Both the position numbers and the translations under genes were made by a program. DNA of 49,760 nucleotides from Clostridium sp. (GTDB lineage: Bacteria > Bacillota > Clostridia > Clostridiales > Clostridiaceae): positions 1 through 49,760 of the forward strand of contig JARLHR010000198.1 of the NCBI GenBank assembly GCA_031292145.1, in the 5' to 3' direction. The notes under the pieces were generated by a model. That model did not search any database, had not been told where the DNA came from, and was given only the letters and a program-made list of their open reading frames with translations. Shown in pieces: positions 1 to 49,760 of the stretch. Numbering within the stretch: the first letter of the stretch is position 1; every line of letters starts with the position of its first letter.

Positions 1-22
1 ATCAAGAATAATGTATTTAATT

Positions 23-148
23 AGTTAAGAGGTAAGAACTAAGAGTTAATGATGAAATCCCTGAACGGGATTTCTAAAAAATATTTTATCGAAAAGCCTG
101 TGGCTTTTCTTCCTTAACTCTTATCTCTTACTTCTTATCTCTTAACTG
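23..148. repeat. Family C heptamer-array palindrome, copy 1
   Basis: Read on the minus strand, this holds five degenerate heptamers (GAGTTAA type: AGTTAAG, AGATAAG, AAGTAAG, AGATAAG, AGTTAAG), then GGAAG and the hairpin AAAAGCC-ACA-GGCTTTTC. A second perfect hairpin follows (GAAATCCC-TGAAC-GGGATTTC, 55-75), and then a four-unit inverted heptamer array at 23-50. The two arrays can pair, making one long stem whose arms differ by one unit. It lies downstream of the TrmB-type gene and could act as its terminator, though there is no clear U-tract. Two related copies are at 40277-40334 and 41260-41309. Confidence 0.75.
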
Positions 149-236
149 TATAAAGGCTTTTTCTTAGATACAATTATTACAAAAACTACAGGTTATAAAT
201 ATAATTTTAAATGTTGAACCCTATATATTGATTAAT

Positions 237-1016
237 CTATCTATTTTCTAAAATAGTATTTATTTTAATATTACTACCAATTAGATCTTCACCATATATT
301 TTTTTTAGCTTTAATAAATATATATCATGATGAATATGCTCAGAAACAATTGAAGCAAGAAGCTTATTTTCTGTAAAAACTCCTAAGAATTCTTCTCTGT
401 GAGGCCCTCTATCTGCAACTAGTGTTTTTTTACAATCTACAACAAGCATTATCCTTGTTTCTTTCCCATCGCAATTTGAATCGCTATGTGCATATACTTC
501 AATAGGTACATTTTCCAACAAGCTTTTTTTAAAAGAAAATATTATAATCCTAACTCCTTTTTCTGCAAGTTCCCTAAACTCATTCTCAAACTTAGCTAAG
601 CTAATATCTGTATTTATATAAACCTCTTTTTCTGCACTTAGTAATAATTGCTTTATCTTCACAATGATATTCTCATAACCTTCTATATTTACATATCTTT
701 CTTCAGAATCGTCTGCTTCTAAATTTTTTAATTTAACATTTAATAGATTTGCTGTTTCCTCAAACTCATTCTTCATCTTATCAATTAATATGGATGGTTT
801 CTCTGCTTTATAAATTTGTGTCTCTCCAGGCAATAAAAATACAATTCCCTTTTTATATAAATTATCTAAAGCTGAATAAACTGATGAACGTGATAAATTT
901 AGGTTTTTAGCAATCTTATATCCATTCAAGCTTGAATTTTTTAATAAATTTATATAAACTGCCGCTTCAGTTTTAGAAAAATTTAATTTTTCTAAAAGTA
1001 ATATTATTTCTTCCAT
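237..1016 (-). CDS. TrmB-family transcriptional regulator
   Basis: The 259-residue protein has an N-terminal winged helix typical of TrmB regulators (about residues 5-75, containing KTEAAVYINLLKNSSLNGYK and SRSSVYSALDNL). The C-terminal half (about 105-235) resembles the phospholipase-D-like sensor domain of TrmB proteins, which usually bind sugars; the ligand here is unknown. The start ATG at 1016 follows GGGGGAT. The gene begins only 14 nt after the nucleotidyltransferase gene ends, so the two are probably one minus-strand operon. The DNA-binding role follows from the family; nothing in the sequence shows the target. Confidence 0.85.
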   Translation of the reverse strand: MEEIILLLEKLNFSKTEAAVYINLLKNSSLNGYKIAKNLNLSRSSVYSALDNLYKKGIVFLLPGETQIYKAEKPSILIDKMKNEFEETANLLNVKLKNLEADDSEERYVNIEGYENIIVKIKQLLLSAEKEVYINTDISLAKFENEFRELAEKGVRIIIFSFKKSLLENVPIEVYAHSDSNCDGKETRIMLVVDCKKTLVADRGPHREEFLGVFTENKLLASIVSEHIHHDIYLLKLKKIYGEDLIGSNIKINTILENR

Positions 1017-1030
1017 ATGTTATCCCCCAT

Positions 1031-1846
1031 TTAGTTCATGTAAAATCCTTCGCCCTTTAATAATATATCTAAATTGTTAACTAGTTTATCAATCTCTACT
1101 AATATATTTTGATTACTTACTGCTGCTAACTTAAAAATGACTTCAATATTTTTATACATATCCTTTGGAATTTTTAAATTGTTATCCTTTATAATATTAA
1201 TAAGTTTTTTCTCTCCTGGATGAGGCATTTCATTTAGAGCAAATATAATATCAAAATAACTTGCAAAAAATGCTGCTACTCTATGATTAACACTTATAAA
1301 ATCATCTCTTTTCAATGCTTTTTCTATTTGATTGTAATATGCTGGCATTTGTTTCTTTAATAGTGGATAATTTTTGCTTACTATATTTTCTTTTAATTGC
1401 TTAGGATAACTTATTTTATATTTTTCTTGTAAATCGTTCAGCTCACCATTTCTGTCGTATAGTATTATAGAGTTTATGAAGTTGCTCCAAAAACAAGTTG
1501 TATATCCTATATCCGCTTGACATTCTAACAATGTTCTATTTAAAGAACTCTCAATCCATTTTAAATCTCTATAAATAATTTCTACCTCAATATTATCTTC
1601 TGATAAAATTCCATCATCTTCTTCTTCCCAAAATGTATTTTGAAGTTCTATATACTTAAAGAGTTTATCAGTTATTTCTTTTCTCTTTTCCAAATCTATT
1701 TTCCTAGATGCATAAATATAAATATCATAATCCGAATTTTTATCATTGGTTCTTGTGGCATGAGATCCAGCTAATAAAATCCCATTTACTTCTTCTAATT
1801 TTGAAAACTCATTGACTAAATCTAATATATTTTTATCAATATTCAT
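1031..1846 (-). CDS. Nucleotidyltransferase-domain protein (MNT/DUF4037-like)
   Basis: The protein is 271 residues if translation starts at the ATG at 1846, which is preceded by GGGGTGAG; an upstream in-frame start at 1879 has no good ribosome site. Residues about 25-45 carry the polymerase-beta-like nucleotidyltransferase motif GSHATRTNDKNSDYDIYIY, with a further acidic residue in VEIIYRD. The C-terminal helical part resembles DUF4037 proteins. The family transfers NMP groups to antibiotics, proteins or RNA; the acceptor cannot be told here. It is co-transcribed with the TrmB-type gene downstream, so that regulator may respond to it or control it. It is not obviously half of a MNT/HEPN toxin pair, because no HEPN partner is adjacent. 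Confidence 0.75.
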   Translation of the reverse strand: MNIDKNILDLVNEFSKLEEVNGILLAGSHATRTNDKNSDYDIYIYASRKIDLEKRKEITDKLFKYIELQNTFWEEEDDGILSEDNIEVEIIYRDLKWIESSLNRTLLECQADIGYTTCFWSNFINSIILYDRNGELNDLQEKYKISYPKQLKENIVSKNYPLLKKQMPAYYNQIEKALKRDDFISVNHRVAAFFASYFDIIFALNEMPHPGEKKLINIIKDNNLKIPKDMYKNIEVIFKLAAVSNQNILVEIDKLVNNLDILLKGEGFYMN

Positions 1847-1999
1847 ACTTCTCACCCCTATTATTATATAGTAGTACATTTAATACTACTATATAAATGG
1901 TAAATCATTACATTGCACTTGTCAAGTAATTCAATTTTTAATTATCAAGTAAAATTGAAAAACTGATTTTACACTAGCCTTAATTTTTTGATTCAGTCT

Positions 2000-2055
2000 A
2001 TCAAAATAAAATAAGCTATCTTAAAATAGGATTTCATTCCACTTTAAAATAGCTT
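2000..2055 (-). terminator. Intrinsic terminator, displaced from the aldo/keto reductase
   Basis: The imperfect stem AAGCTATTTTAAAGTGG / CCTATTTTAAGATAGCTT (2013-2055) is followed on the minus strand by a T-rich tract. It is oriented to end transcription from the aldo/keto reductase at 2278-3201. A family A element (2063-2264) now separates it from that gene. Confidence 0.75.
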
Positions 2056-2062
2056 AATATTT

Positions 2063-2264
2063 AGGCACATTCAAAAAAATAACAAGTCCATCTGCCAAGA
2101 AAAGTTCCGTATTGCAGCATAGCTGCTCTTTTCTAATGTGCCTATTTCCCATCATGCTGCATCAGCAGATTGCCCTAATAGGCCCACTATTAGATCAATC
2201 TGCTTCCTTGTCTGATGAAAAATAATCATGGCATTTTGGACTTGTTATTTTCTTTCATGTGCCT
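2063..2264. mobile_element. Family A MITE-like element, full copy 1
   Basis: The 202-bp element runs from AGGCACATTCAAAAAAATAA to the inverted end TTATTTTCTTTCATGTGCCT and has no coding capacity. The inverted ends continue inward through AACAAGTCCA and CTGCC. The interior holds CCTAATAGGCCCACTATTAG and CTTGTCTGATGAAAAATAAT, both shared with the copies at 24389 and 31022. It also carries a private hairpin (AGAAAAG/CTTTTCT at about 2097-2135). Both sides are flanked by TATTT, a possible 5-bp target duplication, though this is weak evidence in such AT-rich DNA. Confidence 0.8.
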
Positions 2265-2277
2265 TATTTCCTGAAAC

Positions 2278-3201
2278 TTATGGTAATTTATTGCCTGCTG
2301 CTAAATATATTTCATACCATTCTTGTCTTGTTAACTCCACATCTGATGCCTTACATATTTCTTTTAAACGATTAGAGTTCATTGTACCAACTATAGTTTG
2401 AATTTTTGCTGGATGTCTTAATATCCATGCAGTTGCTATTGCAGTATTTGTTACTCCTTTTTTCTCAGCAATTTCATTAATTTTCTCATTTAATACTGGA
2501 AATTTATCGTTATCTAAAAATACTCCTTCAAAAAATCCATATTGATAAGGAGACCATGCTTGAATTGTTATATCTTTAAGACGGCAATATTCTAGCACTC
2601 CTCCATCTCTATCAATACCAGCATTTACTTTCATATTCGCATTTAGTCCTGCATCTATTATACCAGTGTGCATTATACTAAATTGCAATTGATTAATAGT
2701 TATTTTATTATCACCAAGATATTTATTAAGAAGTTCAATGTGCATTGGAGTTTGATTACTTACACCAAATTTTTTAACCTTACCTGCTTTGTATAATGTT
2801 GAAAAAGCTTCTGCAACTTCTTCTGGCTCCATAAGTGTATCTGGACGATGTAATAATAACGTATCTACATATTCTGTTTTTAGTCTTTTCAAACTTCCAT
2901 CTACTGAGTTTAAAATATGTTCTTTTGAGAAATCATACATTATTCCTGGAACTATACCACATTTTGTTTGAATTATCATCTTTTCTCTTATGGTTGCATT
3001 CATATTAATTGCATCTGCAAAAACTTCTTCTGATTTTCCGCCTCCATATATGTCAGCATGCTCGAAGAAATTAATTCCTTCATCTAATGAAGTTTTAATT
3101 ATTTTTTCAGCTTCAGCTTTACCGGCATCTGCCATCCTCATACATCCAAGTCCGATTTCTGAAGCTTCAATCTCACTATTTCCAAGATTTATATTTTTCA
3201 T
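2278..3201 (-). CDS. Aldo/keto reductase
   Basis: The 307-residue NAD(P)H-dependent carbonyl reductase belongs to the aldo/keto reductase superfamily. It shows the usual tetrad as Asp50 and Tyr52 (HADIYGGGKSEEVF), Lys80 (IIQTKCG) and His118 (LLLHRPD). The coenzyme-binding C-terminus is present (TIVGTMNSNRLKEICKA). It resembles the YdhF/YcsN group of cytosolic reductases with no settled substrate. The ATG at 3201 follows AGAGGGGTG. It is probably a single-gene unit, because the RpiR gene upstream is 74 nt away. A family A element separates the stop from its terminator. Confidence 0.9.
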   Translation of the reverse strand: MKNINLGNSEIEASEIGLGCMRMADAGKAEAEKIIKTSLDEGINFFEHADIYGGGKSEEVFADAINMNATIREKMIIQTKCGIVPGIMYDFSKEHILNSVDGSLKRLKTEYVDTLLLHRPDTLMEPEEVAEAFSTLYKAGKVKKFGVSNQTPMHIELLNKYLGDNKITINQLQFSIMHTGIIDAGLNANMKVNAGIDRDGGVLEYCRLKDITIQAWSPYQYGFFEGVFLDNDKFPVLNEKINEIAEKKGVTNTAIATAWILRHPAKIQTIVGTMNSNRLKEICKASDVELTRQEWYEIYLAAGNKLP

Positions 3202-3275
3202 TTTTACACCCCTCTTTTATCATTGTTTAAAACTTTAAATTAATATAAACATTATTATTACGTGAATATTTTTTC

Positions 3276-4127
3276 TTATATCTTGCTTTCTGCAATAGAT
3301 TGCTCATGTTGACTAATCCAATCATATGCATCTCTCTTATCTCTTGTTAAAATTAGATATAAAATTTCTATAACAACCATAGCAGATACTCTTGAAAAAC
3401 TAAATTCATCCAAAAATAATTTTTCTCTTGTTGATGTATTAATATGGTACTTACTTTTATTCGCCACTGGAGAATTCTCATGATTTGTTATAGATATGGT
3501 TGTTGCTTGCCTTTCATTTGCAATTTCAAGTAGTGCCACAAGTTCTTTTGAAGATCCAGAGTTAGATATCACTATTATCACATCTTCCTTAGTTAACGTA
3601 TATGCAAATGCAAGTTGTGTTTCCCATATGGTATTTGTAACAGATGATATTCCTAATTGATTAAATTTATATGTTCCATCCATAGCTACAGGTATAGTAT
3701 TCCCAACTGCTGCAAATTGAACAATTCTTGCTCTTTTTATGGCATCTAAGATATTTTTAATATTTTCTTCATTCATCATTGAAATTGTTTGTTTCAATTC
3801 TTCAATTTTATTTGCCAAAATATTTTGTAGGGATTGTGTTATATTACTAGAATCTAGCTCATTAGATATATTGTTATCTTTTGAATTAACCATATCCTTA
3901 GCTATCTTTATTTTTAAATCGTAAAAACCTTTTAAATCACACTTTTTACAAAATCTAACTATTGTCGCCTCACTAACGTTACTTTGATTTGCCAATTCGG
4001 ACACTGTCATTTCAATAACTTTTTCTTTATTATTTATTACATAGTCAGCAATTTTTTTTTCTGCTTCATGTAAATTTTTATAAATACATAAAATTTTATC
4101 TAAAACACTTTTTTCAATATCTATCAC
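3276..4127 (-). CDS. MurR/RpiR-family transcriptional regulator
   Basis: The 283-residue protein has an N-terminal HTH_6 domain (about residues 1-77; MTVSELANQSNVSEATIVRF is the recognition region) and a C-terminal SIS sugar-phosphate isomerase domain (about 120-255, with VISNSGSSKELVALLEIAN). Members sense phosphosugars. It lies 55 nt downstream of a Gfo/Idh/MocA oxidoreductase and probably controls that operon. Upstream of the oxidoreductase is a frame that looks like broken rpiA, which suggests an ancestral sugar-phosphate operon. The effector is not identifiable. Confidence 0.9.
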   Translation of the reverse strand: MIDIEKSVLDKILCIYKNLHEAEKKIADYVINNKEKVIEMTVSELANQSNVSEATIVRFCKKCDLKGFYDLKIKIAKDMVNSKDNNISNELDSSNITQSLQNILANKIEELKQTISMMNEENIKNILDAIKRARIVQFAAVGNTIPVAMDGTYKFNQLGISSVTNTIWETQLAFAYTLTKEDVIIVISNSGSSKELVALLEIANERQATTISITNHENSPVANKSKYHINTSTREKLFLDEFSFSRVSAMVVIEILYLILTRDKRDAYDWISQHEQSIAESKI

Positions 4128-4182
4128 TTTAATAACTACTCCCTCAATAATTTAACTTTTTCTTGTAGATCTTTGAGCATTA

Positions 4183-5151
4183 TCACTCAAAAGTATATTT
4201 TAAATTCCATTGTTTTCTAACTTCATCCATTATATTCATTACATCAACAGACAATTTCAAAGTATCACTGCTATTTTTCTTAATTATACAGTTATTCATA
4301 TCTTCAACTTCATAAATTAATGCGTTTGAAGTATTACCCTCTTCTATAGTTTCCGAACTACCATCAGGATAAGTAATTGTAGCCCTATCTGCCCTTGGGA
4401 AATTCTCAACAGTTATATAGCCTAGTTCTCCACATACAATTCCTCTCTTTGGTTGTTTAGCCCTCATAGTTAAAGAAATCACAGCCATTTCATCATCAGT
4501 GTTTTTAAGTATTATTCCTGACTGTTCATCCACTCCAGTTTCAAATTTTTTAACTGTTGTTAAAATTTCTTTAGGCTGACTAGATAAGAAGTATCTTGTA
4601 AAGGATAAAGCATATGTACCTATATCAAGAAGTGCTCCTCCAGCTAAATCTGGGCTAAAAAATCTATTTGTAACGTCATATTCTTTAAGACTTCCGAAGT
4701 TAACTTGAATCATTTTAATCTTACCAAGTTTTCCATCATCCACAAGTTTACGCAACTTTTTATACAATGGCATATGATAGATTGTCATTGCTTCAGCTAC
4801 TATTAAATTTTTTTCTTTTGCTAAACTAACTATTTCTTTTAATTGATTACTATTTACGGTTATGGCTTTTTCGCAAAATACATTTTTGTTATTTTTAAGA
4901 CTTTTCATTATATACTCATAATGATTACAATGAGGAGTTGATATATATACAACGTCAATTTCATCATCTTTCAACATTTCATCATAATCTCCATAAGCCT
5001 TTTGAATCTTATGCTCATTTGCAAAATTTTTCGCCTTTTCAATATTTCTTGATCCTACTGCATATATACTTCCATTTACTTCACTTATAGCTTTTGCAAA
5101 ATCTGTTGCAATTGTTCCTGGCCCTAGTATTGCCCAATTTAATTTATTCAT
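4183..5151 (-). CDS. Gfo/Idh/MocA-family oxidoreductase
   Basis: The 322-residue NAD(P)-dependent dehydrogenase has an N-terminal Rossmann fold (WAILGPGTIATDFAKAI, residues about 6-22), the family EK motif at 94-95 (CEKAIT) and a C-terminal substrate domain that includes DIGTYALSFTRYFL. It resembles the xylose/dihydrodiol dehydrogenase branch; the substrate is probably a sugar or cyclic polyol. I chose the ATG at 5151 because GGGGTGAGAGAT precedes it; an upstream GTG at 5160 would lie inside the ribosome site. It is the second reading frame of a short transcript starting near 5280, followed by the RpiR gene. Confidence 0.88.
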   Translation of the reverse strand: MNKLNWAILGPGTIATDFAKAISEVNGSIYAVGSRNIEKAKNFANEHKIQKAYGDYDEMLKDDEIDVVYISTPHCNHYEYIMKSLKNNKNVFCEKAITVNSNQLKEIVSLAKEKNLIVAEAMTIYHMPLYKKLRKLVDDGKLGKIKMIQVNFGSLKEYDVTNRFFSPDLAGGALLDIGTYALSFTRYFLSSQPKEILTTVKKFETGVDEQSGIILKNTDDEMAVISLTMRAKQPKRGIVCGELGYITVENFPRADRATITYPDGSSETIEEGNTSNALIYEVEDMNNCIIKKNSSDTLKLSVDVMNIMDEVRKQWNLKYTFE

Positions 5152-5168
5152 ATCTCTCACCCCATCTA

Positions 5169-5249
5169 TTAAATACCAACTAACATATTATTCTTTATAT
5201 ACTTCATAGCTTCTTTTGCACAAATCTTCTTTAAATCGTTGTTATCCAT
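5169..5249 (-). pseudogene. Probable 5' remnant of rpiA (ribose-5-phosphate isomerase A)
   Basis: A strong ribosome site (AAGGAG, 9 nt spacing) precedes ATG 5249. The 26-residue frame starts MDNNDLKKICAKEAMKY and ends NNMLVGI before two consecutive stops (TAA, TAG). RpiA proteins begin the same way (LKK..A.EA..YI..NM.VGLGTGST), so the frame breaks exactly where the GLGTGS phosphate-binding loop should begin. The rest of rpiA is absent. It sits 17 nt before the oxidoreductase start and in an operon with an RpiR regulator. It could still be translated as a leader peptide coupling expression. The identification rests on this short match only. Confidence 0.6.
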
Positions 5250-5288
5250 TTTTGTATTCTCCTTAATATGTGAAGTTATTATAATTAT

Positions 5289-5317
5289 ATACTAATATGA
5301 TACATTAATTTCGTCAA
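5289..5317 (-). promoter_or_regulatory. Promoter of the oxidoreductase-rpiR operon
   Basis: A minus-strand TTGACG (5312-5317) is separated by 17 nt from TAGTAT (5289-5294). This is a good sigma-A-type spacing about 40 nt upstream of the rpiA-like frame. Confidence 0.6.
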
Positions 5318-5361
5318 CATCTTATTTCGTGAAAAAAAATTTTATAACAAAATTCTTGCCA

Positions 5362-5403
5362 ATACAAATAAAACAGATGTTTTAAACTACTTTAAAACAT
5401 CTG
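5362..5403 (-). terminator. Intrinsic terminator of the ECF S gene
   Basis: A perfect 13-bp stem CAGATGTTTTAAA/TTTAAAACATCTG with a 4-nt loop (5374-5403) is followed on the minus strand by TTTTATTTG. It would end the transcript of the ECF S component gene at 5457. Confidence 0.85.
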
Positions 5404-5423
5404 CTTCCCTTTAGAATAACTTA

Positions 5424-5457
5424 AGGCACATTCAAAAAAATAACAAGTCCATCTGCC
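5424..5457. repeat. Family A solo end abutting the ECF S stop codon
   Basis: This is one terminal repeat (AGGCACATTCAAAAAAATAA continuing through AACAAGTCC to CTGCC) with no partner end. Its inner edge CTGCC adjoins the gene: the TAG stop of the ECF S component (5457-5459) is completed by the first base of the repeat. It lies between that gene and its terminator. Confidence 0.8.
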
Positions 5458-5990
5458 TAAATATATTTCACATATTTTTTTAAAGCTTTAGCTATAGGTA
5501 AACCTAAAACCATTCCTAGAACAATTTGTGCTACATTTCCTGGTATTGATGCCATTGGTGATACCCAGTTTCCATAAAGAATTCCTTCTGTAATATAATA
5601 TCCAGCTATCATCCAAGCACCTGATAGAATCATTGCAAAAGCATTAACCAAAATGTTATTTCCATTTTTATTTTTGTTCCATGTAATAGCTCCAACCATA
5701 TATCCCATGATTCCTCTTATTACAAAAGTAAATGGTGCCCAAAGCGCCCATCCTGAAGATAAATCAAATATTGCCATTCCTACTGCTCCTGCTATAGCAC
5801 CTTTTTCTTTTCCAAATACAATTGCTGCAACATATAACATAACAGTTCCTAAATGAACTAATCCACCACTTGATAAAATTGGCAACTTAACATTGATAAA
5901 TGCAGTTGCTACAAATACTAATGCTGTCAATAATGCTGTTTCTACCATATCCTTTGTTGTGAATTTACTTTTTCCTCTGTTTACTTCCAT
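5457..5990 (-). CDS. ECF transporter S component (substrate unknown)
   Basis: The 177-residue membrane protein has about five or six hydrophobic segments and the layout of ECF-type vitamin-uptake S components (PF07155-like: TKDMVETALLTALVFVATAF, then GGLVHLGTVMLYVAAIVFG and GAIAGAVGMAIFDLSSGW). It would capture a vitamin and use a shared ECF T/A module encoded elsewhere. It lies 102 nt downstream of a PLP-dependent aminotransferase, so a B6-type or related substrate is possible, but this is context only. Its stop codon is formed at the edge of a family A repeat, so its last residues may have been altered by the insertion; its length is still normal. Confidence 0.8.
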   Translation of the reverse strand: MEVNRGKSKFTTKDMVETALLTALVFVATAFINVKLPILSSGGLVHLGTVMLYVAAIVFGKEKGAIAGAVGMAIFDLSSGWALWAPFTFVIRGIMGYMVGAITWNKNKNGNNILVNAFAMILSGAWMIAGYYITEGILYGNWVSPMASIPGNVAQIVLGMVLGLPIAKALKKYVKYI

Positions 5991-6092
5991 GTTTTCCCCA
6001 CCTTTTTATATTTCTTCTATTTATATTCTAAATATTCTAATCTTAATTCTGTTTTATTTTTATTATTTATAAGTTCTGAATTGAAGTACAAT

Positions 6093-7238
6093 TTATTGTT
6101 CCAAATATTCATTAAATAATTTTACTAATCCTTTATCACTTTTAAATCCTAAATCCTTCAATCCATTATCTATTGTATTCAATGCATAAATTATTTTTTC
6201 TTCATGAGCATTTTCACCCATATGTCCTATCCTTAAAATTTCATTATCATAAGGCTTTAATGATGTGATAATTAATGTATTATATTTACTTAACATATAA
6301 CTTTTAAGCTTTAATGCACCTATATATTCTGGTATTTTAACAGCTGTTACTGTATTAGAATATCCATCAGTTAAAAACAATTCTAAGCCATATTCCTTCA
6401 TTGCTTTTCTTGTTGCATTTGCTATTTTTTCATGTCTATTAAGTACATTTTCAATTCCTTCATCTAAAATATTATCAGCAGCCTTACTTAATCCCATAAT
6501 ATCACTTATAGGCATTGTATACGGAAACCATTTATCTTTATAATAATTTTCCCAAATATTAAGATTACAATAAAATCCTACTATAGGACTCTTCCTGCTT
6601 TTCATTACTTCTTTAGCCTTTGCACTAACACTAACCATAGTTAACCCTGCTGGAGCTGAAAATGCTTTTTGCGATCCTCCTAGGGCTATATCGACTTGCC
6701 ACTCATCAACTTTTATTTTTTCTCCACCCATAGCTGAAACAGAATCAACAACAGTTAATATTCCATATTCTTTTAACAGTGGACATATCTTAGACAAATC
6801 ATTTAACACCCCTGTTGGTGTATCACAATGAACTATTGTTGCATACTTAAAATTATGATCTTTTTCCAGAAACTTATTTAAATTTTCTATATCTATAGCT
6901 TTGTTATAATCGTCTGAAAAATACACACCTTTTCCTCCATAGATTTCAACAAAGTCTTTAAAATATCTTCCATAAATTCCGTTATCTAAAACAAGAACTC
7001 TATCTCCTGATTCTGTAAGAGATGCACATGCTGCTTCAAGTCCTAAAATACCCTCGCCACTTAATATGTAAATAGAATTTTTAGTATGTATTATCTTTCC
7101 GATCTTATCACAAGTGTTCTTATAGAACTCCACAAACTCTTCGTCAACATCTGGATTAGTAGTTATTTTAGCTCTTTCTAATCTAACATTTTCTCTTACA
7201 CTTGTAGGTCCTGGTGCATAAACAAATTTATCGTTCAT
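6093..7238 (-). CDS. Class V PLP-dependent aminotransferase (alanine-glyoxylate/serine-pyruvate type)
   Basis: The protein is 381 residues starting at ATG 7238 (GGAAGGAG, 11 nt spacing), which gives the family's usual beginning MNDKFVYAPGPTSV; an upstream in-frame start lacks a site. Visible features include the cofactor pocket (LSGEGILGLEAA), HCDTPTGVLND, VVDSVSAMGG and the PLP lysine in GGSQKAFSAPAG. The family moves amino groups from alanine or serine to glyoxylate or pyruvate. It is followed by an ECF S gene, probably on the same transcript. The exact amino donor cannot be assigned. Confidence 0.85.
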   Translation of the reverse strand: MNDKFVYAPGPTSVRENVRLERAKITTNPDVDEEFVEFYKNTCDKIGKIIHTKNSIYILSGEGILGLEAACASLTESGDRVLVLDNGIYGRYFKDFVEIYGGKGVYFSDDYNKAIDIENLNKFLEKDHNFKYATIVHCDTPTGVLNDLSKICPLLKEYGILTVVDSVSAMGGEKIKVDEWQVDIALGGSQKAFSAPAGLTMVSVSAKAKEVMKSRKSPIVGFYCNLNIWENYYKDKWFPYTMPISDIMGLSKAADNILDEGIENVLNRHEKIANATRKAMKEYGLELFLTDGYSNTVTAVKIPEYIGALKLKSYMLSKYNTLIITSLKPYDNEILRIGHMGENAHEEKIIYALNTIDNGLKDLGFKSDKGLVKLFNEYLEQ

Positions 7239-7347
7239 TAAATATATTTCTCCTTCCATGATATTCAATATTAATAAAATATCATATAAGTTTATAATAG
7301 TAAATTGTATGGATACATTAATGTTGAAGTTTTAACTACGCCGACAT

Positions 7348-7368
7348 AAGGCACAATCAAATAAATAT
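7348..7368. repeat. Family A solo terminal repeat
   Basis: Twenty-one bases match the left end of the full copy at 31021, starting TAAGGCACAATCAAATAAAT. No partner end is nearby. It lies between the divergent aminotransferase and PHP genes, in what should be a promoter region. Confidence 0.65.
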
Positions 7369-7429
7369 TCACAACAATCTCTATATATAATCATATACTA
7401 AAAGTGACTAATGTTGAGAAGGAGTTATA

Positions 7430-8122
7430 ATGTATAAAAAAGGTGATTTTCATATTCATTCAACTTTTTCTGATGGAAAATGTACCCCTAAAGAAATAGT
7501 GATGCTATCTAAGAAAGAAAATGTAGATATCATTGCTTTAACAGATCACAATAATACATCTGGTATAGATGAAGCTATTTCAACTGGGAAAGAACTTGGA
7601 GTTCAAGTTATTCCTGGAATTGAGCTGTCTACTATGTATAATGATTCTAGGGTTCATATTTTAGGATATTTTAAAGATGATAGCTATAAGAATGAACTCC
7701 TTATAAAAATTTTAAAAAATGTAAAAGAACATAAAGTTTTACCTATTAGAAATTTATTAAAAAAGTCCATTGATTTTCATAATTCAAGAAATAAATTACA
7801 TGTAGAAACTGGTATAGAAATTTTAAAGTTTTTTGGAGCAATAGTTATTTTAGCACATCCAGTACTTTTAAATAAATATAATTTTAATGATATTATAACA
7901 AAGAATTTTGATGGAATTGAGGCTAAATACTTTAGCAATAGCACTGAAGACACTAACTACTTTTTAAAAGTTGCCAAAGATAGAAATTTACTTTATACGG
8001 CTGGGTCAGATTTTCACAAACCTAATAAAATTCACAGAATCCATGGTATGATAGGCGATGTTTCTCTTGATGAAAAGGAAATCTATAACTTTCTAATGGC
8101 TAGTAACTTACCTTATTTTTAA
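7430..8122 (+). CDS. PHP-domain phosphoesterase
   Basis: The 230-residue protein begins with the PHP metal motif DFHIHSTFSDG (His8, His10), then ALTDHNNTSG, PGIELS, a conserved HP in ILAHPV, and the C-terminal SDFHKP. This is the architecture of small PHP enzymes such as TrpH/YciV (3',5'-nucleotide phosphatase / 5'-3' RNase), so hydrolysis of phosphoesters is likely. The ATG follows GAGAAGGAG. It is transcribed alone, away from the aminotransferase. Confidence 0.85.
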   Translation: MYKKGDFHIHSTFSDGKCTPKEIVMLSKKENVDIIALTDHNNTSGIDEAISTGKELGVQVIPGIELSTMYNDSRVHILGYFKDDSYKNELLIKILKNVKEHKVLPIRNLLKKSIDFHNSRNKLHVETGIEILKFFGAIVILAHPVLLNKYNFNDIITKNFDGIEAKYFSNSTEDTNYFLKVAKDRNLLYTAGSDFHKPNKIHRIHGMIGDVSLDEKEIYNFLMASNLPYF

Positions 8123-8148
8123 AATTATGAACATATTCATAAACACTC

Positions 8149-8205
8149 GAAATTAGATATATATTTCAATATTCTCAATGGAGAATTTCCTATATATCTG
8201 ATTTC
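8149..8205. terminator. Hairpin between convergent genes
   Basis: An imperfect inverted repeat has arms GAAATTAGATATATA and TATATATCTGATTTC and a central ATTCTC-AATG-GAGAAT. It lies between the PHP gene (+) and a small membrane-protein gene (-). The T-run after it is short, so function as a bidirectional terminator is inferred. Confidence 0.5.
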
Positions 8206-8219
8206 TTTATGTTTATATA

Positions 8220-8477
8220 TTACAATTCTTTTCTTGACTTTCTTCTTTGACATATTTGTTTTGTTATTGCACACACTGCTATAGTAGCTCCCAAAACACA
8301 TATTGCAGTTGGTGCTATTGCAACAGCTCCAGCTATTAAAAGACCTTGTCCACTTACATTAACTTCTATATTCTTATCTTTTGTTTTTACACTTACATTT
8401 ATGGAATCAATTTCTTTATTTCTTTTGCTTACCTTATTAAATGAACCATTTATGATCTCTTTGTTAAACTCTAACAT
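8220..8477 (-). CDS. Small membrane protein, unknown function
   Basis: The protein is 85 residues from ATG 8477 (AAAGGAG, 8 nt spacing); a GTG at 8486 overlaps the ribosome site. The first 45 residues are charged and probably beta-rich, with NVSVKTKDKNIEVNVSGQG. A hydrophobic stretch of about 30 residues follows (LLIAGAVAIAPTAICVLGAT), then a basic tail CQRRKSRKEL. I do not recognise the family. A good ribosome site and a membrane anchor with a positive cytoplasmic tail support a real gene. Confidence 0.65.
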   Translation of the reverse strand: MLEFNKEIINGSFNKVSKRNKEIDSINVSVKTKDKNIEVNVSGQGLLIAGAVAIAPTAICVLGATIAVCAITKQICQRRKSRKEL

Positions 8478-8630
8478 ATAACTCACTCCTTTATTTTTTA
8501 ATCTTCAACTTTCCCCTCCCATATATATACCTATATTCTATTATACTTAAAAAACATTATATATTTAAATAAAATTTTACAAAAAAAATGTAACTATACT
8601 ATAGAAAAAAATCTATATACAGCTACAAAT

Positions 8631-9227
8631 TTAATTGTAAAATTTCATGACTATCGTATCCCAATTTTCAAGCATACATTCTGCTATCTTAGAATCATAC
8701 ATTATGCCCTCATTTTTCCTTATTTCATCCCTACACACTTCATCACTTATTGCTTTTCTGTATGGTCTATCACTTTTCATTGCATCTACTGAATCGCAAA
8801 TTGCTAATATTCTTGACGCCAGGGGAATTTCTTCTGCTTTTAAACCTTCTGGATATCCTTTTCCATCCCATCTTTCATGATGATGCAATACTACTTTAGA
8901 AATATCTTCAAAAATCCTTGCCTTACTAAGTATAGAATAGCCAATGCTGGAATGATTTTTCATTAAATTCCATTCATCTGATTCCAATTTATCTGGTTTA
9001 TTTAAAATGACATCCGGTACACCAATTTTACCAATATCATGTAAGTCCCCTGAAATATAAATTAGCTCTAACTCATCTTGGTCCATTCCTAAAATTCCAC
9101 CTAAAATATATGCCATTTCTGCCACTCTTGTTGAATGATTGTAGGTATAAAGATCCTTTGCTTCCAATGTCGCAACCATACTGTTTATGATGTCATTATT
9201 TACATAACCATTATATTCTCCTAGCAT
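8631..9227 (-). CDS. HD-GYP domain protein (putative c-di-GMP phosphodiesterase)
   Basis: The 198-residue protein starts at ATG 9227, preceded by GAGAGGTG; a TTG at 9242 is a poorer choice. It consists almost entirely of an HD-GYP domain: His31, the HD pair at 63-64 (SGDLHDIGKIG), and the signature HHHERWDGKGYPEGL at about 115-129. The GYP motif typical of c-di-GMP hydrolysis is intact. No sensor domain is attached, so activity may be set by expression or a partner. A GGDEF protein is encoded at 42363-47438. It appears to be a single-gene unit. Confidence 0.88.
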   Translation of the reverse strand: MLGEYNGYVNNDIINSMVATLEAKDLYTYNHSTRVAEMAYILGGILGMDQDELELIYISGDLHDIGKIGVPDVILNKPDKLESDEWNLMKNHSSIGYSILSKARIFEDISKVVLHHHERWDGKGYPEGLKAEEIPLASRILAICDSVDAMKSDRPYRKAISDEVCRDEIRKNEGIMYDSKIAECMLENWDTIVMKFYN

Positions 9228-9451
9228 TTTTACACCTCTCAATTATTTTACTACTCTTACATCATATATTATCATAATATTAACTTTCTTTAAATAATTA
9301 TTCACTAAAATCATACCAATTTTAACTATATTTTTTAAATTTTCGCCTTAAATCATTCTATTTAAGGATACATCGCTAATTCAAAGGTATTTTTCCATAT
9401 TGAATAAAGGATAAGCTATAAGTCTGCCTATCCCATTGCAATTAAAATATA

Positions 9452-12202
9452 TTATTTTTTTATAACTCTTAAAATAAATTTCACAAATTCGTTTATTACT
9501 ATTATTATGAATGAAAATCCTAATACCTTAAACCACATAAACACTGATAATGCTACTGAACTAAAGAAAGTAGTAAATACTTGCGTAAATATAATTTGGG
9601 CTATGCCAGTAATTAATATTGTTCTAATAGCTATAGTATTTTTTAATAAATTAGGGATTATACTATCTGTTCCAAATTCTCTACAATTAAATGCATTAAA
9701 TAATGCACTAAATGCAAATAATCCAAATAAAACAGTTTCCATTTCACTAGCAGATCCGATTTTTTCCGTAGATGCGCCTAATATATTAAATTTCATTTGT
9801 ACAAATAAAATTGACGTAACATATATGGCATTTAAAATTACGCTTATAATCATAGTTTTCGTAATTATACTTGAATTTCTAGCTACAGGCTTTCTATTAA
9901 ACACGTTATTTCTAATAGGTTCCAAGCCTAAAACTAATGCTGGTGGCCCATCCATTATAATATTAATCCATAATAATTGAATTGTAGTAAATGGCATCTC
10001 AAAATTTAAAATCTGTGATATGATAGCAATTAAAAATGCAATTATATTTACTGTAAGCTGAAATTGTATGAATCTTTGGAAGTTTTGATATACTCCTCTG
10101 CCCCACTTTATTCCATGAATAATTGTAGCAAAATTATCATCTGTTAAAATTATATCTGCAGCATTTTTTGAAACTTCTGAACCTGAAATTCCCATTGCTA
10201 TTCCAACATCGGCCTTTGTCAAAGCCGGTGCATCGTTTATTCCATCTCCTGTAACACCAACCACTTCTCCGTTATTTTGAAGTGCTTCTACAATTCTCAT
10301 CTTTGTTTCTGGCTTACTTCTAGCTACAATAGCTATGTTTTTAATTTCATTTTGTAATTCTTCATCACTTAACGTATCAATATAAGTTGCTTCTACTGCT
10401 CTTTTTCCGTCTTTAAGCATTCCTAGATCATTACCTATTGCAATTGCTGTATTTATATTATCTCCAGTTAACATCTTAGTTTCAACTCCAGCTTTTTTTG
10501 CTGTTGAAATAGCCCGTGGTACATCAAGTCTTAAAGGATCTCTTATAGCTACAAAACCGCTAAATGCTAATTCATTTGTTCCCCCTGATAATTTTGGTTT
10601 TAAAATACTTGCTTCACTAGTAATTGCAGCTTCTGCCTCCATATCCTCTATAATTCTAAATCCAAATCCTAAAATCCTCATAGATTTAGCTTGAAATTTT
10701 TGTATTTCCTGTATAATTTCATTTTTTCTTTGATTAGTTAATTCTCTCAACTTACCATTTATGACTTCCATAGAAGCACTTGATAATATTATTTCTGGAG
10801 CACCCTTAACAAGTACTGTATTTGTTCCTTTTATTTTCATAACTGTTGCCATAAATTTATTTTTCGAATTGAATGGTATCTGATGAATAACTTCACTTTC
10901 TTTTCTTTCTTTTTTATAATCATATTCGTCCAAATATGAAAGTAATGCACATTCGGTTGAGTTACCTAGATAATTCCACTTTCCATCTTCGAAATTAATA
11001 TGTGCAGTTGAATTTACAATACAATTTTTTATAAAATAAATATCGATCTCATCTTTATCATCAGCATACTTACCATTTAAATAAAGGCTTTCTACAGTCA
11101 TTCTGTTTTGCGTTAAAGTTCCAGTCTTATCAGAACAGATTACACTAACAGAACCAATAGTCTCACAAGCTTCCTTTTTAGTAACTAAGGCATTAATTTT
11201 AGCCATTTTTTGCATTGTAATTGCTAGTGTCATATTAATCATGGTTGGCAAGCCTTCTGGCACAGCTGCAACTATTAAAGCAATACATACGACAAAAGCA
11301 GTTTTTACTGGATCTATTGAATCTAGAAATGGAATTATTCCTGAAGTATCTACATTTAGCTTGTCGGCCAAAATCATTTTAGTTACCATGAATATAAATA
11401 ATATTGCTGCTATAACACTAGATATTTGAGTAATTATCTTTCCTAAATCACCCAACTTTCTTTGAAGAGGTGTTTCTTCTTCCTGTATTTGAAGCTCTTC
11501 TGCTATCTTTCCTATTTCAGTATTATCTCCAATACTAGTTACAACCATTATTGCTTTACCATAAGCAATTAATGTTCCTCCAAATCCAATATTTATTTGT
11601 TTGGCCGGAATTGGATCTTGAATTTTTTTCTTTCCACTTCCTTCCACCTCTTCCATACAAATTATAGCATTAGCATCCTTTTTAACATCGTCTGATTCAC
11701 CAGTTAACATATCTTCCCTAACTTTCAAATCTATTGTTTCAATAAATCTCCCATCTGCTGGAATCATATCTCCTGTCTCAAGATAAACAATATCTCCTGG
11801 CACTAAATCACTTTTACTTATTTGTACGACTACTGCATTTCTTAACACTTTTACAATAATATCCTCCGTCATTTTAGCCAATGCTTCAGACGCTTTTTTA
11901 GATTTTCCTTCAGTTATTATTCCAATCGTTATTCCTATTGCTACAGCACATATAATGCCAATTGAATCATAAATTTCTCCAATAATTGCACTCACTAAAG
12001 CTGCTATTAAAAGAATAACCATCATTGGCTCTAATAAAGCATTTTTAATATCCTCAAATATACTTGCTTCTTCTTTACTTGTAAATTGGTTTTTCCCATA
12101 CTTTTCAGTTCTCTTTTTGATTTCTGAGTCTTTTAAACCAGTTTCTAAATTAACATCTAAGTTTTTTAAAACAGACTCAATACTTTCATTAAAATACTTC
12201 AT
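9452..12202 (-). CDS. P-type Ca2+-transporting ATPase
   Basis: The 916-residue P2-type ATPase has an N-terminal cation-ATPase domain (ESIESVLKNLDVN), TGES near residue 170, the PEGLP motif of M4 near 310, the phosphorylation site DKTGTLTQ near 355, GDGINDAP near 652 and M6 NIIMDGPPALVLGLEP. PEGLP together with NxxxD in M6 fits Ca2+ export as in LMCA1/PMR1-like pumps; Mn2+ could also be carried. It is in the cytoplasmic membrane. The ATG at 12202 follows AAAAGGAG. It is transcribed alone. Confidence 0.9.
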   Translation of the reverse strand: MKYFNESIESVLKNLDVNLETGLKDSEIKKRTEKYGKNQFTSKEEASIFEDIKNALLEPMMVILLIAALVSAIIGEIYDSIGIICAVAIGITIGIITEGKSKKASEALAKMTEDIIVKVLRNAVVVQISKSDLVPGDIVYLETGDMIPADGRFIETIDLKVREDMLTGESDDVKKDANAIICMEEVEGSGKKKIQDPIPAKQINIGFGGTLIAYGKAIMVVTSIGDNTEIGKIAEELQIQEEETPLQRKLGDLGKIITQISSVIAAILFIFMVTKMILADKLNVDTSGIIPFLDSIDPVKTAFVVCIALIVAAVPEGLPTMINMTLAITMQKMAKINALVTKKEACETIGSVSVICSDKTGTLTQNRMTVESLYLNGKYADDKDEIDIYFIKNCIVNSTAHINFEDGKWNYLGNSTECALLSYLDEYDYKKERKESEVIHQIPFNSKNKFMATVMKIKGTNTVLVKGAPEIILSSASMEVINGKLRELTNQRKNEIIQEIQKFQAKSMRILGFGFRIIEDMEAEAAITSEASILKPKLSGGTNELAFSGFVAIRDPLRLDVPRAISTAKKAGVETKMLTGDNINTAIAIGNDLGMLKDGKRAVEATYIDTLSDEELQNEIKNIAIVARSKPETKMRIVEALQNNGEVVGVTGDGINDAPALTKADVGIAMGISGSEVSKNAADIILTDDNFATIIHGIKWGRGVYQNFQRFIQFQLTVNIIAFLIAIISQILNFEMPFTTIQLLWINIIMDGPPALVLGLEPIRNNVFNRKPVARNSSIITKTMIISVILNAIYVTSILFVQMKFNILGASTEKIGSASEMETVLFGLFAFSALFNAFNCREFGTDSIIPNLLKNTIAIRTILITGIAQIIFTQVFTTFFSSVALSVFMWFKVLGFSFIIIVINEFVKFILRVIKK

Positions 12203-12394
12203 TTATTAACTCCTTTTGTAAAATAAGCTCTTTATATAGAATTTTATCCCAAATAGTTGTAAAATATATTCAATACAACAGTTAATATTTTAACATAATT
12301 TTAATTAATAATGCATAATAAGGGAGAAATACTTAATCCTTACCACTATCTTAGATATAATATAACTTAATTTAATAAAATACTTAAATATTCA

Positions 12395-12414
12395 TTAGGC
12401 ACATGAAAGAAAAT
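12395..12414. repeat. Family A solo terminal repeat downstream of recQ
   Basis: The end sequence TAGGCACATGAAAGAAAATA lies directly after the recQ terminator. It matches the right end of the family (inverse of TTTTCTTTCATGTGCCT at 2248-2264). No partner end is seen. Confidence 0.65.
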
Positions 12415-12451
12415 ACACAAAAAGAAGCCATAACCTTTATTGTTTGACTTC
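12414..12451 (-). terminator. Intrinsic terminator overlapping the recQ stop
   Basis: On the minus strand GAAGTCA (12445-12451) pairs with TGGCTTC (12424-12430) and is followed by TTTTTGTG. The 5' arm lies in the last recQ codons (Glu-Val-Lys). Confidence 0.75.
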
Positions 12452-14221
12452 TTTTTCAACTGTTGCCTGTATTATATTTAATAAATCTTTTCCATAAGCT
12501 TCAATTTTCTTAGTCCCAACGCCTCTAATTTCTAATAATTCCTCTAAGGTTTTTGGTTTACTATTGGATATGGCAATTAAGCTTGTATCCGAAAATATTA
12601 TATAAGGCTTTATTCTTTCTTTATATGCTCTTTCTTTTCTCCACTTCTTTAAAGCTTCAAAAAGTTCTCTATTTAAAAGAGGCTCCTTTTTATCTAAAAT
12701 TTTCAATACTACTGTTTCATGGCTTTTTAATAATCTCATTGATCTAGTATTTAACTTTAGCATAGAGTATGTACCTTCTTTTAACTCAACATACCCTTCA
12801 TTTAGCAGGCTTTTAATTAAATCTTTTATAAATGTACTATCATATTCTTTCATTATTCCATAGGTCGTTATTTTATCTAGTTGATTTTGAATTATCTTTG
12901 GGCCTTTAAAGCCTTTTAAAATATCAATAATGACCGATATTCCATATTGTTCTTTAGTTCTAAAAACTGTTGATAAAATCATTTGACTTTCCCTTGTAAA
13001 ATCTTTTAATTCATCATTATTTAAACAATTACTACAGCCATTACAATAGCTTAGTTTACGTTCATTTCCAAAATAATTTAATATATATTTTCTATAACAT
13101 TCTTTTAAATTACAGTAATCAATCATACATTGAAGCTGCCTGAGTTGAATTTCTCTTCTGCTCATTGAAGAACTTTTATTTATTATATATTCCACTCTTC
13201 TTATATCAGTTTCACAATAAAATAAATAACAGTTACACTTTTCTCCATCTCGTCCCCCTCTGCCTATCTCCTGATAATAGGATTCTATATTTTGCGAAAG
13301 AGTAAAATGTACTATAAATCTGATATTTGATTTATCAATTCCCATACCAAAAGCATTGGTTGCAATAATTATATCTATATTTTCGTATAAAAATTCTTCT
13401 TGAAATTTTTCTTTTTCTTCATCCTTAAGTCCGCCATGATATTTACCAACATTATAACCTAAGTCCTTCAAATAATAATAAAGATTATCTACTTCGTTTC
13501 TAGAAGCACAATAAACTATTCCAGCTTCATTTTCATTTCCTCGTATGATATCTTTAAGCGTTTCAAGCTTATCCACTTCTTTAAGCACATTAATATCTAA
13601 ATTTTCTCTGTTAATATCACCTCTATATACATATGGATTTTTTAATTCTAAAAGCTTTATTGAATCCTCTCTCACAACTTCAGTTGCTGTTGCCGTAAAT
13701 GCTGACATCACAGGTTTAAAATTAAGACTATTATAAAAATTAGAAATCTCTAAATAACTTTGTCTAAAATCATGTCCCCATTGTGACACACAATGAGCTT
13801 CATCTATTACAATTTGAGAAATATGCAGCTCCTTAATCATATCTTTAAATATTCTAGATTCAAGCCTTTCTGGTGAAATATATAATATTTTATATTCTCC
13901 CATAGATGCTCCAATTAATATCTTCTTTATAGTATCCATGCTTTGAGTACTATTAATATAGTTTGCCTTGACTCCAACACCTATTAGATTATCTACCTGA
14001 TCCTTCATAAGCGAAATCAAAGGAGCTATTACTATGGTTATACCTTGCAGTATTATTGCTGGTATCTGATAGCAAATGGATTTTCCAGCGCCTGTTGGCA
14101 TAAGGCAAAAAGTATCTACGCCACTTAAAATACTATTTATAATTTCAAATTGTCCTCTTCTTAAAGTATCAAAACCATAATACTTTTTTAAAGCATAAAA
14201 AATCTTTTGCTTATTATCCAT
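12437..14221 (-). CDS. recQ: ATP-dependent DNA helicase RecQ
   Basis: The 594-residue RecQ has Walker A CLMPTGAGKSICYQIP, the DEAH box VIDEAHCVSQWGHDFR, motif VI QEIGRGGRDG, the zinc-binding cysteines of the RQC region (LSYCNGCSNC), and a C-terminal HRDC domain (about 515-590, TLEELLEIRGVGTKKIEAYG). It unwinds DNA 3'-5' in replication-fork repair and recombination. I chose ATG 14221 because AGAGAGGTG lies about 7 nt upstream; an in-frame GTG three codons earlier overlaps that site. It is a single-gene unit. Confidence 0.95.
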   Translation of the reverse strand: MDNKQKIFYALKKYYGFDTLRRGQFEIINSILSGVDTFCLMPTGAGKSICYQIPAIILQGITIVIAPLISLMKDQVDNLIGVGVKANYINSTQSMDTIKKILIGASMGEYKILYISPERLESRIFKDMIKELHISQIVIDEAHCVSQWGHDFRQSYLEISNFYNSLNFKPVMSAFTATATEVVREDSIKLLELKNPYVYRGDINRENLDINVLKEVDKLETLKDIIRGNENEAGIVYCASRNEVDNLYYYLKDLGYNVGKYHGGLKDEEKEKFQEEFLYENIDIIIATNAFGMGIDKSNIRFIVHFTLSQNIESYYQEIGRGGRDGEKCNCYLFYCETDIRRVEYIINKSSSMSRREIQLRQLQCMIDYCNLKECYRKYILNYFGNERKLSYCNGCSNCLNNDELKDFTRESQMILSTVFRTKEQYGISVIIDILKGFKGPKIIQNQLDKITTYGIMKEYDSTFIKDLIKSLLNEGYVELKEGTYSMLKLNTRSMRLLKSHETVVLKILDKKEPLLNRELFEALKKWRKERAYKERIKPYIIFSDTSLIAISNSKPKTLEELLEIRGVGTKKIEAYGKDLLNIIQATVEKEVKQ

Positions 14222-14484
14222 ATTTATCACCTCTCTACGAATACTAAAAATTAATTACATATTTCTACTTAACTATTTAACTAATAGTATATACCACATC
14301 TTTTAATTCTTAAACCTAAAACAGTAGTTGGTTTTGCTTGATATTAAAATTACTATTGTTTTTATATAATCGTAGCCTTAATAAAATAATTCCTTATTTA
14401 TAAAATAATAACTTCCTTTAAAAAATATTTTATTATAATTTCAGTGTTTGGAAAAGAGAAAACAATAACACTATAGCAAGCTTC

Positions 14485-14529
14485 AAAACAAAAAATTAGG
14501 AATGCTGGGTATTATACCAGCATTCCTAA
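14485..14529 (-). terminator. Intrinsic terminator after the CdaR-type gene
   Basis: A near-perfect stem TTAGGAATGCTGG/CCAGCATTCCTAA (14496-14529) is followed by TTTTTTG on the minus strand, 4 nt beyond the stop of the regulator gene. The rest of the 14222-14484 gap holds only AT-rich sequence, presumably the recQ promoter. Confidence 0.9.
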
Positions 14530-14533
14530 ACGG

Positions 14534-15562
14534 TCATCTCCAAATTAATCCACATAACAGTTCAAATAGTTCTAATAAATTCTTCGGATTTTTCCCTGTT
14601 AGTTTTTTTATTCTTTCTAATCTATAATTTAAAGTATTTCTATGTATGTTTAGTATATTAGCCACATTGTTAATATCACCATTCTCCTCTATATACGCTT
14701 CTATAGTTTGAATAAGCTTTAATTTGTTTCCAGCCTTATCAAGATTAGACATCAATGAAATCAACGACGCTTTATTATCATGTGACAAATGAATAAAAAA
14801 CTTTAATTCATCATAACTATACATTAAACTTGATGGTTTTATCTTGATGCCAAGTTCCATTGCCAATTCTGCATTTTCTAATGAAACAGCAGCAATATCC
14901 TCTTTTTCTCCAATACTTATCTTATTTATATCTTTATTTCCTTTTAAATTTTCTAGTAATGTACTATATACATGATTAGATGTTATGAAAAATACTACTC
15001 TATTATTAATCTCACTATAATGTGAATACTTCTGACATAATGTTTTAAAACTATGGGAATTTATATTACCATCTACAAGAATAACCTGACATTTTTTTGT
15101 AAGATCAATTCCATAACTTTTGGCTCTTTGATGAAATTTATCATCATACTTCGTTTTTCTATGAGCTAGCTCATGATAAAACTTCTGCATATTTAATCTT
15201 TCATTCTGAATTTCCTCATCAATTTTAGATTGCTCAATTAATAAAACAGCAGTTACACGTACCAGCTTACTGAATCTTCTTACGTCATCTGGATGCCCTG
15301 TAATTCCTATTACCCCTATTACTTTTTCATTGATAATAATAGGCTCATTGACTCCTGGTTTCATCTTTTCATCTTCTTCATATACCTCATTTATATGTTT
15401 GCTATTTATTGCATTTCTAGCACCTTCATGGATATTTCCAATACGTTTTATATCTCCACTACCTATAATTATCCCATTTTCATCCATAACATTTATATTA
15501 TAAGGAATCACATCCATCATTTCTAAAACAATTTTTTGTGCTATAATTTTGGATAATTTCAT
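14534..15562 (-). CDS. cdaR: CdaR-type transcriptional regulator (sugar diacid/glycerate)
   Basis: The 342-residue protein has an N-terminal diacid-recognition domain (about 1-130; MDENGIIIGSGDIKRIGNIH and GVIGITGHPDDVRRF) and a C-terminal PucR-type helix-turn-helix (about 290-340; NVANILNIHRNTLNYRLERI). CdaR activates glycerate/glucarate genes in other bacteria. Here it is the last gene of a run with a permease and glycerate kinase, so it probably activates its own operon in response to glycerate. Start ATG 15562 follows AAGGCGG; the upstream GTG at 15571 abuts the site. Confidence 0.9.
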   Translation of the reverse strand: MKLSKIIAQKIVLEMMDVIPYNINVMDENGIIIGSGDIKRIGNIHEGARNAINSKHINEVYEEDEKMKPGVNEPIIINEKVIGVIGITGHPDDVRRFSKLVRVTAVLLIEQSKIDEEIQNERLNMQKFYHELAHRKTKYDDKFHQRAKSYGIDLTKKCQVILVDGNINSHSFKTLCQKYSHYSEINNRVVFFITSNHVYSTLLENLKGNKDINKISIGEKEDIAAVSLENAELAMELGIKIKPSSLMYSYDELKFFIHLSHDNKASLISLMSNLDKAGNKLKLIQTIEAYIEENGDINNVANILNIHRNTLNYRLERIKKLTGKNPKNLLELFELLCGLIWR

Positions 15563-15688
15563 ATTATTCACCGCCTTCTAATCTTCAGTCTGAAGAAACT
15601 CCAAATGAGTTCCTTCTATGAATACTTGTAAATTTATTTACTTTAGATTTAGTGACTTAGACTTTTGAGATATTATAATTTTTATCCA

Positions 15689-16831
15689 TTACAATAAATT
15701 CATAAGTCTTATTATATTTTCAGCTGTCTTTTCAATATTTTCTTGCCCTTTCACTAAAGCTTCTTCTAAAGAAGTTGCTCCTTTAGTGATACCAAATATT
15801 GAATCTATCCCATTTTCATATAAAACCTCTATGCCTTCGCCAACTCTTCCAGCCAATGCAATTACTGGCTTATTGTGTTTCTTAGCAACTGTTGCAACAC
15901 CTAAAGGAGTCTTACCATATTGAGTTTGGAAATCTATACTTCCTTCTCCAGTCCAAACCATATCAGCATCTTTTACTTTTTCTTCTAGTCCAGCATATTC
16001 AATAACCATTTCTATGCCTTTTTTCAAAGAACCATTTAAGAATGCCATAAGCCCTGCTCCAAGTCCCCCTGCTGCTCCAGCACCTGGTACATCTAACACA
16101 TCTCTTCCAAATTGTTTATTAATTATATCTGCATAGTGTCTTAAATTATCATCTAGTATTGTTACCATTTCTCTAGTAGCGCCTTTTTGTGGGCCATATA
16201 CATTTGAAGCTCCACTTTCTCCACAAAGTGGATTACTAACATCACAAGCTACTTCAACAATAACGTCTTTCAATCTAGGGTCAAAATTACTTAAATCGAT
16301 AGTATTTAATTTTCCTAACTCTCCACCACCAAAGGCTAACTCGTCCCCTTGCTTATCTAATAACTTTCCACCAAGTGCTTGAATAACTCCAGCTCCACCA
16401 TCATTAGTGGCACTTCCACCAATACCTATTAATAATTTTTTCACTCCATGATCTAAGCAGGCCTTTATAAGCTGACCAGTACCATAAGTTGTAGTTAATA
16501 ATGGATTTCTTTTTTCTGGATGTACTAATTGTATTCCACTAGCACTAGCCATTTCTAATATTCCTATTTCTCCGTCTCCTAAAATCCCATACTGTGATTC
16601 TACTTTATCTCCAAGTGGTCCAACTACTTCTAAAGAATATATCTTTCCATTAGTAGCATCTACTAATGACTGCATAGTACCTTCTCCACCGTCAGCCATA
16701 GGAACATGTATACAACTTATATTGCTATTTACTTTTTTTATTCCTCTTTCCATTGCTTCACAAGCTTCTTTTGCTGTCATACTTTCCTTAAAAGAATCTG
16801 GTGCTAATACAATAACTAAATCTTTTTTCAT
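15689..16831 (-). CDS. glxK: Glycerate kinase (GarK/GlxK type)
   Basis: The 380-residue protein is typical of type II glycerate kinases. It begins VIVLAPDSFKESMTAKEACEAM and includes PMADGGEGTMQSLVDAT, IGIGGSATNDGGAGVIQALGG and GAGAAGGLGAGLMAFL. It phosphorylates D-glycerate to a phosphoglycerate that enters glycolysis. It lies 64 nt after the GntP-type permease and 126 nt before the CdaR-type gene, so uptake, kinase and regulator form a glycerate module. ATG 16831 follows TAGGAGCG. Confidence 0.95.
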   Translation of the reverse strand: MKKDLVIVLAPDSFKESMTAKEACEAMERGIKKVNSNISCIHVPMADGGEGTMQSLVDATNGKIYSLEVVGPLGDKVESQYGILGDGEIGILEMASASGIQLVHPEKRNPLLTTTYGTGQLIKACLDHGVKKLLIGIGGSATNDGGAGVIQALGGKLLDKQGDELAFGGGELGKLNTIDLSNFDPRLKDVIVEVACDVSNPLCGESGASNVYGPQKGATREMVTILDDNLRHYADIINKQFGRDVLDVPGAGAAGGLGAGLMAFLNGSLKKGIEMVIEYAGLEEKVKDADMVWTGEGSIDFQTQYGKTPLGVATVAKKHNKPVIALAGRVGEGIEVLYENGIDSIFGITKGATSLEEALVKGQENIEKTAENIIRLMNLL

Positions 16832-16895
16832 AATTTACGCTCCTAACAGTTTATATATTTTGTGGAATCATTATCTATAAACCTTTAAATTCTAA

Positions 16896-18182
16896 TTATC
16901 TTAAAAATCCATATATAATTGTTGCTACAATAGCCATAGATCCTCCAACTATAGATTCGTATGGCATTAATTTCATACGTTCTTTTATATTCATTCTTAC
17001 TGCATCTGCTGATGCATGAAAGAAATTTCCATGAGGTAGATGATCGATAACTACAGCTCCTGCATTAATCATAACTGCTGCGCTTAAAGGTGCAATTCCC
17101 ATAGCCAGTATTGCCTTTCCAAAAGTTCCTGTCGCTACAATTGCACCTGTAGATGTTGAAGCCGTAGCTGCTGCCATTAATATACCTGATATAGGTGCTA
17201 AAAATACTCCGGAAATACCTGTTGATTGAATACAATATACTACTGCATCACTTAAATTAGATTTAGAAATAATTCCTGCTATTGCTCCTGCACCAATTAA
17301 TATCATTACAGTTGGAGTCATCCTATTTAATCCTGCTGTTGTATATTCAAGAATCTTATTACGTTGTCCCATAGCAAACAAGCCAATTAATCCTGCTATA
17401 GGTAATATATACATAGCATCTATTTGAATATTGGACAATAAACTTATATGCAGCATACTTCCAATAGGATTAAGTGCCAATAATATTACAGCAACTATTG
17501 GTGCTACCATTGCCTTTCCAAAGCTTGGTTTTATTTTGTTATCTACTCTAGCTGGTATCTCAGATTCTTTAATCAATTCTCCTTTTTTACTAATTAACGT
17601 TGCAACAAAATATGTAACAATAAGTCCTATTATAGCTGGTATAAATGCACCTATCATTACCTGTGCTAATTCTACGTTAAACCCCTTGGCCACGGCAATT
17701 GTATTAGGATTTGGTGAAATTATATTTCCAGCCTTACCGCCTCCTATCATAGCTAAAAGTATAGAAGACTTAGTAATTCCAACTTTTTTAGCTACAGGAA
17801 GTGCTATCGGCGCAACTATGATAACCGTAACAGGTATAAACACTCCAACTGCTGTGATTATCATACTTGATAATGCAATTGCCAAAAGAACTTTTTTCTC
17901 ACCAAGTTTTTCTACTATAGTCTCTGCAATTTTTTCTGCTGCACCAGATTCAATTAATATACCTGCAAGCACTCCTGCCGCTATTACACGAACAACTGCT
18001 CCCATTACACTATTCGTACCATCAATAATAGCTTGTGCTGTATTCGCTAAACTAGCTCCTCCAACTAATCCGCCTATAATAGCTCCTCCAAAAAGTGAAT
18101 ATACAGGGCTTACTTTTCTTAAAATTAATATTATAGCTATTACTAATCCAATAACTGCTCCACTCCAATGAATAATTGCCAT
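16896..18182 (-). CDS. GntP-family permease, probable glycerate transporter
   Basis: The 428-residue integral membrane protein has about 12 hydrophobic segments and the pattern of the gluconate:H+ symporter (GntP) family, for example GGAIIGGLVGGASL, GGGKAGNIISPNPNTIAVAK and INAGAVVIDHLPHGNFFHAS near the end. Family members import gluconate, glycerate and related hydroxy acids. Being first in a run with glycerate kinase makes glycerate the likely substrate. ATG 18182 follows AAGGAGGAAG. The 297-bp region upstream carries the operon promoter and the next terminator; I saw no riboswitch there. Confidence 0.88.
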   Translation of the reverse strand: MAIIHWSGAVIGLVIAIILILRKVSPVYSLFGGAIIGGLVGGASLANTAQAIIDGTNSVMGAVVRVIAAGVLAGILIESGAAEKIAETIVEKLGEKKVLLAIALSSMIITAVGVFIPVTVIIVAPIALPVAKKVGITKSSILLAMIGGGKAGNIISPNPNTIAVAKGFNVELAQVMIGAFIPAIIGLIVTYFVATLISKKGELIKESEIPARVDNKIKPSFGKAMVAPIVAVILLALNPIGSMLHISLLSNIQIDAMYILPIAGLIGLFAMGQRNKILEYTTAGLNRMTPTVMILIGAGAIAGIISKSNLSDAVVYCIQSTGISGVFLAPISGILMAAATASTSTGAIVATGTFGKAILAMGIAPLSAAVMINAGAVVIDHLPHGNFFHASADAVRMNIKERMKLMPYESIVGGSMAIVATIIYGFLR

Positions 18183-18379
18183 TTTACTTCCTCCTTAAAT
18201 TTAAACAATTAAAAAATTTTATGACTTGTTATAATGACTTAACAGCGTTAACGTTTACTTACATATACATAATAATATATTTCTTATTCTCTTTATATTG
18301 TTTACTTAACCTTTTTTATTGTTCATTTGCACAAATAATTTTACATTATGAGACAGTCAATGCTAAATTATTTACGCCA

Positions 18380-18430
18380 AAAATAAAACAGTAGTCAAAT
18401 TCTTCAAGTATAAAAATTAACCACTGTTTT
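18380..18430 (-). terminator. Intrinsic terminator of the second ECF S gene
   Basis: Arms AAAACAGTGGT and ACTACTGTTTT (18385-18430) enclose a 24-nt loop and are followed by ATTTTTGG on the minus strand. It lies beyond a family A solo end. Confidence 0.6.
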
Positions 18431-18449
18431 ACTAATTATATATTGATTT

Positions 18450-18468
18450 TAGGCACATGAAAGAAAAT
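18450..18468. repeat. Family A solo terminal repeat
   Basis: TAGGCACATGAAAGAAAAT lies 11 bp downstream of the stop of the ECF S gene at 18480, between that gene and its terminator. The same arrangement is seen at 5424-5457. Confidence 0.65.
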
Positions 18469-18479
18469 GCTATCATTTA

Positions 18480-18983
18480 TTAAAAATATCTACTATTTAA
18501 TTTATTTAATAAATCAAATACTTTTTCACCTAAAAGAAGCATTATGAAATAATTTCCAATTCCATGAATCATATCAAATTGAATTCCAGCAATCCAATAA
18601 ACTATTCCTGCATTCAGACCTCCAAAAATAGCATAAGGAATAGCATAAAAAAATCCAAATAAAAATCCAAAAATCCCCGAATAAATTGCTAAAGTTAAAT
18701 ATTTTCCATTTATAAATTCCATAATACTACAGGTAAAAATACTTAATAGCGGCCATAATATTAAATAACCTAACCACCATAATCCGAATCCATAAACAAA
18801 ACCCATAATCATTACAAAAACCCAAACAATGTAAAGTGCCTTTTTTCTATAAATCATTGAAAACAATATTATAAGAAAAGTTATTATCTCAATATTAGGA
18901 ATAAAACTTAGAGCTATTTGCGATGCTGAAAGTAATCCTCCAAGTACACCAAATAATATAATTTCACGTGCTTCAATTTTCAT
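18480..18983 (-). CDS. Membrane protein, ECF-type S component-like
   Basis: The 167-residue, very hydrophobic protein has about six membrane segments. It begins MKIEAREIILFGVLGGLLSA and contains YGFGLWWLGYLILWPLL and GFFYAIPYAIFGGLNAG. Size and layout resemble energy-coupling-factor S components annotated only as such in clostridia, but the match is by pattern. No ECF ATPase or T protein is encoded nearby. The ATG at 18983 has a modest AAGGATTGAG site. Confidence 0.65.
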   Translation of the reverse strand: MKIEAREIILFGVLGGLLSASQIALSFIPNIEIITFLIILFSMIYRKKALYIVWVFVMIMGFVYGFGLWWLGYLILWPLLSIFTCSIMEFINGKYLTLAIYSGIFGFLFGFFYAIPYAIFGGLNAGIVYWIAGIQFDMIHGIGNYFIMLLLGEKVFDLLNKLNSRYF

Positions 18984-19131
18984 TTTCTCAATCCTTACAT
19001 AAAATTCTATAAATAGTTATTTTACTTCATATAATATAGTAACAACTACATATATCAAATGCATTCCTAATTATATTTTGTACATATAAAAACGTTGTAT
19101 AATCAAGTATCTATAAGCTTTAACTTATTTC

Positions 19132-20388
19132 TTAAAGTACAAAGTAGTAAGAATTTAGAAGATGCAATTGATTATATTTAACAGCCATCTTCCATAGCTT
19201 ATTTTTAATTGTGTTAATGGGGTTTTCCCCTCTCTTGCAACCTTCAATACTTTTTAAGAGACTATCTCTTTCCTTAGTTTCTGCAATACCTTCAAAATAT
19301 CTCCATATATCCATTGCCGCATTTATTGAATTTATAATTGTAATTTCATTTTTCATAGAATCTTCTATATAATTATAAAATTCAACAACTGAATAACAAC
19401 TTTTATTTTTAAGTAAATTTTCTATATGTAAATATGTTGAAGGTGAATTTTCTAATATCTTATATTTATACTTACTCCATTCATCTTCAAGTTTTTTAAT
19501 CTTTAAATCTTTAGTTGTAGCATTTATGCATTTTACTGCTGAAATATTCTTATCCTTAACTTCAAGCATTATATCTATACCATCTTCTCCTAAAGCTTCG
19601 TAAAATCCAATAAATTTAGTAAGTTCTATAGTATTTGAATGTGAGCCCACCTTTTTTAGTGGATCTTGCTGAGAATAATGTATTTTTTGACGCCCATCCT
19701 TTGCTTTCCACGTACCTTTACATTCACTTATCCAATATAAATCATTCTTTTCTTTAGAATAAAAATTAATTTCATTATGAAGATTATCAAAAATAACCGG
19801 AATATTTATTTTTTTTCCTATTTCAAGTACATCATTTATATTATAGGATTTATCATCATTTTCAATAACAAGCCTATGTTTTACTGAATCATCTAAATAA
19901 CTGTAATTATCTATAAACCTATTTATTGCTTGTTCTTTATTATTATAAACTCCTCCAATATGTAATATAATTTTGTGTTCTTCTCCAACACCAAGGCAAT
20001 CTAAGACTTTTGTATGGTAATTCAAATCCTCAATTGCTCTTTTGACAACATCTGAACTGAGCGAATTAAGTACAGTATACTGACCTGGATGCATTGAAAC
20101 CCTGATATTATTCTCCTTTATCTTTTTACCAATTTCCATAAATTCTCGAGAAAATATCTTCCACCATGGCAGTTTATTTAAAGAACTGGAACCAAATGGT
20201 ATTAAATCAGAGCTAATCCTAAAAAGTTTTATATTATTTTTAATATTGTAATCAATTATGTTTTCAAGAGACTTTAAATTATGTGAGATTATATCTAGTA
20301 ATTTTTCCTCAGTTGCATTTTTAGCAGTGCAGCTTTTTAAATTAGTATTAATAACTCCTAATGTTAAACACGCATATCCTATGCTCAT
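19132..20388 (-). CDS. uvsE: UV damage endonuclease UvsE
   Basis: The 418-residue protein has the UVDE TIM-barrel beginning MSIGYACLTLGV, then FRISSDLIPFGS, VSMHPGQYTVLNS, KIILHIGGVYNNKEQA, LVIENDDKSYN, PVIFDNLHNEIN and the late metal-site segment EDGIDIMLEVKDK. It nicks DNA 5' to UV photoproducts and some abasic sites, starting alternative excision repair. It begins 3 nt after the stop of the PrmA-like gene, with its ribosome site (AAAGGAGC) inside that gene's last codons, so the two are translationally coupled. The extra C-terminal 100 residues are unassigned. Confidence 0.93.
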   Translation of the reverse strand: MSIGYACLTLGVINTNLKSCTAKNATEEKLLDIISHNLKSLENIIDYNIKNNIKLFRISSDLIPFGSSSLNKLPWWKIFSREFMEIGKKIKENNIRVSMHPGQYTVLNSLSSDVVKRAIEDLNYHTKVLDCLGVGEEHKIILHIGGVYNNKEQAINRFIDNYSYLDDSVKHRLVIENDDKSYNINDVLEIGKKINIPVIFDNLHNEINFYSKEKNDLYWISECKGTWKAKDGRQKIHYSQQDPLKKVGSHSNTIELTKFIGFYEALGEDGIDIMLEVKDKNISAVKCINATTKDLKIKKLEDEWSKYKYKILENSPSTYLHIENLLKNKSCYSVVEFYNYIEDSMKNEITIINSINAAMDIWRYFEGIAETKERDSLLKSIEGCKRGENPINTIKNKLWKMAVKYNQLHLLNSYYFVL

Positions 20389-20391
20389 TTT

Positions 20392-21264
20392 CTAAGCTCC
20401 TTTTTTTAAAACCATAGTCACCCATTCATTGGTTTTAGTACTCTTTAACAGCTTATATCCCTGTAATTTTAACTTTTCATAAATTTCATTACTACTCCAT
20501 TCTACTAATCCAGATACAAATAATGTTCCATTTGGCTTTATTACTTTATTAATAAACTCCATAGATGACAATGTTTCTTCTCCTCCGATATTAATAAATA
20601 CCACGTCAAATTTATTGTTAATACCTAAATCCTTTGAAGTAACATCTGCTACAACAACTTGTATATTACTTATATTGTTAAGTTCTGCATTATGTAAAAC
20701 TTCCGTTGTTACATCTCTTATATCTAACGACACTATCTTTTCTGCATTCTTTAAAGCAGCTGCTATACTTAATATTCCTGATCCTGTGCCTAAATCAAGA
20801 ATTGTTAAACCTGAGAAGTCACATTCTAATATGTATCTAAGTAAGTCTTGAGTAGTTTCATGTAAACCTGTTCCAAAAGACCCCTGAGATTCAAAATTAA
20901 TTTTAATTTTATTGTCAACAACTACATTAGGTTCTGCAATTATCCAACCATTATTTAAATCAACTGGTTCAAATGGTAGCTGCCAATTATCATCTTTTAA
21001 TTCTGATAAGATTATTTCTTCTTTTATATTAAGTATTTCTTTTATTTTATTTATATATTCCTTGCACTCTTCTACAGTTTCACTTTCAGGATATACCTTT
21101 AAATTTACAACTTCATTTTCCTTTTCATAAAAACCATATCCATTAGAATCCACTGTTACCTCATAAAGTGCATCATAATAAGTAGAATATAATCCTATGC
21201 CTATAAGCTTATCTATGACTTCATTAATTTCAGAATACTTGACTAGAAATGATATTTCAAACAT
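20392..21264 (-). CDS. prmA: Ribosomal protein L11 methyltransferase-like (PrmA family)
   Basis: The 290-residue SAM-dependent methyltransferase has the PrmA two-domain plan: an N-terminal ferredoxin-like part (1-110) and a Rossmann domain with FGTGLHETTQDLL, motif I LDLGTGSGILSIAAA near 160, and DVVFINIGGEETL. In canonical PrmA the catalytic region contains NI(L/V)A; here it is NIGG. Canonical prmA usually lies beside dnaK-dnaJ, so this uvsE-linked gene may be a paralogue with another target. ATG 21264 follows AAGAGGTG. Confidence 0.75.
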   Translation of the reverse strand: MFEISFLVKYSEINEVIDKLIGIGLYSTYYDALYEVTVDSNGYGFYEKENEVVNLKVYPESETVEECKEYINKIKEILNIKEEIILSELKDDNWQLPFEPVDLNNGWIIAEPNVVVDNKIKINFESQGSFGTGLHETTQDLLRYILECDFSGLTILDLGTGSGILSIAAALKNAEKIVSLDIRDVTTEVLHNAELNNISNIQVVVADVTSKDLGINNKFDVVFINIGGEETLSSMEFINKVIKPNGTLFVSGLVEWSSNEIYEKLKLQGYKLLKSTKTNEWVTMVLKKGA

Positions 21265-21299
21265 AGTTTACACCTCTTTAATTAACTAAAATTTATATC

Positions 21300-21333
21300 A
21301 ACTAAAATTAGGACTTGTTCCCAAGCCCTAATT
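21300..21333 (-). terminator. Intrinsic terminator of the flavodiiron gene
   Basis: Arms AATTAGGGCTTG and CAAGTCCTAATT (21306-21333) are followed by TTAGTT on the minus strand, 10 nt past the stop of fprA. Confidence 0.75.
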
Positions 21334-21343
21334 ACTTTTATTC

Positions 21344-22567
21344 TTATTGAACTTTGTTTGGATTTTCTTTATTTTGAAGTATGCACCCAAAATCATACCC
21401 GTAATCATAGGCTGCTTTTAGTTCACTGTCACTTGGTTTAAATTTCACAGTAAATCCATCTACAACTTTCATTTTAAGCTGTTTTAATCTTTCGATAATA
21501 TGAGGAACTCCTTCTCCACTCCAGCCATAACTTCCAAAAGCACTAGCAAGTTTTCCTCCATGAGTTCTTGCAAAGATTGACGTAGTTAAATCCCAAATAG
21601 GTTTTAAGGCTTCACCCACAATTGTAGGTGTACCAAAAAGAATTCCGTCTGCAAATTCTAGCTCTTCTAAAACCCTATTGTTATCTGATTCCACCATATC
21701 ATAAGTTCTTACATCTATATCTCCGCTTTCTCTAATTCCTTTAGCAATCTCACCTGCTAATTCTTTAGTATACCCATAAGCACTTACATATGGCATAATT
21801 ACAGTCTTTCTAGGGTTTGGATTATTTACAGTACACCATTTATAATAATATTCTTTTATTTCGCCTATTCTACAATCCAGTACTGGACCATGTCCTGTAC
21901 AAATCATATCAACTTCTAAATCTTTAATTCTATCTAATGCTTTTACCATAAATGGATTTTTAAATGGTCCAATAATACAATCAAAGTAATACTTTAAAGC
22001 TCTTAAATAGCCGTCATTGTCTGTAAGTTTACTTAATAATACTCCGTCAAAACTGTAGTGTGAACCGAAAGAATCACAAGTAACTAGAGCTTTATCTTCT
22101 TCAATATATGTATACATTGTATCAGGCCAATGTAAATTTGGAAGCAACATAAAACGTAAAGTTTTATCTCCTAAATCTAAAGTATCATTTTCCTTTACTG
22201 GTATGCTATTAAATTCACGGTTTACTATATTTTTTAAGAATCCTATAGCAACTTGAGTTGCAACAATTTTAATATTTGGATTAATATCAAGAAGCTTTTC
22301 TATACTACCTGCATGATCTGGTTCTGTATGACTTACTACGATATAATCAATTTCATTGATATCTATAAGACCTTTTAATTCTTTTAAATAATCGTCAAAT
22401 AATTTGACTTTTGCAGTTTCAAACAATACTGCACCTTCACTTGTTTTAAGTAAATAAGAGTTATAAGAAGTACCAAATTCTGTCTCCATAATAATATCAA
22501 ATACTTTTAAATTTGGATCTAATACTCCTGTCCAGTATAAATTCTTTTTTAATTCTAATGTTTTCAT
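21344..22567 (-). CDS. fprA: Flavodiiron protein (A-type flavoprotein FprA)
   Basis: The 407-residue protein joins a metallo-beta-lactamase-like diiron domain (about 1-250) to a flavodoxin domain (about 255-400). Diiron ligands are visible in SHTEPDHAGS, CDSFGSH and TGHGPVLDC; HWPDTM is also conserved. The FMN domain begins TVIMPYVSAYGYTKELAGE and includes FGTPTIVGEA and SAFGSYGWSGEG. The family reduces O2 to water and/or NO to N2O, protecting anaerobes. No rubredoxin domain is fused. ATG 22567 follows TAGGGAGGGA. It is divergent from the gene at 22783. Confidence 0.95.
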   Translation of the reverse strand: MKTLELKKNLYWTGVLDPNLKVFDIIMETEFGTSYNSYLLKTSEGAVLFETAKVKLFDDYLKELKGLIDINEIDYIVVSHTEPDHAGSIEKLLDINPNIKIVATQVAIGFLKNIVNREFNSIPVKENDTLDLGDKTLRFMLLPNLHWPDTMYTYIEEDKALVTCDSFGSHYSFDGVLLSKLTDNDGYLRALKYYFDCIIGPFKNPFMVKALDRIKDLEVDMICTGHGPVLDCRIGEIKEYYYKWCTVNNPNPRKTVIMPYVSAYGYTKELAGEIAKGIRESGDIDVRTYDMVESDNNRVLEELEFADGILFGTPTIVGEALKPIWDLTTSIFARTHGGKLASAFGSYGWSGEGVPHIIERLKQLKMKVVDGFTVKFKPSDSELKAAYDYGYDFGCILQNKENPNKVQ

Positions 22568-22782
22568 CGCAATCCCTCCCTAATATTTTCATTTATATAT
22601 TATACCATTCTTTGTATAAAAATTAACATACTTCTAGAAAATATGACCAAATTAATTGTATATAATTCTATGCTTTTTAGTATTAACTGTTTTATATAAC
22701 TGATACCACTAATCGACATTATTATGTTATACTATTATATGAAAATTATTTAAATTAAAAATACTTGTCGGAGGAATACCTT

Positions 22783-23388
22783 ATGCTTCAAAATTATGAA
22801 ATATTGTTTGCAGTTGGAACTTTAGGTACAATTGTTTCCTTTTGCTTTCTACTTATAGGCGTGACAAGAGTGTCTAAAGCATTAAAATTAATATCAGGTA
22901 TGTTAATATGTGCTTTTGTTGCTACGTTTTCTACAGGTATAGCTTTAGGCTATTATAATTATGAAAATTCAAAAAAAATTTCAAATCAAGCTCCTGAATA
23001 TACACCAGTAACAAGCGGAGCCATTGATGATCCAATTGTTATAACAGAAAAATCGTTTTCTGAGGATAATACTTATTATTATAGTGAATTTGAAGTTAGA
23101 AATAATACAAATATTGAAATATCAAAAATTTCATTTGATGTAGTATTTACGGATAAGTTTACCCAAGCAGGTCTTGCTAATGATGAACATGTATTTCTTC
23201 TTGATTCAGTAATTCCTCCAAATAAAACTGTAATAAAGAGTTATATTTGGAAAAAACACTCTACTGATAAACAACAAGGTTCGAGTAATGCAAAATTAGT
23301 GAAATTTCAAAACCTAGTTTGTTATGCAAATATTAACGGCCAAGAACAAACTCTAAAACTTGCTGACTTAAAAGCATTTAGTAAATAA
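22783..23388 (+). CDS. Membrane-anchored protein with FxLYD-like domain
   Basis: The 201-residue protein starts at ATG 22783 (CGGAGG, 8 nt spacing); an upstream TTG at 22765 would place the ribosome site inside the gene. Two hydrophobic segments (about 4-25 and 33-55, LISGMLICAFVATFSTGIAL) are followed by an extracytosolic domain (about 85-200). The core TYYYSEFEVRNNTNIEISKI resembles the FxLYD/DUF4352 immunoglobulin-like fold seen in clostridial surface proteins. Function is unknown. It ends at a mini family A hairpin that serves as the terminator. Confidence 0.7.
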   Translation: MLQNYEILFAVGTLGTIVSFCFLLIGVTRVSKALKLISGMLICAFVATFSTGIALGYYNYENSKKISNQAPEYTPVTSGAIDDPIVITEKSFSEDNTYYYSEFEVRNNTNIEISKISFDVVFTDKFTQAGLANDEHVFLLDSVIPPNKTVIKSYIWKKHSTDKQQGSSNAKLVKFQNLVCYANINGQEQTLKLADLKAFSK

Positions 23389-23406
23389 TATCAATTAGTA
23401 ATGAGT

Positions 23407-23460
23407 CACAATCAAAAAAATAATAAACAGGACTACTGTTCTATTATTTTTTTGATTGTG
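23407..23460. terminator. Bidirectional terminator built from family A ends
   Basis: CACAATCAAAAAAATAATA pairs with its exact inverse at 23442-23460 around the inner stem AACAG-GACTA-CTGTT. It lacks the GGC of the full ends but otherwise matches the family A terminal repeat. It sits between the convergent FxLYD-like gene (+) and thiE (-). Confidence 0.8.
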
Positions 23461-23552
23461 CATATTTAAGCATATAAATTTAAAAAACTTTTTTTCACAA
23501 AAATATTCATTTAAAAAAGTTTTATTCTTTTCTTCTTATATAAAAGTTATTT

Positions 23553-24176
23553 TTATATAAATAGATTTTTTATCTCCCTCGTAGCCTTCTCAATATCTTT
23601 TTGAGCAATAATAGCTGAGACTATTGCAAGTCCATCGATTCCCATGCCCTCAAAATCCTTAACTCTATCTTTATTTATTCCCCCAATTACTACTATAGGT
23701 ATCAATACATTTTCTCTTATTTTTCTTAATTCTTCCATGCTAGTATGCTTTGCATCTTTTTTAGTACCAGTTGCATACATAGCTCCAACTCCTAAATAGT
23801 CAGCTCCGTCTTTTTGAGCTTTAAGAGCTTCTTCTAAATTACCTGTTGAAACTCCAATAATCTTTTCATCACCTAAAATTTTTCTAACAACTGTTAATGG
23901 CAAATCACTTTGACCCACATGTACTCCAGCAGCGTCAACTGCTAGTGCAATATCTACTCTATCATTTATTAATAATGGGACATTATATTTATCTGTTATT
24001 TCTTTTATTTTGACAGCAGTATTATAGAAATCAAAAGATGAACAATCCTTCTCTCTTAATTGAACTAATGTACATCCACCAATAATAGCTTGTTCTACAG
24101 CTTCTTCTAAAGTTTCTGTGCTCATTAAATCTCTATCCGTTACAAGATAAATACTATAATCTATTTTAGGTTTCAT
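23553..24176 (-). CDS. thiE: Thiamine-phosphate synthase ThiE
   Basis: The 207-residue TIM-barrel enzyme joins HMP pyrophosphate and thiazole phosphate to make thiamine phosphate. Recognisable segments are [66 protein letters not shown] and [11 protein letters not shown]. The start is ATG 24176, 8 nt after GAGGA; a TTG at 24194 would precede the ribosome site. It is the last gene of the thi cluster but is cut off from thiM by 353 bp containing two family A hairpins. A candidate promoter is present at 24217-24244. Confidence 0.93.
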
Positions 24177-24216
24177 TAACTTTTTCCTCCTCAAAATCGT
24201 TTCTTAATCTTATTAT

Positions 24217-24244
24217 ATAATATAAAAATAATTTCACATATCAA
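24217..24244 (-). promoter_or_regulatory. Candidate private promoter of thiE
   Basis: TTGATA (24239-24244) and TATTAT (24217-24222) are 16 nt apart on the minus strand, about 40 nt before the thiE start. Such boxes arise by chance in AT-rich DNA; the hairpins upstream make a private promoter plausible. Confidence 0.35.
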
Positions 24245-24292
24245 AGCTAATTTTTTAATTTAAATACCTAAAAAATAACCCTAACATCTTTT

Positions 24293-24355
24293 AAGGCATA
24301 CTCCAAAATAACAAATTACTCTAATCATGGAACTGTTATTTTTTCATATGCCTTC
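24293..24355. repeat. Divergent family A mini-element
   Basis: AAGGCATACTCCAAAATAAC and its approximate inverse GTTATTTTTTCATATGCCTT frame about 24 bp. The ends resemble family A with several changes, so it looks like an old or shortened copy. It forms a hairpin between thiM and thiE. Confidence 0.6.
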
Positions 24356-24388
24356 ATAATAATTATTTTTTTACAATTCTTTAACTTT

Positions 24389-24549
24389 AGGCACATGAAA
24401 ATAAATAACAAGTCCAAAGCTGCCATGACTATTTTTCATCAGGCAAGAAAGTAAAGTACCATCATAGCGGGCCTATTATGGCATTTTGCTGACGCAGGAT
24501 GATGGAAAACAGGCTGGCAGATGGACTTGTTATTTTTTTGATTGTGCCT
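24389..24549. mobile_element. Family A MITE-like element, full copy 2, inside the thiM 3' end
   Basis: The 161-bp element runs from AGGCACATGAAAATAAATAA to the inverted end TTATTTTTTTGATTGTGCCT, in the opposite orientation to the copies at 2063 and 31022. Shared interior blocks are TTTTTCATCAGGCAAG and CGGGCCTATTATGGCATTTT. It is the shortest full copy and has no extra central hairpin. Its right end lies inside thiM: positions 24530-24549 encode the last residues and the stop. I found no clear target duplication. Confidence 0.85.
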
Positions 24550-25363
24550 TAGCCATATTATTAATAATTTCATTATTTAAATTACTAATGGCATCTATAA
24601 TTGAAATATGGAAACTACCAGTTCCAATTTGTCCTGCTTTTTCAAAAGCAATTTCACCTGCTATTCCCATGGAAATAATTCCAGAAATAGCTCCTATGAA
24701 ATAATCTGAACCTGCTCCACAAAATCCACCAACTAATGCGGTTGTCATACACCCTGTTCCTGTAACGTTAGCAAGCATTTTATGTCCATTTTCAAGTATT
24801 GCTACTCTTTGTCCATCTGATACAATATCAGTTACACCTGTAATTGCTACTGTACAATTAAGTTTATTAGCTAAATTTTTAGCTACGTCAACACCTTCAT
24901 CATTTCCACCATTAGTATCTGCTTCCGAAGCATCAACACCCTTCGTAGTAGCTTGTAAACCAGCTATAAATTTAACTTCAGACATGTTTCCACGTAGAAC
25001 ACTTATTTTAACTTCATCTATTACTCTCTTAGTAGTTACATTTCTAAATTCAGATGCACCTGCACCTACTGGATCAAAAACAACTGGAATGTTTAATTCA
25101 TTTGCTTTCTTTCCTGATGCAATCATAGATTCAATTGTTCTTTCGTTTAACGTACCAATATTTATTACAAGTGCAGATGAAATTCCAGTAATATCAGCTG
25201 CTTCCTTAATATCATCAGCCATAATTGGTGATGCACCTAACGCTAGTAATATATTTGCACAATCATTTACAGTCACATAATTAGTTATGTTATGCACAAG
25301 AGGTTTCTTACTTCTAACCGCCTCTAATAAATTTCCTACTTCCAAAATTATTTTATTATCCAT
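24530..25363 (-). CDS. thiM: Hydroxyethylthiazole kinase ThiM
   Basis: The 277-residue ribokinase-fold enzyme phosphorylates 5-hydroxyethyl-4-methylthiazole in thiazole salvage. Visible motifs include KPLVHNITNYVTVNDCANI, DPVGAGASEFRN, VLRGNMSEVKFIAG, AITGVTDIVSDG and the catalytic VTGTGCMTTALVGGF. The last seven codons and stop (KAQSKK* after MA) are supplied by the inverted end of a family A element, so the original C-terminus was replaced. No close ribosome site precedes ATG 25363; the strong GGAAGGAG lies about 55 nt upstream. It lies 447 bp after thiC, across a family B hairpin. Confidence 0.93.
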   Translation of the reverse strand: MDNKIILEVGNLLEAVRSKKPLVHNITNYVTVNDCANILLALGASPIMADDIKEAADITGISSALVINIGTLNERTIESMIASGKKANELNIPVVFDPVGAGASEFRNVTTKRVIDEVKISVLRGNMSEVKFIAGLQATTKGVDASEADTNGGNDEGVDVAKNLANKLNCTVAITGVTDIVSDGQRVAILENGHKMLANVTGTGCMTTALVGGFCGAGSDYFIGAISGIISMGIAGEIAFEKAGQIGTGSFHISIIDAISNLNNEIINNMAKAQSKK

Positions 25364-25373
25364 AACAATCTTA

Positions 25374-25426
25374 GCAAGAACTTACATTTTTAATACTATC
25401 TAAATTCTTGCACACTCACTCCTTCC
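25374..25426 (-). promoter_or_regulatory. Structured thiM leader with distant ribosome site
   Basis: On the minus strand GGAAGGAG (25419-25426) is followed after 5 nt by a five-codon frame GTG-CAA-GAA-TTT-AGA-TAG. The stem GCAAGAA/TTCTTGC (25374-25411) overlaps that frame and lies between the site and the thiM ATG. The stem or the short frame could couple initiation; this is inference. Confidence 0.3.
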
Positions 25427-25585
25427 AAAAAATAAATATTTTTATCTTAATGCCTGTGTATAAAATAAATTTACGTAATTTTACTTAAAATACCTATCTA
25501 AGCCATTCTATAATCGAGATACTTTTCAATAAGCTATACTCATTACTTTACACTAATTTCTACATAATTTTGTGATTATATTATG

Positions 25586-25808
25586 ACATATACTTTACCA
25601 GAAAGAATGGATACTCTTTTGTGCAGTGTTGCATTGAGAATATAGCTGTAGGTATTTCTTCATTAGAAGTTGTTCCATTTATGCTTGTCCTCAGCTTGCC
25701 TGAGGAGCAAGCATAAATGGGCACAACTTCTAATGTTAGAAATCCACAGCTATATTCTCTAGCAACCGAAACAACAGAGTATCTATTCTTTCGGTCAACA
25801 TGTGTATA
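25586..25808 (+). repeat. Family B co-varying long hairpin, copy 1
   Basis: A stem of about 220 nt is nearly continuous: outer arms GAAAGAATGGATACT/AGTATCTATTCTTTC, middle arms GAGAATATAGCTGT/ACAGCTATATTCTC, and a core GTTGTTCCATTTATGCTTG / CAAGCATAAATGGGCACAAC capped by TCCTCAG-CTTGC-CTGAGGA. The core bulges (an extra C in TGGGCAC, an extra G in GGAGCAAGC) recur in the copies at 37735 and 48772, although paired bases differ. It occupies the thiC-thiM gap and begins just past the thiC stop, antisense to the operon by core polarity. Confidence 0.85.
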
Positions 25809-25810
25809 AT

Positions 25811-27121
25811 TTATTTTTGATCAAAAAGTTCTACTTTATCACCATTTAAAATTCTATTCGTAGTTCTTACTGCACACATTTTTCCACACATAGAACAGCT
25901 ATGTTGATCTTCTGGTGGTATGCTTTCAAAATATTCTCTAGCTTTCTTACCATCAATGGCGATCTTAAACATTTCTTCCCAATCTAATTTTTGACGAGCA
26001 TCTGCCATTGCATTATCTCTGTCTCTCGCCCCTGGAAGACCATTAGCTATATCTGCTGCATGTGCTGCGATCTTTGATGCAATAATTCCTTCTTTAACAT
26101 CTGATAAATCTGGAAGTCTTAAATGCTCAGCAGGTGTTACATAGCAAAGGAAGTTTGCTCCGTGAGTTGCTGCAATAGCTCCTCCAATAGCTGATGTAAT
26201 ATGATCATATCCTGGAGCAATATCTGTAACAAGTGGTCCTAGCACATAGAATGGTGCACCATGGCATAATCTTTTTTCAATTTGCATATTAGCCGCGATC
26301 TCATTTATAGCCATATGTCCTGGCCCTTCAATCATAACTTGAACATCTTTTTCCCAAGCTCTTTTTGTTAATAGACCTAATTCTATAAGTTCAGTAACTT
26401 GCCCTGCATCAGTTGAATCATCAAGACAACCTGGTCTCATTGCATCTCCAAGACTTATTGTTACATCATATTCTCTAAGAATTTCAAGTAATTCATCGTA
26501 ATATTCATAAAATGGATTTTCATTTCCTGTCATTTCCATCCAAGCAAATAGTAAAGACCCTCCACGAGAAACAATATTTAATCTTCTCTTATCTTCCTTA
26601 AATAATGAAACTGTTCTTTTGTTTATACCAGCATGAATAGTAACAAAATCAACACCAGCTTTAGCATGAGCCCTAACTACATCTAGAAAATCTTTAGCTT
26701 TTATATCTAAAAGATCTTTTTCAAGATATCCAATTGCATCATACATTGGAACTGTTCCTATCATAGCTGGAGAATATTCAATAAGTTTTTCTCTAAATTC
26801 CTGAGTCTTTCCATAGTTACTTAAATCCATTATAGCTTCAGCACCGAAATCAATTGCCATCTTTACTTTTTCCATTTCTCTGCAATAGTCAACTGAGTCT
26901 CCTGAAATCCCCAAGTTTACATTTATCTTTGTTCTAAGCCCATCACCAATTCCTTCTGGACTAAGTGATTTATGATTAATATTAGCTGGAATTGCTACTT
27001 TTCCTTCCGCTACTAACTTCATTAATTTTTCTTCTGAAATATTTTCTTTCTCAGCTACTACCTTCATTTCCTTAGTAACTATACCTTTTTTAGCTGCTTC
27101 CATTTGTGTTTTGTAATTCAT
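25811..27121 (-). CDS. thiC: Phosphomethylpyrimidine synthase ThiC
   Basis: The 436-residue radical-SAM enzyme converts aminoimidazole ribotide to HMP phosphate. It is the short form common in Firmicutes, lacking the N-terminal extension of the 600-residue enterobacterial enzyme. It shows [83 protein letters not shown] and the C-terminal cluster motif [11 protein letters not shown] 27121 follows TAAGGAGATAG. It lies 65 nt after thiD in the TPP-controlled cluster. Confidence 0.97.
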
Positions 27122-27186
27122 TTTTCTATCTCCTTACATACTTTTATTTAGATTAACTCTTAATCGTTCCATTAGATTTCTAAGTG

Positions 27187-28011
27187 TTATAAGTTCTTGG
27201 TTGCGCTTTGCGCTTTTTCAAGATGTGTATAAAGTTCATAAAAATGATTAGTAGGACCTACCCCTTTTCCAAGCTCAAAGCCATGTTCAATTGCAATAGT
27301 TATGTATCTTTTAGCTTCTTTAACTGCTTCCTCTACCTTCATTTCTTTTGCTAAGTTTGCCGCTATTGCTGAAGACAAAGTACAACCAGTCCCATGGGTA
27401 TGAGTAGTATTTATTCTTTCTTGTTTTAGGATTATAAATTTTTCCCCATCATACAAAAGATCCGTAGCTTCTCCTTCTAAGTGCCCACCTTTAACCAATA
27501 TGAACTTTGGACCAAGTTCCTTAAGTTTTAGAGCAGCTTCTTTCATCTGTTCTAGGTTTTCTATTTTCATGCCTAAAATTTCTTCTGCTTCTGGTAAATT
27601 AGGAGTGATTAATGTTGCTAACGGAAATAATTCCTTAACTAAAGTATCTTTTGCATCTCTTGATAATAAATTAAATCCACTTTTAGAAATCATAACAGGA
27701 TCTAATACTATCAATGGTAATTTTTCAACTTTTCGTAATGCTTTCGATATGGCCTTTATAGATTCAATCTTAGAAACCATTCCTATTTTAATTGCATCTA
27801 CTCTTATATCATCAAAAATAACATCTATTTGAGATTCAATCATTTCTGGATTTATATCTTGAATGCCAAAAACCCCCATGGTATTTTGCGCTGTTACAGC
27901 TGTAATAACGCTCATTCCATAAACTCCATTAGCAGAAAACGCTTTTAAATCTGCTTGAATTCCAGCTCCTCCGCAAGTATCAGATCCTGCAATTGTCAAT
28001 GCTCTAAACAT
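27187..28011 (-). CDS. thiD: HMP/HMP-phosphate kinase ThiD
   Basis: The 274-residue ribokinase-fold kinase carries out both phosphorylations of hydroxymethylpyrimidine. Motifs include TIAGSDTCGGAGIQADLKAF, TAVTAQNTMGV, DPVMISKSG, TLITPNLPEAEEILG, LVKGGH and TTHTHGTGCTLSSAIAANLA (anion hole and catalytic region). ATG 28011 follows AGAGGGTG. It lies between thiW and thiC, with 115 and 65 nt gaps, on the riboswitch-controlled transcript. Confidence 0.95.
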   Translation of the reverse strand: MFRALTIAGSDTCGGAGIQADLKAFSANGVYGMSVITAVTAQNTMGVFGIQDINPEMIESQIDVIFDDIRVDAIKIGMVSKIESIKAISKALRKVEKLPLIVLDPVMISKSGFNLLSRDAKDTLVKELFPLATLITPNLPEAEEILGMKIENLEQMKEAALKLKELGPKFILVKGGHLEGEATDLLYDGEKFIILKQERINTTHTHGTGCTLSSAIAANLAKEMKVEEAVKEAKRYITIAIEHGFELGKGVGPTNHFYELYTHLEKAQSATKNL

Positions 28012-28126
28012 AACTTCACCCTCTCATCTTGATATATTTTGTTATTTATTAGTCTACTCATTTGAATTTTATTGCTTTAATAGTTTTTGCAATATTTTAT
28101 AGAAATCTACTCATTTAAATCTTATT

Positions 28127-28666
28127 TTAAATTTTGTGAGTATTGTTATACTTATCCTCAGATGTCCACGTTTCATTTTCAATTAACATTTTTCTCATAA
28201 TAGGAATATTTATAAAGGAATATGCTATAACTGCACCTGCACTACAGCTTGATATAAATGGAATTACATAAGCAAAAACTGCGCCTTGCTTACCTAGTAA
28301 TATTACTGCCATAGGATAAGCTAACAATGCCCCTAATATTCCTGTTCCAAATATTTCTCCAAGTACAGCAATTGTTGTTTTTCTAAATTTCTTATAAAGA
28401 ATACCCGCAAGGAATGCTCCTACCATACTTCCTGGAAAAGCTAATAAACTTCCTGTTCCCATTATGTTTCTTATAAGCGATGCAATAAATGCATTTAACA
28501 CTGCATAAATTGGACCTAAGGTTATTGCACCTACTACATTTACAAAATGTTGTATTGGTGATATTTTAGCTGCCCCAATTGGTATTGAAAATGTTCCAAA
28601 TATAACTGAAATACCAATTAGAATACCACTTAATGCAATTTTCTGTGCTTTACTTTTTTCTTTCAT
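28127..28666 (-). CDS. thiW: ECF S component ThiW (thiazole uptake)
   Basis: The 179-residue membrane protein has about five hydrophobic segments and ThiW features: KIALSGILIGISVIFGTFSI, PIQHFVNVVGAITLGPIYAV and SLIRNIMGTGSLLAFPGSM. ThiW is the ECF substrate-binding subunit predicted for the thiazole precursor of thiamine, which fits ThiM salvage in the same cluster. T and A subunits are not encoded in this window. ATG 28666 follows TAAGGAGGG. It is the first gene after the TPP riboswitch. Confidence 0.9.
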   Translation of the reverse strand: MKEKSKAQKIALSGILIGISVIFGTFSIPIGAAKISPIQHFVNVVGAITLGPIYAVLNAFIASLIRNIMGTGSLLAFPGSMVGAFLAGILYKKFRKTTIAVLGEIFGTGILGALLAYPMAVILLGKQGAVFAYVIPFISSCSAGAVIAYSFINIPIMRKMLIENETWTSEDKYNNTHKI

Positions 28667-28782
28667 TTAAAATCCCTCCTTAAAATAAAATTACAAACTT
28701 TGAATGTCATTTGTGAAATAAAATTTAATCTAATATTTTTGAAATTATATCCAAATTGACAACTTCAAGAAGTTAATTATTT

Positions 28783-28815
28783 TAAACAAAAAAAATGTAT
28801 CCCGAGGGATACATC
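28783..28815 (-). terminator. Riboswitch-controlled intrinsic terminator
   Basis: On the minus strand ATGTATCC-CTCG-GGATACAT is followed by a run of eight T. It lies about 30 nt beyond the TPP aptamer and before thiW, so it is the likely expression platform. Confidence 0.85.
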
Positions 28816-28843
28816 AATAAATACATGCACAAAATATTAATAT

Positions 28844-28932
28844 ACTTCCCTACGTTGGTATTAACCAAATCAGGTTATAAGAGTTTAGGAAATCAATCAT
28901 TCCAATCTCAGCCAAAATATTAGCTCCCCTAG
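28844..28932 (-). promoter_or_regulatory. TPP riboswitch (THI element)
   Basis: The minus strand shows the diagnostic TPP-aptamer blocks in order: ACTAGGGGAGC, GGCTGAGATTGG, ACCTGATTTGGTTAATACCA and ACGTAGGGAAGT. The GGCTGAGA pyrimidine-sensing loop and the CTGAT..GGTTAATACC pyrophosphate arm are conserved. With the terminator at 28783-28815 it should shut off thiW-thiD-thiC-thiM when TPP is plentiful. Confidence 0.95.
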
Positions 28933-28966
28933 TTATTCAATTTATAAAATTTTCTTTCACAACTTA

Positions 28967-28995
28967 AACATATACCATTAACGTTAAAACGTCAA
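28967..28995 (-). promoter_or_regulatory. Promoter of the thi operon
   Basis: TTGACG (28990-28995) and TATGTT (28967-28972) are 17 nt apart on the minus strand. This would start transcription near 28960, about 25 nt upstream of the TPP aptamer. Confidence 0.65.
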
Positions 28996-29095
28996 GCAAT
29001 ATTTATTTAGTTGTGAGATAAATTATTAGTTACAAGCTTGCTTCAAAACCATGCATTCAAATAATTCATATTCTTGATTATCAAATAATTCGATA

Positions 29096-29995
29096 TTAAT
29101 TTATTATAGAAGTTATTGATAATTTTGAAGAACCATCATTAAATGTTACATCATTAATCCACATGTTTTGTATATTTCCGCCAAACATTATTCCTTTATA
29201 GTTTGCAAATAAGTACTTCGGATATGCTGTACTCATTACCTCTTTATATTTGGGATAGAATATTTTATCGTAATTCTTTATAAACTCATCTTTATTTTGT
29301 ATTTCTGTATATTTATCATCAATTTTAACCTTAATAGGATATGTAACTAAATCAGCCAGCTGCTGCCTATTATCTTCTTTAATATAGCTTTGAATATCAT
29401 TTACAAAATCCTCTACATCTTGGTCAGTTCTATTATCACTTATAGCTATTGCATATCTTTTTCCATATGTTGATCCATTGATAATACTTGTGAGGGTTAA
29501 TGTAAATGGGTAGCTTTTCTTGCCATCCGTACTTGTCCACGTTCCTTCAACTTTCTCATTAGCATCCATTGTTCCTTGAAATTTACCTGTATTTTTTCCG
29601 CTTTCATCATATTCAGATATAGTAATAGTATTTCCATCCAATTTTCCTTTCAACTGAAGCTCTTTTCTCTCCTTGTCATAAAAATATGATCCAACTATTT
29701 GATCATTTGATTGATATAGACTCATATGAATTTTAAGATTATTGTTTATATTACCTTCATAATCATGATATCCCTTATCTAATTGAATTGTTTTATTCTC
29801 CACTCTTTTAACTTCATCTGAATTTATATTATTACTTGTGTCTTCAGTGTCTTGAGATTGTGTTTCATCTTGTACATTTTCCACTGAGCTCTCATTATCA
29901 GCCGGCTTATTTGTACCATCAACATCACTTTTAGCATTTGAGCACCCCGTTAGCAGAATCATTATTATAGTAGAAATTATAATTATTCTTTTCAC
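29096..29995 (-). CDS. Putative lipoprotein, unknown function
   Basis: The 299-residue protein has a lipoprotein signal peptide with lipobox LTGC, so Cys18 would be acylated. A low-complexity Asp/Glu/Ser/Asn linker follows (about 19-70). The middle (about 75-170) has beta-rich sequence such as MSLYQSNDQIVGSYFYDKER and VEGTWTSTDGKKSYPFTLTL, like small surface domains that report a residue's DUF-type barrel. The C-terminus (190-299) is NTF2-like in character. It starts with GTG 29995 after GGGGGAT. It lies 36 nt after the gene at 30032, probably in one operon. I do not recognise a specific family. Confidence 0.75.
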   Translation of the reverse strand: MKRIIIISTIIMILLTGCSNAKSDVDGTNKPADNESSVENVQDETQSQDTEDTSNNINSDEVKRVENKTIQLDKGYHDYEGNINNNLKIHMSLYQSNDQIVGSYFYDKERKELQLKGKLDGNTITISEYDESGKNTGKFQGTMDANEKVEGTWTSTDGKKSYPFTLTLTSIINGSTYGKRYAIAISDNRTDQDVEDFVNDIQSYIKEDNRQQLADLVTYPIKVKIDDKYTEIQNKDEFIKNYDKIFYPKYKEVMSTAYPKYLFANYKGIMFGGNIQNMWINDVTFNDGSSKLSITSIIN

Positions 29996-30031
29996 TTTTA
30001 ATCCCCCATAAAATACTATTTTTATAGTTAA

Positions 30032-30793
30032 TTATTCCTTATCTTCTTCATTAAATATGTTTTCTAGGTAATAGTGATCTTGCAGTTTTCTAGTTAAATT
30101 ATCCCAAGAGTATATTCTTCTTTGAAGTTCTATACCATATTCTCTCTTTAATTTAACCTTAATTTCTTCTAAATGAGGCTCACTATTAAACTCATCAATG
30201 CTTTTCCCTCTTTTAGTTTTATAATCCGTAAGCATTGAAATAATAAATCTTCCATGTTCCTGTGATTTTTCTTCTAAGTCAAATTTTATAGCATGTATAA
30301 GACCAGTTACTACAAAATATTCCTCATGAACCCCCTTACTAGCATACGAATTCAAATGAGTATAAAATTCATTCTTTAAATCAGAAAAATGCTCTATGGA
30401 ACTTAAATACTCCCTATTCCTTGCACCTTTTTTTAATAATCTAAAACCTCTAAGCCGACCTCCTATACTTTTCAATGAATCTGCTATTAGTTCAATCGCA
30501 TCTGATATGTAATCCTTTTTTATAATTTCCTTTAAAAATTCCTCATATGCCTCAATAAAACTATTTATAAGTACACCTTCATAAAGCCCATTGTTATCTT
30601 GCCTTGCCTTTTCCCTAAATTCTTCCCTAACTATAATAAGATTACTAATCTCCTCTAATTCTGAATCAGATATATTATCATCACTTATTGATAATATCAG
30701 TTGATTCATATTTCTTATGATTTGTGGTTTTATTGCTTCAACATTTTCACAATTTAACTCATTTAATAACTTCTTAATTTCTTTGTAAGACAT
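30032..30793 (-). CDS. Helical protein of unknown function
   Basis: The 253-residue protein is rich in Lys and Glu and predicted mostly alpha-helical, with no signal peptide or membrane segment. Recognisable stretches are only internal (LIADSLKSIGGRLRGFRLLK, GVHEEYFVVTGLIHAIKFDL). I chose ATG 30793 because GGAGG lies 11 nt upstream; an ATG at 30811 overlaps that site. It is followed by the lipoprotein gene. I cannot assign a function. Confidence 0.7.
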   Translation of the reverse strand: MSYKEIKKLLNELNCENVEAIKPQIIRNMNQLILSISDDNISDSELEEISNLIIVREEFREKARQDNNGLYEGVLINSFIEAYEEFLKEIIKKDYISDAIELIADSLKSIGGRLRGFRLLKKGARNREYLSSIEHFSDLKNEFYTHLNSYASKGVHEEYFVVTGLIHAIKFDLEEKSQEHGRFIISMLTDYKTKRGKSIDEFNSEPHLEEIKVKLKREYGIELQRRIYSWDNLTRKLQDHYYLENIFNEEDKE

Positions 30794-31021
30794 ATATCTA
30801 CTTACCTCCATTATTAGTATATATTAACATAAACTTTACTCTAGCTCCATAGGATGAAAATAAATCACATAATTTCATGGTTCAATCCATTGTTGCTCAT
30901 GCCTATGCAAAAATAATAAATTTTAAAGAAAGAAATCCGATATTTGTATAATTATATAAACAATCTTGAAATTGGTGATATAATTAGAGTATAGATTAAC
31001 TATAATATACTAACATTATTA

Positions 31022-31247
31022 AGGCACAATCAAATAAATAACAAGTCCATTTGCCAGACTATTTCCCGTCATGGGAAGCTCGACTCTCTACGCTCGCTGA
31101 GTAAGCGATTCACACCAAATCATAGATTTGGGTTCTCTGCTCATCGGCAAATTGACCTAATAGGCCCACTATGAGGGCAATTTTCCTCCTTGCCTGATGA
31201 AAAATATTCATGGCAACTTTGGACCTGTTATTTATTTTCATGTGCCT
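31022..31247. mobile_element. Family A MITE-like element, full copy 3
   Basis: The 226-bp element runs from AGGCACAATCAAATAAATAA to the inverted end TTATTTATTTTCATGTGCCT, the same orientation as the copy at 2063. Shared blocks are CCTAATAGGCCCACTATGAG, CTTGCCTGATGAAAAATATT and CATGGCAACTTTGGACC. The centre holds a private insert of about 75 bp with its own hairpin (CCAAATCATAGATTTGG). It fills part of the 486-bp gap between 30794 and 31279; the other part (30794-31020) shows only AT-rich sequence without a gene. Confidence 0.82.
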
Positions 31248-31279
31248 AATATGATATCTTATAAAAAGGAGTTAATAGT

Positions 31280-31471
31280 ATGACTATTTTAAAAGAGCTC
31301 ATCATTAGAAGTGTATTAGTTGTTACGTTGAATGATGCGATTATATTTTACATAATTGGTAAACGCTCTCAAAGAGTAACATTGCCTATAGCAGTTGGAA
31401 TTATAGTAGTCACATGTATCGCATTAGTAATTAATATTTGGTATTGTCTATATCGAAACAGAATAATATAA
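31280..31471 (+). CDS. Small two-segment membrane protein
   Basis: The 63-residue protein has two hydrophobic segments (about 9-27 and 36-58: TLPIAVGIIVVTCIALVINI) separated by the basic turn GKRSQR. A strong ribosome site (AAAAAGGAG) precedes the ATG and a perfect terminator follows, which argues for a real transcript. It starts 32 bp after a family A element. No family is recognised. Confidence 0.65.
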   Translation: MTILKELIIRSVLVVTLNDAIIFYIIGKRSQRVTLPIAVGIIVVTCIALVINIWYCLYRNRII

Positions 31472-31495
31472 ATGCATTTTTCTTGTAAAACGTTT

Positions 31496-31528
31496 TAACG
31501 GGTGAATATTATTCACCCGTTAATTTTT
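31496..31528 (+). terminator. Intrinsic terminator of the small membrane-protein gene
   Basis: A perfect stem TAACGGGTGAATA/TATTCACCCGTTA (31496-31522) is followed by ATTTTTAT. Confidence 0.9.
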
Positions 31529-31572
31529 ATAATATTTCAAAACTATATTAAAACATAACCTAATCATAAAGC

Positions 31573-31770
31573 CTATTTCATATTCTTCACCAATACATAA
31601 TATTTACCATATCTTTTAACAGGCTTTATCACCTCAAATCCATTAACAAATTCACCTATAACTTGATCTTTGGCAACTTCAATCAAAATCTTTTCTTTTT
31701 TATTCTTAACACGTTTTTCTGTTACTACTGTAGGCTTTCTATTTATGTTTGCTCTACTTTTTACTGGCAT
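31573..31770 (-). CDS. Small basic protein, unknown function
   Basis: The protein is 65 residues from ATG 31770 (GGAG, 10 nt spacing); an ATG at 31779 touches the ribosome site. The N-terminal half is strongly basic (NINRKPTVVTEKRVKNKKEK). The C-terminal half has a short beta-like pattern (GEFVNGFEVIKPVKRYGKYY). It may bind nucleic acid, but this is only charge-based. It is convergent with the gene at 31280. Confidence 0.55.
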   Translation of the reverse strand: MPVKSRANINRKPTVVTEKRVKNKKEKILIEVAKDQVIGEFVNGFEVIKPVKRYGKYYVLVKNMK

Positions 31771-31844
31771 TTCATTCATACTCCTGCAATATTTAGTTCT
31801 GCAATTATTATATTAGCAATTACTATAAATGTGTTAATCAAAAT

Positions 31845-31894
31845 CAAAAAAAAATAATAGACCACCATATATGCTATATCTAGTCTATTATTTT
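31845..31894 (-). terminator. Intrinsic terminator of the short Fe-S/FMN gene
   Basis: Arms AAAATAATAGAC and GTCTATTATTTT (31851-31894) enclose 20 nt and are followed by TTTTTG on the minus strand, downstream of the original stop at 31918. Confidence 0.8.
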
Positions 31895-31917
31895 CTTTAT
31901 ATTATTAAATTATCATT

Positions 31918-32037
31918 TTATTTTGCTTGACTCAAAGCATTTGCTACTGCATTCATTATTCCTCTTGAGCTAAATGTAGCCCCTGAAACTGTATCTACCG
32001 CTGTTGATTGCTTTGAAATTATATTACTTATTATAGT
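31918..32037 (-). pseudogene. Cut-off 3' end of the Fe-S/FMN gene, after an in-frame TGA
   Basis: The frame of the preceding gene continues past TGA (32038-32040) for 39 more codons to TAA at 31918. It encodes TIISNIISKQ, the flavin-attachment motif VDTVSGATFSS, and the usual ending ANALSQAK. Homologous positions have Gly or Asn at the TGA codon (RAFGTI, KASGTI, KASNII), so a single GGA-to-TGA change explains it. A natural terminator follows at 31845-31894. Confidence 0.85.
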
Positions 32038-33546
32038 TCATGAAGCTCTTTTGTAATACTGTTGATTATCTCCATTTGATATAGTTGATATACTAGCTAT
32101 CTTTCCATTTGCTACAGTAACGGAAACTTTAGTTGTTCCTCCTTTAAATCCTTGACCACTTCCTGTATATGTTCCATCCTTATAGTTACCTGTACTACTG
32201 CTTGTTGAATTAGAACTTGTACTGCTTTGATTTGCTTTTGAATCTGTAGCTGCATTTGAAGTTTCAGCAGAGTTTTTAGTTTCTTCTTTAGTACCTGTAG
32301 CTTGATTAGAAGCAGTATTGTTATTTATTTCACCATTACTAGAATCTCCATTTGTTGCTTGGCTTAAAGCATTTACTACTGCACTTATGATTCCTTTCGA
32401 ACTAAAAGTAGCTCCTGAAACTGTATCTACTGAAGTTGATTGCTTTGAAATTATTTCTTTTGTTATAGTTCCAGATGCTTTATCAAAATATGCACGATTA
32501 TCTTCATTTGATAAAATTTCTATATTTGATATTTTCCCGCCTGCTATAATAACAGATACTTTAGTTGTTCCGCCTCTGAATCCTTGACCACTTCCAGTAT
32601 ATGTTCCATCTTTATATTTTTGTGAAGAACTATCTGTTGATGAACTGTTTGTATCTGCGCTACTTGTAATTGCACTATCATTTGAAATTACACCAGATTT
32701 AGTTAACGCATCCACTCCAAAATTTGTAATTCCATAAACACCTAACATTGCAGCCATCGCTGCAGAACCAACTAAATTTTGATTTAAATCTTGCCCTAAT
32801 ATATTTGCATTGGCATTTTTCCTTGGACATACTTCTGTACATTTTAAACAATTAATACAATCGCCACCACGCATTCCATTTACTTTGTACAGTTGTAATC
32901 CCATTGAACAGTTCATTGTGCAAGCTCTGCATTTGCCACAATCAGCTTTAGGCTTATTAATTTTTACTATACTCAACTTCGAAATTATAGAAAATACAGC
33001 ACCTAAAGGACATAAATACCTACAGAAAAATCTTTCTACAAAAGCTGCTCCTATTGTAATTAAAATTAAAAATATTAATCCAACAAATAAACTAGATAAA
33101 ATAGTAGATACATCAGTTATTTGACCAAATACATCCCAAGGACTTGTACTGTCTAAAATACTACTACCCATTGTCCAAGAAATAATTATTATAAATAATA
33201 ACACTAGATATTTTACATATTTTAGCACATTATCAACTTTTTCATTTACTTTAAATTTTACCTTAAATACCTTTTTGGATATAAAATATATTAAATCATT
33301 ATATGCACCAAAACCACATATCCACCCACAAAACCATCTTCCTATAAATACTGTTAAAAGCATAATAGCTATAAATTCTACCAAACCTGAAATTGCTGAA
33401 AGAAAATCAAAATTTCCTTTAATAATCATTTGATATACTGTTTTTAATTCACTAAAAGTCATTGCATAAATACCAGGTAATAATATAAATGAAATTAATT
33501 GCACACTGTGCCTTAAAATCTGCGATTTCTTTATTTTCTTAGCCAT
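32038..33546 (-). CDS. Membrane Fe-S protein with FMN-binding domains, truncated
   Basis: The 502-residue protein has five or six membrane segments with NapH/NosR-like cysteine motifs (GRWFCGWICGFG, ERFFCRYLCPLG), two 4Fe-4S ferredoxin motifs (CGKCRACTMNCSMG, CINCLKCTEVCPRK), then outward-facing FMN-binding domains. The first (about 310-395) has the ApbE target motif SGATFSS near residue 377. The second is cut by an in-frame TGA before its SGAT motif. The family passes electrons from membrane Fe-S clusters to covalently bound flavins outside the cell. It is a shorter paralogue of the next gene, with its own regulated promoter at 33664-33719. Confidence 0.88.
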   Translation of the reverse strand: MAKKIKKSQILRHSVQLISFILLPGIYAMTFSELKTVYQMIIKGNFDFLSAISGLVEFIAIMLLTVFIGRWFCGWICGFGAYNDLIYFISKKVFKVKFKVNEKVDNVLKYVKYLVLLFIIIISWTMGSSILDSTSPWDVFGQITDVSTILSSLFVGLIFLILITIGAAFVERFFCRYLCPLGAVFSIISKLSIVKINKPKADCGKCRACTMNCSMGLQLYKVNGMRGGDCINCLKCTEVCPRKNANANILGQDLNQNLVGSAAMAAMLGVYGITNFGVDALTKSGVISNDSAITSSADTNSSSTDSSSQKYKDGTYTGSGQGFRGGTTKVSVIIAGGKISNIEILSNEDNRAYFDKASGTITKEIISKQSTSVDTVSGATFSSKGIISAVVNALSQATNGDSSNGEINNNTASNQATGTKEETKNSAETSNAATDSKANQSSTSSNSTSSSTGNYKDGTYTGSGQGFKGGTTKVSVTVANGKIASISTISNGDNQQYYKRAS

Positions 33547-33663
33547 ATTTGTTTCTCCTTTTTTAAACTATAATTAAAATACACACTATTATTAATTGAA
33601 TCATATTATCTTTGTTATTAATTTCTCTTTCTACATGTTTAATTCAATTTCTTTATTAATTTA

Positions 33664-33719
33664 ATTATAGCAAGCAAGCCTTAATACTCCCTTAGTGTAA
33701 GCTGAGAATTAGCTGAGAA
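33664..33719 (-). promoter_or_regulatory. Regulated promoter of the truncated Fe-S/FMN gene
   Basis: On the minus strand TTCTCAG-CTAA-TTCTCAG-CTTA-CACTAAG (33691-33719) gives three half-sites repeating every 11 bp. After exactly 21 nt comes TATAAT (33664-33669), with no good -35 box. The same arrangement occurs before apbE. It looks like an OmpR/PhoB-type activator site. Confidence 0.75.
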
Positions 33720-33809
33720 TATGTAAATGAAATTACTACCTGAATAAAATGAAATAATTTAGTTCATAAATCAGCTGAGGATTTAATAAACTACAAATAA
33801 ATTATTGTT

Positions 33810-33873
33810 TAATCAAAAAATACTCCACTAAGTAGATACTATACTAACCTTTTAGCTGTCTCTACTTAGTGGA
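33810..33873 (-). terminator. Intrinsic terminator of the long Fe-S/FMN gene
   Basis: A perfect 13-bp stem TCCACTAAGTAGA/TCTACTTAGTGGA (33824-33873) is followed by GTATTTTTTG on the minus strand. A second hairpin without a T-run lies nearer the gene, at 33941-33973. Confidence 0.8.
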
Positions 33874-33998
33874 ATGCAGTTCATGCATAAGCACTATTAA
33901 ATAAATATATTATTTTCTCTAAACTTTGAGTGTATTTCTACACCAGGAACCAAATATATTTGATTTCGTGGTGTTACCACTACAATCAAGGTTATGTA

Positions 33999-36425
33999 TT
34001 ATTTTGCTTGACTTAGAGCATCTTGTATAGCTTCAATTATTCCATCACTGCTATGTGTAGCTCCAGAAACAGTATCTACTGAACCTGTTTGTTTGGAAAT
34101 TACACTATTTGTTATAGGTCCTATAGCCTTATTATAATATCTTGACGTATCTTCCTCTGATATAGTGCTTACACTTGTTATTTTACCATTAGCTATAGTA
34201 ACAGAAATTTTTGTCGTTCCTCCAAATCCTGAACCACTTCCTGTGTATGTTCCATCTTTATACTGTCCCTTACTACTATTGCTTGTTCCAGTACTAGTAT
34301 TAGAACTTGTACTGCTTTGACTAACATTTTGCTTTGAAGTTGTACCTCCTTGGGTAGCTGTTGAATTTGAAGCTGTGCTTTTTTGTGTTTCCACTGTTGG
34401 TGGAGTTGAACTTTTTTGATTAGCTACTGGTGGCGGAGTTGTAGGTTGACTACTATCAGAATTATTGAAAGTTGAGCTTGAACTCACACTTCCTTGACTT
34501 GCATTTGAAGCTGAACTTGCTGCTTGATTTAATGCATTTTGAACCGCTCCTATAATTCCATTAGAACTAAAAGTAGCTCCTGAAACTGTATCAATAGCTG
34601 CTGATTGAGCTGAAAGCATTTTGCTTATTATAATATTTGATGCTTTTTGGAAAAATTCTGGACTATCTCCGTTTGATAAAGCTTTTATACTACTAATCTT
34701 TCCGCCTGAAATAGTAACAGACATTTTAGTTACCGCACCACCAAAACCTGTACCAGTTCCTGTATATGTTCCATCACTATATGTTCCAGCTACTGCCTTA
34801 TTGATGTTTGCTGAATTTGAAACTTTAACAGCACTGTTATTTATACTAGTTCCACTAGAATTATCACTATTTGAACTTACACCACCTGTTTGACTTAATG
34901 CATCCTTTACTGCACTTATTATTCCTTTTGAACTATATGTAGCCCCAGATACTGTATCTACATTTGGTGTTTGAGCTGAAATTATTCCTTTGGATATTGT
35001 TCCAAAAGCTCTATTATAATACTCAGAAGTATCCTGATTTGATATAGTTTTTATATCTGTTATCTTTCCGCCAGCTATTGTAACAGAAACCTTAGTAGTT
35101 CCTCCAAAGCCTTTACCACTTCCTGTATATGTTCCATCTTTATATTTTCCAGTTGTTGTCCCATTGTTTTCTGCTGAATTTGCAGCTGCATTGTTATCTG
35201 CACTAGTATTACTAGAATTATCAGCCTCTGAACTTGATCCACCTGCTTGACTTAATGCATCCTTTACTGCACTTATTATTCCTTTCGAACTATATGTAGC
35301 TCCAGATACTGTATCTACATTTGGTGTTTGAACTGAAATTATTCCTTTAGATATTATTCCAAAAGCTCTATTGTAATAATCCGAAGTATCCTGATTTGAT
35401 ATAGTTTTTATATCTGTTATCTTTCCACCAGCTATTGTAACCGAAACTGTAGTAGTTCCTCCAAAACCTTGGCCACTTCCTGTATATGTTCCATCTTTAT
35501 ATTGCCCAGAAGTTGCACCTTGTAGTGTACTGTTACCTAAAATACCGCCATTATTTGAAATTACACCAGCCTTTGTTAAAGCATCCACACCAAAATTTGT
35601 AACCCCATAAATCCCCAGCATTGCAGCCATTGCTGCAGAACCAGCTAAGCTTTGATTTAAATCTTGACCAAGAATATTTATATTAGCATTTCTTCTAGGG
35701 CATACTTCTGTACATTTTAAACAATTTATGCAATCTCCGCCTTTAGCACCATCTACTTTGTAAAGTTTTAATCCCATTGAACAGTTCATTGTGCAAGCTC
35801 TGCATTTGCCACAATCAGCTTTAGGCTTATTAATTTTTGTTATTCCAAATTTAGATATTATAGCAAATATGGCCCCAAGAGGACATAAATATCTACAGAA
35901 AAATCTTTCAATAAACGCAGCTCCTATTGTAATTAGAACTAAAAGTATCAATCCTATAAGCAATCCTGATAACACTGCTGATATATTAAAATTAGTTATT
36001 TGTCCAAAAGCATCCCAAGGACTTACACTCTCTAAGATATTGCTTCCAAGTGTCCATGAAACAATTATTATAAATAGTAATATCGCATATTTTGCATATT
36101 TTAATATAGAATCAACCTGTTCATTCACTCTAAATTTTACTTTAAAGATTTTTTTTGATATAAAGTATATTAAATCATTATATGCTCCAAAAGCACATAT
36201 CCAGCCACAAAACCATCTTCCAATTATTATTGTGACTAACATTACAGCTACAAATTCCATTAGACTTGGAAGTGCTTGAAGAAAGTTAAAGTTCCCTCCT
36301 ATAATCATTTTGTAAACTGTTTTTACTTCACTTAATGTTGTTGAATAAATACCTGGAAGTAATATAAATAAAATTAATTGCACTATATGTCTTAAAACCT
36401 GTGATTTCTTTATTTTCTTAACCAT
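33999..36425 (-). CDS. Membrane Fe-S protein with four FMN-binding domains
   Basis: The 808-residue protein has an N-terminal membrane region with GRWFCGWICAFG and ERFFCRYLCPLG, a ferredoxin segment (CGKCRACTMNCSMG and CINCLKCTEVCPRR, about 205-250), then four FMN-binding domains. These start YxDGTYTGxGxGFGG and carry SGATxSS near residues 371, 493, 613 and 785. They are joined by Ser/Asn/Thr-rich linkers; the last linker (about 640-715) contains Pro-Pro repeats. The Thr in SGATxSS is the site ApbE flavinylates in this family. It probably moves electrons outward across the membrane to an unknown acceptor. Domains 1 and 2 are a recent duplication. Confidence 0.9.
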   Translation of the reverse strand: MVKKIKKSQVLRHIVQLILFILLPGIYSTTLSEVKTVYKMIIGGNFNFLQALPSLMEFVAVMLVTIIIGRWFCGWICAFGAYNDLIYFISKKIFKVKFRVNEQVDSILKYAKYAILLFIIIVSWTLGSNILESVSPWDAFGQITNFNISAVLSGLLIGLILLVLITIGAAFIERFFCRYLCPLGAIFAIISKFGITKINKPKADCGKCRACTMNCSMGLKLYKVDGAKGGDCINCLKCTEVCPRRNANINILGQDLNQSLAGSAAMAAMLGIYGVTNFGVDALTKAGVISNNGGILGNSTLQGATSGQYKDGTYTGSGQGFGGTTTVSVTIAGGKITDIKTISNQDTSDYYNRAFGIISKGIISVQTPNVDTVSGATYSSKGIISAVKDALSQAGGSSSEADNSSNTSADNNAAANSAENNGTTTGKYKDGTYTGSGKGFGGTTKVSVTIAGGKITDIKTISNQDTSEYYNRAFGTISKGIISAQTPNVDTVSGATYSSKGIISAVKDALSQTGGVSSNSDNSSGTSINNSAVKVSNSANINKAVAGTYSDGTYTGTGTGFGGAVTKMSVTISGGKISSIKALSNGDSPEFFQKASNIIISKMLSAQSAAIDTVSGATFSSNGIIGAVQNALNQAASSASNASQGSVSSSSTFNNSDSSQPTTPPPVANQKSSTPPTVETQKSTASNSTATQGGTTSKQNVSQSSTSSNTSTGTSNSSKGQYKDGTYTGSGSGFGGTTKISVTIANGKITSVSTISEEDTSRYYNKAIGPITNSVISKQTGSVDTVSGATHSSDGIIEAIQDALSQAK
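34900..35467. repeat. Recent 357-bp in-frame duplication inside the Fe-S/FMN gene
   Basis: About 210 bp beginning GCATCCTTTACTGCACTTAT at 34900 recurs at 35257 with only scattered changes. The offset of 357 bp is 119 codons, one FMN-binding domain plus linker. Domains 3 and 4 are much more divergent, so this pair is younger. Confidence 0.85.
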
Positions 36426-36455
36426 ATTTTTCTCCTGTTTTAAACTTATTTTTTA

Positions 36456-36544
36456 TATAAGTTGCAATAATGAATTTACATTACAGCAATTTAGATGAAC
36501 TTAAACATCAAATAAGTATTCTAAAATTTTTAACGCAACTTATA
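36456..36544. repeat. Widely spaced inverted repeat between apbE and the Fe-S/FMN gene
   Basis: TATAAGTTGC (36456-36465) and GCAACTTATA (36535-36544) are perfect inverses 69 nt apart, filling most of the gap between the two genes. It could form a stem in the apbE-FMN protein transcript. No T-run follows, so it is not a clear terminator. Confidence 0.45.
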
Positions 36545-36571
36545 CACTCTTAAATTATTGAATGTCCCTTA

Positions 36572-37618
36572 TTAATTTAGTATAAATTCATCATCTGCTA
36601 ACATAAAAATATCTTTGACACCAGATGTCATGTATACTTTCTTGTCTTCTGTAACAAATATTGCATCTATGCCTTCAATTGCATCTATAATTTTTAAGGC
36701 TTTGTCTACACCAAGAATATAAACACCTGTTGATAGCCCATCACCGTCAATAGAATTATCTGAAATAATAGTTGCACTTATGATTTTACTTTCTGATGGA
36801 TATCCAGTTTTAGGATCAATTATATGATGAAATCTCTTTCCATCCTTCATAAAGTATCTTTCATAGTTACCAGATGTAACAATTGATTTGTTTTTAACAC
36901 TTAATATTCCTATAAATTCTCCTCTAGGTTTAAATGGATTTTGAATTCCAACTCTCCAAGGAGTATTATCTTGCTTAGCTCCTAGAGCAAAAATATTTCC
37001 ACCTAAATCAATTAAAGCACTCTTAATATTATGCTTTAAAAAAATATCTCTAACTTCATCAGCCGCAAAGCCTTTTGCTATACCACCAACATCTAAAGCT
37101 TGATTCTTATGTTTTAACATTATTGAAGTATTACTTTCATCTAATATTACATCACTGCAGTTCACAAGTTTCTTTGCAGCTCTTATTTCAGCTTCCTCTG
37201 GAATTTTTTCTTCTTTTGTTCCTATGTTCCAAAGCTTAACTAATGGCCTTATTGTTGGATCAAAAGTGCCTTCTAAAACCTTACTGTATTCTATAGCTTT
37301 TTTAACCACCAAATAAGTATCTCTGCCTACACTTGTTTCACTAGTTCCAGCCATATAATTTATTTTTGATATCTCGCTGCTTTCTTTAAACGCTGACATT
37401 TTATCGTCAATATTATTTAACCTTTCAAGTGCCTCATCAATTGCTTTTTCAGCTTTACTTCCATATGCTCTTAAATTAATTAATGTTCCAAGAGCATAGC
37501 TACTCTTGACTATCTCATTATTTTCATATTTTCCAGTAATAAATATAACAATTAAAATAATAACTATTATTATTGCAATCATTAATAACAAAATGCTTAT
37601 TGTACCTATGATAATCAC
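36572..37618 (-). CDS. apbE: FAD:protein FMN transferase ApbE
   Basis: The 348-residue protein has an N-terminal membrane anchor (about 5-30) instead of the usual lipobox, then the ApbE fold. Motifs include KMSAFKESSEISKIN, TFDPTIRPLVKLW, LDVGGIAKGFAADEVRD, IDLGGNIFALG and HHIIDPKTGYPSESK, followed by the metal-site DGDGLSTGVYILG. It covalently attaches FMN to Thr in SGATxSS motifs outside the membrane; its targets are surely the two downstream FMN-domain proteins. The GTG start at 37618 overlaps AGGTAG and is not certain. It has the same regulated promoter type as the gene at 33546. Confidence 0.93.
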   Translation of the reverse strand: MIIIGTISILLLMIAIIIVIILIVIFITGKYENNEIVKSSYALGTLINLRAYGSKAEKAIDEALERLNNIDDKMSAFKESSEISKINYMAGTSETSVGRDTYLVVKKAIEYSKVLEGTFDPTIRPLVKLWNIGTKEEKIPEEAEIRAAKKLVNCSDVILDESNTSIMLKHKNQALDVGGIAKGFAADEVRDIFLKHNIKSALIDLGGNIFALGAKQDNTPWRVGIQNPFKPRGEFIGILSVKNKSIVTSGNYERYFMKDGKRFHHIIDPKTGYPSESKIISATIISDNSIDGDGLSTGVYILGVDKALKIIDAIEGIDAIFVTEDKKVYMTSGVKDIFMLADDEFILN

Positions 37619-37653
37619 CTACCTGTATGTATTTTAATTTTTTCATTGATTAG

Positions 37654-37709
37654 ATTATAACAATAAAGTCTTAATGTATCCTTAGTGTAAGCTTAGAATT
37701 TACTGAGAA
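37654..37709 (-). promoter_or_regulatory. Regulated promoter of apbE
   Basis: On the minus strand TTCTCAG-TAAA-TTCTAAG-CTTA-CACTAAG (37681-37709) gives three 11-bp-spaced half-sites; TATAAT (37654-37659) follows after 21 nt. It matches 33664-33719 in order, phasing and distance. The adjacent OmpR-type regulator is the obvious candidate to bind. Confidence 0.78.
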
Positions 37710-37734
37710 AATATAGATGCTTAACATATCAGCC

Positions 37735-37920
37735 GAAATGAGATACATGTTTATTACGCAGGACTATGAAAATATCGCTGAAAGCGCTAAAAGGAAGGCT
37801 GTGCCCAATTTAGCTTGCTCCAACTATTCAGTTGGACAAGCAAAATTGGAACAGCCTTCCTTTAAGTGCTTTTGACAGCTTATTTTCAAATGCCTGCTTC
37901 ACAAACATGTATCTCATTTC
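37735..37920 (-). repeat. Family B co-varying long hairpin, copy 2
   Basis: The 186-bp palindrome has an 18-bp perfect outer stem (GAAATGAGATACATGTTT and its inverse). Read on the minus strand, the core is CTGTTCCAATTTTGCTTG, TCC-AACT-GAAT-AGTT-GGAG, CAAGCTAAATTGGGCACAG. It lies between the histidine kinase stop and the apbE promoter, sense to both by core polarity. It resembles the 48772 copy closely and the 25586 copy more distantly. Confidence 0.88.
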
Positions 37921-37951
37921 TTTGTTTTGATTTTAGCTTAAGTATATATAA

Positions 37952-39484
37952 CTAATTGTCAATTTTCATGTAGACAGTAAATGTTGTTCCAACATTCACT
38001 TCACTTTCCACCTCAATTTCTCCACCATTGCTGTCTATTATAGATTTTACTATAGAAAGCCCTAATCCATAGCCTCCATGTACTCTTGATCTATGACTTT
38101 CACTTCTAAAAAATCTATCATATATTTTAGCAATATCTTTTTCTGGTATTCCTGTTCCATTATCTTTTACCTTTAAAACTACAAATTCTTTATTATTTAA
38201 TCTTTCCATATCTGTAGATATAGTTATAACCCCATTATTCTTATCTGTATGAAGTACAGCATTTTGAGTTAAGTTAAATATAACCTGCTTTATTTGATCT
38301 CTATTTATAATTGCCTTTATATTGTCTTTTAATTCAAGCTGTAATAACCTATTTTTGCAAAGTATTTTAAGCTGCGGTTCAATTTCTTGTATTAATTCAT
38401 TTACATTTTCATTTTTCATTTCTAAAATTGGTTTTTGATCTAGCCTAGTTAAAATCAAAAGATCATTTACTAATTTTGTAAGCCTTTCACTTTCCATCAA
38501 TATGCTATTTAATGCTAAATCTAACTGATTTTTATTTTTAGCTGCGCCTAGTAATAAAACTTCCACAAAGCCATGAATTGAAGTTAATGGCGTTCGCAGT
38601 TCATGAGATGCATCTGAGACAAACCTTCTCATTTTTTCCTTAATATATTGCTCCTTCTCAAAAGATTCTTGTATTCTCGCAAGCATAATATTAAAGGATT
38701 TTGCTAATCTATCAATTTCCAATTGACCATTTTCTTCTATAAGTCTTGTATCTAAATCAGTTACACTTATTCCTTCGACAGTATCAGTTATATTATATAA
38801 CGGCTTTAATGCTCGATTAAAAATAGTAATTCCAAGTATTGTCCCCATTATAAGAATTATAATTGAAAGGCCAATATGTACATATTCTTGCATATTTAAA
38901 ATATTTGTAATATCATCTATTGGTGTACTTAATTGTATTAATCCCGATGGTGAGTCTAAATCACCCACTTTTAGCCATACAGCCATTTGGTAATTGTTAT
39001 TTTTATCTTTTATAATTTCATATATACTATCCAAATTGCCACTTTTATTGCAAATACTTATATACTGCTCTTTTGAAAGCACAGGGACTGGTATTGCTCC
39101 TATTTTCTGTTCAGTTGCCTGCTTAGAATCACTATCCCAATCATTGTTCTCACTAGGTATATCTGCATTCCTTCTTTCACCTAGCAACGCTCCATTTTTA
39201 TCTATTACAGCTGAACTCATACTTTTATCCCATAAGTTCTTTAGAATTTCCTGAGCATCACTTTCCGTTATATCCTTTATATTTTCTTTTGACAAACTTC
39301 CTAAATCTAGACTATGGAACCTTTCCCGCAGTACTTGTGCTTTTGTTTTATATAAATAGTTCTTCATACTTATATACTGAAAAATCCCCATTGTAGGTAG
39401 TAAAATAATTAATATCATAAAGAAACGAAATAACAATTGCCATTTTAAACTCTTTATTTTAAACTTACTTTTTAGCTTCTTCAT
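37952..39484 (-). CDS. Sensor histidine kinase
   Basis: The 510-residue membrane kinase has a first membrane segment at about 14-36, an extracytosolic sensor domain (about 37-205), a second segment (about 205-225) and a HAMP domain. The HisKA motif is SDASHELRTPLTSIHGF and the ATPase has NAVLHTD, DNGTGIPEKD and GYGLGLSIV. Its ATG overlaps the regulator's stop (ATGA), so the pair is co-translated. The signal is unknown; its position beside apbE and the shared operators suggest it controls the flavin electron-transfer genes. Confidence 0.93.
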   Translation of the reverse strand: MKKLKSKFKIKSLKWQLLFRFFMILIILLPTMGIFQYISMKNYLYKTKAQVLRERFHSLDLGSLSKENIKDITESDAQEILKNLWDKSMSSAVIDKNGALLGERRNADIPSENNDWDSDSKQATEQKIGAIPVPVLSKEQYISICNKSGNLDSIYEIIKDKNNNYQMAVWLKVGDLDSPSGLIQLSTPIDDITNILNMQEYVHIGLSIIILIMGTILGITIFNRALKPLYNITDTVEGISVTDLDTRLIEENGQLEIDRLAKSFNIMLARIQESFEKEQYIKEKMRRFVSDASHELRTPLTSIHGFVEVLLLGAAKNKNQLDLALNSILMESERLTKLVNDLLILTRLDQKPILEMKNENVNELIQEIEPQLKILCKNRLLQLELKDNIKAIINRDQIKQVIFNLTQNAVLHTDKNNGVITISTDMERLNNKEFVVLKVKDNGTGIPEKDIAKIYDRFFRSESHRSRVHGGYGLGLSIVKSIIDSNGGEIEVESEVNVGTTFTVYMKIDN

Positions 39485-40170
39485 TGTACTACCACTTTAT
39501 ATCCAACACCTCGAACCGTCTTAATAATATTATGTTCTTTGTCTTCCATTTTATCACGTAAATACCTGATATATACCTCCACAATGTTTTCTTCTCCATT
39601 GAAGTCATATCCCCAAACTTTCTCCAGTATTAGAGATTTGCTTAACACCATTCCATTATTCATGAGTAAAAATCTTAGCAAATTATATTGGGTTGGAGGC
39701 AACTCTAATATTTTTCCACAGTATGTTATTTCATGCGCACCGTCATCTATCATGAAATTACCTATATGTACAATGTCATTTAACTCTGGATAGCTATTTC
39801 TTATTCTGGCATTAATTCGTGCTAAAAGCTCTTTAAAGCTAAAAGGCTTCGCCATATAATCATCTGCCCCTATCTCTAATCCTTTTACTTTATCATCAAC
39901 ATCATCTCTTGCTGTAAGCATAATTACTGATGTTTTTATAGATTTTTTAAGTCTTGAGCACACTTCATAGCCATCCATTCCTGGCAACATAATATCCAAT
40001 ATGACTATATGCGGATTAATTTTTTTAGCCAATTCAATTGCTTCATTTCCATCTAGAGCTGAACATACATTATACCCTTCTGATTCTAATCCCATCTTAA
40101 TAAAATCAACTATACTTTTTTCATCATCTACTACAAGAATAGTAATTTGTCCTTTTATCAACGGATTCAT
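39481..40170 (-). CDS. OmpR/PhoB-type response regulator
   Basis: The 229-residue protein has a receiver domain (acidic pocket DDEKS, phospho-acceptor Asp in VILDIMLPGMDGYE, Lys in MAKPFSFKE) and a C-terminal winged helix (about 130-227; VEVYIRYLRDKMEDKEHNII). I chose ATG 40170, nine nt after AGAAGGGA; an ATG at 40179 abuts the site. OmpR-type regulators bind direct repeats spaced 11 bp, which is what appears before apbE and the gene at 33546. That link is inferred. Confidence 0.93.
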   Translation of the reverse strand: MNPLIKGQITILVVDDEKSIVDFIKMGLESEGYNVCSALDGNEAIELAKKINPHIVILDIMLPGMDGYEVCSRLKKSIKTSVIMLTARDDVDDKVKGLEIGADDYMAKPFSFKELLARINARIRNSYPELNDIVHIGNFMIDDGAHEITYCGKILELPPTQYNLLRFLLMNNGMVLSKSLILEKVWGYDFNGEENIVEVYIRYLRDKMEDKEHNIIKTVRGVGYKVVVQ

Positions 40171-40276
40171 AAATTTCATTCCCTTCTTTTAAACTATTAA
40201 TAATTTATTACTTATAATCTTTGTCATATATTCATTAAAGAAATTTGAGAAACAAATTTGATGAATGATTAATAAT

Positions 40277-40334
40277 GAAAAGTCTATGGCTTTTCTTCCT
40301 AAACTGTTAACTGTAAATTGTTAACTGCAAACTG
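40277..40334 (-). repeat. Family C heptamer array, copy 2
   Basis: On the minus strand five heptamers read CAGTTTG, CAGTTAA, CAATTTA, CAGTTAA, CAGTTTA, followed by GGAAG and the hairpin AAAAGCC-ATA-GACTTTTC. The unit begins with C where copies 1 and 3 have G. It starts 3 nt after the sdaAA stop. Confidence 0.75.
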
Positions 40335-40337
40335 ATT

Positions 40338-41216
40338 CTATTCCTTACCAAAAACCTTTTCCTTAAGCCTTAAACCTTCTTTCGTTACAGCAACTCCCCC
40401 TAAGGCTGTTTCCCTAAGTGCTTCTGGCAAGCATTTTCCCACCTTATACATCGCACTTACTGCATCATCAAAAGGAATTTTTGATTCTATTCCAGCCATC
40501 ACCATATCCACGGTGCAAAGAGCCGTTATAGCTCCTTGTGCATTTCTCTTAGCACACGGTATCTCAACAAGGCCAGCTACCGGGTCACATACGAGACCGA
40601 GAACATTTTTAAGTATTATGGCAGCTGCATCTAAACTCATTTTAGGAGTTCCTCCCATCATCTCAACAACAGCTCCTGCTCCCATCGCAGAAGCTGAACC
40701 ACATTCTGCTTGGCATCCACCTTCTGCACCTGATAATGTTGCATTCATACCAATAATCATTCCGATTGTCGCTGCTGCAAATAACCCTCTTAAAAGCCCT
40801 TCCTCATCCAAATTAAGTTGTTTTCCTGCACTTAAAATTACTGCTGGTAAAATCCCACAAGATCCAGCAGTTGGGCATGCAACTATTTTTCCCATGGATG
40901 CATTAACTTCTGCTGAAGAAAGTGCCATTGCCATTGCCATTGTTGTTACAGTTCCTGTAAGAGCATTCCCTTCTTTAATGTAATTGTAGAGTTTGTGTCC
41001 ATCTCCACCGATTAAGCCACTAACTGAATATACTTCTTTTTCCATACCTTCATTAGCTGCAGAAATCATTACTTTTAAATTTTTTCTCATTTTTTCAATT
41101 ACTTCATTTCTTGATAAGCCACTTTCTTCAACTTCACACCTTATGGCATATTCACTTAATGATATATTATGTTTCTCACATATTTCTAATAATTCTAATC
41201 CTGTTCTTGCTATCAT
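40338..41216 (-). CDS. sdaAA: L-serine dehydratase, alpha subunit
   Basis: The 292-residue subunit is of the iron-sulfur (not PLP) serine dehydratase, which converts L-serine to pyruvate and ammonia. Cluster-related cysteines lie in CPTAGSCGILPAV, GGCQAECGSASAMGAG and CDPVAGLVEIPCAKRN. It is second in the sdaAB-sdaAA pair, 87 nt after the beta gene. AAAGGTG precedes ATG 41216. A family C array lies on each side of the gene. Confidence 0.95.
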   Translation of the reverse strand: MIARTGLELLEICEKHNISLSEYAIRCEVEESGLSRNEVIEKMRKNLKVMISAANEGMEKEVYSVSGLIGGDGHKLYNYIKEGNALTGTVTTMAMAMALSSAEVNASMGKIVACPTAGSCGILPAVILSAGKQLNLDEEGLLRGLFAAATIGMIIGMNATLSGAEGGCQAECGSASAMGAGAVVEMMGGTPKMSLDAAAIILKNVLGLVCDPVAGLVEIPCAKRNAQGAITALCTVDMVMAGIESKIPFDDAVSAMYKVGKCLPEALRETALGGVAVTKEGLRLKEKVFGKE

Positions 41217-41259
41217 AAATAACTATTTCACCTTTCTAACCTGTATAAAATAATTCATT

Positions 41260-41309
41260 GAAAAGCCGCAGGCTTTTCTTCCTTAACTCTTAACTCTTAG
41301 CTCTTAACT
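41260..41309 (-). repeat. Family C heptamer array, copy 3, overlapping the sdaAB stop
   Basis: On the minus strand four heptamers (AGTTAAG, AGCTAAG, AGTTAAG, AGTTAAG) are followed by GAAG and AAAAGCC-TGC-GGCTTTTC. The first unit supplies the last sense codon (AGT) and the stop (TAA) of sdaAB. Confidence 0.78.
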
Positions 41310-41981
41310 AATCCTCGCCGGACTTATTGAAATCACATTATTAACCAGCTCTATTTTCTTAATTTTCTCTATTAACTCATCACTTAATTTATTATCCATT
41401 TCACAAATCATCATAGCATCTTCACCTTTGTGTTGTCTAAAAACTCTCATAAAAGCCACATTTATATTTTCACTATAAAGCAAACTAGTTACACTATTGA
41501 TGCATCCTGGTGCATCTTTATGTGCTACTATTAAAGTTTCATACATTCCAGTAAAGTCAACTTCATTATCATTAACTTCAATAATTTTAATATTTCCACC
41601 ACCAATCGATGAACCAGTAACCTCACAATACTTATCCTTTATAGTCCTCATAACAAACTTTACTGTATTAGGATGAACATCACCTAAATCAGCTTCTTTA
41701 AATAAAAACTTAATCCCCTTTTCTACTGCTATATCAATTGAATTTCTAAGTCTATCATCACTTGGTTCCATTCCTAAAATTCCAGCAACCAAAGCTCTAT
41801 CTGTTCCATGACCTTTATAAGTTTTTGCAAATGATCCATGAAGCAAAAAAGTTACTTCTAGTATATCATCACCAGCGATGCTCCTTGCAATCTTCCCGAG
41901 TCTTGCCGCCCCTGCTGTATGTGAACTTGATGGGCCTATCATTATAGGACCTAGAATATCAAAAACACCCATTCTATTCAT
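41304..41981 (-). CDS. sdaAB: L-serine dehydratase, beta subunit
   Basis: The 225-residue protein starts at ATG 41981 (CAGGAGGCG, 10 nt spacing), which gives MNRMGVFDILGPIMIGPSSS; upstream starts extend past the ribosome site. It carries the substrate-binding SSSHTAGAARLG motif and a C-terminal ACT domain (about 145-220; TLIVAHKDAPGCINSVTSLL). It pairs with the downstream alpha subunit. Its Ser codon and stop lie in a family C heptamer. Confidence 0.94.
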   Translation of the reverse strand: MNRMGVFDILGPIMIGPSSSHTAGAARLGKIARSIAGDDILEVTFLLHGSFAKTYKGHGTDRALVAGILGMEPSDDRLRNSIDIAVEKGIKFLFKEADLGDVHPNTVKFVMRTIKDKYCEVTGSSIGGGNIKIIEVNDNEVDFTGMYETLIVAHKDAPGCINSVTSLLYSENINVAFMRVFRQHKGEDAMMICEMDNKLSDELIEKIKKIELVNNVISISPARIS

Positions 41982-42362
41982 TATCAAAATTCGCCTCCTG
42001 TTACTTACTTTTATCATATCGTACTCTATTTCTTTTGTATTAGCTTACTATCTAAATAATATCATAAATTCAACCACAACTATGTTTTATTCTAAAATTT
42101 ATATCCATAGATTTTCAATATATATTGAGCGACTATAAAATTCAAGCATTTTACATTTCTCATAATTAAAATATTTACAGACATCATTATTTTAGCCGTA
42201 ATTTTATACATTTTTAAATTAGGAATATAATTGAAATGTATAAGTGCATGTTGTAGTATTATATTTAAATATGTATATTTTAGAGTAGTATTCCACTTTA
42301 AGTTAAACATAGGTATAATTATAAATATTACTACTATTTATCTATTATTAGGAGGTTGTAGC
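41982..42362. other. Divergent intergenic region
   Basis: This 381-bp AT-rich stretch lies between sdaAB (-) and the large sensor gene (+). It must hold both promoters. Reading frames here have no ribosome site or family likeness, and I see no repeat family member or riboswitch. Confidence 0.4.
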
Positions 42363-45300
42363 ATGTTTCATATTCCCGGCTATAATGTAGGGCAAAAAAT
42401 TTATGAGGGAAAGAAAATTGTAATTTACAATGGATTAAGATTAAATGATGGTGCTCCTGTTTTTTTGAAACTTCTCCATACAAAATATCCTGATTTATCT
42501 GATGTAGCTAAATTAAAAAATGAATATGAATTGAATAAAAAGATTCATAGTAATCATGTTATTAAAATTTATAGTATGGAAAACTATGAAAAAACACCTA
42601 TTTTGATTTTAGAAGATTTTGGTGGAGAAACTTTACATAAAATTTTAAATAGACATAGAAAATTTAACTTAATGGATTTTGTAAGTATTGCTATTGAATT
42701 ATCCCAAGCATTAATTGATATTTATAATAGTAAGATTATTCATAAAGTTATATGTCCTAATAACATTATGATCAATATGGAAAGTAAAATAGTGATACTT
42801 GTTGATTTTGCAAATGCGTCACTTTTTTCACAAGAACAAGATACCATAGATATACCAACAGATTGGCAAAGTATGCTAGATTACATTTCTCCAGAACAAA
42901 CTGGTAGGATGAATCACGAAATTGATTATCGTACGGATTTTTATTCCTTAGGAGTAGTTTTTTATCAAATGCTCACTGGCTTTTTGCCTTTTAGAGCAGA
43001 AGACAAATTAGGTCTGATTCATTGCCACCTTGCAATGCAACCTATATCTCCACATGAAAGTAATTCTGATATTCCAAAAGCAATTTCTGATATAATCATG
43101 AAGCTTATGGAAAAAATGCCTGAAAACAGATATCAAAGTGCTATAGGTTTAAAATGGGATTTACAAAAATGTAAAGAATCACTTAAAACCACTGGTTCAA
43201 TAGCACATTTTAAAATAGGACAAAGAGATATTTCTGATTTATTTAAAATTTCTAATAAACTATATGGACGAGAAAAGGAAATTAAAACGCTAAAGTCTGC
43301 TTTTCAGCGAATTAGTAAAAATCCAAAAGAAGTTGTTATGGTTACAGGCTATTCAGGTGTAGGAAAATCTCAATTAGTAAATACAATTAGAAGTTTCGTA
43401 AAAAAACAATCTGGATATTTTATTTCTGGAAAGTTTGATCAATTTGAGCATGATATACCTTATTCTGCATTGATATATTCTTTCAAAGATTTAGTTCAAC
43501 AAATTTTAGGTGAGAACAAAGAACAAGTGCAGATTTGGAAAAATAAACTATTAGATTCATTAGGATCAAATGGTCAGATAATTATAAATGTGATACCAGA
43601 GGTAGAATTTATAATAGGAGCACAGCCAGAAGTTGTTGAAGTTTCTGCAGAGGAAACCAAAAATCGTTTTTTCAAGGTATTTAAAGACTTTGTCAGAACC
43701 TTTTGTGAAGTACAGCATCCATTAGTAATATTTTTAGATGACTTACAGTGGGCTGACTTATCCTGCCTCAAGCTCATACAAATTTTAGTGAGTGATTCTA
43801 AAATCAATAATTTGCTTTTTATCGGTGCCTATAGAAATAATGAAATACATGAAATGCATCCTCTACAGCTTACTTTAAATAAGCTTCAAAAGAGGAATAT
43901 AGTAATTAATACAATTTTTCTTAAACCATTAGAACTTATTAATATTCAACAATTAGTCACTGAAGCTTTTCACTGCAGCTTAGAAGAATCAAGTTTATTG
44001 GCAGAAATATGTCAGCAAAAAACATATGGTAATCCATTTTTTCTGAATCAATTTTTATACTCATTATACAGAGAACAATTAATTTGGTTTAATAGAAAAG
44101 AATGGAACTGGCAATGGGATTTACAGGGTATAAAAAATGCCCATATAACTGATAATGTTGTAGAACTTATAGCAGCTAGAATATCAAAATTTCCACAAAA
44201 TACAGTTGAAGTTTTAAAATTAGCCGCATGTATAGGAAGCCAGTTTGATTTATATACGTTATCAATCATATGTAAGAGAACATTTAGAGACACATATTCT
44301 AATCTTTGCGTCGCTATTAAAGAAGGTATGATTGTGCCAATTATAAATTCCTATAATTCTGTGGATAAATTAGATAATTCAATTCTAAAGAGCTATATTT
44401 TTCTTCATGATCGTATTCAGCAAGCCGCATATTCATTAATTGAAGAGAAACATAGAAACGAAATACATCTTAAAATAGGAAGACTTATGTTATCTAATAC
44501 TGATTTGAATAAAAATAAAGGGAAAATTTTAGATATTGTAAACCAATTAAATCTAGGAATTCAATTAGTATTTAATCATTCCGAAAAAGAACAAATAGCT
44601 AAACTAGAATTAATTGCTGGAAGAATGACAAAAAAATCAAACGCATATGATACAGCATACAAATATTTACTCATTGGAATAAACCTAATAGAAAACTATG
44701 GCTGGGAAAATTCCTATGAATTAACGCATTCTTTATATATTGAAGCAGCAGAAATAGCTTATTTAATTGGAGATTTTGAATTAGTAGAAAAATATACTGG
44801 AATTGCATTAAATAATAGCAAAACAGTATTAGATAAAGTTAAGCTATATGAAATTAAAATTATTGCCTATACAGCGCAAAATAAAAAACTAGAAGTAGTA
44901 AATACTGCATTATTTGTTCTTAAACTTTTAGGTATAAACTTCCCGAAAAATCCAAATATATCGCAAGTTTTTATGTCATTGATAAAAACCAAACTTACTC
45001 TAATTGGAAAACAACCGGATTCTTTGTATGAATTACCACAAATGACAAATTCATATTTATCTGCTGCTTTAAATATTATGATAAGCATGGGAATGCCAAC
45101 TTATATGCTATTTCCAAACCTCTTCTTACTAATAATTTTAAAAGCTGTGAGATTATATATTAAAAATGGAAATTCAACTGGTTCACCAACAGTTTATGCT
45201 ACTTATGGTATGCTTCTATGTTATATTGGCGATATTAATTCTGGATATAAATTTGGAAAGCTATCCCTAAGATTATTAGATAAATTTCAAGGAAACGAAT

Positions 45301-47438
45301 ATAAAGCTCAAACAATTGTGTTATTCAATACGTTTATTAATCCTTGGAAAATGAGTGCTAGAAGCACCCTAACTGAATTTATTAGAGCTTACTCAATTGG
45401 ATTAGAAACTGGAAACATAAATTATGTATGTACATCTACATGCTTATATAGTATCTATGCTTATTATTCAGGTGAAAATTTGGTTACTTTGGAAAAAAAT
45501 ATGTCCGAATATAGTGAAGTTATGCGTAAATTTAAAAATAAGGAAGCTCTTATTACACAATCAATATTTCAACAATCAGTATTAAATTTAATAGGTTTTG
45601 ATGGAAATTCGTATTATTTAAAAGGTAAAGTTTATGATGAAGATAAAATGATGCATGTGCACCTAACGGCAAAGGATAGAGGGACAATTTGTAATGTCTA
45701 TCTAAATAAATCTATTCTCTCATATATATTCGGTGAATATGATACTGCTTTAGACAATTCAATCCTTGCTGAAAAATATTTAGATGGAGTAAGTGCTACT
45801 TTAAGCGTTCCTGTTTTTTATTTTTATAATTCATTGATTATGCTCTCCATCTTTGATCAGCACCAATCATTATTTAGGAAAAAACAAATCCTATATAAGG
45901 TTTCTACTAATCAACATAAAATGAAAAAATGGGCACAATATGCAGAAGATAACTTTTTACATAAATTCTATCTGATAGAAGCTGAAAAATCAAAAGTCTT
46001 AGGAAAAGTTTCTAAAGCTATTACTTTTTATGAAAAAGCTATTAAATTAGCGTCAAAAAATGACTACATTCAGGAAGAAGCAATTGCAAATGAATTAGCA
46101 GCAAAATTCTATCTAGCCTTAGAAAATAAACGAATAGCGAAAGTTTATATAGGACAAGCAGTATACTGCTATACTTTATGGGGAGCAGCCTCAAAGGTAA
46201 ATCAATTAAAGGAATTGTATCCTCAACTTCTAGATTTTTACGAAATCGACGAAACTGCTATTAAAAGTGCGGCTATTACTTCAGAAAATAAAATACCAGA
46301 GTCTTCTATTCTACTAGATACTGCAACAATTATGAAAGCAACTCATGCAATTTCTAGTGAAATCAAATTAGAAGAACTTCTAAAAAAGCTTATTTATATA
46401 GTCCTTGAAAATGCAGGTGCTCAAAAAGTTTGTTACTTAGCAAAAAAGGGAGAAAAATATGTTATACAGGCAGAAGGTAGCGTAGATGGAAATGAAATAG
46501 AAGTCATGAGAGAAATTGATTTTGAACATAGCGAAAGTTTACCTAAGAAAATTATTTACTATGTAGATCGCTCTTGTGATAGTATTATCCTAGATGATGC
46601 TTCTACTTCTGAAAAATATATAAATGACCCATATGTTCTTGATAAAAAACCTAAGTCAATTATGTGCATACCAGTGTTAAGTAAAGGTAATTTGCTAGGT
46701 ATACTTTATCTAGAGAATAGCTTAATAGAAGGTGTATTTAATAATGAACGTATAGAAATATTAAAAATAATTTCCTCACAATTAGCAATCTCCTTAGAAA
46801 ATGCAACGCTCTACACTAATTTGGAACATTCTGAAAAACAACTTAGAAAGCATCATGACCAGCTTGAAGAATTAGTAGAAAAAAGAACAGCTAAACTAAG
46901 AGAAGAAATCATTGAACGTAAAAAAGCTCAAAAATTATTAGAAGAAATGGCCACTCATGATAGCCTTACTGGTCTTCCAAATAGAAAATTATTTCAATTC
47001 AAATTAAATAATTCACTTGAATTTGCAAAAAACAATATGCTTTTACTAGGAATTTTATTTATTGATTTGGACGGTTTTAAAAAAATAAATGACACATTTG
47101 GTCATGATAGTGGCGACATAGTTCTAAAAACTATTGCTAAGAGGCTTTTGAAATCTGCAAGAAAATCTGATATAGTTTCAAGGTTTGGCGGAGATGAGTT
47201 TATGATAATCATGGAAAACTTGGAGAACACAAATGTAATTGTTGATACTTGTCAAAGAATTATTAATGAAGTCGCAAAAACAATTGTTTTTGGTGAAAAT
47301 AAAGGTAATGTCACAGCAAGTATAGGTGTTGCTGTTTTCCCAAATGATGGAGACGAAATGAACAAATTGATAAAAAAAGCTGATGATGCAATGTATATGG
47401 CCAAAAAATCTGGAAAGAATAAGGTTATTTTCAATTAA
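42363..47438 (+). CDS. Pseudokinase-AAA ATPase-GAF-GGDEF sensor protein
   Basis: The 1,691-residue protein starts at ATG 42363, directly after AGGAGGTTGTAGC. Domains in order: a Ser/Thr-kinase-like domain (1-270), an AAA_16/MalT-type ATPase (about 290-560; GYSGVGKS, VIFLDDLQWAD), a long helical repeat region (about 560-1290), GAF (about 1320-1480), a coiled coil (about 1485-1525) and a diguanylate cyclase (about 1525-1690; GGDEF intact, RKSD I-site 5 residues before). In the kinase part HRDLKPxN has become HKVICPNN and DFG is DFA, so phosphotransfer is unlikely. It resembles cyanobacterial-type kinase/AAA/GAF sensors, with GGDEF as output. Confidence 0.92.
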   Translation: MFHIPGYNVGQKIYEGKKIVIYNGLRLNDGAPVFLKLLHTKYPDLSDVAKLKNEYELNKKIHSNHVIKIYSMENYEKTPILILEDFGGETLHKILNRHRKFNLMDFVSIAIELSQALIDIYNSKIIHKVICPNNIMINMESKIVILVDFANASLFSQEQDTIDIPTDWQSMLDYISPEQTGRMNHEIDYRTDFYSLGVVFYQMLTGFLPFRAEDKLGLIHCHLAMQPISPHESNSDIPKAISDIIMKLMEKMPENRYQSAIGLKWDLQKCKESLKTTGSIAHFKIGQRDISDLFKISNKLYGREKEIKTLKSAFQRISKNPKEVVMVTGYSGVGKSQLVNTIRSFVKKQSGYFISGKFDQFEHDIPYSALIYSFKDLVQQILGENKEQVQIWKNKLLDSLGSNGQIIINVIPEVEFIIGAQPEVVEVSAEETKNRFFKVFKDFVRTFCEVQHPLVIFLDDLQWADLSCLKLIQILVSDSKINNLLFIGAYRNNEIHEMHPLQLTLNKLQKRNIVINTIFLKPLELINIQQLVTEAFHCSLEESSLLAEICQQKTYGNPFFLNQFLYSLYREQLIWFNRKEWNWQWDLQGIKNAHITDNVVELIAARISKFPQNTVEVLKLAACIGSQFDLYTLSIICKRTFRDTYSNLCVAIKEGMIVPIINSYNSVDKLDNSILKSYIFLHDRIQQAAYSLIEEKHRNEIHLKIGRLMLSNTDLNKNKGKILDIVNQLNLGIQLVFNHSEKEQIAKLELIAGRMTKKSNAYDTAYKYLLIGINLIENYGWENSYELTHSLYIEAAEIAYLIGDFELVEKYTGIALNNSKTVLDKVKLYEIKIIAYTAQNKKLEVVNTALFVLKLLGINFPKNPNISQVFMSLIKTKLTLIGKQPDSLYELPQMTNSYLSAALNIMISMGMPTYMLFPNLFLLIILKAVRLYIKNGNSTGSPTVYATYGMLLCYIGDINSGYKFGKLSLRLLDKFQGNEYKAQTIVLFNTFINPWKMSARSTLTEFIRAYSIGLETGNINYVCTSTCLYSIYAYYSGENLVTLEKNMSEYSEVMRKFKNKEALITQSIFQQSVLNLIGFDGNSYYLKGKVYDEDKMMHVHLTAKDRGTICNVYLNKSILSYIFGEYDTALDNSILAEKYLDGVSATLSVPVFYFYNSLIMLSIFDQHQSLFRKKQILYKVSTNQHKMKKWAQYAEDNFLHKFYLIEAEKSKVLGKVSKAITFYEKAIKLASKNDYIQEEAIANELAAKFYLALENKRIAKVYIGQAVYCYTLWGAASKVNQLKELYPQLLDFYEIDETAIKSAAITSENKIPESSILLDTATIMKATHAISSEIKLEELLKKLIYIVLENAGAQKVCYLAKKGEKYVIQAEGSVDGNEIEVMREIDFEHSESLPKKIIYYVDRSCDSIILDDASTSEKYINDPYVLDKKPKSIMCIPVLSKGNLLGILYLENSLIEGVFNNERIEILKIISSQLAISLENATLYTNLEHSEKQLRKHHDQLEELVEKRTAKLREEIIERKKAQKLLEEMATHDSLTGLPNRKLFQFKLNNSLEFAKNNMLLLGILFIDLDGFKKINDTFGHDSGDIVLKTIAKRLLKSARKSDIVSRFGGDEFMIIMENLENTNVIVDTCQRIINEVAKTIVFGENKGNVTASIGVAVFPNDGDEMNKLIKKADDAMYMAKKSGKNKVIFN

Positions 47439-47447
47439 ATATTATGA

Positions 47448-47479
47448 AAATAGAGCTTGAATTAATCAAGCCCTATTTT
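47448..47479 (+). terminator. Intrinsic terminator of the large sensor gene
   Basis: Arms AAATAGAGCTTGA and TCAAGCCCTATTT with a short loop are followed by TTATTAAA. It begins 10 nt past the stop. Confidence 0.85.
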
Positions 47480-47678
47480 TATTAAATCTTAAATTAAATT
47501 CTTCAAATGCCTTTTTTCATCTTTTGTATTTAATAAGTCTGATAAATCACCTTTTATTTCAGTTAAGTTTTGTTTCATAAAAATTATTATTTTCTAAACA
47601 CTACTAAAATGTTGATGAACAATAAATACTCAGCTATACTATTATTACAGATGAGTATACAATAGGGAGGAATTTCAC

Positions 47679-48689
47679 TTGGCTACTATAAAGGAAATCG
47701 CATCTCTTGCAGAAGTTTCTATATCAACGGTTTCTCGAGTTTTAAATTTTGATGAAACATTAAATGTTAGTAATTCCAAAAGAAAAAAAATATTAAAAAT
47801 TGCAGATGAACTTGAATATATACCATTGAAAGCTAAAAAGATTAAAAATAAAGGTTTGAAGGATATAGGACTTATTTATTGGTATAATTATAAAGAAGAA
47901 TTAGAAGATCCATATTATTTATCAATAAGACTAGCTGCTGAAAAAAAATGTAATGAACATAACTTAAATTTAATCAAGTTGACAGAGAATAGTGACGTTG
48001 ATGATATTAGTAAAGTTAACGGAATAATTGCAATTGGCAAATTTAATTCTGAAACCATAGAAAAATTATCTAATGAAAACGAAAATATAGTTTTTGTAGA
48101 TTTTTCTCCTAATGAAAATAAATTTGATTCTGTACTGATAGATGCAGGAAAGGCAACAACAAAAGCATTAAACTATTTATATGAATTAGGTCATAGAAAA
48201 ATAGGTTTTATTGGCGGTAAAAATACTGATAACTTTTCTATTGAGGACATATATATTGATGAAAGAGCGGTTAAATATAAAGAATTTATGTTAGAAAAAG
48301 ATATATATAATCCTGACTACATATATACAACAGAAAAATATACTTTCAAATCAGGATATAATCTAATGCTTAAAGCATTAAAGTTTGAAAATAGACCAAC
48401 GGCATTTTTTCTTGGAAATGATACTATGGCTATTGGAGCATATAAAGCAATTTCTGAAAATAACTTATCAGTTCCAGATGATATAAGCATTATTGGTTTT
48501 AATGATCAGCCTAGTGCCAAATACATGATTCCTGCATTAACAACGGTGCGCATTCCAAGTGAATATTTAGGAAATGCTGCTGTTGATTTGTTACTTGAAA
48601 ATCTTAGTTTTAATAGAGGTTATAACAAAAAAGTAATTATACCAACTGAATTTAAAATTCGAGAAAGCTGCAAAAAATATGCACCTTAA
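47679..48689 (+). CDS. LacI-family transcriptional regulator
   Basis: The 336-residue protein has an N-terminal LacI helix-turn-helix (TIKEIASLAEVSISTVSRVL, residues 3-22) and a periplasmic-binding-protein-like effector domain (about 60-330; FLGNDTMAIGAYKAI, PDDISIIGFNDQPSAKYMIP, LTTVRIP). It starts with TTG at 47679, 8 nt after GGGAGG. It faces the beta-galactosidase gene at 49144, so galactoside control (EbgR/GanR-like) is likely. The last codons and stop are partly duplicated downstream. Confidence 0.9.
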   Translation: MATIKEIASLAEVSISTVSRVLNFDETLNVSNSKRKKILKIADELEYIPLKAKKIKNKGLKDIGLIYWYNYKEELEDPYYLSIRLAAEKKCNEHNLNLIKLTENSDVDDISKVNGIIAIGKFNSETIEKLSNENENIVFVDFSPNENKFDSVLIDAGKATTKALNYLYELGHRKIGFIGGKNTDNFSIEDIYIDERAVKYKEFMLEKDIYNPDYIYTTEKYTFKSGYNLMLKALKFENRPTAFFLGNDTMAIGAYKAISENNLSVPDDISIIGFNDQPSAKYMIPALTTVRIPSEYLGNAAVDLLLENLSFNRGYNKKVIIPTEFKIRESCKKYAP

Positions 48690-48744
48690 AAAAAGCACGT
48701 AGTGCAACAAAAATCATTTCACCTTAAAAAAAGCGCGTAGTGCA
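48682..48744. repeat. Tandem duplication of the lacI-type gene end
   Basis: CACCTTAAAAAAAGCACGTA (48682-48706 with GTGCA) recurs after 38 bp as CACCTTAAAAAAAGCGCGTA (48720-48744 with GTGCA). Each carries a small GCAC-TAC-GTGC stem followed by TTTTTTT on the minus strand, so they may be tandem weak terminators against transcripts from the galactosidase side. Confidence 0.6.
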
Positions 48745-48771
48745 AAAATTAAAATTCTGTGGTAACTTACC

Positions 48772-48956
48772 GAAATTAAATACATTTTTATGACCCAGGA
48801 CTATGAAAATTTCGCTGAAAGCACTAAATGGAAGCTTGCCCCCACATTAGCTTGCTCCCACTTTCAGTGTGACAAGCTAATGTGGAACAAGCTTCCATTA
48901 AGTGCTTTTAGCAGCTCATTTTCAAATGCCTGCTTCACAAAAATGTATTTGATTTC
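48772..48956 (-). repeat. Family B co-varying long hairpin, copy 3
   Basis: The 185-bp palindrome has outer arms GAAATTAAATACATTTTT and AAAAATGTATTTGATTTC. On the minus strand the core is CTTGTTCCACATTAGCTTG, TCA-CACT-GAA-AGTG-GGAG, CAAGCTAATGTGGGGGCAAG. Outer parts match the copy at 37735 closely; inner paired segments differ but remain paired. It lies in the 454-bp gap between the convergent LacI and galactosidase genes. Confidence 0.88.
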
Positions 48957-49089
48957 TAGCGAAGATATCCACTTAAGATTTAGCAAATATGTAAACATGC
49001 TTATCTAATAAGTGAAACATATAGTTTATCTATATAAAACTTAATAAACTGCAATAAATACATATATTGTTTTCTCAACATAGTACTTT

Positions 49090-49143
49090 AGGCACGCATA
49101 AAAAATAATAGACGAGCATGCTCGTCTATTATTTTTCATGCAC
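49090..49143. terminator. Bidirectional terminator built from family A ends
   Basis: AGGCACGCATAAAAAATAAT leads into a perfect palindrome AATAGACGAGCATGCTCGTC and back to ATTATTTTTCATGCAC. It directly adjoins the stop of the beta-galactosidase gene on the minus strand. Its ends are family A-like, comparable to 23407-23460. Confidence 0.8.
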
Positions 49144-49760
49144 TTATTGTTTTAAAATTCTTACACCATATTTATTCAAATTAATTTCTTTTCTCACTAC
49201 TTCATCAGAAATCATATCTACATATTCTTCTTTTCCTAAAGTCACTGTCTTTTCTTCCTCAGTAAAATTCATTACAAATATATACGTATTATCTTTATTG
49301 CAACGCATTTGTGCTGTAACACCTTTAGGTAAATTTCCATCAATAACACTCTTAATATTTAAGTCATTAATAAGTTTTGAATAAAAATCATTATTAAAGT
49401 CTTCTCCTGTCCTTGCTGCTATGTAATATGCCTTTCCTTTTCCATAATTATTAACTGTTAGTGCAGGCATATCAGCATAAAAATCATTTTTATATACACC
49501 AAGAACCTCTGCAGTTTCTGCATGAATTAAATCACAATAATCTTTTACTTCATAGCTATCTTTTAGCCCATCTATTTTTGTATCCTTGAATTCTATATAA
49601 TTTACTTCATTATCATATAAAGAATCTATTTCTTCTGACCAAATTCCAGTAACTTCTCTGAGTGGTCCTGGAAAACCGCCTAAGAAACAGAGATCATTTT
49701 CATCTACAATCCCACTAAAATAAGTAGTTACAAATGTTCCACCATTTTTTACAAATTCAT
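49144..49760 (-). CDS. GH42 beta-galactosidase, C-terminal part (runs off the window)
   Basis: The frame is open to the window edge and gives the last 204 or so residues. It includes FVTTYFSGIVDENDLCFLGG (trimerisation/beta-galactosidase domain), FPGPLREVTGIWSEEID and the C-terminal domain PALTVNNYGKGKAYYIAART followed by YGVRILKQ. This is the ending of family 42 glycoside hydrolases, which release galactose from beta-galactosides and galactan fragments. The start and active site lie outside. The facing LacI gene is the probable regulator. Confidence 0.88.
   Translation of the reverse strand, partial: EFVKNGGTFVTTYFSGIVDENDLCFLGGFPGPLREVTGIWSEEIDSLYDNEVNYIEFKDTKIDGLKDSYEVKDYCDLIHAETAEVLGVYKNDFYADMPALTVNNYGKGKAYYIAARTGEDFNNDFYSKLINDLNIKSVIDGNLPKGVTAQMRCNKDNTYIFVMNFTEEEKTVTLGKEEYVDMISDEVVRKEINLNKYGVRILKQ

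Follow-up and report, generated by a model that had tools for sequence, protein, structure and literature searches.

The long hairpins in the stretch of Clostridium sp. DNA analysed here (49,760 nucleotides, hereafter the window) are copies of non-autonomous transposons (MITEs) of about 275-315 bp that have inserted at TA. The best overall explanation, to which we give a probability of about 0.68, combines a MITE whose ends in subfamilies A and B are of IS630 type, a covarying fold, and a constraint on one strand, likely as RNA, that acts on the lineage of copies that keeps spreading.

Three such hairpins lie in the window, and the co-varying stems named in a preliminary description are present in them, with two corrections of detail: ATTTT/TAAAT in copy 2 pairs at four of five positions, and GCTTGT/GCAAGC in copy 3 contains one T-G. 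The three had been described as copies of one family. Their shared layout holds, and the single family does not, since copy 1 belongs to subfamily A and copies 2 and 3 to subfamily B, and far more copies exist. The strand listed for copy 2 is the one homologous to GTTGTTCC, which reads GCTGTTCC at that copy; copy 1 has the opposite orientation to copies 2 and 3. No listed ORF of at least 80 aa overlaps any of the three hairpins. Directly before copy 3, at 48680-48750 of the window, are two near-identical units CACCTTAAAAAAAGC(A/G)CGTAGTGCAA, and a looser similar block occurs in a related genome (G003).

Table 1. Hairpins, terminal sequences and adjoining genes of the three window copies; gene names are presumed from the translations.
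Feature	Position	Strand	Remark
Hairpin, A-subfamily MITE, copy 1	25586..25808	+	terminal repeats not discernible by eye
Hairpin, B-subfamily MITE, copy 2	37735..37920	-	covariance-model match G000:C97:37735-37920:-
Left terminal TATAGATG of copy 2	~37712		right terminal repeat not discernible by eye
Histidine kinase-like gene	37952..39484	-	stop adjoins copy 2
LacI-type regulator-like gene	47679..48689	+	ends upstream of copy 3
Hairpin, B-subfamily MITE, copy 3	48772..48956	-	profile match 48743-49033
Right end TATCTATA of copy 3	~49027-49034		left terminal repeat not discernible by eye

Compensatory changes of Watson-Crick type maintain the hairpin, and certain mismatches within it are kept open. 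For subfamily B, 234 unique copies were reduced to 118 non-redundant ones (mean identity 66%) and analysed with a home-made, tree-aware covariation test, distinct from R-scape, in which 60 null alignments were evolved on the tree of the 118 copies. At E <0.05, 20 of about 46,700 column pairs are significant; 19 fall in one nested hairpin, and the twentieth, 65/207, is a co-varying mismatch. This hairpin comprises 83 pairs in the 118 copies and is 92% Watson-Crick, and enlarged sets gave 83 pairs for A (69 copies), 79 for B (133 copies) and 89 for C (44 copies). Rows were excluded if they scored below 90 bits (118-copy set) or 60 bits (enlarged sets), had more than 15% gaps, were cut by a locus end or lay far from the model length, and sequences more than 95% identical (118-copy set) or 97% identical (enlarged sets) were removed as redundant. 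In a B alignment of 43 copies, which are 43 of 48 sequences picked from the 118 and include one, L111:7726-7910, that looks reversed and was retained, 94.5% of cells pair, compared with 80.2% in shuffles and 36-48% when the arms are slid by 1-3 columns. Both sides have changed in 55 of its 73 pairs, and none of 500 shuffles reaches the alignment in any of five measures, which excludes chance as the source of the pairing.

Certain mismatches stay fixed within the co-varying stems. In B, A.A is found in 116 of 118 copies, T.C in 110 of 117 and C.T in 108 of 117. At 65/207 the letters vary on both sides and remain non-Watson-Crick in 94%; the T.G seen there on the complementary strand (16 of 117) is C.A on the GTTGTTCC strand. 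On the latter strand, columns 208-206/64-66 read G.A, N.N, A.G, a type of loop that is stable in RNA and DNA. Constant bulges within co-varying stems were the grounds on which the preliminary description had held the folded form to be under selection; a constraint on the fold is borne out by the fixed bulges and mismatches and by the significant covariation in the larger alignment.

Compensatory changes of this kind might also be mutational rather than selected, if template switching during replication of the palindrome copied one arm onto the other, a mechanism reported for RNA genes in PMC8794818. Double changes are indeed common and mostly Watson-Crick, and G003 is without 155 bp of a hairpin present in G014, between two copies of a short repeat, which we take for a deletion that arose when the palindrome was replicated. 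Several observations speak against such copying: (i) It would erase mismatches, yet specific ones are fixed in more than 90% of copies and the variable position 65/207 stays non-Watson-Crick. (ii) Singles precede doubles: the ratio of double to single changes is 0.09-0.31 at flank divergences of 0.03-0.20 and about 1.5 above 0.4, with 2-15 pairs in each low bin and a 7-pair bin at 0.01-0.03 that runs opposite to the trend (0.57). (iii) Arm copying predicts no strand preference, whereas one is seen, as described below. We consider it an improbable source of the covariation.

With Rfam 15, the only family at gathering score in the window is a TPP riboswitch (28830-28940, - strand), near what we take from the translations to be thiamine-type genes. 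In four further loci (L142, L329, L369 and L229, representing B, A and C by single copies, plus a G003 locus; E up to 1), the elements gave only microRNA-type matches far under the gathering scores. Identity with an Rfam family was thus rejected for the window, these copies and the G003 locus, in line with the earlier statement that no named family has this form. The titles and abstract openings of the literature searched, which covered sources outside the subscription journals and ISfinder, hold no name for the family.

Changes toward wobble pairs lean to one strand as the constrained one, in a direction shared by the three subfamilies. Read on the GTTGTTCC strand, internal branches carry changes to G-U and to A-C in ratios of 18:8 in A, 31:13 in B and 10:4 in C (pooled 59:25), compared with 90:76, 140:116 and 59:50 (pooled 289:242) on terminal branches; pairs below 80% Watson-Crick were left out of this count. 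The pooled difference has a Fisher p of 0.0065, with 0.20, 0.07 and 0.26 for A, B and C singly, and in the stricter B set of 118 copies the ratios are 27:3 internally and 132:97 terminally (p 0.0005). The copies share ancestry, so that per-copy p-values are too small. This branch pattern is suggestive of selection acting in the lineage that spreads, followed by decay or drift once a copy has inserted. Because terminal branches are slightly skewed as well (binomial p 0.046), part of the skew may be mutation bias, and the strand effect is modest.

Predicted RNA energies are lower on the GTTGTTCC strand in 59 of 69 A copies, 123 of 133 B copies and 39 of 44 C copies (221 of 246 in total). The difference comes mostly from G-U pairs (4.0-5.1 per copy vs. 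1.2-1.7), and the asymmetry falls from 7.6-10.3 to 1.7-2.9 kcal/mol once G-U is forbidden. At two core positions, U.G or U.A is found in 42 and 38 of the 43 aligned B copies, respectively. Strand-symmetric wobble was dropped as a description given the branch counts and strand energies. Still, G-U is rare beside RNase P: in the MITE core, G-U and A-C together amount to about 3% at a strand ratio of about 2:1 (in B, in the letters of the complementary strand, 103 wobble and 187 A-C of 8794 cells), while the RNase P of the genus has 262 G-U and 8 A-C of 1709 paired cells, or 30 vs. 8 in mainly Watson-Crick pairs, in a control drawn from 18 genomes, below the family cut-off, and placed on a predicted consensus fold, which favours G-U. 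We take the control sequences to be RNase P by their motif. A TPP riboswitch was rejected as a wobble control, its helices being too conserved and its consensus fold poor. When one copy and its flanks were scanned for promoters, 4 sites came up, compared with a shuffle mean of 2.2.

The selected form could instead be single-stranded or cruciform DNA that arises in transposition. Near-strict Watson-Crick pairing with little wobble would suit DNA, as would selection that seemingly acts in the mobile lineage and an internal loop that is stable in DNA too. Predicted DNA energies also lean to the GTTGTTCC strand, though less strongly than the RNA energies (53 of 69 copies in A, 121 of 133 in B and 33 of 44 in C). 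However, the asymmetry is mainly one of G-U pairs, as its fall without them indicates, and IS630-type transposases are thought to work on double-stranded ends. We regard a DNA form as unlikely. There is moderate support for a constrained molecule that is a single strand of one polarity, that of GTTGTTCC, and most likely RNA; the odds lean toward this one-strand RNA reading, short of proof.

The ends and target site of the elements identify their class. Well-kept copies have flanks in which TA is followed by TAGATA... on one side and ...TATCTA is followed by TA on the other. In B these two ends are separated by about 310 bp, and the seeds of A and C measure 276 and 291 bp. We compared 200 kb each of G003 and G014, whose long alignments mostly show about 95-98% identity (73% in one of 8.5 kb). 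A site filled in G003 and empty in G014 shows a clean doubling of TA (overlap 2), and a second polymorphic site, of subfamily C, is less clean, with a join overlap of 4 bases, so that one of two sites is clean; two of the four candidate "empty" rows are fragments rather than empty sites. Insertions differ from relative to relative. Copy 1 lies directly behind the stop codon of a presumed thiC-like gene (25811-27121, - strand, named from its translation), and at this locus an A-type element is found in the genome of the window (G000), G032 and G050, a B-type element in G008 and a remnant in G004, with no element discernible in the other relatives compared. In G003, elements of B and A follow one another head to tail and share end sequences. 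The same genome has A, B and C elements in a row at L212 4907-5753, as if element ends were favoured targets.

A long imperfect hairpin with fixed bulges could also be a substrate of an HUH/Y1 (IS200/IS605-like) transposase or of a tyrosine recombinase, as the preliminary description had proposed. This proposal is contradicted, because the elements have terminal inverted repeats on either side, insert at TA and have a likely IS630-family partner (described below) with winged-helix and DDE_3 domains, all of them features of a DDE element. IS200/IS605 elements have neither terminal inverted repeats nor target duplication, and both are present here. We give such a substrate next to no credence.

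Copy number is high and, judged from the three window hairpins, the elements carry no transposase of their own, as is characteristic of MITEs. A covariance model places B-type hairpins at no fewer than 149 distinct sites (at least) in the genome of the window: all 150 scored candidates, of 6550 at first look, matched at E <=4.1e-15, one of them being the second strand of another, and the count is a lower bound that does not include window copy 1, an A element. An exact core pattern occurs at 51 places in this genome (backwards control: 0), a similarity search listed 55 matches, second-strand ones included, and 47 copies were aligned from extracted stretches. A C-type query gave 43 matches among 40 candidates scored there, some perhaps A-type or second-strand; compared by eye, subfamily C has the layout of A and B in different letters. 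Most of about 10 related Clostridium genomes hold tens of scored copies. The hairpin of copy 3 matches 16 of 206 family genomes, 12 of them (the genome of the window counted) at E <=4e-27 and all in one genus, and the other 4 weakly. The core pattern is also found in contigs named C. chromiireducens DSM 23318, C. beijerinckii HUN142, Clostridium sp. LS and MAG BP5.bin74 (34 stretches in total), and in 3 contigs of a viral collection.

Some copies vary in build. Three B-type copies of two variants (L143 471-852, L144 2996-3376 and L158 1596-1975) have in common an insert of about 70 bp, at an identical position in one arm, which could stem either from modules exchanged among copies or from a nested insertion of older date. 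In some C-type copies (L218, L224, L210; genomes G014 and G003, with several listed in G014), the apical loop holds an extra 50-100 bp made of small hairpins. A mini-element of 97 bp in L175 (G023), with TATAGATA...TATCTATA ends and without the long hairpin, lies between ApbE-like and kinase-like genes.

The candidate partner is a 1.2-kb insertion sequence in G003 (L229 931-2131), flanked immediately by a C-type MITE on one side and a B-type MITE on the other. It has two overlapping transposase frames that join at an A-run; programmed frameshifting is a trait of the IS630 family. The first frame contains winged-helix domains and scores 80 bits with the IS630 transposase model, under the cut-off, and the second reaches 107.3 bits against a cut-off of 100 (NF033545), with DDE_3 at E 6.6e-27. 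The ends of the insertion sequence match the A seed over 31-34 bp at 81-84% (one row: 43 bp at 74%), the B seed over 31-35 bp at 77-80% and the C seed weakly (E 0.5-1.8), and its interior gave no match to the MITE seeds better than E 0.48. A transposase whose own ends match, which the preliminary description had named as the thing to look for, is thus found for A and B. These sequence matches argue firmly for the IS630-family insertion sequence as the likely partner of the A and B elements and more weakly for the same role with C; because the C ends match it weakly, a different mover for C elements is possible.

Among the best 6 candidates in each of 68 genomes of the genus, the one full copy of this insertion sequence is the query itself in G003. 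Pieces occur in G004, several at contig ends, and weaker pieces in other genomes. Matches to its ends alone were found, among the candidates scored, in 8 of the 68 genomes (G000, G003, G004, G008, G014, G023, G024 and G030), and several of these are MITE copies by their coordinates. The genome of the window has 3 weak matches to the IS630 model (49 of 49 candidates scored), and the insertion sequence gives end matches only among the best 6 of 206 candidates there; a mover may be present within this genome. Two other candidates were rejected as partners: an IS630 element of G030, whose ends are different, and an IS630 remnant in the genome of the window, in which no matching ends were seen. A Cyclic di-GMP-II riboswitch lies at L229 2786-2869, close to the IS630-type element in G003.

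The setting of the copies is biased towards gene ends. In counts with simple-rule ORFs that pool several genomes, include some orthologous copies and stand without a random-TA null, the 150 copies flanked within 450 bp on each side by an ORF of 100 aa or more divide into 57 between convergent genes, 91 in tandem settings and 2 between a divergent pair. The gene next to the GTTGTTCC 3' end is directed at the element in 116 of the 150. By the same rules, 77 of 234 copies have an ORF of at least 80 codons reading into the GTTGTTCC 3' end, with the stop within -20 to +39 bases of that end in 50 of the 77, compared with 8 of 50 at the other element end. The element itself supplies the stop codon in 10 of 40 listed cases. 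Read-through RNA from neighbouring genes would mostly be of the strand opposite GTTGTTCC, and the sense strand of the LacI-like gene before copy 3 is likewise the complementary one. The gene-end bias could be due either to targeting or to survival.

This setting is also what might be expected of a structured RNA or 3'-end element that serves the host, e.g., a terminator or mRNA stabiliser, and has been copied around. Divergent gene pairs are almost avoided, one element end abuts stop codons, and in the gap that corresponds to copy 2 five relatives (G003, G004, G008, G014 and G032) have an inverted repeat with a T-run, terminator-like by eye, in place of the element. On the other hand, insertions vary among relatives, terminal branches show less of the wobble asymmetry, the one copy scanned gave no terminator-like site, and the strand favoured by G-U differs from the read-through strand of the abutting gene. 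A host-serving origin has, in our judgement, a slim chance of being correct.

In the explanation we prefer, an IS630-type transposase would act on the MITE ends and insert the element at TA, and the constraint on the fold would act on the lineage that keeps spreading, with single copies drifting after insertion. The folded strand might assist the IS630-type transposase on the element. It might alternatively make new insertions tolerable to the host, an option raised because the copies that have survived are located right after stop codons, with a single orientation. We tentatively entertain a more specific version, which we think possible and somewhat doubtful: the element would be a DDE transposon derivative with a structured RNA of its own, a folded transcript of one strand that is needed for spread, that has a loop in which two G.A pairs enclose an unconstrained middle position, and that helps transposition of the IS630 type (Tc1/mariner-like) or directs insertions to the ends of genes.

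Small hairpin elements of bacteria are often taken as passive leftovers. Here, three subfamilies hold one fold and keep open positions open while many stem letters change, and if an RNA is indeed read from one strand, this would set them apart from the usual run of such elements. A non-pathogenic, solvent-producing Clostridium with hundreds of natural variants allows a direct test of whether a DNA transposon depends on an RNA, or a single strand, in folded form.

Among known systems, the IS630/Tc1-mariner group is the closest by its machinery: the partner insertion sequence combines winged-helix and DDE_3 domains, two frames overlapping at an A-run, and TA ends. The MITE seeds differ from it in that they resemble the insertion sequence at the ends only. 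RUP of Streptococcus pneumoniae is a small intergenic element of 107 bp that is similar at its ends to an IS630-family insertion sequence (IS630-Spn1) and inserts at TA (PMC2229807), so that RUP and the Clostridium MITEs are alike in being small, in their IS630-like ends and in their target. By description they are set apart, as the passages on RUP in PMC2229807 give no other structure or function signature for its 107 bp, whereas the Clostridium MITEs of about 275-315 bp have 79-89 covarying pairs and fixed mismatches. The Correia/NEMIS elements of Neisseria are also MITEs with TA ends and hairpins, and their RNA hairpins are RNase III substrates (PMC2229807, PMC10969869). In the passages of these two sources that deal with them, neither subfamily-wide compensatory evolution nor fixed open positions are described; compared on that basis, the Clostridium MITEs show both.
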